From positions 1-64,000 of the forward strand of contig JAQGEQ010000283.1 in the NCBI GenBank assembly GCA_034620365.1: DNA of 64,000 bases. The letters run 5' to 3'. The DNA is from Pegea sp. RAD2-039 (taxonomy: Eukaryota; Chordata; Thaliacea; Salpida; Salpidae). The notes beneath the pieces were generated by a model. That model searched no databases and was not told the DNA's origin. It worked only from the letters and a program-made list of their open reading frames with translations. The translations under genes were made by a program, and so were the position numbers. Shown one piece after another: positions 1 to 64,000 of this stretch (position 1 is its first letter; each line of letters opens with the position of its first letter).

Positions 1-159
1 TGTTTGTATATTTCGTCGCTTTCGAAGTTGTGACATGTTGTAACGTTGATTAAAATCAAGTAAAAATAGCTGTAGAAGGAAAATAACTAATTGATTTTAA
101 ACATTTTAATACCAAAACCAAACTTGGATGTATCGTAAAGATAAATTATTGTTTTTTAG

Positions 160-670
160 ATCTCTTACATCAACGTTGCCAGCAAAGATTATGCTGCAGG
201 AAGCAGTGCTCTGATAACTGGTTGGGGTCTTACTAACTCCAACAACAACAATGTTCCCACTACACTTCAGATGGCCAACACAGTTCTTGTTTCAAAGACC
301 CAATGTGCTCGTTACTGGGGAAGTAGCAATTTATCTGACCGTATGCAATGTGCTGGAGGTCAAGGAAACAGCGGCTGCATGGTTAGTTTTAATTTTCTAT
401 CTTGCATGTTGTTATCAAATTATCGATCTTGTGTCTTAGAAAAGACCATAGCTAACAACAGAATACTTATTTTTATATTAAACATTTTTGATTCACTTTA
501 CTGATTGATTGTTTTAGGGTGACTCTGGTGGTCCACTTGCTGTCCAAGACGGAAGAACTTGGTATCTTGTTGGTAACACTTCTTGGGGTTCAAGTTCTTG
601 TTCAGTCACTATGCCATCAATCTGGTCTAAAAACTCTGCTGTCTACAGTTGGATCCAAGGATACTTGTAA
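160..670 (+). CDS. Chymotrypsin-like serine protease, 3' end (partial)
   Basis: C-terminal half of an S1-family serine endopeptidase, probably secreted and digestive. Two exons are visible: 160-381 and 518-670, joined in phase 0 across a GT-AG intron; the stop is TAA at 668-670. The protein matches the chymotrypsin fold: an ITGWG segment, a YWG segment, the catalytic serine in GDSGGP (right at the start of the last exon) and an NTSWGSSSC substrate-pocket strand. The residue six before the catalytic Ser is Ser and the one three before is Met, the pattern of chymotrypsin rather than trypsin (which has Asp), so specificity is probably for bulky hydrophobic side chains. The catalytic His and Asp exons lie upstream, outside the window or unrecognised in 1-159. 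The final helix SAVYSWIQGYL is complete. Downstream AATAAA hexamers lie at 718 and 732. Confidence 0.93.
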
Positions 671-717
671 ATGACACCGAGCAAAACACAATTGTGACTT
701 ATAACATCAGACTTGTG

Positions 718-737
718 AATAAAATGATATAAATAAA
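718..737 (+). promoter_or_regulatory. Poly(A) signals of the serine protease
   Basis: Two AATAAA hexamers, at 718-723 and 732-737, lie 48-67 nt after the protease stop codon, the usual place for a cleavage and polyadenylation signal. Confidence 0.55.
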
Positions 738-2159
738 AAAGTTTTTATAGAAATCTGTTAAATGAGATGAGTCTAGCTATAAAGTTTAAACAAGTAATGG
801 TATAGAATGAAGCTGAGATGTTTTTATTTTTAAATATCGACTGTAAAATAAGATTAACTTGACTTAAAATGTAAATACTGATTGGTAATTGGTATAAGCT
901 TAGAAAATGATATTATTTTTCATTTCTAATAGTTAGGATTATCAGTTGTTGAGGTAACAAGCTTGCATCAACTCATGAGAGGTGATCGGGGTTTTTTTTC
1001 TTATTGGTATCATCCACTGCTTATTTCTATTATTGTAAATCAGTGACTGACTGAAGTTCATCTTTGAAAGCCATTTTAAGCTTTGGCTTTTATCAAACCT
1101 AGTCATATTTGTTTTCACTTTATTTAATTCTGCATTTTTTCATTTTAAAAATAGAATCAATGAATAACTATTAACATAATAATGTTTTTGTCTTGTAATA
1201 CTTCAGCTTTTTTAATTTAGTTGCACATTTTAAGATTAATTATTTTTTCTGTGATGTCAAATTATGCACTTTGCTTTTACATTTTTGCAGTTTTTTTACT
1301 TAATAAAATAGTTTTTTTGACAATTTAATAATCATAAGTTGAATGTAGCTTTATGATTTTGGAACCCTTTGTAATGATGGCGTCATCATTAACTTATCTT
1401 CTTGTGAAGTTTTATGTTTCTTGCAGACATTTGTAAGTTATTTAGATGAAGAATCTGCTAACACTGGTTCATTTGTTTATAGTCGACTCGTAGTTCTACA
1501 AACTTATAAGATAATGCTTAAAGAATATCAATTAAATATATTTCAATGCAATTAAGAAGTCTGTATACTTTCTTAGACTCAAAATTTTACATCCGTCAAA
1601 CGCTGCAAACTATTGCTTTATATCAACTTTAAGTGAGATTTTTAACCTAAATTGAGATCATAGATAACAACTATTGAAAGCTAAGAAAGAAAATTCATAA
1701 AAGATTGGATAAAAAGAAAGTTTAAGATTAACTTTTTAATCTGCTAGCAGATGTAGTCGGTTCACTTATATTAGCACATACTTTTTTTATAATTATTTAT
1801 TAAAAGTTTTTGTGAAAATTTAGGAAAAAAATTAAAAGTTACAAAATTAATTCTAATATAGAAGATTTCTGGGAAGCTAAATAAAAAGTTACAAGCAAAT
1901 GAAATCAACAAAACTAAGAATTTAGCAAAACATATATTTTTATTTTTCGAGTCTTTACGAGATCTTTATGATTACATTTCAACTATTTGTCCTAAATATT
2001 ATCGTATAAAATCTGTTTCTACTTTAGTAGATGACTAGACACAAATAGTTTTAAATGACCAACTTGGGAAATGGAACTTATTTATTAGATACATATGTAT
2101 TACAACAAAGAAATTTTATACTAAATTTTTAGTTAAGACAAAGTCAAAGAAAAGAAGAT
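738..2159. other. Intergenic, nothing recognised
   Basis: AT-rich sequence between two convergent genes (protease +, PSMC6 -). I see no coding exon, RNA gene or repeat that I can support. Confidence 0.5.
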
Positions 2160-5574
<3,415 letters not shown>

Positions 5575-7439
5575 TTCAAATAATTATAAACACAAATATT
5601 ATAATATCTGAATAAAAAGAAGTAACTCAAATATAACACAAAAATGTTACTTAAAACTTGAGGAAGTTATGCATAATTATTTTAATAAAAGTATATATTT
5701 AAAAGTATATAATATATAATAAAAAGTATATAATAAAAGTATACATTTAATAAAAAATATATATATTAATAATAATAATAAACTAAACAAAAAAGTCAGG
5801 AAGAACAGAACTTACCTAAAATATATACATTATTAATTCTAATATAAATAAATTTTTAAAAAATGCTTAAAGTAATTAAGAACAAAATTGTTAAACAACA
5901 AGAGCAGTAAATAAAGGTTACTTAGATAAATAAGCTTATATCTACATTTTATTCATATCTTTTATGACATAAAAACTTGAGAAGGCAACTTTACATTTAT
6001 ATATTTATATGCTTTTAAAACAACTGGTATAAGATTATGAAGACTTGTGTTTTTAATTAAATTAAAAATTCTAAATATCAAAAACATCAATAATCTAACA
6101 TTATTATAGGTGAACTAACATAAATCAATAATTTAATTCATCTAAAACAATATTACATAATTTAAAAGTATATATTAAGCAATAAATAAAATTAAATTCA
6201 TAACTATAAAAAATTAAACTTCAAAATATCAGTTGACTATTAATGGATCGTTAAATAAAAGTTTTCTATTTTTTTTGTCTTTAAAAATATTATTTAAAAG
6301 AAATGTATACTTACAAACTGTTATCTTAAGAGTAAAACTATTGTTTTTTTTTAATTTTCTTTAAAATAATAAAACTAGATATAATTTCATTCTTGATTTT
6401 TTTTTTATATATAAAAATTCTCAGTATATTTTGGTAAAAAATACAATTTGATAAGCAAAATAGTTTTTACTACACCAGATATTTAGCTCATAAATCAATG
6501 AAACATTCAATGTGATATAAAAACACAAAATAATAATTGTGGTAATAATAAAACAAATTTTGTAAAATACACAAAAAATAGAACTTCTACTAAAAGAAAT
6601 AAATAAGCTAATAATAAGAAAATTTTTCATCAAAGATAATTACAGCTGTATATAAAATACATATAAAGCACTAAAAAATAGTTATAAAAAAATCTTAAAT
6701 CAAAACAAAATAAACATTTTATAAAAGATTAAACTTATTCAATAAAAGAATAAACAATTAAAATATAATCAATCAAATCATTAAAATTTATTGAATAAAA
6801 ATGGTCTGAACAAAATTTGATAATTTATCTATCTTATATAAAGTATGATAATGGTACAAAAAACTAGCAACTCTGAAATTTATGATTTACTACATCACCC
6901 CAAAATGTTTACTTACAAAGACTTACTCTGACATAACCTATACTGAGTGATAAATGACATTATTATAAATGACAAAATAAGTAGTAGATAATTATAAAAA
7001 AAAATACAAACAAATTTTTTATACTTGACTAAATCTTTTTATTTTAGCTAAATCATGTTTAAAATAATCAATGGGCGAAATGATTATATCTGGTTATAAA
7101 ATTTTATTTTAAACGTATATTAAGGAGTTATAGAATAAGCAGTGGTTATGTTGCAAAGCTGTAAACTCCTAAAAGGAAATATTACAAACATATAAACAAC
7201 CTAAATTAACTGATAAGTTCATCAATATAAAAGTAGAAAGAGGAGCCTTAACATTAAACATTAAAGAAATATTAACATTTGAAGAAGCCTTGTAAATAAA
7301 AGAGTTGCTAAAAATTTAAAGGTTCACATGACTCGAAATCAACCTAGAGTGGAATTGGTCAGTTGTCTTATATTTGTGGAATAAACAAGTTTTATAAATT
7401 GAACCTCCAGCTATTAAAGAACCAGTACAAAAATATAAA
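5575..7439. other. AT-rich intergenic region with simple-sequence tracts
   Basis: Very AT-rich upstream region of PSMC6. 5690-5790 is a run of TATA/AATAAT-like simple sequence. Open frames here (for example 6421-6633) are low-complexity and lack splice or family support. The PSMC6 promoter should lie near 5575-5800, but no clear motif stands out. Confidence 0.45.
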
Positions 7440-8100
7440 ACTGTTCGTTATGGAGAACCTTTGTTTGGTTTCTTAAGTCTGTTAGAGACAATAAAGATGA
7501 CCGTAAATGAATCTAAAGCTATAAATGGAGTGAAACAGCTCTGCTTCTTAGGTTTTGTATGGGAAGAAACTAACTTAAACCTAATCTTGAGCGTTTGAAA
7601 CCTCTGATGGATCTATAGCCCCCAACACGAACAAACTCGTTACAGAGAGCGATGGGACTTTTTACTTATTACTCTAGATAGATTTGTAATTTTTCAGAGA
7701 AGGTTAGACGACTAAAAATGATCCATCAGTTTCCTATAAAAGAAAGGGAGATTCGGGATTTTGAAGAACTCAAGAAGGACATTACAAAGTCAACATTACA
7801 GATCATGGATGTATCCTTATCATCACAGTTGAATGTGATGCAAGTGATGTAGCCACTCTCAATCAAAACGGGCGTCCAAGGGCACCTTTACGTAGAGATC
7901 TTTATAAGAGTCAAAGCTGCTACACCCTGCAGTGGAGGAGGAGGATACTACTACTATCGAGTCGGTTTGAAAATGGAGTCACTTGCTTTACCAAGTTTTA
8001 CCAGGTGAAAGACGACACTTTCATCAATGTTAAACGACCGATGGAAAAATTTAACGTGGATTTGAAGGGCCTTATTGCTAGTAGTATTACTAAGAGTATA
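7440..8100 (+). mobile_element. Ty3/gypsy reverse transcriptase-RNase H remnant
   Basis: Read across several frames, the plus strand recalls the end of a gypsy RT and the start of RNase H. A LGFVWEE-like palm-end motif is at about 7550-7575, then LERLKPLMDL, a PPT block, and RAMGLFTYYSR...NFSEKVRRL (7645-7710). FPIKEREIRDFEELKKDI is at 7730-7785, and an RNase H-like ECDASDVATLNQNGRP segment at 7830-7880. Stops and frameshifts break every motif, so it is a fossil. It leads into the 3' tail block and LTR at 8160-8739. The family relation is from remembered Ty3/gypsy alignments; the order of motifs is what the sequence shows. Confidence 0.75.
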
Positions 8101-8159
8101 TTTTTTGTGCATTGTTCACGAATTTTCCAGATTCCATAAAATGGCAGAAATCAAACATT

Positions 8160-8422
8160 TCATTGAGAGATCTAGCCAGATATCGAAGGACATTAATGTT
8201 CATTATGTACGGTGTAATAAAAAGGATAGTCCCGACAAACTTCACTAAGTGTTGCAAGTGAGAATCCAGATGACAACATGATGACTAAGGAGGAAGAAGA
8301 TGAAGAAAAAGAGAGAAAGAGTAGTTTGGTGTGCGGGGTTTCAATGAGGAAAGAACGACGAGCTTTGATGGCTTGGGTATCAGGATTGATAATGTAAGCC
8401 CAAAAAGCGGAAGGAACAAAGG
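8160..8422 (+). mobile_element. Gypsy element 3' internal segment, copy A
   Basis: The segment just before LTR copy A. It is clearly homologous to the segment before the LTR at 11.25 kb: both carry ATCTAGCCAGATA, AGGATAGTCCC, a CAGATGACAACATGATGA string and a GAAGAAGA/GATGAAGAGAG acidic-coding stretch, in the same order. It is probably the 3' end of the element's coding region, but no intact frame remains. Confidence 0.6.
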
Positions 8423-8739
8423 TGTCAAGGTTCGGCGTGCACGAGATCATTCAAAGGTGTATCTCAAAAGCGCTGCGGATTGGATTAATTGTCGTTGATA
8501 GCAATAATGAGACAACGTGCGATCTTTACTGTTTGGCTCAATTATTTGGTCGGGGAGAATGTGCTATATTTGTATTTAGTGGCAGTAAAATATTTTGCGG
8601 CTCACGTAAATGTGTCGTCCCTTAGAACTTTATAGTGTATTCGGTAACTTGACTTGGCGTTGTTTGTAGCGCGTATCATGGTTGAGAGTCACCTTTTGCA
8701 AATTGAATAAAACTCTCTCTTTAAGTAATCACCATTGCA
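8423..8739 (+). mobile_element. Gypsy-type LTR, copy A
   Basis: About 317 bp, beginning TGTCAAGGTTCG and ending near ATTGCA. It shares long blocks with 35136-35452, for example GGATTGGATTAATTGTCGTT, GATAGCAATAATG and CAATTATTTGGTCGGGGAG, then TTTAGTGGCAGT and ATATTTTGCGGC. A conserved TTTTGCA...TGAATAAAACTCTC near the end looks like an LTR poly(A) signal region. Homology to 35136-35452 is direct; the LTR call is inferred from position after the RT-derived segment. Confidence 0.7.
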
Positions 8740-8803
8740 CTAAGTAAACGATATTCTTTTAAGTAGTCTAATACAACATTATCATGAGGCTCAAGTTTTT
8801 CGT

Positions 8804-9005
8804 TGTCTGTCTCCGTAGTGTAGCGGTTATCACATCCGCTTGACACGCGGAAGGTCTTAGTCTCGAGCCCAGACGGACATATCTTTGCGACAAGGAAAAT
8901 TCCATAAAAACCTAGGTAAAAGGGTCTTCGTGGTCTGGTTAACGACAACACTTCTAGGAGACGCAAAACTCCGAATTTAAATCCGGAGTTGGACCTTTGT
9001 AGGTC
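8804..9005 (+). mobile_element. tRNA-derived SINE, family 1, copy 2 (3' truncated)
   Basis: Head CTCCGTAGTGTAGCGGTTAT, anticodon-like TTGACACGCGG, box-B-like CTCGAGCCC, then the shared body ACAAGGAAAATTCCATAAAA...GACAACACTTCTAGGAGACG...TTGTAGGTC. It stops inside the body and runs directly into an LTR-like 3' fragment (9010-9108), so insertion, deletion or recombination joined the two. Confidence 0.75.
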
Positions 9006-9108
9006 TGTGGAGTTATTCGTAGCGTGAGGTCGTTATGACTTACCGTTGTTGCTAGTCTCCACTTACAATTGAATAATGCTCTCATAGATAATTATTTTCA
9101 TTACTATT
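9006..9108 (+). mobile_element. Gypsy LTR 3' fragment, copy B
   Basis: TTATTCGTAGCGTG...GTTGTTGCTAGTCTCCACTTACAATTGAATAATGCTCTC...TTTTCATTACTA parallels the ends of LTR copies A and D (GTTGCTAGTTACCTTTTACAATTAAATAAAGCT, TTTCATTACA). It is followed at about 9300 by a Gag remnant, so it may be the remains of a 5' LTR. Confidence 0.5.
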
Positions 9109-9289
9109 TATTCAATTTTTCTTGGGCAAATGGCTGGCAGTTCCTTTGGCGTTATTGAAGCTTAGCGCTGGTAAAGCTTAGTAACAATTAAGTTAGTTTC
9201 TTTTCGGTATACCTAGTATGAATTTGAATAAGATTCTATTCAAATATATCAGTTTTTACTGTAATAAAGGTTTTGTTTTAACGGAACGA

Positions 9290-10170
9290 ATGAACTGTTA
9301 GAGTCAAGCAAGCTGTCTATTGACCCAACTAGCCCGTCGGCATCCGGCAAATAGAGTTACTGGAATAAAACTTTTGCCACGTACCTAAAACAGTGTGGGT
9401 CGAATTGGACTGATGAGATAAAATAAGCATCGCTGATTAACTGCATAACCGAAGAGGTGTACCAGCACTTTGAGAGCTGTCAGACTTAAGTAGAAGCTGA
9501 AGCGACGCTGGAAAGGTTGTAGGTAAGAAAACCAAATGAAATGTCCGCTACTACAGACTAATAAGTAGAAGCCAGGTCAATCTGATGAAGACTTTCATGA
9601 CACTTTGGTACACCTAGCCAAGAACTGCGATTTTAAAATGTTGCAGCAGCAGAGCACAGGGGTGGTATGATCAGGAGTTCATTTATAGATGGATCATCCC
9701 TACCAGGTATGAAATAAAGGTTGTTTACAAAACGTTAACACTAGAAGAAGCCTTTGATCGAGCGGTGACAATTGAGGATGCTCGACAAAACAACCAATGC
9801 TTCAGTGCAAGCAGATCGGTCGAAACTGCAAAAGAAGCAGTAAATTAATTGAAACTTAAGGAAGAGGACGAGGTGGAACCGACAGTAGCGGCAATGAAGG
9901 GATTTTTTTTAATGTAAAAGTAGCTTTTCATCTAAAAATTGCCGAACTGCTTCAAGTAGGTTCTCAAATGTGAGAAGAAAGGCTAATATAGTCGATCCTA
10001 TCATCTTCAGAGAAAGTCTCTCAATAGATAATCAAGAAAGCAAAAAAAGTGACAGAGCCGCCAATGTTTTACCACCTTTTGGCCCTAACCAAACGTTATT
10101 AAACCCAATCTCTACTATTATATCCGTGCTTTTAACCACAATATCAGCTCTCGCATTTACACGAATATAG
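9290..10170 (+). mobile_element. Decayed Gag and zinc-knuckle region of a gypsy element
   Basis: Frame-hopping translation gives a Gag-like core: PTSPSASGK, WNKTFATYLKQCG, ASLINCITEEVYQHFESC, SNLMKTFMTLWY, QEFI..WIIPTRYE, TLEEAFDRAVTIEDARQNN. After an acidic linker, 9913-9990 reads C-K-S-S-F-S-S-K-N-C, then -R-T-A-S-S-R-F, as in a degraded zinc knuckle. A short open stretch (9970-10170) follows with no intact protease DTG motif. Stops every 10-40 codons show it is dead. It lies between LTR fragments B and D, consistent with one old insertion. Confidence 0.6.
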
Positions 10171-10790
10171 GGCTGATCTAAACCAATAGCGTCTGCACCT
10201 ATAATAATCCAACCGAGTGATATTCTTTCTGTAACAAAGACCTACTATACCATAAACTGAAAGGTTAAAATGTAGAGTATTCTGCTTGATATAAAATGGG
10301 AGCCACGATGGGGATATGAAATGGGTTACTACGAGTCGAAGTAAGATAATATTAGGTATGTACCCTACTAGAGCTATCATGTTAAGATACTGCTGAAAAA
10401 CTACTAAAGTGTTCAAGTTTGAATGGAACAAACCTTTCCAATCATTCCCACAATGGTTTCAATGTAGAAACTCTCTCATCAGGTGAAAGAGATTACTTAC
10501 TATGATGCTGGTAATCGGGATTCTATTCGGAAGGCATCCAATTACTACTATGATGACACAAATTTGATCTTCGTTGTTGAAAGTTTTAATAGAGATAGAT
10601 TTGATAAAGAAAGAAGTGATGTTATATGATTCTGTTTTTATTCTTTTTTGTCTTTATTCCAGCTAGTAACAAGTCAGGACTGATACTGTTACGAAACTTT
10701 GTACGTAAAATATGATGTGAAGAAGAATGAACTGCTGGTGGCTAACTTAGGGTACGTGCGAGTCCGCTATTCAAATATCAGGGAACCCAA
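10171..10790. mobile_element. Unassigned interior of the decayed gypsy element
   Basis: Sequence between the Gag/zinc-knuckle remnant and the 3' block. It is more GC-rich than flanking intergenic DNA and presumably derived from pol, but I recognise no motif. A 95-codon minus-strand frame (10144-10431) has no supporting features. Confidence 0.35.
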
Positions 10791-11432
10791 CGTTTGATTA
10801 ATGGATCTAGCCAGATACCCCATATGCTGATTAACAGGATTTTGACGTTCATTTCGTACAAAATAATGAAGAGGATAGTCCCTGTAATGATGATGATTTT
10901 TTATGAAGCTTTATATAATGAAGTTTTATTCAAATTATTAAGGCGACTGACAACAATGATAAGTATACTAACGATACACACAACCCGCAACGCAATCTAC
11001 TGCCGAGTGAAAACGATCTGTAAGAGAATGACGAACTACATATTTACGCCAGTGGCAAGATACTTTACTGTTATACCACAATCCCAACGAGTTTTGCCAA
11101 GTAAATTAAGTGAGAGTTCAGATGACAACATGATGAATAGAAAAGATGAAGAGAGGGACGAACCTGGTGTGCAGGTTTCTAATATCTTCAATATTTGGTC
11201 GAATTATTCGGATGGGGAGAAAGTGGTATATTCTTTCCTGGTATATTTGAATTGGTAACAGTAAAATAGTTTGTATCTTGTGTGAATGTGTAATCTTCTA
11301 CTACTCTAGATACATAGTTCATTCTGTAACTGACCGTCGTGTTGTTTGTTGCGTGTACTGTAGTTACTTACTGCTGTTGCTAGTTACCTTTTACAATTAA
11401 ATAAAGCTATCTTAAAGAGTTCTTTCATTACA
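10791..11432 (+). mobile_element. Gypsy element 3' internal segment copy B and LTR copy D
   Basis: 10791-11200 aligns in order with 8160-8422 (ATCTAGCCAGATA, AGGATAGTCCC, CAGATGACAACATGATGA, then a Glu/Asp-rich coding stretch). It keeps a 154-codon open frame (10794-11258) without recognisable domains. About 11250-11432 parallels the LTR end: CTGACCGTCGTGTTGTTTG, GCTAGTTACC TTTTACAATTAAATAAAGC, then AAAGAGTTCTTTCATTACA. Confidence 0.6.
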
Positions 11433-12824
11433 ACTTGGTGCCTTGTACGAATAAAAAAGTGATGAAGCATTTTACACTTTTAAATAGGGTTTTAAATTAA
11501 AGTTCTCAGAGATATTAAAATACATGGTTTCAATTACGTTTAAAGTATTTGTGCCATTAATGATAAACGACTGATTTTCAAATAATACAAATTCAATAAT
11601 AAAGATTTGACTGGCTAATGACTCTTTTATTTACTACAACAAAAGGGAAATTGATAAGGTATTGTTCTTGAAATAGTCACAAAATATAAAGCTTACTCGT
11701 TCAACCGTCTTTCTCTTTGGAGATTACTCGTTCCTAGAAAACAGGCTCCTCAATTAACACAACAACCGGCCACCTAACACTAAACGTTTAACATGTATGT
11801 GGTCAAGTTTTTCGTGGTTTAGTGTTTTTAATGAATAACTTTTACTATTTATGAAGTTAATTTGGCTCCAAAATGCCTTGTTACCAAGTTTAAGTTATTT
11901 ATATGAACTTTAAATTAGTAACACTGGGTTTTAAATTCTATATTTATTCCTCTTTGTGGTAGACAAGAAACGAAATATGCTTAAAAAACAAATTTTTGGA
12001 CAATGAATATGGACTTTTGTTGAATCATATTTATTAGTAACATTTTTCTGAAATATAAAACATATATATACAATTCAAATTATTTCCTTCTTTAGGTAAT
12101 TTTATTGTTATTAATTTCGAAGAATTGTGTAATTTATTTCCTGAAAAATATATTTCAACCTTTCGTTATCGTGACTCAACGAAAATTTAAATTTGTTTAC
12201 ACTTAACTTTTTAAAGATATTATTCTTTTAAAATTGATGTCAAATTGATTATATATTTGTTTTCTTTTTTATTAACTTTGTTTTACATAGATTAATAACT
12301 GGTTTATTTTGATTACGATTTATTAATAATTTTATTAGCTATAGTTTTTTATTACTCAGGTTTATTTTTCAACTTTTGGTAAAAGTTACATATGTTATAT
12401 TTTGTTTTGATAATTAATTATAAACTTTTGAGTTATTTTTAATATACTATAAATAGTATAACTATGTTTATATTATTTACTTCATTTTTTGAATAATAGT
12501 TGTTATTATTATTTAAGTTTTCTAAACTTTTAAATTAGTTTATTATTTGTATAAATAATTAAAGTAATGCGTTTTTATCATTGATAGTAAAAGGTTATCA
12601 TAGTGTTGGATGAATAACCAATTTAAATCTTCTAATTGTATTTTTCATACTTTTTAGTGTTATGTGATATATTTTAGTTTTTACATTAACATGATAAACT
12701 TTTGATGTTACAGTCAGTCTACAAAAGTAATTTAACTTAATTTATAATAATTTTATATCACATATTAATGTTGCTTTTTTATATTTTTCCAGTCTTTTCT
12801 TTATTTAATAATCAAAAGATAAAA
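11433..12824. other. Intergenic, promoter side of PRXL2B
   Basis: AT-rich, no gene or repeat recognised. A good 3' splice site (TTTTTCCAG, ending 12792) lies 32 nt before the PRXL2B start codon and may mark a 5' UTR intron or a trans-splice acceptor. Confidence 0.4.
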
Positions 12825-14564
12825 ATGTCATTAGTCAGTAAAATTGCAAACTTAGTTTTGACAAACGCTAAATCTGGTGAAGTGAGCTACCCTTTTTAAA
12901 TTTGTGTTTTGATATACTTAGTTATTGTTTGGTTACAAATAGTAATATTTGATTATATTATCTAACAATAACATAACCTTAATTTTATAATTTCAACAGT
13001 TTATAGTGTAAAATATTATATTTTTTGTTAACTCTTACATATTTCTCTGATAGAAAATTCCTTGCAATGATCTATGGAAAGATAATGATGTTGTTATTTA
13101 CTTCCTAAGAAGATTTGGCTGTCCTGTCTGTAGATGGATATCTAAAGAGATCAGTAGCATAAAACCTACTTTAGATGCTAACAATGTAAAGCTTATTGGT
13201 GTTGGTCCTGAAAAGAATGGATTGGAAGAATTTGTTGAGGGAAAATATTTTGCTGGGGGTATTCAAACTGCTTTTAGTTTTTTGACTTGATGAAGATGTA
13301 AACTTTTTTTATTGTGGAAGTTTTTCACTTAATTTTTATTTTTAAGATCTTTATTTGGATGAAACTAAAGACGTTTATAAGACATTGGGTTTTTCAAGAT
13401 TTTCTATGCTTGGAGCAATAGGTGCTGCTGTTGATAAGGAAACTCGAAGAATAAATGATGAAGCTAAAAAGATTGGCATCAGTGGGAACATGAAAGGAGA
13501 TCTTCTTCAATTGGGAGGTCTAATCATTATCAGAAAAGGTTTCGACAGAAAATTGCCTAAACAGTTTCTCATTTAGTTTAAATACAATAAAAATCCATTT
13601 TAGTTTATTTCGATTTGTTTAGATATAATTATTCAAATCAAATCTATTCTTTTTAAATAGAGTTCCAGTTAATTTGTCCAAAATTAAATAAAAAATTTTT
13701 GTAGGCGGTGAACAGGTGATGTATTTTAAACAAGATAAAGCAAGTGAATATGTGAAGAACTCAGAAATCTTGAAACAGTTGTCATTATCAGAAGCTGTGA
13801 GTGATAATGAGCGACCTGATATGCAGGTATGGATTAGTTTCATTTGACGTTTTTAGTAGTATTTAAGCTGTTGATGTTACGAAGGGAATATTGTAAAATA
13901 GATTTTTATACTAATAAACTGAAAAAACTGAAATACTTTTATGCAACTTTATTTGAAACAATTTTTTAAATCAGTTTTTAAGAGAATGCAAAAACTCGGC
14001 TACATACAGATTTGAGTGATGAATTTTTCTATTTCCATAAATTTGTGTTTTATATTTCTTGTAAGCTTTTTCTAATTGAAATTTAAAAATTCTTCGTAAG
14101 TATTGAAAAACTTTCTTTTAGACAACAATTTCTTGTGCTTTAAGCTTAACAGATTGGTTAATGATTTATTAAAGTAATATTTATTGTACAAAACCAACAC
14201 TCTCGTGTTTGTTCTTCAAAATGATTCTTTATTAGTTTATAAATCGATTTTTATTTTTAACTATCTTTTTCAATTATCTTTTTTATTATCTAATATTTAA
14301 GAAGTATATTTTTAATCGTTAAAGTAAAATATTCAACTCATTCAAATTTATTATTAAATTTAGTTCTTATTTTTTATTTGTATTTTGTGTTTCTCTCTTT
14401 GTACCTTGCTTATATTATTCTCCATTTTTTAAGAACTGTTTTGTTTTTTTTTCCTCCATCTAATCTATTGATCATCAAAGTTCACTGGATGCACATAACT
14501 TTTTTACTTTAATGTATCAAAAAACTTTATTTTTCAGTGTCCTTTCACTCCAGGACAGAAGTAG
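12825..14564 (+). CDS. PRXL2B: PRXL2B-like thioredoxin-fold reductase (prostamide/PGF synthase family)
   Basis: Cytosolic peroxiredoxin-like protein. The mammalian enzyme reduces prostamide H2 and PGH2 to F2-alpha products using thioredoxin; the substrate here is unknown. Five exons: 12825-12881, 13054-13258, 13347-13538, 13705-13826, 14538-14564. Phases close, giving 200 aa against about 198 in human. The redox centre is RRFGCPVCRWIS, a CPVC motif at the start of the thioredoxin fold, matching CxxC of PRXL2B. Further family blocks: KLIGVGPE, DLYLDETKDVYKTLGF, IGISGNMKGDLLQLGGLII, KASEYVKNSEIL. Family members usually have a Gly-Gly after the last strand, restored here by the exon 3-4 junction (K-G-G-E). 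The last 9-codon exon is the least certain; read-through of the exon 4 donor would end instead after VWISFI. Confidence 0.93.
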
Positions 14565-15493
14565 AGATGGAATGTTTCTTATTTTATGAAAACAATCGAC
14601 ATCCAAAGTGAAAAGTCCATCCGAATCATCTCTCTTATCAATTTTGAAGTTTTACAAATATATATCAATTTGCATTTGCACTTATTTTTGATAATTCTGT
14701 TTAATTTTGTTCGATTTTCTTTCTAACTTTTTTCAAATTTGTGTGTCAATTGTAAAATATTTTTTAAACTTTTAGATGATTTATGAACTTGTAAGAAACT
14801 CACAAAAAGATATTTTATCTAGTATTTCAAATGTAACCCCGAATAGATACATAAGTTCCCAGCTCACAATGTAATTTCTAGCTTATCTTCCATTATGCAA
14901 ATAGTATAATTTGTTGTCTTGTAATCTATTAGTAAATTGAAAAAAAATACATCTTGTAACATTTTAAAAGCTACTGGAGACCTCTTTTTACAACTGTTTT
15001 AAATCAGTCTCAACTGAAATTTTAAAGTAAAGTTTGTTTTCTTAAGTTTAAAAAGTGATAAGATAACTACAAAATAGTATCTATAATGCTTCTGACAGTT
15101 TATTTACATACTTTGTATACTCTTAATATACAAAGGGTGTGTAATAATAAAAAATATAAGCAGCTGGTCTTTCTTACCTTTATAACAAATTGAAATAGAT
15201 TAAGTTGCATAAATTAAAAGATGTAATATGTTGATCAAATGTTCTATGATTAAGAAACTTTTAATAGTAAGCGGTCGTTGGAACATGTTATATCCAAAGT
15301 TTTACTGCTTTCAAGTTTGAAAACGCTGATTGCATTTAACTTTTTTGCTTGTATATACTCACAGAATAGTTCACTCAACACTAGTTTGATTTAAACAAAA
15401 CAAGTTTTTCTTGCTCCAAGTTTGATGCAATGTAATCCAAAACTGATTGTTGCTTTGCAAAAACTCTTCAAAACAAAATTTGAAAATATTTTC
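14565..15493. other. Intergenic, nothing recognised
   Basis: AT-rich spacer after PRXL2B. No gene, RNA or repeat recognised. Confidence 0.4.
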
Positions 15494-15680
15494 AGCCCTG
15501 CTTAGTGGCGAAGCGGTTACTACACCTACCTTCTAGCTAGGAAGTACCGGGTTCGACCCCAGGTGGAGACATATAAAACTCCTGAAAAAAACCATAAAAA
15601 ACTCGTGAGAATGTGTGTTAGTGAGATGTGCTCTCTTTAGGCACCCTCCTTCGCATTTATATATATAAATAAATAAAAAA
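15494..15680 (+). mobile_element. tRNA-derived SINE, family 2
   Basis: The head 15494-15570 has a near-perfect box A (TAGTGGCGAAGCGG) and a perfect box B (GGGTTCGACCCC), with an anticodon-loop-like CCTTCTAGC between. A 90-nt non-tRNA body follows (GTGAGAATGTGTGTTAGTGAGATGTG...CACCCTCCTTCGC), then a TATATA/AAATAAAT tail. The two ends of the tRNA-like head do not pair as an acceptor stem, so this is a SINE and not a tRNA gene. The body is unlike family 1. Confidence 0.75.
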
Positions 15681-15699
15681 GAATCTCACAAACGCTAAT

Positions 15700-16080
15700 T
15701 AATGGTTTTTGCCGTCTTAATTTCATAGTATTTTAAAGATCGCAATCTCCCAATGTATTCAGAGGCTTTTCATTCTAAACCAAACTGCTCAATAACTTTA
15801 ATAACACCCAGTGGAGTAACAGCTTTTTAATAGGGTAACCAAGGTTTAAAATTCCATCTGTACACCAAAATCTATCGCATTGTTTAAAATTTTGCCAAAA
15901 AGAAGTTCAAGTAGTTTCTTTAACAAGTGAAGTGTAACACTTCCAGTTCCTTCACTTTCTCCTTCTATTTTATCATATAGAACTTTTGATTCATAATTTA
16001 CGTTTTACATATGCCCTTAAAATATTCCCTTTCTTTCTGTATTAATCTTAAGTTGTAATACCTAAGACCTTCCAATTATC
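15700..16080 (-). pseudogene. Broken coding fragment, part of a dispersed repeat
   Basis: Minus-strand reading gives coding-like peptides in shifting frames. First VLYDKIEGESEGTGSVTLHL and KKLLELLFGKILNNAIDFGV, then after a frameshift KAVTPLGVIKVIEQFGLE, a stop, and KASEYIGRLRSLKYYEIKTA. At nucleotide level the AAAAGCTGTTACTCCACTG...GTTATTAAAG...GGTTT part recurs at 34968-35010 on the plus strand, so it belongs to a repeat, probably a mobile element. I do not recognise the protein. Confidence 0.45.
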
Positions 16081-17088
16081 TTTTTGCTCGTAATATTTGG
16101 TTTTTAATGTAATATGTAAATTAGAATATAATAATCCTTCACGTAAACTACTTTTTGAGTTCCTGCTGTAAAAAAAGACATGAAAACTATCAAGACATAA
16201 TACCAAAATTTAGAAACACTATAAGGCTTAAGTACACAAAGCTTAAGAATTGAGCTTCTTATCAGACAAAGCGAAATTATTTTATAGTTAAATAATGTGA
16301 TCAAATAATAGTAATAACATCAAAACTAACTGTTAACAAGCTATCTTTTGATATTTAAAAAGTAGAGACTTTTAAATGTTACTACAAGACTTGATGAAAA
16401 CCCGTAAGGCATCAATTACCAGAATAATCAAAGAACAGCTGTAATATCAAAATTTGTATTATTTATGTCTGACTTAATTGGTTATGTAGGTTTTTAAATG
16501 TTATATTATATTTCTACTTATTTAAATGATTTTTGTAATTCAATTGATAAAAATATCTTATTAGGTAGATGATATTTTTAGATTGTCAAAGAGAATCAAA
16601 AAAATTGACCTGAATCTGAGACTATCATAATCATTTCGTTTGTAATGCAAGATTATAATTAACAAAGATGAGCCGCATGAAAAGAAACATTTCTGCTACC
16701 CAAAAAATTAGTTAATAAATCATAAATTAGTGACGCAGTTTTATTTTGAAAGTCATCCAATAAAATTATACTATGTATCAATAAATTTTTTGGCAAATAT
16801 TCTTTATCAAGTTTCCTTGGTCTTGTATTTACTATCAATAAGATTTGGAATATTGTAGCTTAGTTTGATAATTATTATAATTAATAATAGTAACAAAATA
16901 CACAAATAACAAATAAATACTTTGAAAAATTATAAAATCTGCTTCATCACCTCTACCCGGACGGTCAAATGGAAAAAAGTAACAAACGAAAACCACCATT
17001 TTTGTCATATTCATGATTTCAAAATTTATATCATTTTGTTGTTGTAGTAAGTTATATAAATTTAAATTGCAACTTCGATTTTTTAAAA
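16081..17088. other. Intergenic, promoter side of DNAJC9
   Basis: AT-rich. Nothing recognised apart from chance minus-strand frames overlapping DNAJC9 exon 1. No clear promoter motif. Confidence 0.4.
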
Positions 17089-19979
17089 ATGGTTTCCTTG
17101 AAAGAGTGTAAAGAGCTTTTTGAAGCCGATACTTTATATGAAGTTTTAGAAATTGACAAAAAAGCAAATTGTGAAAAAATAAAGAAAGCTTATAAAAAGA
17201 TGTCTTTAAAAGTTCATCCTGATCGTCACCCTGTAGAAGAGAAAGAACTTTGTACAACCAAGTTTCAGGTAAATTATAAACTTATAAGTATTATAAATAT
17301 ATATCATTATAAATATAAAAGATTTATTAATATTATTTATATATTAAAAAGTGGTTTTTATTCTTCATTTTAATCATATACGACTTAAGAGTAAGCTTTG
17401 AAACAATTCTAATAACAAACAATTGTATATTTTTGAGCTTTCTAATATCATTTTTTATTTATTGATTTTTGCTTTATAGTTGTTGTAATTTTTTTGACTT
17501 TTTGAAGTTTAAGTTTCAGTTGATTAAGTTATGAGTCACAGTTATTTATTTTCTTTATTTTTATAATTTTCTCTAATGTTTTAAATCATATGTAATTTTT
17601 TGTCTATTTGTGATGGAAGTATAAATTCTTTTTAAGCAAAATTTTATGGTTTTTATTTCTGCATTTGGAATAGTAGACCTTGATCTTTTAAATATTTTAT
17701 ATATGTATATCCTTTGTTGTGCAAATTAACTTTTATCTTAATATGATATAATTTAACATGAAAAAATTATAAATACACTGTTTTAATGAAATTTATAATT
17801 GCTGATGGATTATTCAATTATGTGACCAGATTTAAAGTCTTCATTTTTTAGTAACCTGTTTTATTTGACTTTTTATAGATTTCATTTACTATATTCATAC
17901 TTTTAAGGTTTTTAGTGTACTCATTCTTTTGATGAAATTTTTTAAAACATATTTTTAAATTGTTTATAAATCATTGGCTGTCTCCTTAGTGTAGCAGTTA
18001 TCTCGCCCGCCTGACACCTCAGTTTGAGCCTAGGTGAACACATATTTCCAACAAGGAAAAGTCCATAAAAACCCAGGTAGAAGGGCCTTATTAGTCTGGT
18101 CAATGACAACACTTTTAAGAGACATAAAACCCTGAATTGAAAGCTGGATTTGAAGCCTCGTAGGCAATTTGTACTCAGTGTTGTTTTGGTATCTTCTGCG
18201 ATGCCAATAGGGAACAGCTGAATTAGTTCTTCTGTTCCGTTTGGTAACCTTGTTGGCGTGGAGAATGTAATCCTGCTGCTCCTTATAACATGGCTTACAG
18301 CATGGCAGTTCTCAGCCAAAGCAAGCTATTTCTTCTTCTTCATTTCATAAATCATTGGCTACTAAATATAATTCTTCTTTAACTGATGATTAATTGTCAA
18401 CAAATTATTTTATTTTTTAGGTTTTATCACAAGTTGTTAAAATTTTGCTAGACAAAGAAAGGCGTGAGTTATATGATCAAACAGGGGTACTTAATTATGA
18501 GGAATGTAATTTAGACTGGTCTAACTTTTTCAAAGGTTTTTTTAAGGTAAAGAAATTAATTCATTGAATTAAATCATTTTAGTTTGATAAAATTGTATTC
18601 TACTTAAATTTTTGCAGTTTGATGTGAATGATTTTAATGAATACCGTGATGAATATCTCGAATCTGAATTGGAAACTATAGATTTGATAAATAATTATAA
18701 AAAGCATAAAGGAAATTTAGATTTGGTCTTTGAATGTCACAAGTTTTTTGAAATAGAACATGAAGATCGTCTCAGGTTTATAAAAATAGATGATTGATAA
18801 AATATTTAGTTTTTTTGCATCATAAGAATTTTACTTGGTTATTTATTTCTTTGTATCGACTATTATAAATACTTTTAAATCAGATATAAGATGTAAATAA
18901 TATGATGATAATTATAATTTTTGTTTTATTAATAAAGTATGAGAAATTCTTAGATATAGTTTTAGCTTTTGAAAACTCAAATTAATTTTTTCACTTTAGC
19001 TATAACCATCGATTTATTAGATTATAATTTTAAATATCTTTAGTTTTTATCCTGTTAATTTTATTATTCATATAGGAAAATTTTAGATGAAGCAATTGAT
19101 AAAAATGAAATTCCAGCATTTGATGCTTATGTTAATGAAACTAAACGAAAACGTAACAGACGTAAAAAGTTTTATTTAAAAGAAAAAGAAGAAGTAGAAA
19201 AAATGAATTCTGGTAAGTTGTCGACATTCTGTTAATTTTCTATCAGCGTTTGTTATTTATGCTGGGTAGTAAACATTTTAATTTTTATGCCCATGCTAAT
19301 AACACTGATTTAAATTTTTCGTAGAGTAGACAAATTTCTTTAAAAATCTGTTAAGGAATTAAGCTTCTCAACCAACAACACCATGCTGAGAGAAGATTGT
19401 CTTTTAGATAAGTGTTGTGCTTAGTGTTAAAAGGGATTTCACCACTTTTATCAGTTTCCAGCAATAATTTAATGTTACTAGTATTTACCTTCTCAAAAAG
19501 TTGTCAAAGTGTTAACAGTTTTTTATTCTGATAAAAACTAATCGAAGTGAAATTTGCTTTCTATCGGCAGAACAAAGTAGACTTTAAATCATATTTTTGT
19601 TGCATTTTGTATCTTAGAATAATAAACGTTTTATTGGCTAAATTTAAGCTACAATTTTGTATGTCTAAAATATGATAAATAAAATGTTATAAAAGGTTTA
19701 GGTAAAAATTAGTAAAAATCTTTTATTGAAGCGATATCTCGGATTTAATCTCACGTTTCTGTCTTAGACTCATTAATTGTTTTTATAGAGAAAGAAGCTG
19801 AGAACAGTTTTGAGGCTTTGGCCTTGAAGATCAGAGAAAGACATGCTCAATCTTCAGATGATTTTATAAAAAGGCTGGAAACTAAGTATGCACCTCCTGC
19901 AAAAAAAAAGAAGGTTGCTGCTTCAACTAGCAACAAGAAGGTATCTGTTTCGTCTAGCAAAAAGAAAAGAAGAAAATAA
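17089..19979 (+). CDS. DNAJC9: DNAJC9, J-domain histone co-chaperone
   Basis: Nuclear J-domain protein that binds H3-H4 and recruits HSP70. Five exons: 17089-17268, 18421-18546, 18618-18775, 19076-19212, 19789-19979. All phases close, giving 263 aa against 260 in human. The J domain occupies about residues 14-85 with the catalytic VHPDRH (HPD) loop near residue 43 and a KKAYKKMSLKVHPD helix II. The middle part has LDWSNFFKGFF and NDFNEYRDEYLESELE, matching the DNAJC9-specific region. The histone-binding C-terminal part begins KILDEAIDKNEIPAFDAYVN and ends in a Lys-rich tail (KKKKVAASTS...SSKKKRRK), a likely nuclear localisation signal. Intron 1 (17269-18420) contains a SINE with target-site duplications. 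Confidence 0.95.
17966..18360 (+). mobile_element. tRNA-derived SINE, family 1, copy 3, with target-site duplications
   Basis: Full-length copy at 17980-18346, flanked by identical 14-bp direct repeats ATAAATCATTGGCT at 17966-17979 and 18347-18360. It shows CTCCTTAGTGTAGCAGTTAT (box A), CTGACACC, the body GTCCATAAAAACCCAGG, GACAACACTTTTAAGAGACA, TACTCAGTG, and the 3' end GCAGTTCTCAGCCAAAGCAAG followed by TTCTTCTTC. The perfect duplication marks it as the clearest, and perhaps youngest, insertion in the window. Confidence 0.9.
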
Positions 19980-21480
19980 TTTGTGTCAACTTTGGGTGGT
20001 TTGTTTAGTAAAATGACGGAAATTATTAAATATGTCTGTTTCTTTTTATGTTTCTTTTTTCTAATGAATAAGTTTGAAAAATGCTAAAAATGTCTTCAAT
20101 AGATTTGAATCTATTTTCATTAACTTTTTATATTGAAATTTTGAGTTTTTGTCATTATTTAGCAACTATGTCCTACATACACCAAAATTGACTAGAAGGT
20201 GAATCAACTTTATTTCTGTTTGTTGAAAAATTATATCATTCAAATATTCTTTTATTTTAAATACAGGTTTATTCTAAATACTCATAAATTTTACTCAATT
20301 ATCATCAAATTTTCTTAAATAACGAATTGTAGAATAGTTGAAGCAGTTTCTATTTGTTGCTTTGATGTAAAAGTTCTAATCAAGCTCAGACAAATAAAAA
20401 GAAAGAAAACTTGTTCTAAACTGTAAATGACTGCGATAAATCGGAATAGTTAAATATTTCTATATCAATTTCATATGTTACACGATAACTAATTTGTAAT
20501 GACTTGTACTATTTTGCTGTCTTTATTAATTGTTTTTCATTGAATAGGTGTTCAATAGGGTTGTTTGGTATTAATAATTTAACATACTACTGATTACTAC
20601 AAAAATACATTGCGCCACAGGTTACTTGTTAATAATCAAATTTTCTTCGAAAATAAGATAAAAAGGATTTCATTTTTAAGCTTATAAAGTGGTTTATCAG
20701 AACTTGACTGTAAAGTCGATAAAATAAATTAACTATTTTTATTTTCGATTAATTTCATTGGAGTTTAGTCATTTTTATCAAAATTTTTAAATGCACTTCA
20801 TTGATTTTAAGAGACAATATAAAGATATATTCGTTATTATTTTGCTATAAAACCTTTGCAAAAATACTAACACTTGTAACAAGAAAAAATGTTTTATATT
20901 TTGGTTTTGGTAAAAGTTTTTGGTATTGTATTAACATAAGACTACAAGAATACATAATATTTCAATGTAACTACAATATTAAATAAAAATGTTTATATTT
21001 TTTAATATTTTAATATCCTATTTCTAATACGTTTTACACGATAAAATTTATTTCTTGTAATAGCGTATCTTTTGAATACTTCCATTTTAGTTACATAAGA
21101 CACAGCTTCAAGTTTTATTTTATCAAATAATATTTTTTGTTTTGAGGATCTTTTGGTTTTTGTTTTTAAGATATTTTAAGAAATTTGCTTGTTTTCTAGA
21201 ATTGTTGACCCAGGTGGTAAGTTAATTAATTAATTTATTCTATTTCGTCATATAAGTAGTTCGCTTTTTTATATAATTTGTTTAAGAATATCTTGAATTA
21301 TTCTTAATGCTAACTTTAAAAATTAGTAGTAATTAAAATTATTCTTATTATTTTTAAAGAAAGTTATAGGTTTCTTAAGATTTATTTCATTTAGATCATT
21401 ATAACTATATTTTTTTAATTTCATTTTGATATAACTTTTTAAATTTGTTTTATAGAACTTTGTTAATTATATTTTATAAG
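19980..21480. other. Intergenic between DNAJC9 and RGP1
   Basis: AT-rich, no protein gene. A candidate 17-nt non-coding exon (21200-21216) flanked by TTTTCTAG and GTAAGTTA may be a 5' UTR exon of RGP1, spliced to an acceptor at 21480. Confidence 0.35.
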
Positions 21481-21496
21481 AATTTATTCAAAAGAA

Positions 21497-23765
21497 ATGA
21501 TTGAAGTTGCTGCTAAATTAAAAAAGGGATCAGTTTATTTTGCTGCAGAAACAATCACATATTCTTTAAGATTTACAAACTTTTCTGATCTCTCACTTAA
21601 TTCCCATACTTCAGGGTTAGTGAATTGACATTTTTAACTACCAAATACATTATCTAATAAATATATTTTAATAAATATGTTAATTTCTTGTCTAAGGACT
21701 TATAATATTAGTTATATTTTTTATATTTAGAGAAACTGAAACAATTGCTTGGGTTAGCGCTCAAATTCATTGTTTTTGTCATATAAATGAAGCAAGAATA
21801 AATTTTCCACAGTCTGCAAAAAAGAAGCTGTTAGCATCAGGTAAATAATTAATAGTTAAAAGTTTAGTTTCATGAAAGTGTATTATATAATTTTGTTATT
21901 TTTAGTGATAAGTCTATTATTTTCATAATTTTATTTATTAAAAGGTTATATAAAGTTTTCAACATTTCAGCAATATAAATCAATATTTTCAATTTTCTTT
22001 CACTCTAAGCATACTCTACAACTTATAATATTTATATCATAGTTTAAACCCTTAATAAATTATATAATACTTTAATTGATGATTTTTAGCTTACTTCAAT
22101 AGTAAATAATATTTCTAAAATATATTTTTCTGGAATTATAGGAACATCATTTATTCCTCATCAAGATGAACAAGGATTTTGTGTGTTCCAAACACAAGTC
22201 AAGATTTTATTTTGTGATCTGCAATTAGCACCCGGCAAAAGTGTAGTCTGTAAATGTTTTTATTTTTTATAATTTACAAATATTAATCTAAAAAATACTT
22301 ATAGATGAATTTGATGAAATACTACCAAGCAATTTACCTCCTAGCCATAGAGGAAGGTCTTGTAGATATTCCTATAAATTGACAATAGGAACCCAACGTG
22401 TTGGAAAATCTATTCAAATTCTTCGAATACCTTTTCGTGTGTTAGTTATTTATGGTAATTACCATTTTTATTTTTTTATTTGATTAATAACACAATAAAA
22501 TATATTAAATTATCTGTTTGTTTATATAAACTATTTTTAGGTTTGACTGAATATTTGATGAATCAGAGCAACCAACCAAATATACCATCTAACCCTTTCT
22601 TGGAAGACCCTGCATCAAAACTAGATCTTCAAGAGATTGCGAGTGATCTTTTAAACATGATGTCTTCTAGAAAATCTTCTAGTTTGTTTAATTTGATTAT
22701 CTCATCTATGAAATATATTTTTAATTAATATAAAATTTTGATTTTTTTTTTAGTTTTAAAATCTTTATTCTACTTTATGACGGCAGAAAAAAAACTTGAT
22801 TATTAAACACATTGATTTTAATGAAGTCTCAATAAAAATGAGCAAGTATTTAACAGTCAAAAAATATCTTTATATTTTCAAAATAGATACTTTATTTTTA
22901 GAAATTTTCCAAATTCGGAACAGCAACAACAAAAAAATTGGTGTGTTCTCCTTAGTGAAGACATCTGCTAAAATAGGCGAAGATTTTGTGGGAACATTTG
23001 ATTTTTCAGGTTCAGATATATCTTGCGTTCAGGTTTGGATGATACTTTTTGTATTTGTTTACAGCTTTGAAATTTCTTTTTATGCAACTATAAAATGTTT
23101 CAGTTGCTTGTTTTTCTTATAATCTAAAATCATTAAAAATTAAATTTCAGTATACAGTCTGTTTACAAAGTGAAGAAGTTATTAGTGAAGAATATAAAAA
23201 ATCTGCAAATCAAAGCAACGCAATCGTTTCATATGCAAAGTTTAATGAATTCTGTTTGTTTACTGAACGTACCCACGTACTTTTGCCTGTACCACTACAT
23301 GTGACTCCCAATTGCATGACTGATCTAGGTAATTAAATTTCGAACTTATATCTGATGATAGCTTTTAAGTAATAATAATATGAAAATTTCTACTTTGGTA
23401 CAAATGAACTCACTGAAGAATAGATAAAACTTAATTTTGAGTATCAATACTTATTTGTTTTTAATAAATCTGTTTTCATAAATGATTATTTTCATATCTT
23501 TTTATTCAAATTATTATCAAAATGTTTTTTAGTTTGTCTCAAATGGAAGATACACTTTGAATTTACGGTGATGACGTCATCACTAGTTGGTGTTGAGCTG
23601 GACTTAAGTGGTGGTCACACAAACGGAGACCAACTGTGGCAAGGTCCATCAAACTTTGAGACTGAAATAATGACCTGGAATATTCCTGTCCATATTCTAC
23701 CGACTTTGCCAAGTCAGGCTGAAAATCCTGCCTCGTCTAATCTCATATCCATTCTACGTTTTTAG
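21497..23765 (+). CDS. RGP1: RGP1 homologue, partner subunit of the RIC1-RGP1 Rab6 GEF
   Basis: RGP1 forms, with RIC1, the Golgi complex that exchanges nucleotide on RAB6A and supports endosome-to-Golgi retrograde traffic. It has an arrestin-like double beta-sandwich. Eight exons: 21497-21615, 21731-21840, 22142-22249, 22305-22454, 22541-22681, 22902-23032, 23151-23328, 23533-23765. Phases close, giving 389 aa against 391 in human. Diagnostic blocks: MIEVAAKLKKGSVYFAAETI at the start, ETIAWVSAQIHCFCH, KILFCDLQLAPGKS, YSYKLTIGTQRVGKSIQILR, RVLVIYGLTEY, NPFLED, KIGEDFVGTFDFSGSDISCV, HFEFTV, WNIPVHILPTLP. Identification rests on this ordered match to the vertebrate protein. The only divergent part is the shortened linker around residues 163-210. 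No RIC1 gene is in the window. Confidence 0.95.
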
Positions 23766-25400
23766 CTTCAATTATAAATCTCTTATTATAGACTGAACGT
23801 CTCCTAGTTATTTTGTAATCTCTGCCTACATCGGATTTATTTTTGTATCATATATACTTCATATACTAGTATTTAAAACACATCTTAAGGTCAAATTTTT
23901 AGGATTTGTCCTCTTCATGACTTCTCTATTTCTTTCCAAACTCTTACTGATCTTACAAATGACAGTAAATAAAATTAGATTTTTTTGATGAGATATTTCT
24001 TTGCAGTGGCAGACTGAAATTTTAATCGATTTATGTTTCAACTTTATCAAAAGTTCTTGTTATCAAAATAAAATAGTGTGTAGTTGTTTTTAAGACTGAA
24101 GATGTTGATATTAATTCTTGAATCTGAGTTTTTAAGACGATGGCTACTAACGCTTCACCTGCTTTAAATAATATATGGAACCTTCTGTAAAAAGTATTTG
24201 ATACTTTAAATTTTGAAGGTCTTATAATAGTATATTTTTATCAGTAACTGCTTGCATTAAATAAAAAAGATTTTTTTTGATAGTAAGAGCAAATAATTTT
24301 TGGAGTCTTTATTCAGCACTTTTGAGTGTGCTCTGAGCTTTCTGGGGTAATTGAGGACTAAGTTTTTAAATCTTTGGTTTTAACTACAAAAGACATCTTT
24401 TAAGTTTTCATTAAGACTTATGGAAACGTTGATATAATTTTATATCATTATAAATTATCACAATTATATCTAGAAATGAACTTTTAAATTGAAATAGGCA
24501 ATCAGCTTTGTAACTACCAGAAATTTACATTTTGTGGTTTTCAAAAAATTTAATAAGTGATATCGTCAACTTAATCTAGTTTGAATAACATACCAGAAAA
24601 TAAAAAGTCATTTAAGATAAATATTATTCAAATATTAGTAAACAATTGTTTTAATGAAACATTTATTATTTCTAAAATACAAGAAGGTTTATATAACTTG
24701 TGTAACTTTTTTTCTGGACTTTTTATAAGCAATTAAATGTACTTGACAACATGTCCAAATATAATAATAAGTAATAAATGTACAAATACTTTACCACAGC
24801 TTATATTAGTTTTGACATTTGATACGTTAATAGAATATTTCAGGTAAATTACAAAACCGAAATCAAAAGAAAATTGTTTATTGGAAATCAATTAGTTTTT
24901 CAGTAGACTTATTTTGAAAAAATAAAAATATTGAGTATATATCTAAACTCTCAATTACTTGTACGTTATAAGCAATTTCGAAATCTCTGTGCAAAGCTAT
25001 CTTAAAACTACTTTTGTAATAAGAAAAACAACTTTATCAAAAATAGTTGTTCCCTAAAATGCCGACAGAAATCGATTGAAATCATAATTATAATTAAAAT
25101 TGATTATTAAAATGAAATTATATTTACCAAGAATCGCAAAAGCCAGAATAGTTTCTTCATAATAAGTAAGCTAGGAAATTTACTTACCGCTGAGGTTTCA
25201 AGGTTCAAGTTACAAAGTTTTATTAGTTTTACACACAAAGAAAACTGATATTTTAGCTATATAGATAAATGAAAAGATAAATCTTCCACGAATTATTATA
25301 ATTAAGTAAACATAATTAAAAATGTGGCAACAGCACAGCGTTTCACGTTGGAAAATATTTTATTTTCTATTTTATACTTTATTTTAATTTAATTAAATTG
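23766..25400. other. Intergenic, nothing recognised
   Basis: AT-rich sequence between convergent genes. I see no coding or repeat signal worth reporting. Confidence 0.45.
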
Positions 25401-25802
25401 TTAGTCTTTATCAAGTAATTCCTGCATTGATTTTACATCTTGAATTGCTTCTTGAATTTTTTCTTCAACTTTAGTTGCTTTACTATATAGATGATTAAAA
25501 TAGATTATATTATCTACATCTTTACCATCTATGTAGACTTTAACAGCAGAGCAGCTGGTTATTGAGCTTAAAACAGCGATGTATTCCGGGGCCTTTATTT
25601 TTCTTGCAAGATGCAATTGTCTAAGCTGATCTAGATCTTTAATTAGGTGTTCCATCACTGCAGACTTTAAATCATCTAACATATCTTCATTACGTCGACC
25701 TTTTGGTTGAAACTCTTCTGAGTGTATCTCCTCCAAAATGGTTATTATAAGCTTAACTGTATTTTTAAGTTCTTTTCTTGAATGAATAACATAGAAATCC
25801 AT
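25401..25802 (-). CDS. Small helical protein of unrecognised family, paralogue A
   Basis: A 133-aa single-exon protein, homologous over its length to the ORFs at 29902-30279 and 33363-33758. It has no signal peptide, membrane segment or zinc motif. Predicted character is all-helical and charged: an N-terminal amphipathic stretch (KNTVKLIITILEEIHSEEF), a GRRNE turn, a helix with KDLDQLRQL, the most conserved core (Y-x2-VLSS...AVKVYIDGKDVDNIIYFNHL), then a C-terminal EEKIQEAI helix. Cysteine is sparse. An upstream 3' splice site (TTTTTTAG, ending 25814) leaves 11 nt before the ATG, as in the other two members. I do not recognise the fold or function. Conservation among three copies argues that it is a real gene. 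Confidence 0.8.
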   Translation of the reverse strand: MDFYVIHSRKELKNTVKLIITILEEIHSEEFQPKGRRNEDMLDDLKSAVMEHLIKDLDQLRQLHLARKIKAPEYIAVLSSITSCSAVKVYIDGKDVDNIIYFNHLYSKATKVEEKIQEAIQDVKSMQELLDKD

Positions 25803-28800
25803 TTTCTAACTTTCTAAAAAATAATAAAGTGTTTAAACCATACATTTTACAGTTATGAGAAAAAGAACTTTTGAAATCAAACAATTTTAAACCTAGAATA
25901 CTAAGTAAAAATTGAAACAACTTATAAAATATCGAATTCATTTATAACATAACTGCTGAATATTTTTAATGAATAATAGTAACTGATGTATAAATATTGA
26001 TCAAACAAATTTAAATGCTTAAAGTTATACATTTATGTCTACAAACTATAAATATAAGTAATGCATATAGATATTTTAAAACTTCCATTGTAAATTTTAT
26101 TTTAAATCCATTTTAATAATTTCATTTAAATTTCAAGTAATAAATGTACAAAGTTTGGCTCATAATAAATAAAATATTCTTTTAAAATTAAAAACAAACT
26201 AAAACAAATTGATAAAAACATGTTTTCAAATAACTGATAAATTTTAAACTATTGATCTTATTGAGTTTATCAAATAAAGATGAAAATGTATTAACTTTTT
26301 GTAATAATCAATCTGTTTATTATATTAATTTAAATCAAATAAATATTTTAGTGTTGCATTGATGCTGAGAATGCTATAGATAATTTTTATATTTTATTTA
26401 TATGTAAACCGCTAGTATTAAAAAGTAGCTAGTAATGATTCATTTAGATTTTATAAAACATTTGTTTTATAAGATCATAATAGAAGTATTTACTGAAATT
26501 TATAAAATTGTTAACATCTATTATCTCACAGCTTGCAAATATTATTTGATTTCATCATACAAATGTAATCTTTTCTCATTTTACAAGTAAATATAAGCAT
26601 ATAAAGTTATAAATATAAATTTTAACTAACTTAATTGAAAACTTCAAAAATACTTTTATAATTTCCTAGCTATGCCTTATAGTAAAAGAATAAATTTACA
26701 ATATGCGAAAATAAGTTAAATAGATATTGAAGAAAGTTTACAAAATCTTTCATACACAATTTGATAAACGAAGTTATGAAATCACTTTTTCATGCGTATT
26801 TCTGTAGCTGCTAATTATAAAAGTGATCTCTGTGGAAATTTAATCACAAAAAGTGGAAGTTATATTATAAAAATATTATATACACAAAAAACAAATTTAC
26901 TTAGATATAAAGTTATTATTCAAAGTTAAAATTACAAAATTTGTTAACTAAAACAGTCAACTAAAACCTTTATTACAAGTTAGCTAAAAACTACTAATCT
27001 ATCAACTGCATCTTTCATTTTAACATTTTAGTTGAAACTTTTTTTTAATCTATTTCAGAGAATCTTTAGGTTTATATTTAGCTCGCATCTTGATAATTTT
27101 GATAGATAAGATCCAAATAAATATATCGAGATTAAGATCAGATAAATCTATTTTAGATTGATAACTCAGTAGCAATAACTTTTTTAAAATAAGTCAGTAG
27201 TTCTATCATTAGCTCTATAATAAATAAACTAATAAATTACATGAAGCTGAAATTCGAACTTAAACAATTTTATAAAATCAACTCACAAGTAAAGATGAGG
27301 TTATAATTATATAGAAAAATAAAGTACAACAAAAAGAATAGTTTTTAAATAATAAATTTTCTAATTATATTGCTTCAATAAATAATTATTACAATCTACT
27401 AAAAAACTATTCTCAATTACAAATTTGAAACAATAAGTACGCAATAAGAATTTAAGCAAAAAATATTTTAAGCAACATTAATTATTATATTATATGACAA
27501 AGTTACTATAACAGCTGTTCAAAATAAAACAAAGAGAGTTTGTAAATATTTTTGATTGTTATAAATTTCTTGTCTATTTACAAATATATTTTGATCTGTT
27601 AGAAAGATTGCAGAAGAATTATAAGCGTTTTTTAAACCACAGCAGAAAACAAAAACTTTCAACCTGCAATAAACTAAATATATTAGAGTGCTTACAGACT
27701 CACTTTGCATTCATGATAAAAAAGATTTTGTAGTCACTGGTCTTTAGCAGCGCATATCTAACAATTTAAGAAAGTATAAAGATTGCTCAAAAGTTTAAAC
27801 AGATAGTAAAGTTAAACATTGGTTTCTCGGATGAAATTTAAAAAAAAGTTGAAGTGTCAGATGAAAAATATAGTCAAATAGAAATAGCAACAGATACCCA
27901 AAACTGACAAAAATATTTGTAATTCAAATATTTATACTATTTGTTTATTACTATAAACCAAGTAAGTTCAAAAAGTTTAGTTTTTTCTTTGTCGCTGTTT
28001 TAAAGCAAATTGAAATAGTTAATAAAACATTGTTTTTTTTAACAGCTTCACCCATCAAACATAAATTTTATCTCATCTGGTCTATACACCTCTCACATAG
28101 TTGTATGATGGAATGCATAACAATTTAAACTATTGAGAGCTAAAAAGTTACAAAACTATTTCTAAAAATGTCAACAACAAAAGTACCAAATTGTAGGTGA
28201 TGGCATATCTGTAATAACAAGTAGCCAAAGAACTGATAAACATTTCAAAAAGCTGATATATTGATATAATTATTTTTTATAAAATTAATCATGTAAACAT
28301 AACTAATCAAAAACTTATTTAACATTTTTTGATACAAACAACTATATCAAAATTTATTATATTATTTAGTATTTATTGTAAAGTTTTTAAATTATTTTTT
28401 TTGTTAGATTTTTGTAAAACTCTGCCAATAACAAAAGCTATAAAACATATCAACACTACCTTATAGTTCTAAGCTGTATATTTCAACTAAAATCATTAAA
28501 AATTCTTCTTTTCATAACTTAGTGTTATAAAACATTGTGTAAATGAGTAAATGGAAGAAATAGAAGGAATAATATCTATATAAAGGAACATTTAAACCAT
28601 CAAAATATTCTACGAGAGAATTCTTCATTTAATTTACAAGCCTCTTTAAAATCAACCTTGTCTGAATCTTAGTTAGATAAATGTATTTATTTCCAGTATT
28701 ATTAATATTTATATCTTACAACATCATTTATATAGGATGATTCTGATGATTGGATTATATTCACTAGTCGGTTAATATCTTCGTATGATGTTTGTGGCAT

Positions 28801-29885
28801 GGTAGTTACTGGGAGATTTTAGTAGCAGAACTTTGCTAGTTAGATTTATTAAATAAGCAAAGAATTTTTTAAAAGATTCTCAATTTAATCTAAAATTTTG
28901 TTCAATTTTTAAAGTTAATATGGTAAAAAAATGTTAACAAATATTTTAATATGTTAAGTTTCGCGTATTTACTTTTTTTAAATAATTCTAACAATTTTTT
29001 AAACAGTTGGCAACTCATAATCAAACTTTTTTAAATTTTCTTCCAAGCTTATTTAAAGTTTCCTCTGTTACATTTTATGTAAAAGTGTAGTCATAAATTG
29101 TTTTTAGTTTTTTTTTTGAAAAATTATTAAATTGATGAAACTCTTATTTACAAAACGTAATATTATATATAACTATAAGATAGGAAATATCACAATATTC
29201 TAATGATAAAGTCAAATATTGCTTTAAATTTCTCAGTTATACAAAAAGTAGTTGCACAGGTATATTTAATTGTCAGAGATCATAGGTAGTATTAGATAAC
29301 TTTATTATTAGTATATCTAACTATAATTGTTGTAAGAATTTTGAATTTTCTTACTAATTGGGTATTATTTATTTATCATTAGTTTTATTATAATGTAAAC
29401 TTAGTTGTATTATAGTTTATTCTAGTTGGAATAATTAATTTAGATACTTAATATAATGTATGAATTTAAAATACCTTTAAAAAAGTGTAAACATTTAAAA
29501 GGTTACAGTTCAAATTTCTTAACCCAATATAGTTGATAATAATATTTTTATTGGCTAGAGTTATTCCCCTTTCATAAATATTAAAAAATTCTTGTAGTTG
29601 CAACTATTTATTGTGTTGAATGTTTTTAAACTTGGTGTATTTAAGAAGGATAAACTTTTTTAATTACATCTTATAAATAAATAAAAATTTGAATAATATA
29701 TTTATGTTTCATAAGGTTTTCATCTTCATCTCTTCAATTTTTCTATTTGAAATTAATAAAAGAGCATTATAGAAAGTATATAATGATACAACTTCGTTTT
29801 ATTTATATTAATTAAATATATAAGTTAATATATTTTTGCATTCTATAATCTTGAATAATTAAGATATTTCAAAATTTGGTTTTTA
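25803..29885. other. 4-kb AT-rich region between divergent paralogues A and B
   Basis: No recognised gene. A short minus-strand exon-like piece (28802 down to 28722) is the only coding-like signal and is treated as unproven. The rest is AT-rich with no repeat I can define. Confidence 0.4.
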
Positions 29886-29901
29886 GCTCGGATGGTATAA
29901 A

Positions 29902-30279
29902 ATGAGTTCCCTTGTTATCGAATTAAGAAGAGATCTTGAAGATGCAATTAAATCCATTATAGATTACTTAAAAGAAATAAAAAGTTTTTTTGAGCCAGTA
30001 GGTCGACGAAATGAAAATTATTTAGATGAAGTTTATTCAAGAACGATGCAAAAGTTAACAAATGATTTAGATGAGCTGAAAGACTTACTCTCTGGATCAA
30101 GAATCAGCTCTAGAGTTTATATGACTGTTTTGAATTCAGTTAGCAGCATACCTGCTGTTAAATCATATATAGATAGTAAAGATACCAATATAATCATCTA
30201 TTATAACTCTGCATATGACAAAGCAACCAAGGCTGAAGAAAAAATTCTAGAAGCAACTCGACTCGTTGAACTAATTTAA
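29902..30279 (+). CDS. Small helical protein of unrecognised family, paralogue B
   Basis: 125 aa in one exon. It aligns end to end with paralogue A: IKSIIDYLKEIKSFFEPVGRR, DLDELKDLL, VYMTVLNSVSSIPAVKSYID, IIYYNSAYDKATKAEEKI. It shares the GRRNE turn with A. It is slightly shorter because the C-terminal helix stops after LVELI. A 3' splice site (GGTTTTTAG, ending 29886) lies 15 nt before the ATG, so a non-coding exon or a trans-spliced leader probably precedes it. Transcribed away from A and in the same direction as C. Function unknown. Confidence 0.8.
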   Translation: MSSLVIELRRDLEDAIKSIIDYLKEIKSFFEPVGRRNENYLDEVYSRTMQKLTNDLDELKDLLSGSRISSRVYMTVLNSVSSIPAVKSYIDSKDTNIIIYYNSAYDKATKAEEKILEATRLVELI

Positions 30280-31465
30280 ACTTTACTTTGAATGACATTT
30301 TATTGTAATTAATATTTATGAAAATAAATAAATCAGCATTTTGCCAAAAATACCAATTTTCTTAATTAACTTTAGAAATATTATGATTTGTTAAAATCTT
30401 GCATGCCAATTCATTCATGCCCATCACAAACCAGTACTTACAGAAAATTAGCTCTAAATCATAATGAATTAAATAAGCTTATGGAAAAATTGTAAATTTT
30501 GTCTAAAAAATCAAAGAATGGTGAGGAACTAGTGATACAAAAAGCTAACAGATATGTCAAATATAAAATAAAGTTTTTTAATAATATTTTTTACATATTT
30601 TCTTCTAACTTGTATTACTGTTAATCTAGTATATACTCTAATAAACTTTCAGTAACTCGTAGTCATTTCTCATTCAGTATAATGGATTTATCTTTTTAAC
30701 AACTCTATTAAAATATTTATAATTGTAAAATTTTATAAATTACATTTTTGAACAATTTTATTCATACCAAATGTATTCTTAATTTCTTAGTCAAAAACAA
30801 TGTTTAACTCAGTATAAGTTTTATTTAAATATCCTATTTTAGTTAAAGAAATTATCCTATAGTCTATATTTTAACCATACTCAAATCTAAATGTATTATT
30901 TACCTAAAAGATATGTCTACAAATATACTTTACGTAATTGAATGCTATCGTACAAAACTGATGATTTGTATATTTTTTCGCTTGGCATTATAAAGACGTC
31001 TTTATAAACTCAATATTTAATCTTTTAGTTATAATTGATACACCGTTTTTCTTAGATAAATTTGAAATTTTAATCCTAATTTAAATATTAATTTAAAATT
31101 CGTCATAAGCTTTCAGGTGAGGATAAATATAGTTTGTTACTTTAGCTTATTTTCTAAGTGATCACTTATCAAACAAATATTATGTAATTTCTTAGAAAAT
31201 CTTGTAACAGACATTAACTAAATGATATTGAACACACAAAATCTTCAACAGTTAAGTAATATAAGTTTTCTTCGTTTGAGGCAAATATTTTATCATGTTT
31301 ATTTCACAATAATGAAGAATTTTATATAATTTTTCGATCAACTTGAATAGTCAAATTTTTAAATACAGAAATATGGCTAGTTTTAAAACATAAGGTATAT
31401 TTAGAATGAAAACAAGTTGTAATTCAAGTTACTTGGAATAGATATCTTTTATGTGGTATAAAATG
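30280..31465. other. Intergenic, nothing recognised
   Basis: AT-rich spacer after paralogue B. No gene or repeat identified. Confidence 0.4.
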
Positions 31466-31930
31466 GCTAAAACATGAGATGGGCTAGTGGTCAAGTCGAG
31501 CTGTTGATCAATTGTGCTTTGTAAGCTTGAATCCTACCTTTCCGACAAAGATAAGGTATTCTGCGTTTACCGCACATCAAGCGTAACAAGTATCTTTCCC
31601 AAATATGGGTGAATAGTGACTTGTTGCTTCGAGAGAATCGAATGCTATGGGAGTAAACTTAGATAAGATTTATACAATCTATTGACCTCAAACTCACTAT
31701 CTCAGGTCTTTGAGCCACGTCACCGAACAGTGGGCTTAAAGAGCGGAGATGGTTCAATGAACGCTACTCTCCATTACAGAAGCTAATGTTCATGTATGGG
31801 TGCAGTATGTAAACTCACATTTATCTCTAACAGTCTTATAGTGGCAGAAGATAAAATCAAGAAGCCAAAGGTACAATTCTGCTTATAGGTGGTTTAAGAT
31901 TTTCTGTTCGAGTCGTCTTCTACGTTCTCT
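31466..31930 (+). mobile_element. Possible third tRNA-derived SINE or repeat remnant
   Basis: A conspicuously less AT-rich island. Its start has a tRNA-like layout: GGGCTAGTGGTCAAGTCGAG (box-A-like) and, about 35 nt later, AAGCTTGAATCC (box-B-like). Unrelated sequence follows for about 400 nt with no open frame and no definite tail. It is not a match to SINE families 1 or 2. One copy only, so the call is tentative. Confidence 0.4.
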
Positions 31931-32126
31931 CGGAGATAATAGCATCTGGCAGCAAAAAGTAATGATTAAAGAGCTTTTGATAGAAGAAGAAAATTTATTT
32001 TAGAAAGTTGACTAGAAAATAATAATAACTGGACCACATAGTAAAACAAATCGCAAAAGCTTTCCAAGTTTTTAACCTGACAAGTCTGATGATAATTATA
32101 TTAAATGCGTTTTAATACTTTAATCA

Positions 32127-32436
32127 GAAAAAATAACATGCTTCGGCCGAAATCAGTTATGCTGTGAGCCAGAGAATAAGTTGAGGGGATTCAGATGTTG
32201 CTCATAGATGCGTCCTGTTGGCGTCACAGGAGTCCTCAGTACGATACTGAGTACAATAGTGAACTGCCTACGGGGCCCAAGCTCCGGCATTACTTCTAGA
32301 TTTTTTCGTTTCCTGTGATGTCGATGACCAGACTAACAAGGCCCTTTAAACTTTTTTTATCGCAAATGTGTGACCGCTTGGGCTCGAACTAGATTCGTGT
32401 TAAACGGATGCGATTAAACCTACGAAGGTGAACTCC
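32127..32436 (-). mobile_element. tRNA-derived SINE, family 1, copy 4
   Basis: On the minus strand: a decayed head (TTCGTAGGTTTAATCGCATC, TTAACACG, GTTCGAGCCC), then GGGCCTTGTTAGTCTGGTCA, GACATCACAGGAAACG, CCCCGTAGGCAGTTCA, TACTCAGTATCGTACTGA. The shared end CTGATTTCGGCCGAAGCATG with a TATTTTTTC tail closes it. The order is identical to copies 1 and 3, with more point differences, so this looks like an older insertion. Confidence 0.75.
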
Positions 32437-33354
32437 TCAAATTCTTTATTAAATCGAGGTTATTGTTTAAATGGTAGTGCTTGGGATAGATGAACAAAAA
32501 CTCGGCTGCTCACGATACTAAAAGAGGTAATTAGTTCGGGTCGATGAGTTTATTTGCTGTTTAAATAGATAAGTAAATGCAATTATACAAAAAGTAGGAA
32601 ATTTCGAATTTCATTTACATTCGAAATTATTATGAATGTTAAAACAGAGTTTACTAATCTAAGTTTTATTGGTTTGGCTTTAATAGTCATTACATCTGCG
32701 TTATAGTCTTTCTTTATGCATTTTGTAATAACTTTGCAAGTTATAAAAATTTAATGTTTTCAGTAAAACTTAGCAGTATCCAAATCAAGCTTTTATCTGT
32801 TAGTTTGTATTCAAAGTTTATAACTTAATCGAAAACTTTTTTATTCTCTTTATTATTTTTTTAATACTATTTTTAGCTATTTCTTATGTTAGAGTGAAGA
32901 TTTAAGTTTTTTTTTAAGTTTCTGGTACAATTTTATAACTTTCTAAGTATGTCTATATGATAAGAAAACATTTAGTAAAATCTATAGAAAATTTATTTGT
33001 TTTTTTTAAGTGAATGATTTATAATATTTATAACAATTGTAATTATAATAACTTAAGTCAATTTATAAATCCAAATATTGGATAGGTTTGCATAAAAAAT
33101 TGTATTAAAAAAACTATTTTAAAAATTACTTAGATCAAAAACTATTAAATAAAATATCTTATCCGAATAACCCAATAACCAGTATTTAAATAAGATTAAG
33201 CATCTAAATTGTTATTAAAAAGTTAGTGTAAGGGTTAGTTTCTCATTTTATAGAAATTAAGTTTCAAAATTTACAGAACTATTTGATATCAAATAAAAAT
33301 ATTTGTCATGAATTAAGTAGTTGCTGTATTTTTAATAATTTATTTCTATTTTAG
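32437..33354. other. Intergenic, promoter side of paralogue C
   Basis: AT-rich; nothing recognised apart from the splice acceptor at 33353-33354. Confidence 0.4.
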
Positions 33355-33362
33355 ATATCAAG

Positions 33363-33758
33363 ATGAATTTAGAGGTCCATGAAGCTTATGAAAATCTTAA
33401 AAGTTCAATTTCTTTGATCATTAGGTATCTGGAAGATATTAAATTACTTGAGTTCCGAAAAAAATACGATGAAGGTTGTACGAATCAATTGTATATAGAA
33501 ACTAGAAAATACCTCTCTGATGATATAAGTCAGTTGAAAAAGTTGATAAGATCAAGTAAATTACCTCCTACTACTTACAAAGTTGTTTTAAACTCAACAG
33601 CTAGCTATGCTGCTGTTAGATTTTACATTGATAAAAAGAATGTTGATGAAATTATCTATTCTAACCCTCTGTACAATACAGCAACAACAGTGGGAGAAAA
33701 GATTAAAGAAGCACTTTCAATTGTGGATGTAATTGAACAGTGTCATGATGATAAATAA
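33363..33758 (+). CDS. Small helical protein of unrecognised family, paralogue C
   Basis: 131 aa, single exon, the most divergent of the three. It retains the pattern L-K-x2-I-x-LIIRYLEDIK, KYLSDDISQLKKLI, TYKVVLNSTASYAAVRFYID, VDEIIYSNPLYNTATTVGEK and the closing KIKEAL helix. The GRRNE turn of A and B is absent (KKYDEG instead). The 3' splice site TATTTTAG (ending 33354) is 8 nt before the ATG. No targeting signal is seen. The strongest shared core, (V)LxSxxSxxAVxxYIDxKxVDxIIYxNxxYxxAT, defines the family. Function unknown. Confidence 0.78.
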   Translation: MNLEVHEAYENLKSSISLIIRYLEDIKLLEFRKKYDEGCTNQLYIETRKYLSDDISQLKKLIRSSKLPPTTYKVVLNSTASYAAVRFYIDKKNVDEIIYSNPLYNTATTVGEKIKEALSIVDVIEQCHDDK

Positions 33759-33865
33759 TATACTCTGTTCAATTTATGCATCTCATAAAAGTTTCCGAAA
33801 TTAAACGGATTTGCCTTAAACGTATACTGCTTTTTTCAAATGTTGGGAAACGTTAAAGTATTTGC

Positions 33866-33887
33866 ATATAGGTTGGGTAACCTATAT
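33866..33887. repeat. Perfect 9-bp hairpin downstream of paralogue C
   Basis: ATATAGGTT (33866-33874), loop GGGT, AACCTATAT (33879-33887): a perfect stem, 108 nt after the stop codon. It could be an RNA element in the 3' UTR, or chance in AT-rich DNA. Confidence 0.4.
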
Positions 33888-34930
33888 ATCTAACACCGTT
33901 TAAAGTCTGGAAACTATTTTCATGAAATATTTTTTTCTTTTTAAGAGTTTTGATGCAAATATTTCTGATTTGATTTTGTCGGTAATTTCCACCAAGATGA
34001 TAAAATAAAACATTTTAATTGTAATTGTGTGATTATATTCGGGTATTTTTGTTGAAATGAATCTGTTGTAGATTTCTTAGAAAAAAACCTTAAATCTTTA
34101 CAATAACTACTTATAAATTTGAAGATAAAAGATACTTTTCAAAAATTTTAGACGATTCCTTTTCTTAAAAAAAACGAATGAATTTAAATTGATAAAGATA
34201 TTTTTTGGTTTGAATTTATTTTTTTTCATTATTTTTAATGTATTTTGGTTAAACGTTGTATTCGAAATATAAATTTTAGTGACTAGTAAACATCTCTTAT
34301 GGCAAGCACAGGCGGTATAACTATAATAAAATAAGTAAAAAGTCTTGCAGTTGAAGATCAATAAAGTGAAGAAAAAATAAGAACACTGTAGATATCAACA
34401 ATAAACATTCACCTCACATGAGTAAATAAGCAAAATCAACTTTGGTGATCAACAACGTTCGATATTTGATATAAATAACAAATGTTTATCATATATGCTT
34501 TTTCAATATGACAAATTCTAACTGTTGAGTTTAAGTTTAGTTTGTTAGATATATATATTCGTGTTCACCTTTGATTCATGTATTGTGACTACTAAATATT
34601 AAAGTATTTATTTCTTTATTTCATTCAACAGATGGCTGCTTATAACAAATTATACAACTCTTATAGCGAACAAAAACAAAACTATATGAGCAGAAAGATA
34701 ATGAAAGGATTTTATATATCAAAATTTAGTGTAACTAATGTAGAAAAAATTGGAACACTGCTGAGGCATAAGTAAAATACAAATTGTGAATCAAAAATAT
34801 AATATAACAAAACAAGTGAAGAAAATAAAGAAACTGGCAGTTTAATATATCACTTGTCAAGAAAATTACTTAAATCATACTTTGCTAACGAAATTTTAAA
34901 ATAGGTGAAAGATTTTGACGTAGTAATGGT
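33888..34930. other. Intergenic, nothing recognised
   Basis: AT-rich; the open frame at 34107-34361 (minus) is low complexity and unsupported. Confidence 0.4.
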
Positions 34931-34967
34931 GGCGGGAAGGAGATTCCTAGTCGTAGTTACCATATGA

Positions 34968-35012
34968 AAAAGCTGTTACTCTACTGAATGTTATTAAAGC
35001 TGTTAAAAATGG
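34968..35012 (+). repeat. Second copy of the dispersed repeat seen at 15.8 kb
   Basis: AAAAAGCTGTTACTCTACTG, then AATGTTATTAAAGCTGTTAA AAATGGTTT, parallels the minus strand of 15810-15860 (AAAAAGCTGTTACTCCACTG, GGTGTTATTAAAGTTATTGA GCAGTTTGG). It stands just before an LTR, in a patch of mixed repeat fragments. Confidence 0.5.
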
Positions 35013-35135
35013 TTTGATTTTGAAGGTAAGATGAGCGCCGAATCTGTTCCTTGTCGCCTTTGCAATTGAATAAAGATTCATATAAAGAAATAATAAGAAT
35101 AGTCTTCGAAGAAGTAATGTCACTCCAAAGAGCAG

Positions 35136-35452
35136 CGTCAAGGTTCGATGGCCCACCGGATCGTTCAGACATGTACCTCCGAGGCGCTACGGATTGGATT
35201 AATTGTCGTTGATAGCAATAATGCGACAATGTGCGATCTTTACTGTTTGACTCAATTATTTGGTCGGGGAGGATGTGGTACATTTGTATTTAGTGGCAGT
35301 AGAATATTTTGCGGCTTACGTAACTGTGTCATCCTTTACCTATTTCATATACCTAGATTATTCTGTAGTGGATTGTGGTGTTATTCGTCCAACTATTTAT
35401 AGTTGCCTTTTGCAGTTGATTAAAGCTCTATATTAAGAGTTATTATCTTTAC
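35136..35452 (+). mobile_element. Gypsy-type LTR, copy C (probable solo LTR)
   Basis: About 317 bp, sharing long exact blocks with LTR A at 8423-8739 (GGATTGGATTAATTGTCGTT, GATAGCAATAATGCGACAATG, CAATTATTTGGTCGGGGAGG). It ends GATTAAAGCTCTATATTAAG AGTTATTATCTTTACA, like copies A and D. No Gag or Pol remnants of this family flank it directly, so it is probably a solo LTR. Confidence 0.7.
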
Positions 35453-35629
35453 AAAAATCATAAACAACTTTGAATAACAGTATGAGATCGAAAAAAAGAA
35501 GTCGATATTGGAAGAATTTTGTATCAAGCTTATAGAAACGGTCTTTGTATGAAGAAAAGGATGTGCCACATCTAAGAAAAGCTTTTGTTGTAAATAATCT
35601 TTGAATTTATTCAAGCTTTATGATATCTT

Positions 35630-36165
35630 TTTTAAGAGGGGGACTCCATACGGAGGAGTGTCCAATTATTTATCGGCTTGAAGCATTTGAGAGTTTGGTA
35701 TGTAGTAGATGAATCAATTCTGAACGCATAATTTACGTGGTAATCCTATTTAGATTATGAGAGATGAAGACACCCAAGTCTTTAATGACTTGACATCGGA
35801 TAATTTATTTATAATAAAAGTCAGTTGATGTTGAGTCAGAACTTTAAAGCTTATTTATTAACAGATAGAAACATTTATCGGTAGCGAGCTTGAGTTGTCT
35901 GGATTGAAACCATAATTGGTAGACTCTAAATAAGATTGAAGATTCACTGTCAAGGTACTACTATAGTTATTAATATGAGAAGTGAAACTGAATCAAAAGC
36001 TTTTTGAATGTCTATATAGGTGATTGGGGTTGTTAAACAATTTGCTAAGGAACATAGCCAATGGTGGAGATAAGGCAACAGCTGATCACTGGAGGATCTT
36101 TGAGCCAGGATTCAAATTGATATTCAGAGAGTAAGATGTTGTGGAGAAGGTAAAAAAGATTTTTT
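35630..36165 (-). mobile_element. Non-LTR retrotransposon (LINE) reverse transcriptase fragment
   Basis: Minus-strand reading across frames gives a degraded RT. A LLSEYQFESWLK-like motif (compare SxxQxGFRxGxST) is followed by ITYIDIQKAFDSVSLLIL, the palm motif A of the type YxDxxKAFDxVxHxxL. Near the end come KDLGVFISHNL and, after a frameshift, LHTKLSNASS...IIGHSSVWSPPL, the thumb region typical of jockey/CR1-like LINEs (LxxxLVRPxLEYxxxVWxP). Several stops and shifts make it inactive. The clade is inferred from remembered motifs. Confidence 0.6.
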
Positions 36166-36609
36166 GTGAAATGATCGATTCGAAAATTCGACAGAAAATA
36201 ATTAACTATTTACATATTTGATACATTTATTTTGAAACGATCAACTTTTTTTTTATTTGAGTTTATTTATATAAAAATTGGACGAATCATTCAAAAATGA
36301 ATTAAATGTAATTTCATTTTATCAAAACTCCAATTAGTAAAGTTTTTTATTTGTAATTTATTTAATACCTAAAAGTAAATCTTAAGGTAAGAGAGACAAA
36401 ATGGAATATAATATTATGATTACTTTGATTTAAAAAGATAGAGGAAATTAGATTTACAGAATTTCAACAGAAAGTTCGATAAAGATAAATAAACGACACA
36501 GCTGCATCTTTGAAAGATTCGTCGAGAGCCATGTCTAAAGATTGTAGCTTAATTTCTCAAATACATAAATAACAACCTTATTGAACTTTGAAAAGAATAA
36601 ACATTGCGT

Positions 36610-38952
36610 TTAATGATTCGAGTATTCTACCTTTATTAAACAAATGCTGATTACAACCATACTAAACAAAATAAAAGCGAATAAAGATGAGACCATGATT
36701 ACAAATATACTGCTTGCAAAAGATTTTTGATTTAAATTAGATCGATTTTGCTGTAAACCTTTTGTTCTAGTATAAGAATCATTAAGCTTAGTCTCAGCGG
36801 TTAAAGTGTTGGAAGTAGAAACCCAAGTGGAAACTTCTGGTGTTGCTGTTACTATGCTTGAAGTTTTTACTGAATACTTCAGATTTGTCGTGGCCGGTTG
36901 ATTCGTAGAAGTTGTAACTTTAGTGAAGTTTCTAAGGTAAAAGATATTGAACAGTCGTATACGAAGAGATTTCGATTTGGCAGAGTAATTAGATTTTTCT
37001 AGAGATTCGTAAAACACTGTTTGAATTTCCTTGAAATTGTTTTGTCGGTCAAATTTACTAAAAAAAGTTCTTTGTCTGAAAAAGTTGCAAAAAAAATCAA
37101 TCAATTTGCTGAATTAATTAAAAAAATATTTTTAAAAGCTCATCACCTTTTAAGTATATAAGTTTTTATTAGAATTATTTCTAAGGTAGTTAGTCAAATT
37201 CTACGTTATACTTCGCAAGTTCAGTAAATTTATTATAGCATCAGGTTATGAAAAAAAATTACAAAATTAAGATCATTTGTTTGTAACCCTAACTGTAATG
37301 ATATATAATCTGTTTAAATTTGGTTTCTGTTTATGTTATTATTACAAGTTTCTTTAAAATGTTTTTAATTAATCATCATACCTGCATTCTGCTACTGATG
37401 AATGTGCTTCTTGGTAACATGTTTGTGATAAAGGACACACAAAAGATAAACACTGGGAGTGACAACTAACTTGTAGATTGTTTACATTTTCAAAACAAAC
37501 AGAGAAATTAGAGCACAGCTGTTTTGCGCATAAAGCTTCAACTATAAAGTTTGATTCATCTTTTTTATTTAGTACAACATTTGTATAAATCATTCACCAT
37601 TGAAATGAAAGTTTAATGAGCTACTGATATTGAATCCATTAACACCAATGTATCTATCATCGATTTCTTTCACAAGCTCTGTCAAATTTCCTAATTTGTT
37701 TTTGACAATTTTCCAAGTAATTGAATTTTGGTGAAGTTCGTTTAGCATATATTCTATTTTGTATCGAAGCTAATAATTTGTTATTATTCTTTTAATATCA
37801 ATTTATTTGTATGTACTTTAAGTCACTTTTAAGTTATTAAACAAAATTTCAAAAATATTACCAAATAGATTCTTCTGCTCTTTCTAATGACTTCAACTTT
37901 AATGGAATCATAATTGGTTGTTAAGGCAGGTAATCTCTGCTTATAGAAAGGAAGTAGCTGCAAAAAATATTAAAAAAAATTGTTTAATTATGGAATAGAA
38001 AAATGTTTCATATTTATTATTGCCTAGGAAAATACATTTGTTTTTTAATAAAATTTAAACATATAGCTCATTAGCTGTATTTTAATTAATTAATAATCTT
38101 CAATAAAATTGTTAACAAATTATTAACTGATCGAACAATTTCTCCGCCAGTTTCAACTGTCATTGGAAAAGCTTTAACTTGAAATTGATAAAATCCAATG
38201 GTTGTTATGAATCCTACTTTAGTATCTGTACATCTCAAAAAATCAAAGTAAGTTAAATAATAATTGAACTTTTGAAACGTTACAAAACAAAATAAATAAT
38301 AACAAACTATTGTAATAAACTAAAAATTTTATGTTATAAATGAAAACAATTAGACAATCGTAAATTACTTCATCTTATGAATCAAACTCAATCTTTTCAT
38401 AAACTAGTGTGATGAAAATATCCTGATCAAAAACTTACTAACCAACTTTTGTAGGGGTATAACTTGAAAAATAATTTCCTTCACCTTTACTCATACCGAC
38501 TAAAAATAATTGTGTATGGTTTGTTAGTTTTAACTAGGTCACATTAAAAATCTTTTAATTATAAACTGTTATGTATAATTATAAAAATTATAAACTAATT
38601 GTGTAATTTTGGTGTTACTGTTTACAATAAGATTTGCACTATATAATATATAATTGCATTATATAAGTTGAAATCAAATTATAAGTTAATTGTTATATCT
38701 ATAATTGATATCATAAATTTACTAAAAAACAAAAAAGTTTTATATTTAGTTCAGGCTATATTTAGCAATTTATTCGATAAGCTAGCATTTTAAGCAAAAT
38801 AAAAATAGTTCTGCGTATGTACTAAATAACTTAAATTAATCTTAAATATTTTATTAGACATAGATTTGTTTTCCAAATTGTAACAAAAATTTATTTTAAA
38901 TATTTAACTCACCATTACACAATAACAAAATAAAAATAAATTGTGATAACAT
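36610..38952 (-). CDS. Type I membrane protein with SEA-like domain, Cys-rich module and Ser/Thr stalk
   Basis: Seven exons in transcript order: 38952-38913, 38499-38443, 38225-38128, 37957-37862, 37769-37598, 37559-37382, 37075-36610. Phases close, giving 368 aa. The first exon encodes a signal peptide (MLSQFIFILLLCNG). Exons 4-5 resemble an SEA domain: TTNYDSIKVEVIRKSRRIYL and a following helix RYKIEYMLNELHQ. Exon 6 carries eight cysteines in an EGF-like or other small disulphide fold. The last exon has a Thr/Ser-rich mucin-like stretch (TNQPATTN, VTATPEVSTWVSTSNTLTAE), one transmembrane helix (ASSIFVIMVSSLFAFILFSM) and a cytoplasmic tail of about 10 aa. The intron between exons 5 and 6 is only 38 nt by these limits. 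No orthologue recognised. Likely a cell-surface mucin-like or adhesion protein. Confidence 0.72.
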
Positions 38953-40553
38953 TTTATCAGGACTTTCGTCAAGGCTTATTCTTCAACTTTTCTCAAAACA
39001 AATTTTACAGATTAGTTTCAACGCATGATCAATAACTACTAATAAAAATTATTTCATTTTAAGAAGCGAATAAACGTTTAATTCAGATAAGCCATAAATA
39101 AATTGATTACAAGTTTTAATCATAATTTGCTTTCAGAATACAAAACTAATTAGATAATGAACTGTAATACTTAATTTATTATTCACTTGATTTATTTTTG
39201 CAAGAGCTTAAATATCTAAAGACAACTTTTTGTAATTATCAAAATTATTTTTAGTTTTTCATAAGAATCAAATCATAATTGTGATGCAATAGAAAGATGT
39301 TTTCACAAAATTGTTTCACCTTGTATAGAGAAAAATAAAATAAAACAGTCTCTTTTTTTGCAAAATAGATTCAATTTTTGTATTTTTACTATTTAACATG
39401 CTTATAAACATTTTATTCGATAATTAATAATTATTTCCTATCTGTTACGGCAATAATAACCTAGTTGCAACATTAGAAATGTTTATTTAAATCCGATACA
39501 TGGCTGGCTAGCAATGCCAAACCAAAAAGCTTGTCCTACAGACAACTTTTTTTATAGTCAAGACTGCTGGAATTTTACCGATATTGTAGTATCCAACAAA
39601 GTACTTATGTAGTAGAATATTTCTAAATGACGAAGTTCAAACAGTCTTACCAAAATAAAAGTTCAAATAAATCAAATCCAAAAACACAACTTTTAATAAA
39701 CAAATAATTTGTTTGAATTGTAAAGCAACTACATCTTCAAGATAAAATAACAAAATTCTATAATAAATATAAAATAGATTTTATTAGTCAGTAGGTAACC
39801 ATATAAAAGCCAAATCACTCGTTACACTATTGTAACTTCAAACAATATATTATTATTAAAAACTAATATTGTTATTCAAACATTTTTGATTTTCTTGTAT
39901 TTTAAAAACTTAAAAAGTAAAAGCACTCAATATAAACAATTACTATTTCTAACATTTTTTAGTAATAACTTTATACATATTTTCTATAACAGCTAGTTTT
40001 ACAAAATTTAATACTGGCTGTACAATAGTTTGGTTTAAAAATTTAAATCAAAAACAAATTTTGAACTCAACAAAACTGCTTTACTGTCAGCTAAAGTTAT
40101 TTTTAAATAAGCTTTTAATTGTGCCTAAATCTAAAGCAGTTTAAAAGGTGTAGCAAATCGTTCTCGGCCGAAGCAGGCCTTTTAGTTATTATTATTATTA
40201 TCAAATTTACAGCAGACGTAGTAGACCATTAAAAACTTGATTCTATAACAAACTTTTTTTTGTACAATTAAAATTTAATTTAAACAGAAATAAATCATAC
40301 ATATTACTAGTTAGTACTTATGTTAATCAAATAAAAGTTAAAATATAAACGCAAATTTTTATCCTAATTAATTTAATAGGTTCCGCTAGATTTAGTTGTA
40401 ATAAATACCGTTGTTATATGAAAAGTATTTTTTAATAACAATATATAAAAACACGCGCTTATGTCTTATTTATCAATTTGATGAAAAGTTTTTATAATTA
40501 AGTAGATTATATACTTTATTAGGAAGTAAACTATTAGATATTTAAAGTTTTTA
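38953..40553. other. Divergent intergenic region
   Basis: Lies between the divergent SEA-like gene (-) and coiled-coil gene (+), so it should contain both promoters. No motif stands out. A 50-nt SINE fragment lies at 40151-40200. Confidence 0.4.
40151..40200 (+). mobile_element. SINE family 1, 5'-truncated copy 5
   Basis: TAGCAAATCGTTCTCGGCCG AAGCAGGCC matches the 3' ends of copies 1, 3 and 4 and is followed by TTTTAG(TTATTATTATTATTA). A 3'-end-only copy with a simple tail is what incomplete reverse transcription by a partner LINE produces. Confidence 0.65.
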
Positions 40554-43500
40554 ATGGCGATTAGAATACAACCTCTTACTAATTATTCACCAAGTGACGC
40601 TTACCGTGACAACATTTTAACGGCTATACATGATGCTATCAACTTACGAAGTTATGACTCAAGTTAGCAACGACTAATGATTATAAATATTTCTCTAAGA
40701 TAATATTTTAATTCTATTTAAATTAAAAATAATATTGATTATATATTTATAATAAATAAAATTGAAATATTTTGATGGTTTCAAAAATAATAAAAATTAA
40801 TACTTGGATTTGATTTATGTATTTTCAAAAATATTATTACTATAACATTACTATCTGATATTATTTACAGGTCAAAAAAATATAATCTATAAGCCAGTTC
40901 ACACAGTTGCTAGAGATCAAAATACCTTTGTATCTAAGATAGAAGATAAACTTTCTTGGAAAGAAAACTATGATAGAAGAAAAGATAGAAATACAGGATT
41001 CTTCTCTAACAAGACATCATCTTATCAAACTTTTGGTACAGTTTATTTTGAAGAAGGGGACTTAATAAAACATGGAGTTACGGATGATATCAAAGCAAAA
41101 GTAACTTTAATTTAAAAGTAAATAATCATAAAGTTTAATAAATATTTCAATTAAAGATTCAAAAAGTTTTGCCTAATTTGGAGGATTTTAGTGTTTCAAA
41201 AAACTTTCATCGAAGAAATGCTTGTGTAGATACATCTAAAAGCTGTATTCCTAAATATAAAGAAAGAACTGATGATACTGGTTTTAGAAATATTCAAGAA
41301 GAGTTACAAAAGTCACATCAAATCAAGAAATATATCAGAGCTGCTTCTACACTAAGCTCTTGTTTGAATAATCAAATGATGGTGAGCGAATTTTTCAAAG
41401 TTTCATCGTTTAAAGATTCAGTTACAATTATGATAGGTTTAAGAAATGTAGATTTAATAATAAATCTTTAAACATAGAACATGTAAATATTATAAAACTG
41501 TAAATACATTCAAAAAATTTATTTTGTTATCTAACATTATTTCAGACAGAAATCTCCAAAAAAAGCAAAATTGAATTACAAACTATGGCAGAGGAAAAAA
41601 TCCGTTCTGAACTTCAGCTTGCAATTGGAGCACTTAAAATGAAACAGATTAAGATGAACTTGGCTTTATTAAATTTACCTCAAAAAACAAATGGTACAGA
41701 TTCCATCTAATATGCTTTCAAAGTTTATATTATGTTGAATTTTTTAGTATTAGTAGTAGTAAAGCTTAATTATGTTTTTGTGGTTCATGTAATTTATTTT
41801 CGATCTATAATTATTGTCAATCAATTTTTTTGAAATCATATTTTACTCTAATAAATGCTTTAATACAAGATTTTACAAAAAAGCAAGAACAATCTAGTTT
41901 GTTTGATGTACTTCAACAACCAAAAAGAATGGATACAGCTTTAAGCCTGACTAATGATCTTAGGAAACTAGAACAAAAAGACCAGCAATTAAAAAAGTAA
42001 TTCTACAAAATTAAATATTTTTTCAGTTTTCTCTTATCAACTAGTTGCTGTAAATTTATTTACAATTGGTTTATCCCAATCTCACTTTTTTAAATTATAA
42101 TCAACTTGGCAAAGTTTTGATGATTTACTGAATTTGAAACTTTTCCTAGTCTTCCTTTTATTAATGTTTCTAACTTTCACTATCGAATATTATCTACGCC
42201 CTAAGCATCGCACCCCAGCCAAACCCTTGTTGCCATGAAATATTTCCTATCTCTACCTTTCTTGGCTTAAAGTAACTGCTTGTGATACGCTCTTTACTTT
42301 CATCCCCTTTGAACCAGGTAACTGGCAAATGGGTTCTCTAGTTTTGTAGAAACAAATTAACCGAAGCGAATAAATAAAATATAAATGATTTTAAAAGGTT
42401 TCGTGAAAACAAAATACGGAAATATCAACGCAATAAACTCCGCTGTATAAACAATCTACTTTGTGCAATAGTAAATATGAAAATGAAAACATTAAAAACA
42501 AATGTGAGTCAAAAAGATTCTATTTCTTTCAAAGAATCACAAATTAGTGTCGTACTAGTTCCCTATCAGACCAGAAGTAGTCCAAGATCTTCTTACAAGA
42601 GACATAAAAATCAGCAAAGAAACAAATCTTGTTCCTAGGTATGCTTAAATTGATTAAGTTAGTATTAAGTAGCGTGGTTGTTTATATGCATCAATTGCAT
42701 CTGAAATTACTTTACAAAGTTTTCAAAACAGAAGATTTACGAAAACTATTATATTTTTTTAAATTATAATAAAAAGAAAAACTTAATATCGTTAAAATGT
42801 TAAACTTACAAAACTATTTTTTATTGTTTTTGTTAATCTCTAGTAAGCAAACAAGCTTTATGGTTCGTGAAGATGAAACTGAAGATAGTAAAACTTATGT
42901 AAGATATCAATTAAATCACTTATTCTGTATCTATTTCGTATAAATTTAATAATCTTTTACAATTTTTTAAAACTAATCTTTAATTTATACAATTATTTAC
43001 AGTTTAAAAGAGCAAAAACTGTTACGATGAGGTCACCACTGGATAATCTAATAAGCTCAAAGATTCAAAATAAGTTAGTTTGAGAAAAGTTAGCAGTAAA
43101 GCTGTGAATAAATTTCATAAATCGTACTTTCTTTTAGATTGATGCAGTTTTATCACCTTAGAAAAAATAAAAGAGAAAATAGCTTACAAACTTGGGATAG
43201 ATTTATTAAAAGATCTCCAGAATATGAGAGTAATAATTCAAAAACAAAGTTAGATTTACACTCGATTTACCTTTACACAAAAGATAGATTTGTTGTGAAA
43301 TGCACTAAAAATATAAGATAGATCTGATTTAAAAAAATCTTGTTGTAAACTTACATACAACTTAACTTAACTTACAGTTAATCATCAACTATGTTTCAGT
43401 CAGATGAAGACATCTACAGAAGTAGATGTTTTTAAAACTCAACAACAGTGGCTTCGGGTTGAAGCTGCTGAAGAATTGATTAAAGCACAAAAAAGCAATG

Positions 43501-44462
43501 AAGTTAAGAAGTGAGAGAAAACTTATGTCTGTTCTAAAATTAATTTAATTATTCCTTTTTGTTTCTTTAAAGAGATAAAAATTCACCTCGAGATAGGTTG
43601 ACTAAGCTTAAAGAAAACTTTGATGAAACTAAATCGAGATTATGCACTGATTTGGACAATAAATTAGCAAAAAGAAAAGTGTAAGCGACATAAAATTTAA
43701 CAAATTTTAATTGTATTTGTATTGCTACATGATATGAGTTACTTTTAGAATGATTATATTAAGTATGAAATATATACAATCAATTAAAGAATTTTTTGAA
43801 TCAATCTTTTTTCATTGTAAACAGTGAACAGTTTACTTTAGTCAAATACAAGTTCAATTCGTTACAAATAGAAAATTTTGAAAAAAAGTCACTTGGAAAT
43901 ATGAGGTATAAAACTGAAGAAATGAGACAGAAGATACTACAGAGAAAAGAAAAGCCAATGAAATGGTTAAATGATTTACAGACCAGTTTAATTGAAGTTG
44001 TTTAGAACTTCTGTTATTTTATTTTAGGTTTACTGATTTACAATTCGAAATTCTTCAATATTTTGATGAAGAAGATATAAAAATATTAAAACTTTTAAAA
44101 AAGATCTCTCGGTTTAAATTTGTGGACAATAAAGAATTACCCAGTGCTAAAGTTAGTTTAAGTGATGTCGAAGATTACTCTAAAACAATTGTTTCAAATA
44201 TAAAAATTATGTGGAATTTACTTCTTTCTTATATAGATTTACTAACACCAATTATTTTCAGGAGAAACTTTGTTTGTTAACGATGTCAATACCAATATTT
44301 AACCTTTTAAAGCGTTCGATGATGGATTCCATTGAATTTATTCTGACAAAAATACTTGAGGGTGAAAGCGAGCTTTTGGATGTGTGGTTACAGGCTCGTA
44401 AACTGTATGACTTGAAGCAAACCATAACTTATGAAAAAGTTCCTAATGATGGTGCTGACTAA
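40554..44462 (+). CDS. Charged coiled-coil protein, 14 exons, unrecognised
   Basis: Proposed exons: 40554-40662, 40871-41100, 41157-41381, 41546-41693, 41870-41996, 42398-42503, 42848-42898, 43003-43073, 43138-43248, 43400-43510, 43573-43680, 43825-43905, 44028-44190, 44262-44462. Phases close over all 14, giving 613 aa. The protein is rich in Lys, Glu, Gln and Leu with helical segments (KIELQTMAEEKIRSELQLAI, RLTKLKENFDETKSRLCTDL, KTQQQWLRVEAAEELIKAQK) and no membrane span. Many small exons and a basic, helical make-up recall ciliary or cytoskeletal proteins, but that is only an impression. The exon 6-7 junction is weak: the frame after 42503 could instead run to a TAG at about 42638, and a possible new start lies at 42797 (a hydrophobic N-terminus), which would make two genes. 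Confidence 0.6.
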
Positions 44463-45544
44463 AAATTGTTTCAAAAAATTCTTCTTTATTTCATTTTAGT
44501 AATAAATTATAAAACCCTTAATATTGTGATTGAAACAAAATAATCTACAAACAGTATTTAGGCCTTGACAATTATAAAAAAACTGGCCACAGTATATGTA
44601 ATTGATAAACTTATTATCAAACTATTTAGTAAGTACCGTGAAGTTACTTTATTTTATGATATTTTATTTACTATTGTTTTAAAGAATAAATATAAAAACT
44701 TCAAAATTGTGTAGATTAGAAATATATGAATATTACAAAACAGTATATTTATATACATAATATAATTTTCCAAATTATTTTGATGAAATTCATTAAATAG
44801 TTTCAAGTAGATCTAGAAATTTACGAGGTATATAAAGCTTAATATCAGCTGATTTATTTGTTATTAGTGAGTTTTAAGACATTTTTACAGAGATGAATTC
44901 AACTATTTTTATAGTAGTCTAAACTTTATTTACTTTTTATTATGAGCTTTTAGAAAAGTACGTATCATCAATAAACTTTTGCAATTTATAAAATAGACAA
45001 CTATTCAGTATCTTTCGAACGTAGTAACTGAGATTTATTTGTAAGATAGTGTTTTCTTCATTTAAATTTTTCTGGTAAAGTTTGCTTTTTGACAAAAGAG
45101 AATTATTGGTTGTATGATGTAAGATAGCATTACCTTACCGCTCGAGTAAATGTCAGTTGAAAGCAGGTATACCCGCGCTTACTTCTTTGTATGTTTTTTT
45201 GTGGTCTGTAGTTGGATTATTCGATGTTACTATCGAAGTAAAATTTATACAAGATTAAAGCTCTCTTTCAAAGTTATTTTTGATACGCGTTTCAAGCCAC
45301 CTGTTTATATTCGCAAAATTCGCAGCTACCTCGTACACATTTAAATAATTTCTTATGAGTAGATACATTTTAGTAAGAATTCATGGCTTTTTATAAAATA
45401 GCTAATTTTAATATCGCCAATAGTTAAAACAGAAACTTTATCATCAGTATTGAAATCAAGATTTCTTTAAACAACTCAGTAGATATCATATATAGCTGCT
45501 GCGTTGTATAACTTTATAATACATGTAACTTTAGGTCCGCAAGT
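44463..45544. other. Intergenic, with a possible LTR-like fragment
   Basis: AT-rich. 45190-45285 (GTCTGTAGTTGGATTATTCG ... GATTAAAGCTCTCTTTCAAAG) distantly resembles the end of the gypsy LTRs at 8.7 and 35.4 kb. The 64-codon frame at 45150-45344 overlaps this and is probably chance. A 3' splice site (ACTTTAG, ending 45534) precedes the next gene. Confidence 0.4.
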
Positions 45545-46075
45545 ATGAAGTGTACTAGAAATGGTGTTTGTTTATTTCGAGTTATTGTAGTTGGAGACAA
45601 AGGAGTTGGTAAATCCTCGATTATTAGACGATATTTTGATGGTGACTTTAAAAGAACTTTTGATCCAACCCTTTGTCCCACAACAGTGACTAAAAGAAAA
45701 GCTTATAAGCAAGAAAACGTTTCTATCTTATTTCAAGAGTGGTCCCCTAGCTTTAAGTCTAAAATTCCTAGTGCTATGGCTTTTGATGCAGCTGTGGTTG
45801 TGTTTGATGTAACAAATCCAAAAAGTTTTGAAAATGCAGCAAAATGGGAAAATATAATTCGAGAAAAATTGAATACAAAAATTAAAACAATGTTAATTGC
45901 AAATAAATCAGATAGTGATGAAAGACTTGTAACAGAAGTTAATTCAAAGTTTTTAGCAAAGAGAAGGAAGCTACTTTATCGTGAAGTAAGTGCTAAAAGC
46001 GGGGAAAATATCCAAGAAGCTTTCGATAAACTTCTTAACTTGTATATATCTAAAATGACAGAAACAAAAAGATGA
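45545..46075 (+). CDS. Divergent Rab-like small GTPase without G3 or prenylation motif
   Basis: 176 aa in one exon. The Ras/Rab fold is clear: G1 P-loop GDKGVGKSS (residues 17-25), a hydrophobic strand FDAAVVVFDVTNPKSF typical of Rabs (80-95), G4 NKSD (120-123) and G5 SAK (149-151). The G3 switch II motif (WDTAGQE in Rabs) is replaced by FQEWSPSFKS (63-72), so the catalytic Gln and the Asp/Gly that contact Mg and the gamma-phosphate are gone. The C-terminus is SKMTETKR, with no cysteine for geranylgeranylation. It may bind nucleotide without hydrolysing it, or be a rapidly evolving retrocopy. It has no introns, unlike most genes here. A splice acceptor 10 nt before the ATG suggests a spliced leader exon. 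The frame is intact, so it is probably expressed. Confidence 0.82.
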   Translation: MKCTRNGVCLFRVIVVGDKGVGKSSIIRRYFDGDFKRTFDPTLCPTTVTKRKAYKQENVSILFQEWSPSFKSKIPSAMAFDAAVVVFDVTNPKSFENAAKWENIIREKLNTKIKTMLIANKSDSDERLVTEVNSKFLAKRRKLLYREVSAKSGENIQEAFDKLLNLYISKMTETKR

Positions 46076-47391
46076 AGTAATTTCAGTCTAGATATTAAAT
46101 TTAAGCTGAAAGAAAATATCTTGTGATTTCATTAAATTTTCTTATTTGAAAATACAGTATTAAAGTTGAATATTCAGCTTCGTTTTGTTTGCAATGTAAA
46201 AACTGTAATAAACGTTTTACATAACTTTTACAGATTAGAAAAATTCTTTTCTTATAAGATCTTTATTCATTATCATTTACTAGCGAAAATTGAATAATCC
46301 AAACTGCTTAGTTTAATATAACTATATATCTTTTATATATTTTAATTTATATAATATATATTGTATAAAGATGAAACTTTCATTTTTGAAAAATTATATT
46401 TTGTCATTATCGAATTTTTATAATTTCATTAAAAATGAGATGTCTATAAATAATCCATTAAACGATAAAATAAAATGTAATCTTAAAACTGAAATAAAGT
46501 ATCAAAAACAAACTAGCAAGCCTAAATTTACTCTTGCCTGCTTATTTAATTTTAAAAATCTTTAATTAATGAAAAAATTAACCCCATTGAAAAAATTCAA
46601 ACATACAAAACTGATAGAAGGAAGCAAGTTAGTAATTTTATTTCAACATTGCTCAATGTAAAGTATGAAGCCATGTATAAATAGCTAAGCTATCGACTTG
46701 AAGCAGTTTACCAAACTATAGATTTTTATTTAACGTTAAACGCTCTGTTATGTAGCTATAAAAGAAAAGAAGTCAATTCGGTTTGAATCTATTTGGTAGT
46801 ACGATTGAAAATAACACAGAACTCTACCATCTGGGTATAAATCGGCTATTATTTTCAAAATACTACCAATACTCATCAGCAAATGATTTAAAAAAGTAAA
46901 AATGAAGTTAAATTATATTACTGAATTTAGATATGACACCATGCGTTCACAACTCTACTGCATTAAGCAAAATCTCCTTACTTCAGTTAATATCAATAGA
47001 GCTTTTAATTAATACGTCAAAGTAAATTTTAAGTAAAAGCTTGAATACAATTTAGCAAATTCAAAGCAACAGGAACTTTTGAAACTAACGAGTTTAAAAG
47101 TATACTAACCTAGTTTGTTTGTATTCAAATTACAATTTAGATTGAGACGTATGTATGTTCGAGGTATTGATCAGATACAACAATTATTAAATCTTTTGAG
47201 AAGATTATCACAAAATAAAGTTTACTTGTTACATGATTAAAATGTTAAAAGAATATATTGCACAGAAACAGTGAAACTTATTTATAAAAAAGTTTTACAA
47301 AAAATAAAGATTCAATAGTTGTCAAAGGAGAATTTCAAAGTTTGAAAAAAGTAAATAGATAGAAAAAAAAAGCTGTTCAGAAATCTTCCAT
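46076..47391. other. Intergenic between convergent Rab-like and Munc13-type genes
   Basis: AT-rich. It contains one notable inverted repeat (46793-46869). The 64-codon frame at 46371-46565 has low-complexity composition and no support. Confidence 0.4.
46793..46869. repeat. Imperfect 21-bp inverted repeat
   Basis: Left arm TTGGTAGTACGATTGAAAAT AA (46793-46814), right arm TTATTTTCAAAATACTACCA A (46849-46869), which is its reverse complement apart from a 3-4-nt internal mismatch. The spacer is 34 nt, less AT-rich than the surroundings. It could be a structured RNA, a tiny MITE-like element or a recombination by-product. Confidence 0.5.
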
Positions 47392-50300
47392 TCAAAATTT
47401 ATTTCCTTCTATAGCTTCGAAGACCTTATCATGATCTATAGAGTTTTCTAGATCTTTCCTTTCATCTAAGAAATCAGTAACAATATCATCATAATCTTGA
47501 CGAGATTCGATAAGCATCAACGGATTTATTTCAAGGGGGCGACCAAATGATTCAAAACTATCTTCAGAGTCATCATATTCATTAAACGCGTAGCGATCTT
47601 CGTTGACACCCGATTTAAGTGAAGTCATTTGATCAATCAGATTTTGTTGTCGAACCTTTATAAGCAAAGATTGTTGTCAACATTTTAAAATCAGCATTTC
47701 TCCCAAACCTTTTTACGAGTTGACTTGTCAGGCTTCACGTAATTTGATAGTGGAAGTTGGTATATGGTACTTGCTTTATCTCTACAGAAATTGTTTTCAA
47801 AACTGTTGATTGCTAGTTAACATTTTACTTTGATTTCACCTTATTTCTGCGGTTGCAACTCCTTGAAGCGAGCAAAGAGGTAAAAATGTCTCTCCTTCAA
47901 GATCATTTTTTCCAAAAATATCATGATCATAGACACAAAACTGAATCATGCTACCTTCAAGCAGGCAATGTTTCAATGGAACCGAAATCTTAAACGGTTC
48001 ATCATCAAAAATTGGATTCAAGCTCTTCTTCTGAACTGCAGTTTTCAATTTATTTTCGTTTGGAAATAAAGCTTCAGGAACGAGTCTGTAAGATGTTCAA
48101 ATTATTTGATGAAGATTTGATGCTGATGAACAGACTTGATACGAACAAATGGGTCACTAGATCCATTCAAGTCTAAAGCTAATAGATTCTGAGCTCTTAA
48201 TATAGAAATTTCTAATTCTTCTTTGGTTTGATTGTAAAAAGCTGAGACCTCCAAGATGCCAAAAATCGGATTTTTTTTCATCTTTTCTTGATCTTGGTGC
48301 ATCTGTACAGATCGAAGATTAACTTCAAGGTTAATTTTGATCAAATTATTTACTTTGCAGTAGAACAATCGAATAAGGTTAACAGTTTTAATACTACGAA
48401 GTTTAAGTTCGATATTTAGCATTTGGTATTCGTCCATTTTCATCATCCGCTCCAAACTGATTCCTGCTCCATCAGCAAAAAAAAAGTCCATGAACTGCTG
48501 ACTCATAACATATCTGATGTAAAAAAATTCAGTTAGCTTTCAGATACTGCTTTCTATTACTAAAGAAATGCTTTGAAGAAGCAAGCCAAAAATTTCGATT
48601 ACAATTAAAATTAGGAAGGTTTTATTTATTGGGTTAGTTATAAATAAAAACTTGATTGTATTAGATACTAACAACAAAATAAAGTTTGACATAGCTACGA
48701 AATTCATTTACAAAATGATACTTTTTATTTATATAAATTATATTTTTAATGCATATCAAATAAAGTTAAAACTAAACAACTTTCTACAAAATAAGAAAAT
48801 CAAACCTGCACTGTTTGAAGAACATCGGTTTTTCTTCAACTGAATCAACAACAGAAACTTTTTTAAGAGCTCTTAAGCTTTCAATCCATAGACATTCCAA
48901 CACACGAACAAAATTAGCCTTAAAGAAATAAATATTATCATGATGTTTTGTTTAAATAGTAGAAAGTATTTCCATTTGCTAATTGAAGACAAATGCAAAC
49001 TGTGTTTGTTTTACATGACGCATAAAAATAATAAAGATTTTCATTTTAAAAAGTAAATATAAATGTTAATTGAGATTACCTTGCATAGCCAATTGTGGAG
49101 GTTGATGATATTTTCTTGTAGATAAATCATTAAAGGCTTAACTGCTTGAGAAGCAATCAATCTAGCTTCTTTGTTTTCAAAGCTTTTTGTAAAATCTTTT
49201 TTTCTATTTTTTTCTGTAATCGTTTTACTGAATTCTCTACAATATCGTAAAATATCCGGCTAAATCCAAAACAAATTGATTAATAGAATTAAAAAATACT
49301 AATTTCAAATTAGATATGACATAAAACAATCAATTAAGCAAAAAATTACAAAGATTTCGAAAACATATTTTAGACGATTAAACAAATATATCTTCTTACT
49401 CTCATTTTTTCACCAACTTTATCAGTCACTATGTTTACTGCCTTCCTCAATCCAACCATCGAGCTATTGATCAAAGCATGGACTTTTTCGATAACCTCAC
49501 TCGCTGTACAACCAATATCAGTGGAATCTAGTTTAAAAGTTTAGGGTTAAATAAATACTTTGATGGGATAACTGTGATGAGATGTGGAACTAACCAACTG
49601 CTTCAGCCATTGTCTTGATATCCATTCTTCTTGGAAGATCATCTCCAAAAGCCTTCACATGCTTATTTATGATATAATTAAAGATTTGACAAAATATAAA
49701 AAACTGAAAAAACATTCAAAATACTTGTAAGTTGTTCAAAGCAATACATAATTCTTCAGTAACATCAAATTGTCCTTCCAAATCAAAGAAGCCAACAGAG
49801 TTCAATTTTCCATGAACTTGTTTTGCATAATACTCAGCTGAGTTGATGACGTCATCAATGATTCGGAAAGATATCGTATAAGTATCCACCGGATCTGGCC
49901 ACTGAAGTCTGCTCCAAAAATCCAATACGTGCTGGGCCAATAAAATAATTGATCATTTTTTCCATTCGAAAACTTCTATCTTCTTTTTGTATAACATAAA
50001 GGCCATGTAATTAAACTTGTTGAAAATTAAAAGCTAGTTTATGCTACTATTTATAACTGAGACAAAATAAATAGTTTTTAATAATCAAGGAACTTATCGC
50101 GGAAAGACAGGATGTTGTATCGACAGCTGATGACGAATGCTTCACTATTTCATCAATTCTGCTCATCTTATCGACATCAACTGCTTTCTTCAACTGAGTT
50201 TTTGTTTTCCGATGAGATAATTGCAACCATCGTAATAATGCTGGCCGAAACATCTCATGAAAGTCGACTAATTTCACGAATTTAACTGATTTGTCCTCTA

Positions 50301-53300
50301 ATTCTTTGAAAATAATTATTTTGTTAAAATATCTAAAAAAGAAAACTTTTTTTACCTCTAATCTGCTGATTTGATGATGGGATGTTGCTTCCTAGGCTAG
50401 AAAATTGCTTAACCATCATGTAAAGGTTAAATACACTTGAATTATAGGATTCAAACTCTTTTACATCCATTAAATCTATTAAGAATAATATATATCATAT
50501 AAATATTTGTAAATATATCAACTTTAAAAAGAGTTTATTTGGACATTGCAAATTTCATTTGTATTTTATTTTGACTTAAATAAAACATTTATATAAAAAG
50601 TTTCAGTGAAAATTAATAAATGTTTTTAAAATAAAACTTAAAAGATTAAAATTATCAAAAAGTAACCTTCGGTGGCGAGAATATTTTTTGCTTTTGTCAT
50701 CATATTATTGACATCAACACAAAGTTTACTGGAAGCTACTTCATAAACTGTAGAAAAGTAGTTGATGTCTAAATAAGTTTTAAAAACTTCTTTAAATCTT
50801 TGACCATCGACATTCATTTCATTATAAAGCTGTTGGCAGAATTTAACCAACTGAGAAATTTCTTGTACTGTAAAAGTAAAAGGTCAGATTCATCAAAATT
50901 TATCTTGATCAGAAAAATCACTTACAATCAGAGCTTTGAGGAGGATTCTCTTCTTCAAGGTCTGCTTCAAGAACCTCTTGATGATTATCTTTGTAAAGAT
51001 TTGTATAATATTTCTCAGTCCCTTCTTCTAGTGAAATGATGATGTCGTCTATTATATCGACACTAAGATTTGCTGAAGAGTTTGGTGAATTAAAGAGATT
51101 CATTGTAAGGATTTTCTTAAAACATTTCAACAAGTACCCCAATCGAAAAATGTAATCTTTCTAAAAAATATAAAAATCTTTGTTGAAAGTTTGAACGGTT
51201 ACTTCAGATAAAAAAGCCACAGCACTTTAAAAACTTCACTCAAACTAAAAGTCGTTTTAAAACGCAAATCATTGACCTGTTTAACAAGAAATATTTCGCG
51301 ATGGTTAGCGATTTGTAAGTAACTTTTTTTCAAAAAAGTGTTCGTAGACTCCTTCAAGATTTCAGGTCTATATCTGGATGCTTGATGCTGCAATTTCGTT
51401 CGAACTTGATTTGAATCAGAGGATGTCTTCTCTAATTCGCTCAGTAAATTAAAAATAAATAGAGAAGGTAGTTCAAAATGACCAGCCTGTAAAATTAAAC
51501 TGAATGTTGACAAATATTTAAACTTAGTTCAAACAGTTTATAAGAAATTATGTTTATATATAAAAATTTTAATACTCTTAAACAATGATCAAATATTTTT
51601 GGTTTTCTTATACTGTTTTATTACTTCGACGTTTTTTTTTTTGTAAAAATGACATTTTAACCAAAATTAAGTTATCATGTTTAAATGATTTTTTCAAAAA
51701 TTTTTACATTATTAAAAATAAAATCTGAAAAATCTCACTAAATGCGAATCCATATAAACTTCCCATTTTATCACAGCACCAGTCAATGGATCCATTCGGT
51801 GTTGATTCATAAACTCTTGTAGAAGAGAATAAGAGTCTGATTCAAGTAAGCCATCCCATTCACTAACATTCGACTGTAAAGTACAAATTGTGCTTGTTTT
51901 CATGCTTGTTTGTCATTTCAGCAAATATGAAATTTAAAAAATCTTTCAGTTAAGGTTTTTAAGCTTGTTACACCCTTTTAGTAAATAATTGTCTTTAAGT
52001 TTTTTGTTAAAATCTTTACATTTTGCTGTGATTAATATATTTTCAATGAAACCATCAAAATAGAACCTCAGACAAATTTGAAAAGATTTTTAATTTGCAA
52101 TTAGTAAGCAAAAGTTAATACTAAAGTTAATTGCATAAAAATAATGCAATATAACTTCATATTTTAACATAAATTCTAATTGTTATTTAAAGTTCCAACC
52201 AGTCTAATAAAAACTTGATTATTTCATAATTTTGACGAATACTTTAGAGTATTAAAAGCTGTGTTATTGCAATTAATAGAATACAATATATCTATATGTT
52301 AGGCATTTTATATTTAGATAATAAATATTTCCATACATTGTTTTTTACTTTTTTTATTCTATTGTTTAAAAACTATTCAAACTTTCCAGTAAATTGGACT
52401 TTTTATTAGCTTAAAGTGAATTGATAATAACAGCGCAGACAGCTAATATCTAGATTATATAATGACGATGTACAAACATAATTAGTAATTCTTATTTAAT
52501 CAAGATTTGCTTTGACACTTTTACATCAGGTTACAACAACAAACTTACTGGCAGCTTTTCCAGTGATTTATCTATACAAAGTTGCAGTAAGCTTGCAAAC
52601 TGGATATCAGCAACTTCATTTTTAACATTTTGAGTTACAACAACTTCAACTCGGATTTTTATTCTTCCCGTTACTGTCTGCAAATGTAATTCTTGTTATA
52701 AATTGATTTAAAATATTAAAAAATTATAATCAGGTAAAGTTTGACTTATGTAGTAAAAAGTAAATAATTGATGTAAATCTTCGATCAAAATGATCTAAGT
52801 TAATATTTGTTCAGCATTAGTGTATAGTACGGCTAAGTGATGTTTGATAGTTTGATTATCTTTACTTTCACAGGGACTTTTTATTTAAATTCCGTTGATG
52901 TTGACATACTACAACTTTAATGTCGCCCAATAATACATACTTCAAGTTTACTGATCGATTTCAATCTTGTCCATTTATCAAGACCTTCAACTGGGATACT
53001 ACTCAATGGTATGGAAGCAAATCCCATGTGATCATCTTCGTCACTTAAGGTCATCTTTTCTTTCATAAAGCTACAACAAAATCTCTGTTAAATTATAAAT
53101 TCTGATGTAATAAAGTCGATTTATTTCAATTATGTACACTTCCATTCAAAGTGAACCTTCATAAATCTTAGAAAAGCCGCTTGAATAAGTTAGTTTGTCG
53201 TCGAAATTAATGTGATTATGAAAGTATTTTAAAGTTTACTTTTAAAAGAAGTGTTTTTACAAATAAATACAGATTTGATTTATATTGCTTTCAGCTAAGA

Positions 53301-54142
53301 TGACAAAACAGTTTTATAAAATTAGCTTTATTTGATCTTATTTGTTTTTAATTCAATTTTGCAAAAATAAATATGTATCTATTCTTTTAAAAAGAATTCA
53401 AATTTTTCTTTATTGAATTAATCACACAAAGTATTAAATTGTTAAACATTAAATTAACTTGTTAAATAATCTATGTATTAACTAAAACCATATTTAAACT
53501 AAAACTAAAAAGATAAATTAGAAACTTTTTCATTTACCGTCTCACGCCTTGAAATCCTTTCACTTTTTTTTCATCTCCGGCGTCTAGATCCCAAATCTGT
53601 ACTTGCAAAGCACAGCTAGCAATATCCGATCTATTGATTCGAAATTCGAATGATTCATTCCATTCAGGATTAAGGTTCGATTGCTGGATCGAAGTCGTCT
53701 TAACTGGATACGAGCTTCTAAACCCAGATTTTGTAAACGGTTCATAATTTGTATTGCGGGCAACAGAAAGAACACAATAAGGATCAGAAGTGCCATCTAC
53801 ATCTTTTCCAGCTAAATTTTCAGCTCGAATAACTGTTACTTTCAAGCGACATTCTTCAGCAAGCTTTAAGTCTCTAAGCTGATCAATAGCAACTTTATGT
53901 TCGATATCACTTGCTCCAAACAAACGTTGAATGAAATGGTTTAGTTGAGTTTGGTTACGTCCATTCATCCGATTATCAATTCTATTTGCTACCGTTTGTA
54001 AGGAAGTCATATAAAGAGTATTTTTAAACTCATTTTTCTCTAATAAATCACTAGGTTTGTATCCTTCGTATATATCAGTTGGTGCTATTTGACTAGAATT
54101 TAGTAAACTTTTTCGTATAGCAGTTTTTCTTTTTGGCAGCAT
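47392..54142 (-). CDS. Munc13-4/BAIAP3-type vesicle priming factor (C2-MHD1-MHD2-C2)
   Basis: Calcium-dependent SNARE-priming factor for exocytosis. About 19 exons: 54142-53538, 53070-52941, 52677-52549, 51873-51739, 51486-~51277, 51160-50926, 50867-50667, 50475-50356, 50303-~50094, 49931-49725, 49661-49595, 49527-49400, 49259-49080, 48918-48806, 48513-48354, 48302-48136, 48085-47840, 47781-47709, 47655-47392; about 1,190 aa. The N-terminal C2 has calcium-loop acids (AGKDVDGTSDPY, WDLDAGDEKK). MHD1 is marked by KAVDVDKMSRIDEIVKHSSS AVD and WPDP, MHD2 by RLIASQAVKPLMIYL...FVRVLECLW. The second C2 has LALDLNGSSDPFV and YDHDIFGKNDLEGE. No C1 or calmodulin-binding region precedes the first C2, which fits UNC13D/BAIAP3 rather than UNC13A-C. 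Phase does not close at the junction 50094/49931 (one base off), and the exon ending near 51277 is approximate. Confidence 0.88.
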
Positions 54143-57064
54143 ATTTATTGGCCTTTAAATTGAATTTTTATTAATAAGTAGCCTGAATGTAATCAAAATA
54201 ATTTAAATATCTTAAAAACTTCTATTTTAATCTAAAAATTATCACTAATAAAAATGTTACAATAGTAAATTACACGAACTGGAGTTTACAAAAATTAACA
54301 AAGTAGTAAAAGCTAACAGGTAACTTTTTTGTAACAATATTTGGTAATTAAAAAATGTATAACAAAATATTACCAAGAAATAAAAATTTCGATATTCAGT
54401 AAATAATTTCCCCAATAATTTTATAAAACTTTCAGACACCGTTTTAATCATCATATGACGTAATAATTGTCTAATAACGTTTATGGGTTTATATATATAT
54501 GGTTTAAACGATCAAACTATAATTAGTATTTTCCGTTTAATGTATAATTGTTAACTGTTAGGTATAAAAACTTTTGTGTATACGTTAAAACTGCTAAATA
54601 AAAACAAATACATGTTATTTTATAATGTTTCCTTATATGTCAAAATTAAGTAAAATTAAATTTATATTTAGATGATTAAAACAACCTTAAAAATTACAAA
54701 TAAAGTCACACATGATTGATAGATAATATTAAAAGTAATACTGCAATGAGCTATTTAACAAAAAACACAAATATTAAAGAACTTTAAACTTTATTTTACT
54801 CAAGTTTTTCATTGAAATAAATATTTGCAAATATTATATTTCTAATAATAATTTTAAACAATAGGCTCAAGAAGTCTGAATTATTTTTTTGGTTTACTTA
54901 AATGTAGTGCAAAACTAATAGTTTAACTAAGTAAATATTGACTCATTAGTTTGTTTCCCCAGAATTTTAAAGCTGTTTTTAATACTTACTTAAGCTCACA
55001 AAACTTATTATGATAATTTAAAAGTAAATTTAAAAGACATTTTAGCATATCTTAAAACTGATAAATTATACTTGTAATTTATAATTCAATATCTATTACA
55101 CTTTTATCTTTTAAAGCATTTGCATTGATAAAAGAGATAAACAATATTTTGTTTCAGATCACATAAAACTTATTGCAGGTTTTTAAGCAATATATATACT
55201 TTCAAAAGATAAGCTACTTAAGTTTTCAGCTAAATGTTTACTTTAGCTCAATAAATTGAATATCTATGCTTTATAACTGACTGTAAAAACTTGTTAAACT
55301 CGATAATTACTTTTGATTATGTTGTATACTTCTTTGTGAAACTTTTGTTAAAAATCTAATAACAGCAGTACTATGCTATCAAATGACTTATACAAACAGA
55401 TGGAATGATTTATATATGGCTTAAAAGCTCTTCTATCAATTATACTTTTAAAAAAAGAAGTGACTTATTTCCTTCTAGCCTACTACGTACATACAGTGCC
55501 CTAGAAAACCAATAGCACGTAGTTCCGTCCTTTAGACTCAGATATTGAAGTCTGAATATACATAATAAACAAATTTACTTCCATATCCTAATTTAAATAA
55601 AATCTTATTCAAACTCGAATTAACTTCTGATGAACTGCCTTAGCTTTAGCTTAAAAAACTTGGACTTTTAATAATCAAGTTTTAAACATTTAAAAACTTT
55701 TAATAAACAAACCATTTGCAGCCATCGCAAATATTTGAATAAAATATAGTGGAAGCTGAGTTTTGTATCTCAAACTTGTTTTTCTTTCTTCTCTCGTTTT
55801 TAAATCAAATTCTCTTTCATAAATTTCCCAAAGGTACAATTAAGATAAATAAACTATAATGTTGACATCATTTATGTAAAAACTAAAGTTTTGCTTAATT
55901 AAAGATCTTAGCCAATTATATTAGTAAATAATTTTAAAATGAAAAAAAGAAATGTTTAATAAACAAAAAATCTCAGCTTAAATATTTTCTAATGTTAACC
56001 GAATAATTAATTGATCATACTTAATTAGTTAAAATGATTAATCATAATAAATATAAGTTTTTAGTATAAAAAAACATATAAATGAATTTTCAGCAAACAT
56101 AACAAAGCACTTTTCATGGTAATTTATATACTTTTATAAAGAATTAAAAGATTTTATAGAAAATTGTAAACTTGCTTTCTTTAAAAATGTCGATTTGAGT
56201 TGTTTTTGAAAAATGAGTTAAACAACTTTACATTGTTTAATTATTGAATAAAATTGAATACAGTAGAGATTGCAACATAAAAAATTACGACGTAAAAAGT
56301 TACACCAATTCAAAGCATCCTGATGATAGAAATAGAAGTTTACATAAAATCTGTTTCCTTTAGAATTTGTTGACAAATTTGATTTGGAAAATTGTTTTTA
56401 CATATCAATAAATTTTGTTATTATTTCTTATTTTGATTTCTAATCGTTTATATTTCAATAATTTTTGAAAACAAATAGGCAAAACGGTTTAAAATATAAC
56501 TATCAAAATAATTTAGAGAGTTTTCTGTCAGTTATAAAGTTAAGACTGTTCAAACTTGTGAGTTCTTAATATTATGTTTTCTGCTTTCTTGAAAATGCTG
56601 TAAAGTTTTCGATCTGGCTACATTGCTTAACTTTACTGATTTATGTATTAAACTAAAAAAACTAGCCAAGTTGGTTTAGTTAGAAATAAGCCTTGAAATC
56701 AGAAACGACAGTAACGTACTTAGCAATAAAAACTTTGAATTCTATCTCTGTGTATCTGATTATTTTATTTAAGATTTAAAATTTCACAATTTAATTTATT
56801 AAGCTGCAAAAAAGTAAAGTTCTGCAATATTTCAGCCTGTATGGTGATTGCAGTTTAAAAAAGAAGTTGAAACAAAAGATAACAATTGCGTTTCGAGTTT
56901 GATAAGACCAAATCTATAGATTATTCAGTGCAAAAAGTAATATGAGTAGTTGAAAGTTGTACAAGCTGAAGCTAAACGAACAAGTACTAAAGTGTTGCAC
57001 CTAAATTTCACAAATAAATTACAAAATGATATAAGAAGTTGTAATTGATTTGTTCGTGAAGTTG
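54143..57064. other. 2.9-kb intergenic region, nothing recognised
   Basis: Upstream of the Munc13-type gene and downstream of BCKDHB (both on the minus strand). AT-rich throughout. A less AT-rich patch near 55480-55560 may be an old repeat but matches nothing else here. Confidence 0.4.
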
Positions 57065-59924
57065 TTAGTAATTAATCGAACGCTTAATAGCTTCAAGACA
57101 TCTCAATTTATCAGGAATGAAGAATGGTTCGAGGATATGAGGATGAGGTGTATCTACTCCGCAAACTCGTTCGATAGGAGATTCCAAATGTAGAAAACAC
57201 TCGTTCTGTAACCACACAAGTTGATGTTGATGTTGTTTGTATATTTCTCAATCAAACCTGTATAGTAGCTGTGACTTCAGCAGCAAATCCTCCTGTTATT
57301 GGTGATTCATGACTTACAAGAGCTCTTCCGGTTTTTACAACTGACTGTTTAGATTTTTACTTTTAATGTTTTGTATTTTCACAATTTTTTATATTCAACT
57401 TACATTACAAACAGTTTCATAATCCCAAGGTAAAATCGAAACCAAGTCAATTACTTCACAACTGATTCCGAATTCTTTTTCAGCAATCTCAGCACTTTCG
57501 CGAAGTACATGAACCTGGAAAGCAACCAACACGTAACTTAGTCTCTTCCAAATTCAATTACTACTCACTTGCGTTCCATATCCGATTAGAGAGATGTCGC
57601 AACCTTCTGTTAACACTTCAGCTTTACCCAAAGGTAAAACATAATCACAAATCGGAACATTCTCCTCTGTTGAAAACTGGATTTATTAATAATCTTTAAC
57701 TATCTAATGTTGTAATTAGTTATGATTAGGAGCTAACTTCAACCAATCTGTGGAAATAAAATCATCTGAAGATGTACGTAAAGGATGTTTCTATTGTGGA
57801 TGTTACATGCAAACAGGAAATTGACAAATAAATTATTAACCGGAAGTTTAAGTGTTCTGTAAAAGTTGTTTAACAAAATAATCACCAGCAGCTCTATACA
57901 AGATTTTGGGTTCCATGAATAAGCATGGGTTTGGATCACGAACACATGCTAGCAATAAACCTTTTGCTTGAATAGGACTCCTAGCATAAAAAAGATAAAA
58001 TATATTATAAAAAGTAGTTTTCTAACAAACAGTTATTTGTAAAAGTTGAGTTTATTTTCAAAAGTAAAAAATACTATTGAGAAAATATACTGACCTTGGA
58101 ATTACTACTTTCAAACCCGCGGCGTGTGCAAAGAAAGCTTCTGGTGTTTGTGAATGGTACAAACCACCATGACCAACTACTCCGCATGGAGTACGAATGG
58201 TTAATTTACCACAATCAAACAAACCACCAGAACGGTATCTGTATTTGGCTGCTTCATTTACAATCTGTAATTAAGATTTGATTCAAATCAGATCATGTTA
58301 GCAAACGAGCCTATCAAATTTGTGGATATGTTATATAAACTTATTTATAAAACAACGAATAAAAATCTTGAAAATTACAAAAATGTTTACATCTTTGTAT
58401 TTTTTTGCTTAACAGAAGATCTTATTTAACAATTTATATATGTATAGCTCTAACAGCGAACACAGAATAATATGATTGTAGCGAAATAATGAAAGGTCAC
58501 AAGTACCTCAGTTTAACATCAATAGTACAGAGAACAAATAGGAACACAGCCAAGCCAAATTTGTGTAATTTACAGTCAAGTTAGGAATACAATAAGATAA
58601 AAAATAAGTGGAAAATGAAAGCATGCTATTTTATTTGTCAACAAATTAATTAAATCATATTTTTTAAATATAATTTCAAAGAAGGTGACAAGATTTGCTG
58701 CAATGAGTGAGTCTGGATGAAGATTTCAAAATACAATTTTGCAAAGATTTAATATCAACCTTTTAAAGATGACAGCAACAATAAAACACAAACAAACTTG
58801 ATCAAATGCTGGGAGAATGTAATCAGCAAACTGGATTTCAGCAATTGCTGTTGAGCCGGCTACTGCTGCTCCTATTCCAAACCCAGCGATTCCTTGCTCA
58901 CATAAGGGAGTATTAAACACACGATCCTTTCCATATTTGTCAGCAAGTCCAACAGTACAACGAAATACTCCTCCAAAAGCAACATCTTCACCTGGTGATT
59001 AAAACCAGTACTTATGACGTCATTCTCAATAAATGTATTAATCATAACTTATTTTTTGACTATGCATAATGTAAAATTAGTTTTTATTTGAAGAACTAAC
59101 AGGCTACTATTAAATTAAACTTAACTAGGTTTACTTCGCCTATTCTAATCACCCATTTGTATGCTGTTTCTAGATGAGAAACAAAATAAAGGTCATTAAA
59201 GAATGGTAATTTATATTAATTTTTGATGTTATTGCTAAAGAGAAGAAAAACTTGTCCTCGATGTGGAAGCATCTTAACAATTACGTTGTTTGCAGAACAT
59301 TTTTTGTTGGACAAGTAAATTCTCAACATACGTGGCAAGACACTTGTGTTTGCTGAGAAAGTCTTACAGATTAAGGCACCCACTAAACCTAACTTAATTT
59401 GTGGAATCTAAAGTACATAGTTAATGTAAAATTTTGTCATTTATTGAACTATTTTTCTATGTACTGCAGGCTTCAGAAAATTTTGTGATAATAAACATTA
59501 TGTTGTGTGACAAGAAGTTTTTTCAGTTAAAATACCAAAGTTTTAGGTTAATTCAAGATGACTTTAAATTATATAGTATTTGTTTAAGAAAAAGAATTCA
59601 AACAAATTAGAAAGGAAACAAAATCAAACCAAATATAATAGTTGAAGGGTCTGACTGAAGAGAGATGTCCATAGCACTTGTTAAAGCTTTCACAAAGTTC
59701 ATTTTTTCAGTCTTACCTAAAAATTACAGTAATAAGTGAAAAAGTAGAATAGTATTAAAAGGATTCTACTTACCATATGATTCTGAAGCAGAATCAGGGT
59801 AAAATTTAAAATGAGAAGCAAATCTTTTTGGTTCTTTTATTTTTGCATAATTTTTTCCAAATAAATTACAAGTTAATTTATTAAATTTTCCAAATTGCTT
59901 TATATTTATCAAGCATGAAGTCAT
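57065..59924 (-). CDS. BCKDHB: Branched-chain 2-oxoacid dehydrogenase E1 beta subunit (BCKDHB)
   Basis: Beta subunit of the thiamine-diphosphate-dependent E1 of the mitochondrial BCKDH complex, which commits Leu, Ile and Val 2-oxoacids to breakdown. Nine exons: 59924-59774, 59716-59630, 58991-58798, 58264-58095, 57980-57886, 57666-57569, 57514-57404, 57344-57258, 57205-57065. Phases close, giving 377 aa (human 392). The N-terminus is basic and poor in acids ([16 protein letters not shown]), a likely mitochondrial presequence. Diagnostic stretches: [88 protein letters not shown], and the C-terminal [13 protein letters not shown]. These separate it from pyruvate dehydrogenase beta. The E1 alpha partner is not in the window. 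Confidence 0.97.
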
Positions 59925-61762
59925 TTTTATGGTTTGTATAAAATAAAATCTACAAAAATTAATTTTCTCTATAACATTGGCACTTTAATATAATATTCAT
60001 AAATTATCCAACAACTTGAGTATTTAATAATTTTCAATTTTCACATAAGCTTTGGTAAATGTTCATAAATGATGAAAAAAGTTATAAATAAATCGCAGAA
60101 TGGAATCTATCAATCAACTAATATATATTATTCTAATATATTTACATGTGTATATAATTATTTCTTAAGTGTTAATGATATTTAACAGCTAAATACTAAA
60201 TGTTAGTCATTTATATCCAAAATTATGCAAATAAATATGTTTCATTTAAATGATAAAAAATATCACATTCTAGGATGAGAAGACATTTTTGCAAAGTTTA
60301 AAGATAATTTATAGGGATAGTATAAAAACTATTTGAAGTTATAACATAAAAAAAATTGAAAAATATCACCTGATAGATATTATTGACTTTAGTTATTCTT
60401 TTAATTTACTTTTTAGTATGTTTCTATTAAGAATGATCAATTCTATTTAATAAATTAATAAAAAATTTACCTGATAAATAATATTTTTACAAAACATTTT
60501 TAGGATAATTATTTGGAATTTATACCAAATTTCATTTATGGATAGAGTATATAAATAAGTTTAAAGTAGTAAATTTTCATTTAAAGAAAAATAATCATAT
60601 ATGATATTTCTACTATAAAGTTCAAGTATGACAAAAGTAATTAATTTATTATTAACTTATTAGAAACAATTTAATCATGTATAATTGCTTTTATAAAATT
60701 TATTGTAAATAATGCTTTACACGAAAAGTGTACTAATAAGCCTCTTGTCAATTATGCCACAACATTACAAAATTAACTTTTATAAGAAACATCAAAATCT
60801 CTAATCAATTTACTTAGTCCAATGAGGTCAAATTTGATAAAGTCATTTTAAAATATTTAGTTATTTAAGAATATTCCTAAGAACACTTATCAGTACTTTT
60901 TTACTTTGCTTTTTCACTATCATAATGCAAACTTCTGTCTAACTTTTTAGATTTAATAAAAATTATATACTAAAAATTAAAAATACAGAATCAAAAGCTA
61001 TGAATACAAAAAAAAATCTAATTGAGTTAACTGAATTAATAAAGCTATCACTTTGTAAAAATTTTGTTAATTGATCAGAATAATAATCAAGCTTTCAAAC
61101 TTTTAAATTTGTTGACTGAGATTAGCATAAAATAAGGTTTGATAGGTTATTTATTTATTACAATAAATGCCTATATGCGTCATATAAGAAATATTTTTTG
61201 CATTTATTTATCACTATATTAAAACAAGGTTGACTAAAGTATTAAGTATTTCAGCCGCATCTTTCACAAATGCTCATAGATCTCGGCTTCAGTTTGACGA
61301 GTTTTTATGATTCTTCTTTGGTTAATTCTGTATCCACACAGTTTTTTCATTAACGCAAGAAATTTTCTTATTTTTTGATGTTATATTGTGTGTGAGGTCC
61401 TTAGAGAAGAAAGTTAGCAAACATAAAGTTATGTAAGCTCGCTTAACTGTCTGACGAGTTAAACTTTACCAAGTTTGATAGCCAAGAAGAAATTTTAAAA
61501 AGTATTTTTGATTCAATCAGATTATCAAGATATGTGTTGCTTGAAAATGGGTTTAAGTAAAAGAAACTTTGGGAAAAAATATTGTAAAGTTTTAAAAAAT
61601 CTTTAATGCATACATAGCACTTATTAAAAAAAAGTATAAAAGTTTGATCAAAAAAATGAAACAATACGATTTTTTCCAAAACTTTTATTGAGCAGCAAAA
61701 ACTATTTAATTGTCATATGATTAGAACATAAAAAATGAGTATTAATTTAAAAAAAAATAAAA
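59925..61762. other. Intergenic between KAT14 and BCKDHB
   Basis: Strongly AT-rich; contains the KAT14 3' end and the BCKDHB promoter. The 78-codon minus frame at 61443-61679 is unsupported. Nothing else recognised. Confidence 0.4.
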
Positions 61763-63292
61763 TCACAAAAATGCTTTCATATAAAAGGCATGAGGTGAGG
61801 TAGCAACTTCAGAATTCAAATTTTCTTTAAAAAAATTCACAATATGATATTGATTTTGAAAGCCACATTTATCATAAATCGATAAAGCTGGACTATTAAC
61901 AGAAACATGAAGCGAAACAACTTTGTCATTCGACATTCTCATCAAATTGTATAACATGAACTTTCCTATTCCAGCATTTCTCCACTCTGGACGAACAAAA
62001 AAGTACGAAATGTAATTTTCTCCTTTCTTATGATCAGGTATCATCAGTGCAAACCCAATAATCAGCTTTTTATATAAGGCTACCACAGTATAATCTGGAT
62101 ATTCCAGATATTCTATGACATTCTCAATTTGTTTAAAAAACTTTCGGCACAGGCAATTGATGGTTGGTACATGGTGAGGTTTCAGGTAACAGTAATCAAT
62201 AGAATCTGTCGATAGTGTTGAAGAATAATCACAATTTGAAGCTGATTGATGTTTCTTCATTCGAATTTGCTGAAGAGTTGCTAGCATTGGAGGTTTACTT
62301 TCAAAATCTTGCCATATAAAAGGTCGCAGTTCACGTCCAGTGTAGGGACTAACAACAGCTTTGAATCGTTCTTTGCTTTCTAGACCAACAGTGATGAGTA
62401 AAGTTTCTTGAAATTCTTGGGAATCAAGGTAGAATGGAACTTGTAAAAGATTTGAAAAATGTTTTCTTGGACGTTTTTTCATTTGACGCTTTCTCTTTGA
62501 AGGGGCATGTTTGGTTACTTTCATTTCGTCAAATGGTTTCTGTTTAGGAACTGATTCTTCTTTAGCTGCATGTTTCTTGAAACTATTCTCACTTTTTTTT
62601 AAAGAGTATTTAGACACATTGATAGTTGGTAGTTTTCGGGACCTCTGATTTTCATCCTCATTTTCCTCTGACATTCCATCACTTTCAGAGGTCTCTTTAT
62701 ACACAGATAAATTATTTGTTATACAAGAAACATCAACTGAACCAGAATTTTCGTTTTGGCTCGTTTCAAATTCTGCAGACTTTGTTTCATGAGATGGTTC
62801 AAAACATGGAGAGCCAGCATCATCCTTAACTCTCCACCAGCCTTCTTCTTTCAAAACCTGACGACCATTCATGAATAAACAACTTGCAGAATTTAAAGCT
62901 TCTTTTAAAAAGTCCAAAAATTGATATTCTTCAGTTGCTGTTGGATCCATCTCAGGAAAAAATGAAAGAAGATTAGATCTAACAAAATCTTGAATATCAG
63001 TTTCTAGTTCATAAAAACCCATGTTTCCAAGTTGAGATTGTCTCATATTACATAAAGCCAGATGAGCTATTTTTACCCAAGATAGCTTTTGACGATTGAT
63101 TACTTCCTTTTTAGGAGAACAAAAATAACATTCGAAGTCAAAGTAATTATCATAATGGACCTGAGACGGATTGCCTACTCTTATACAGCACTCATGTACT
63201 ATATTTTTGCATTTCATGCAATGAAAAACAGTAACCCCATCTTCCTTACAATGGCAGTACCGGCATCTTCTTTCTTCTGATGTCATATTCAT
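61763..63292 (-). CDS. KAT14: KAT14 (CSRP2BP), GNAT acetyltransferase of the ATAC complex
   Basis: Scaffold/acetyltransferase subunit of the ATAC histone acetylation complex, nuclear. 509 aa in a single coding exon (human 782 aa, many exons). An N-terminal PHD-like zinc module has C10, C13, C25, C28, H33, C36, C55 and C58. The family-specific block LSWVKIAHLALCNM follows, with GWWRVK near residue 150. A long charged disordered linker has basic runs (KHAPSKRKRQMKKRPRKHF), likely nuclear signals. The conserved VSPYTGRELRPFIWQDFES KPP leads into the C-terminal GNAT domain: IDYCYLKPHHVPTINCLC, YPDYTVVALYKKLIIGFALM, FVRPEWRNAGIGKFMLYNLM (acetyl-CoA loop R-N-A-G-I-G) and LHVSVNSPALSIYDKCGF. A strong donor (GTAGAG|GTAAGT at 63725/63724) upstream suggests a 5' UTR exon. 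Confidence 0.95.
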   Translation of the reverse strand: MNMTSEERRCRYCHCKEDGVTVFHCMKCKNIVHECCIRVGNPSQVHYDNYFDFECYFCSPKKEVINRQKLSWVKIAHLALCNMRQSQLGNMGFYELETDIQDFVRSNLLSFFPEMDPTATEEYQFLDFLKEALNSASCLFMNGRQVLKEEGWWRVKDDAGSPCFEPSHETKSAEFETSQNENSGSVDVSCITNNLSVYKETSESDGMSEENEDENQRSRKLPTINVSKYSLKKSENSFKKHAAKEESVPKQKPFDEMKVTKHAPSKRKRQMKKRPRKHFSNLLQVPFYLDSQEFQETLLITVGLESKERFKAVVSPYTGRELRPFIWQDFESKPPMLATLQQIRMKKHQSASNCDYSSTLSTDSIDYCYLKPHHVPTINCLCRKFFKQIENVIEYLEYPDYTVVALYKKLIIGFALMIPDHKKGENYISYFFVRPEWRNAGIGKFMLYNLMRMSNDKVVSLHVSVNSPALSIYDKCGFQNQYHIVNFFKENLNSEVATSPHAFYMKAFL

Positions 63293-63803
63293 AATAGAGA
63301 CCTTATCATTAATTTATTAAGTTACAAATAAGATACACTTTGAAATTAAAATAAAAGTTTCATTTTCTTACTAATAAATATAAAATAGTTGTTAGGCTTG
63401 TAAGAAAAAATAGCTTAATCTTAAAAATAACAACTATTCTAATTTCTAGTTATATTTAATTATATTATTCAGTATTTTTTGAAATATTAAGAACAAATAA
63501 TTGCTACAAAAACATCTTGAATTAAAAATCAATACTTTATTAATGGTTTAAACATATATATATATACATCTTCCTCTCTTTATAATAAATTATTATCCAA
63601 CCTATAATTATAAAAGTTATATATATAATATAATTTATTTATAACACACAATAGATTGAATATAATATATCTTATGAAATTAAATGTCATAAAAGTAAAA
63701 TAAATTTGAAAAGATTATACTTACCTCTACAGTGTTGCTATTTTTCTACATTATCTAGGTTAAACTATGATACTTAAGACTATTCAATGATTTTTCTGAA
63801 GTC
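63293..63803 (-). promoter_or_regulatory. KAT14 5' leader region with probable 5' UTR intron
   Basis: A consensus 5' splice site, GAG|GTAAGTAT (exon end 63725), has a candidate acceptor GATAAG ending at about 63301, just before the KAT14 ATG (63292). This suggests an untranslated first exon at roughly 63726-63800 and a 420-nt intron. The region is otherwise AT-rich. Confidence 0.45.
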
Positions 63804-64000
63804 TTATTGCTTTTGTTTACAATATGAGCTGTATAATTTATCACCTGCAGCCATGAGTCAAATAAAATAAATAAATGAATTACAGTTGAGCAAATTTAAA
63901 TTTACCTGCTTTAATTCCTACTTGTACACTACCTGATTTTCTATATATTTATTAACTACAACATCTTTTATTAATTATTACAATATTGAACTTAAAAAAA
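63804..64000 (-). CDS. Possible last two coding exons of an upstream gene (partial)
   Basis: Exon 63940-63906 (35 nt, between TATATAG and GTAAAT) and exon 63844-63804 (after GGCTGCAG) join in phase to read KSGSVQVGIKAGDKLYSSYC KQKQ and a TAA stop. Splice signals, phase and coding-like composition agree, but only about 25 residues are visible and I do not recognise them. If real, the gene ends about 0.5 kb before the KAT14 start codon on the same strand. Confidence 0.4.

Follow-up and report, generated by a model that had tools for sequence, protein, structure and literature searches.

The three small genes found in the 64,000-nucleotide stretch of DNA from Pegea sp. RAD2-039 analysed here (the window) belong to a real coding family, which is undescribed as far as the libraries searched show and is ordinary in kind, such families being common. 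At least 11 intact homologous genes are found on six contigs of the genome, together with a probable remnant. The family thus extends beyond the three-copy cluster described in an earlier note on this DNA.

In the window, the three open reading frames reported in that note are present and their products align end to end. Each corresponds to a single coding exon: member 1 (w25, 133 aa) at 25401..25802 on the minus strand, member 2 (w29, 125 aa) at 29902..30279 on the plus strand and member 3 (w33, 131 aa) at 33363..33758 on the plus strand. Left-out profiles recover them with E-values of 8e-31, 2.8e-22 and 4e-22, respectively. Of the 125 window frames listed with a length of 60 aa or more, 11 stop-to-stop frames, including the three members, reach 125 aa. 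The copies are strongly diverged, as had been claimed, with 37-47% amino acid identity within the window (47% for members 1 and 2, 37% for members 1 and 3, 38% for members 2 and 3), while member 1 is 49% identical to a copy on another contig, C80. One of the three is indeed inverted, and rearrangement after duplication may have been responsible. The mean G+C content of the window is 27% (32 rows of composition). The window also codes for ordinary domains, among which Pfam identifies a Ras-family GTPase (45512-46072, plus strand), a C2-domain exon (53537-54154, minus strand) and a GNAT acetyltransferase exon (61766-63313, minus strand), as well as AAA, DnaJ, trypsin and other domains. A tRNA match at 8809-8881 (plus strand; Rfam, 35.8 bits), not called by ARAGORN, may correspond to a tRNA-derived repeat. 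Between copies 2 and 3 lies a G+C-richer dispersed repeat (31440-32560), pieces of which recur with 68-80% identity at 39 or more further sites, as judged from 40 scored candidates out of 86. This repeat may be SINE-like, because a tRNA-like stretch near 31482-31535 resembles A and B boxes by eye.

The wider family was searched for in the assembly to which the window belongs (105.7 Mb, 387 contigs). The queries were nine of the 11 members (w29, C80, w33, C4, C236, C106, C1c, C1d and C1b, but not w25 or C1a); since only the best candidates were scored, the member count is a lower bound. The last two queries, C1d and C1b, returned no new intact member. Member 2 as query led to the fourth close copy, at C80:386242-386640. 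With this copy and then more distant hits as queries, other members were located at C4:198655, C106:102245 (minus strand) and C236:246634, and contig C1 carries a same-strand tandem pair, C1b and C1c (C1:4396621 and C1:4398466), as well as two members on the minus strand (C1:5810382 and C1:2509123). The eight copies located elsewhere in the genome are all single intact frames of 133-150 aa, and leave-one-out profiles recover all 11 members. At C115:146789-146956, a segment matched with E 0.056 from C1b and 2.7 from C4 is similar to the conserved C-terminal portion of the family and is preceded by in-frame stops, so that, judged by these features, it is probably a decayed copy. Near-identical copies of one frame on C250, C249, C7 and C18 (n = 4) gave weak hits with the C106 query (E 2.05-3.68) and probably represent a transposon. 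No telomere repeat was observed at the starts of 20 contigs. Duplication is supported; a simple local triplication is not shown, because the relative on C80 is as close to the window copies as these are to one another.

How the copies spread can be approached through the DNA surrounding them. A splice acceptor had been proposed 8-15 nt before each ATG. An acceptor-like AG is found 11 nt before that of member 1 (25814..25815, minus strand), in surroundings resembling those of the C80 copy, and 15 nt and 8 nt before those of members 2 (29885..29886) and 3 (33353..33354), both on the plus strand, but the pyrimidine tract of member 2 is weak and falls under the threshold used for counting. A [CT]AG within 30 nt of the ATG and after a stretch of at least 64% pyrimidines precedes 8 of the 11 members (all except w29, C4 and C236), versus 406 of 1949 window ATGs. 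With 70% pyrimidines the counts are 6/11 and 222/1949, and with 78% they are 5/11 and 85/1949. As regards spliced leaders in another animal, one article reports no conserved one for Brachionus plicatilis (PMC1925144); in a genome of that group, such acceptors would be the ends of ordinary 5′UTR introns. When the 66 nt upstream of the ATG were aligned for member 1 and C80, none of 1000 shuffles reached the observed score, so that at least these two copies were duplicated at DNA level, along with the end of a putative intron. Over all upstream-strip alignments, 4 of the 55 member pairs had real scores reached by at most 4 of 200 shuffles. Comparison of the loci by blastn (about 1.5 kb on each side, and 8 kb pieces for the window) located similarity in the genes themselves and in the 5′ strip of one pair, plus a few matches of 25-98 nt. 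The best explanation is that the family spread by old duplication, at DNA level for at least one pair, member 1 and C80.

Constraint on the coding sequences was evaluated on nine pairs with more than 35% identity, using NG86, YN00 and codon-position differences. Eight of the nine pairs have an NG86 dN/dS under 1, the dS of C1b/C1c being not computable, and there is thus no sign of positive selection. The closest pair, C4/C1a (75% amino acid identity), has a dN/dS of 0.14, and its codon positions 1, 2 and 3 differ by 0.15, 0.13 and 0.37, respectively. Values of 0.33, 0.48 and 0.35 were obtained for w25/C80, w29/C80 and C4/C1b, respectively, while for C1a/C1b dS is saturated and renders the ratio meaningless. 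YN00 returned values for two of the nine pairs, 0.35 for w25/w29 and 0.35 for w29/C80. The check between copies suggested by the earlier note gave NG86 ratios of 0.54, 0.63 and 0.58 for the three window pairs, which are below 1 but poorly measured, at dS 0.8-1.1, near saturation. This test is weak for the window copies, as w29 and w33 differ by 0.50, 0.41 and 0.48 at the three codon positions, the third being not above the first. Stronger evidence of constraint on these copies comes from the open frames, present in 11 of 11 members. Letting member 1 drift at random in simulations until it differed by 21% or 37% introduced 5.2 or 7.8 stops on average, and the runs without any stop amounted to 0.4% and 0%, respectively (2000 runs each). 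That the copies were kept as protein-coding genes while diverging is the best explanation, and these homologous coding copies under constraint form a multigene family.

The proteins are predicted to be helical, in keeping with the earlier proposal. The AlphaFold model of member 2 has a mean pLDDT of 86.6 (one of the five models was poor, at 43.3), and two models, from two branches of the family, show four helices in the same order, with the reservation that their alignments are partly shared and that the comparison bears on helix order without superposition. The most conserved part, defined by column conservation in the 11 members and by the secondary structure of the model, covers residues 82-115 of member 2 (30145..30246, plus strand). 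This region runs from the end of helix 3 through a short helix into the start of helix 4 and contains the YID...N motif. As measured by the mean top-residue share, conservation peaks where helix 3 ends (0.63) and is minimal in the loop joining helices 1 and 2 (0.32). Charged or Asn residues common to at least 7 of the 11 members are K27, D55, K87, D91, D94, N102 and E112 (member 2 numbering); no His or Cys is shared to that extent, and w29 and C80 are entirely devoid of cysteine. Because D91 and N102 sit at helix ends in the model, part of their conservation may be structural, through helix capping. By hydropathy, neither a signal peptide nor a membrane segment is clearly present (N-terminal 10-residue values of 0.40-1.65), which agrees with the absence of targeting signals noted before.

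Considering these features, the family would consist of small, soluble, probably intracellular four-helix bundles. A tentative reading, a little short of an even chance, is that they serve for binding or as adaptors through the helix 3/helix 4 end. In such a mechanism, the members would act as non-enzymatic modules, with hydrophobic residues at regular spacing holding the core together. Docking on a partner would fall to the end of helix 3, the short helix and the start of helix 4, with K87, D91, D94, N102 and E112, and the copies would have specialised through changes outside this docking region. Neighbouring genes, read by eye, give no functional clue. Wider flanks were read for C80, C1b/C1c and C4, and not for C1a, C1d, C106 and C236. 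The neighbours of C1b/C1c are presumably exons for ribosomal protein L3, a small Tim and glutamyl-tRNA synthetase, and we take those of C80 to be P450-like and sulfotransferase-like exons.

The claim that no named family contains these proteins holds in the libraries searched (Pfam, NCBIfam, PHROGs, PADLOC, PDB and viral, prokaryotic, phage and plasmid sequences), where no convincing match was obtained. Best E-values were 0.0071 in Pfam, with the three window members not near any cut-off, 0.0067 in PHROGs, 0.032 in PADLOC (a single match) and 0.041 in PDB sequences, none of them convincing, and phmmer with member 2 gave nothing better than E 0.1 in the PDB. At E ≤10, the Pfam table of the 11 members holds 18 families, the filters dropping most matches above about 0.1. 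The four close copies had no relative in viral_contigs or in the prokaryotic genome_contigs, member 2 had none in phages and member C1a none in plasmids. Apart from the own-genome search, the sequences covered were thus phage, viral, prokaryotic and plasmid ones and the PDB, with no other animal sequences. The strongest library match links C1c (residues 9-118) to part of the 747-position NCBIfam profile of arcadin-4, an archaeal protein (E 0.00019; 19.7 bits versus a cut-off of 860). Far under the cut-off and limited to 1 of 11 members, it is taken for chance or general helix resemblance. Broad literature searches, which prove little, found no such family.

Several known systems may nevertheless be envisaged, all of them improbable. 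In the first, the proteins would act like the plant pectin methylesterase/invertase inhibitors (PMEI), in which a four-helix bundle blocks an enzyme by docking onto it. These inhibitors (PDB 1x8z, 1rj4) are four-helix bundles of similar length and the top fold match of both models. However, identity to the family is 4-11%, Z is no higher than helical models usually give and the PMEI profile is absent from the 18 Pfam families mentioned above. PMEI and invertase inhibitors are secreted, disulfide-bonded plant proteins with conserved cysteines, whereas the present family has neither a clear signal peptide, by hydropathy, nor shared cysteines. The TFIIS-N/LEDGF-IBD fold, considered by eye, is not among the best 50 fold matches listed per model, which excludes nothing.

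An equally slight chance may be given to domestication of a viral or transposon gene for a coat, matrix or accessory protein. The dispersal of small single-exon helical genes over six contigs, and the repeat between copies 2 and 3, would be compatible with such an origin. However, the flanks of C80 and C1b/C1c contain apparent host genes by eye (beyond 1.5 kb, those of C4 contain nothing recognisable), the similarity between loci is confined as described above, and neither the viral, phage and plasmid searches, each based on a single protein or on the four close copies, nor BFVD structures at E ≤0.001, with the first model as query, yielded a relative.

Marginally less probable still would be diverged relatives of the Mediator subunit Med10, with two long helices followed by a YID..(N/D)(P/V) turn and one more long helix at the end. 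The helix order is similar by sequence, and C1c and C1d have NP after YID, as in Med10. In hhalign, the family scored 20.8 against four Med10 rows (E 0.009, 78 columns), a value reached by none of 100 column permutations (highest 15.9); C1d alone scored 22.8 (E 0.004, 33 columns), and 21.5 was obtained with the seven members that do not belong to the window group. However, circularly shifted versions of the family (n = 35) had a median of 18.4 and a maximum of 18.6, versus 18.4 for the unshifted family over the same core columns, indicating that the score comes from a short motif and not from the whole chain. Shifted reversed Med10 reached 18.1 (n = 66) and the reversed family 15.9 (n = 70). 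The window group alone scored 11.8, and the family against the genome's own Med10 alone gave E 0.03 with a probability of 1.7%. Moreover, Med10 was chosen by eye, for its YIDxGxNP motif, and the E-values are uncorrected for this choice. Its profile (PF09748) is not in the members' Pfam table and finds a single locus in the genome, the canonical Med10 on C29. Membership is therefore rejected on the shift controls, and Med10 is kept as a weak rival. Least probable are BAG-like co-chaperones binding Hsp70, as the BAG1 chains, which rank fourth and fifth in the PDB profile search with E 0.9 and 1.1, fall short of significance, the 18 Pfam families do not include BAG, and the models have four helices, whereas the BAG domain has three.

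Returning to the small four-helix-bundle multigene family, one may imagine, with less assurance than for the binding role, that it was born in one animal lineage with its own variant of the four-helix fold, and that a dozen diverging copies regulate a lineage-specific trait. The family alone answers no long-standing question. If confirmed in transcripts, it would offer a well-bounded, undescribed family with confident models for studying how small helical proteins originate and diverge. Lineage-restricted multigene families of small proteins are a general notion in animals, and the present family resembles them in its diverged single-coding-exon copies, its probable decayed copy and its lack of named homologues in the libraries searched.
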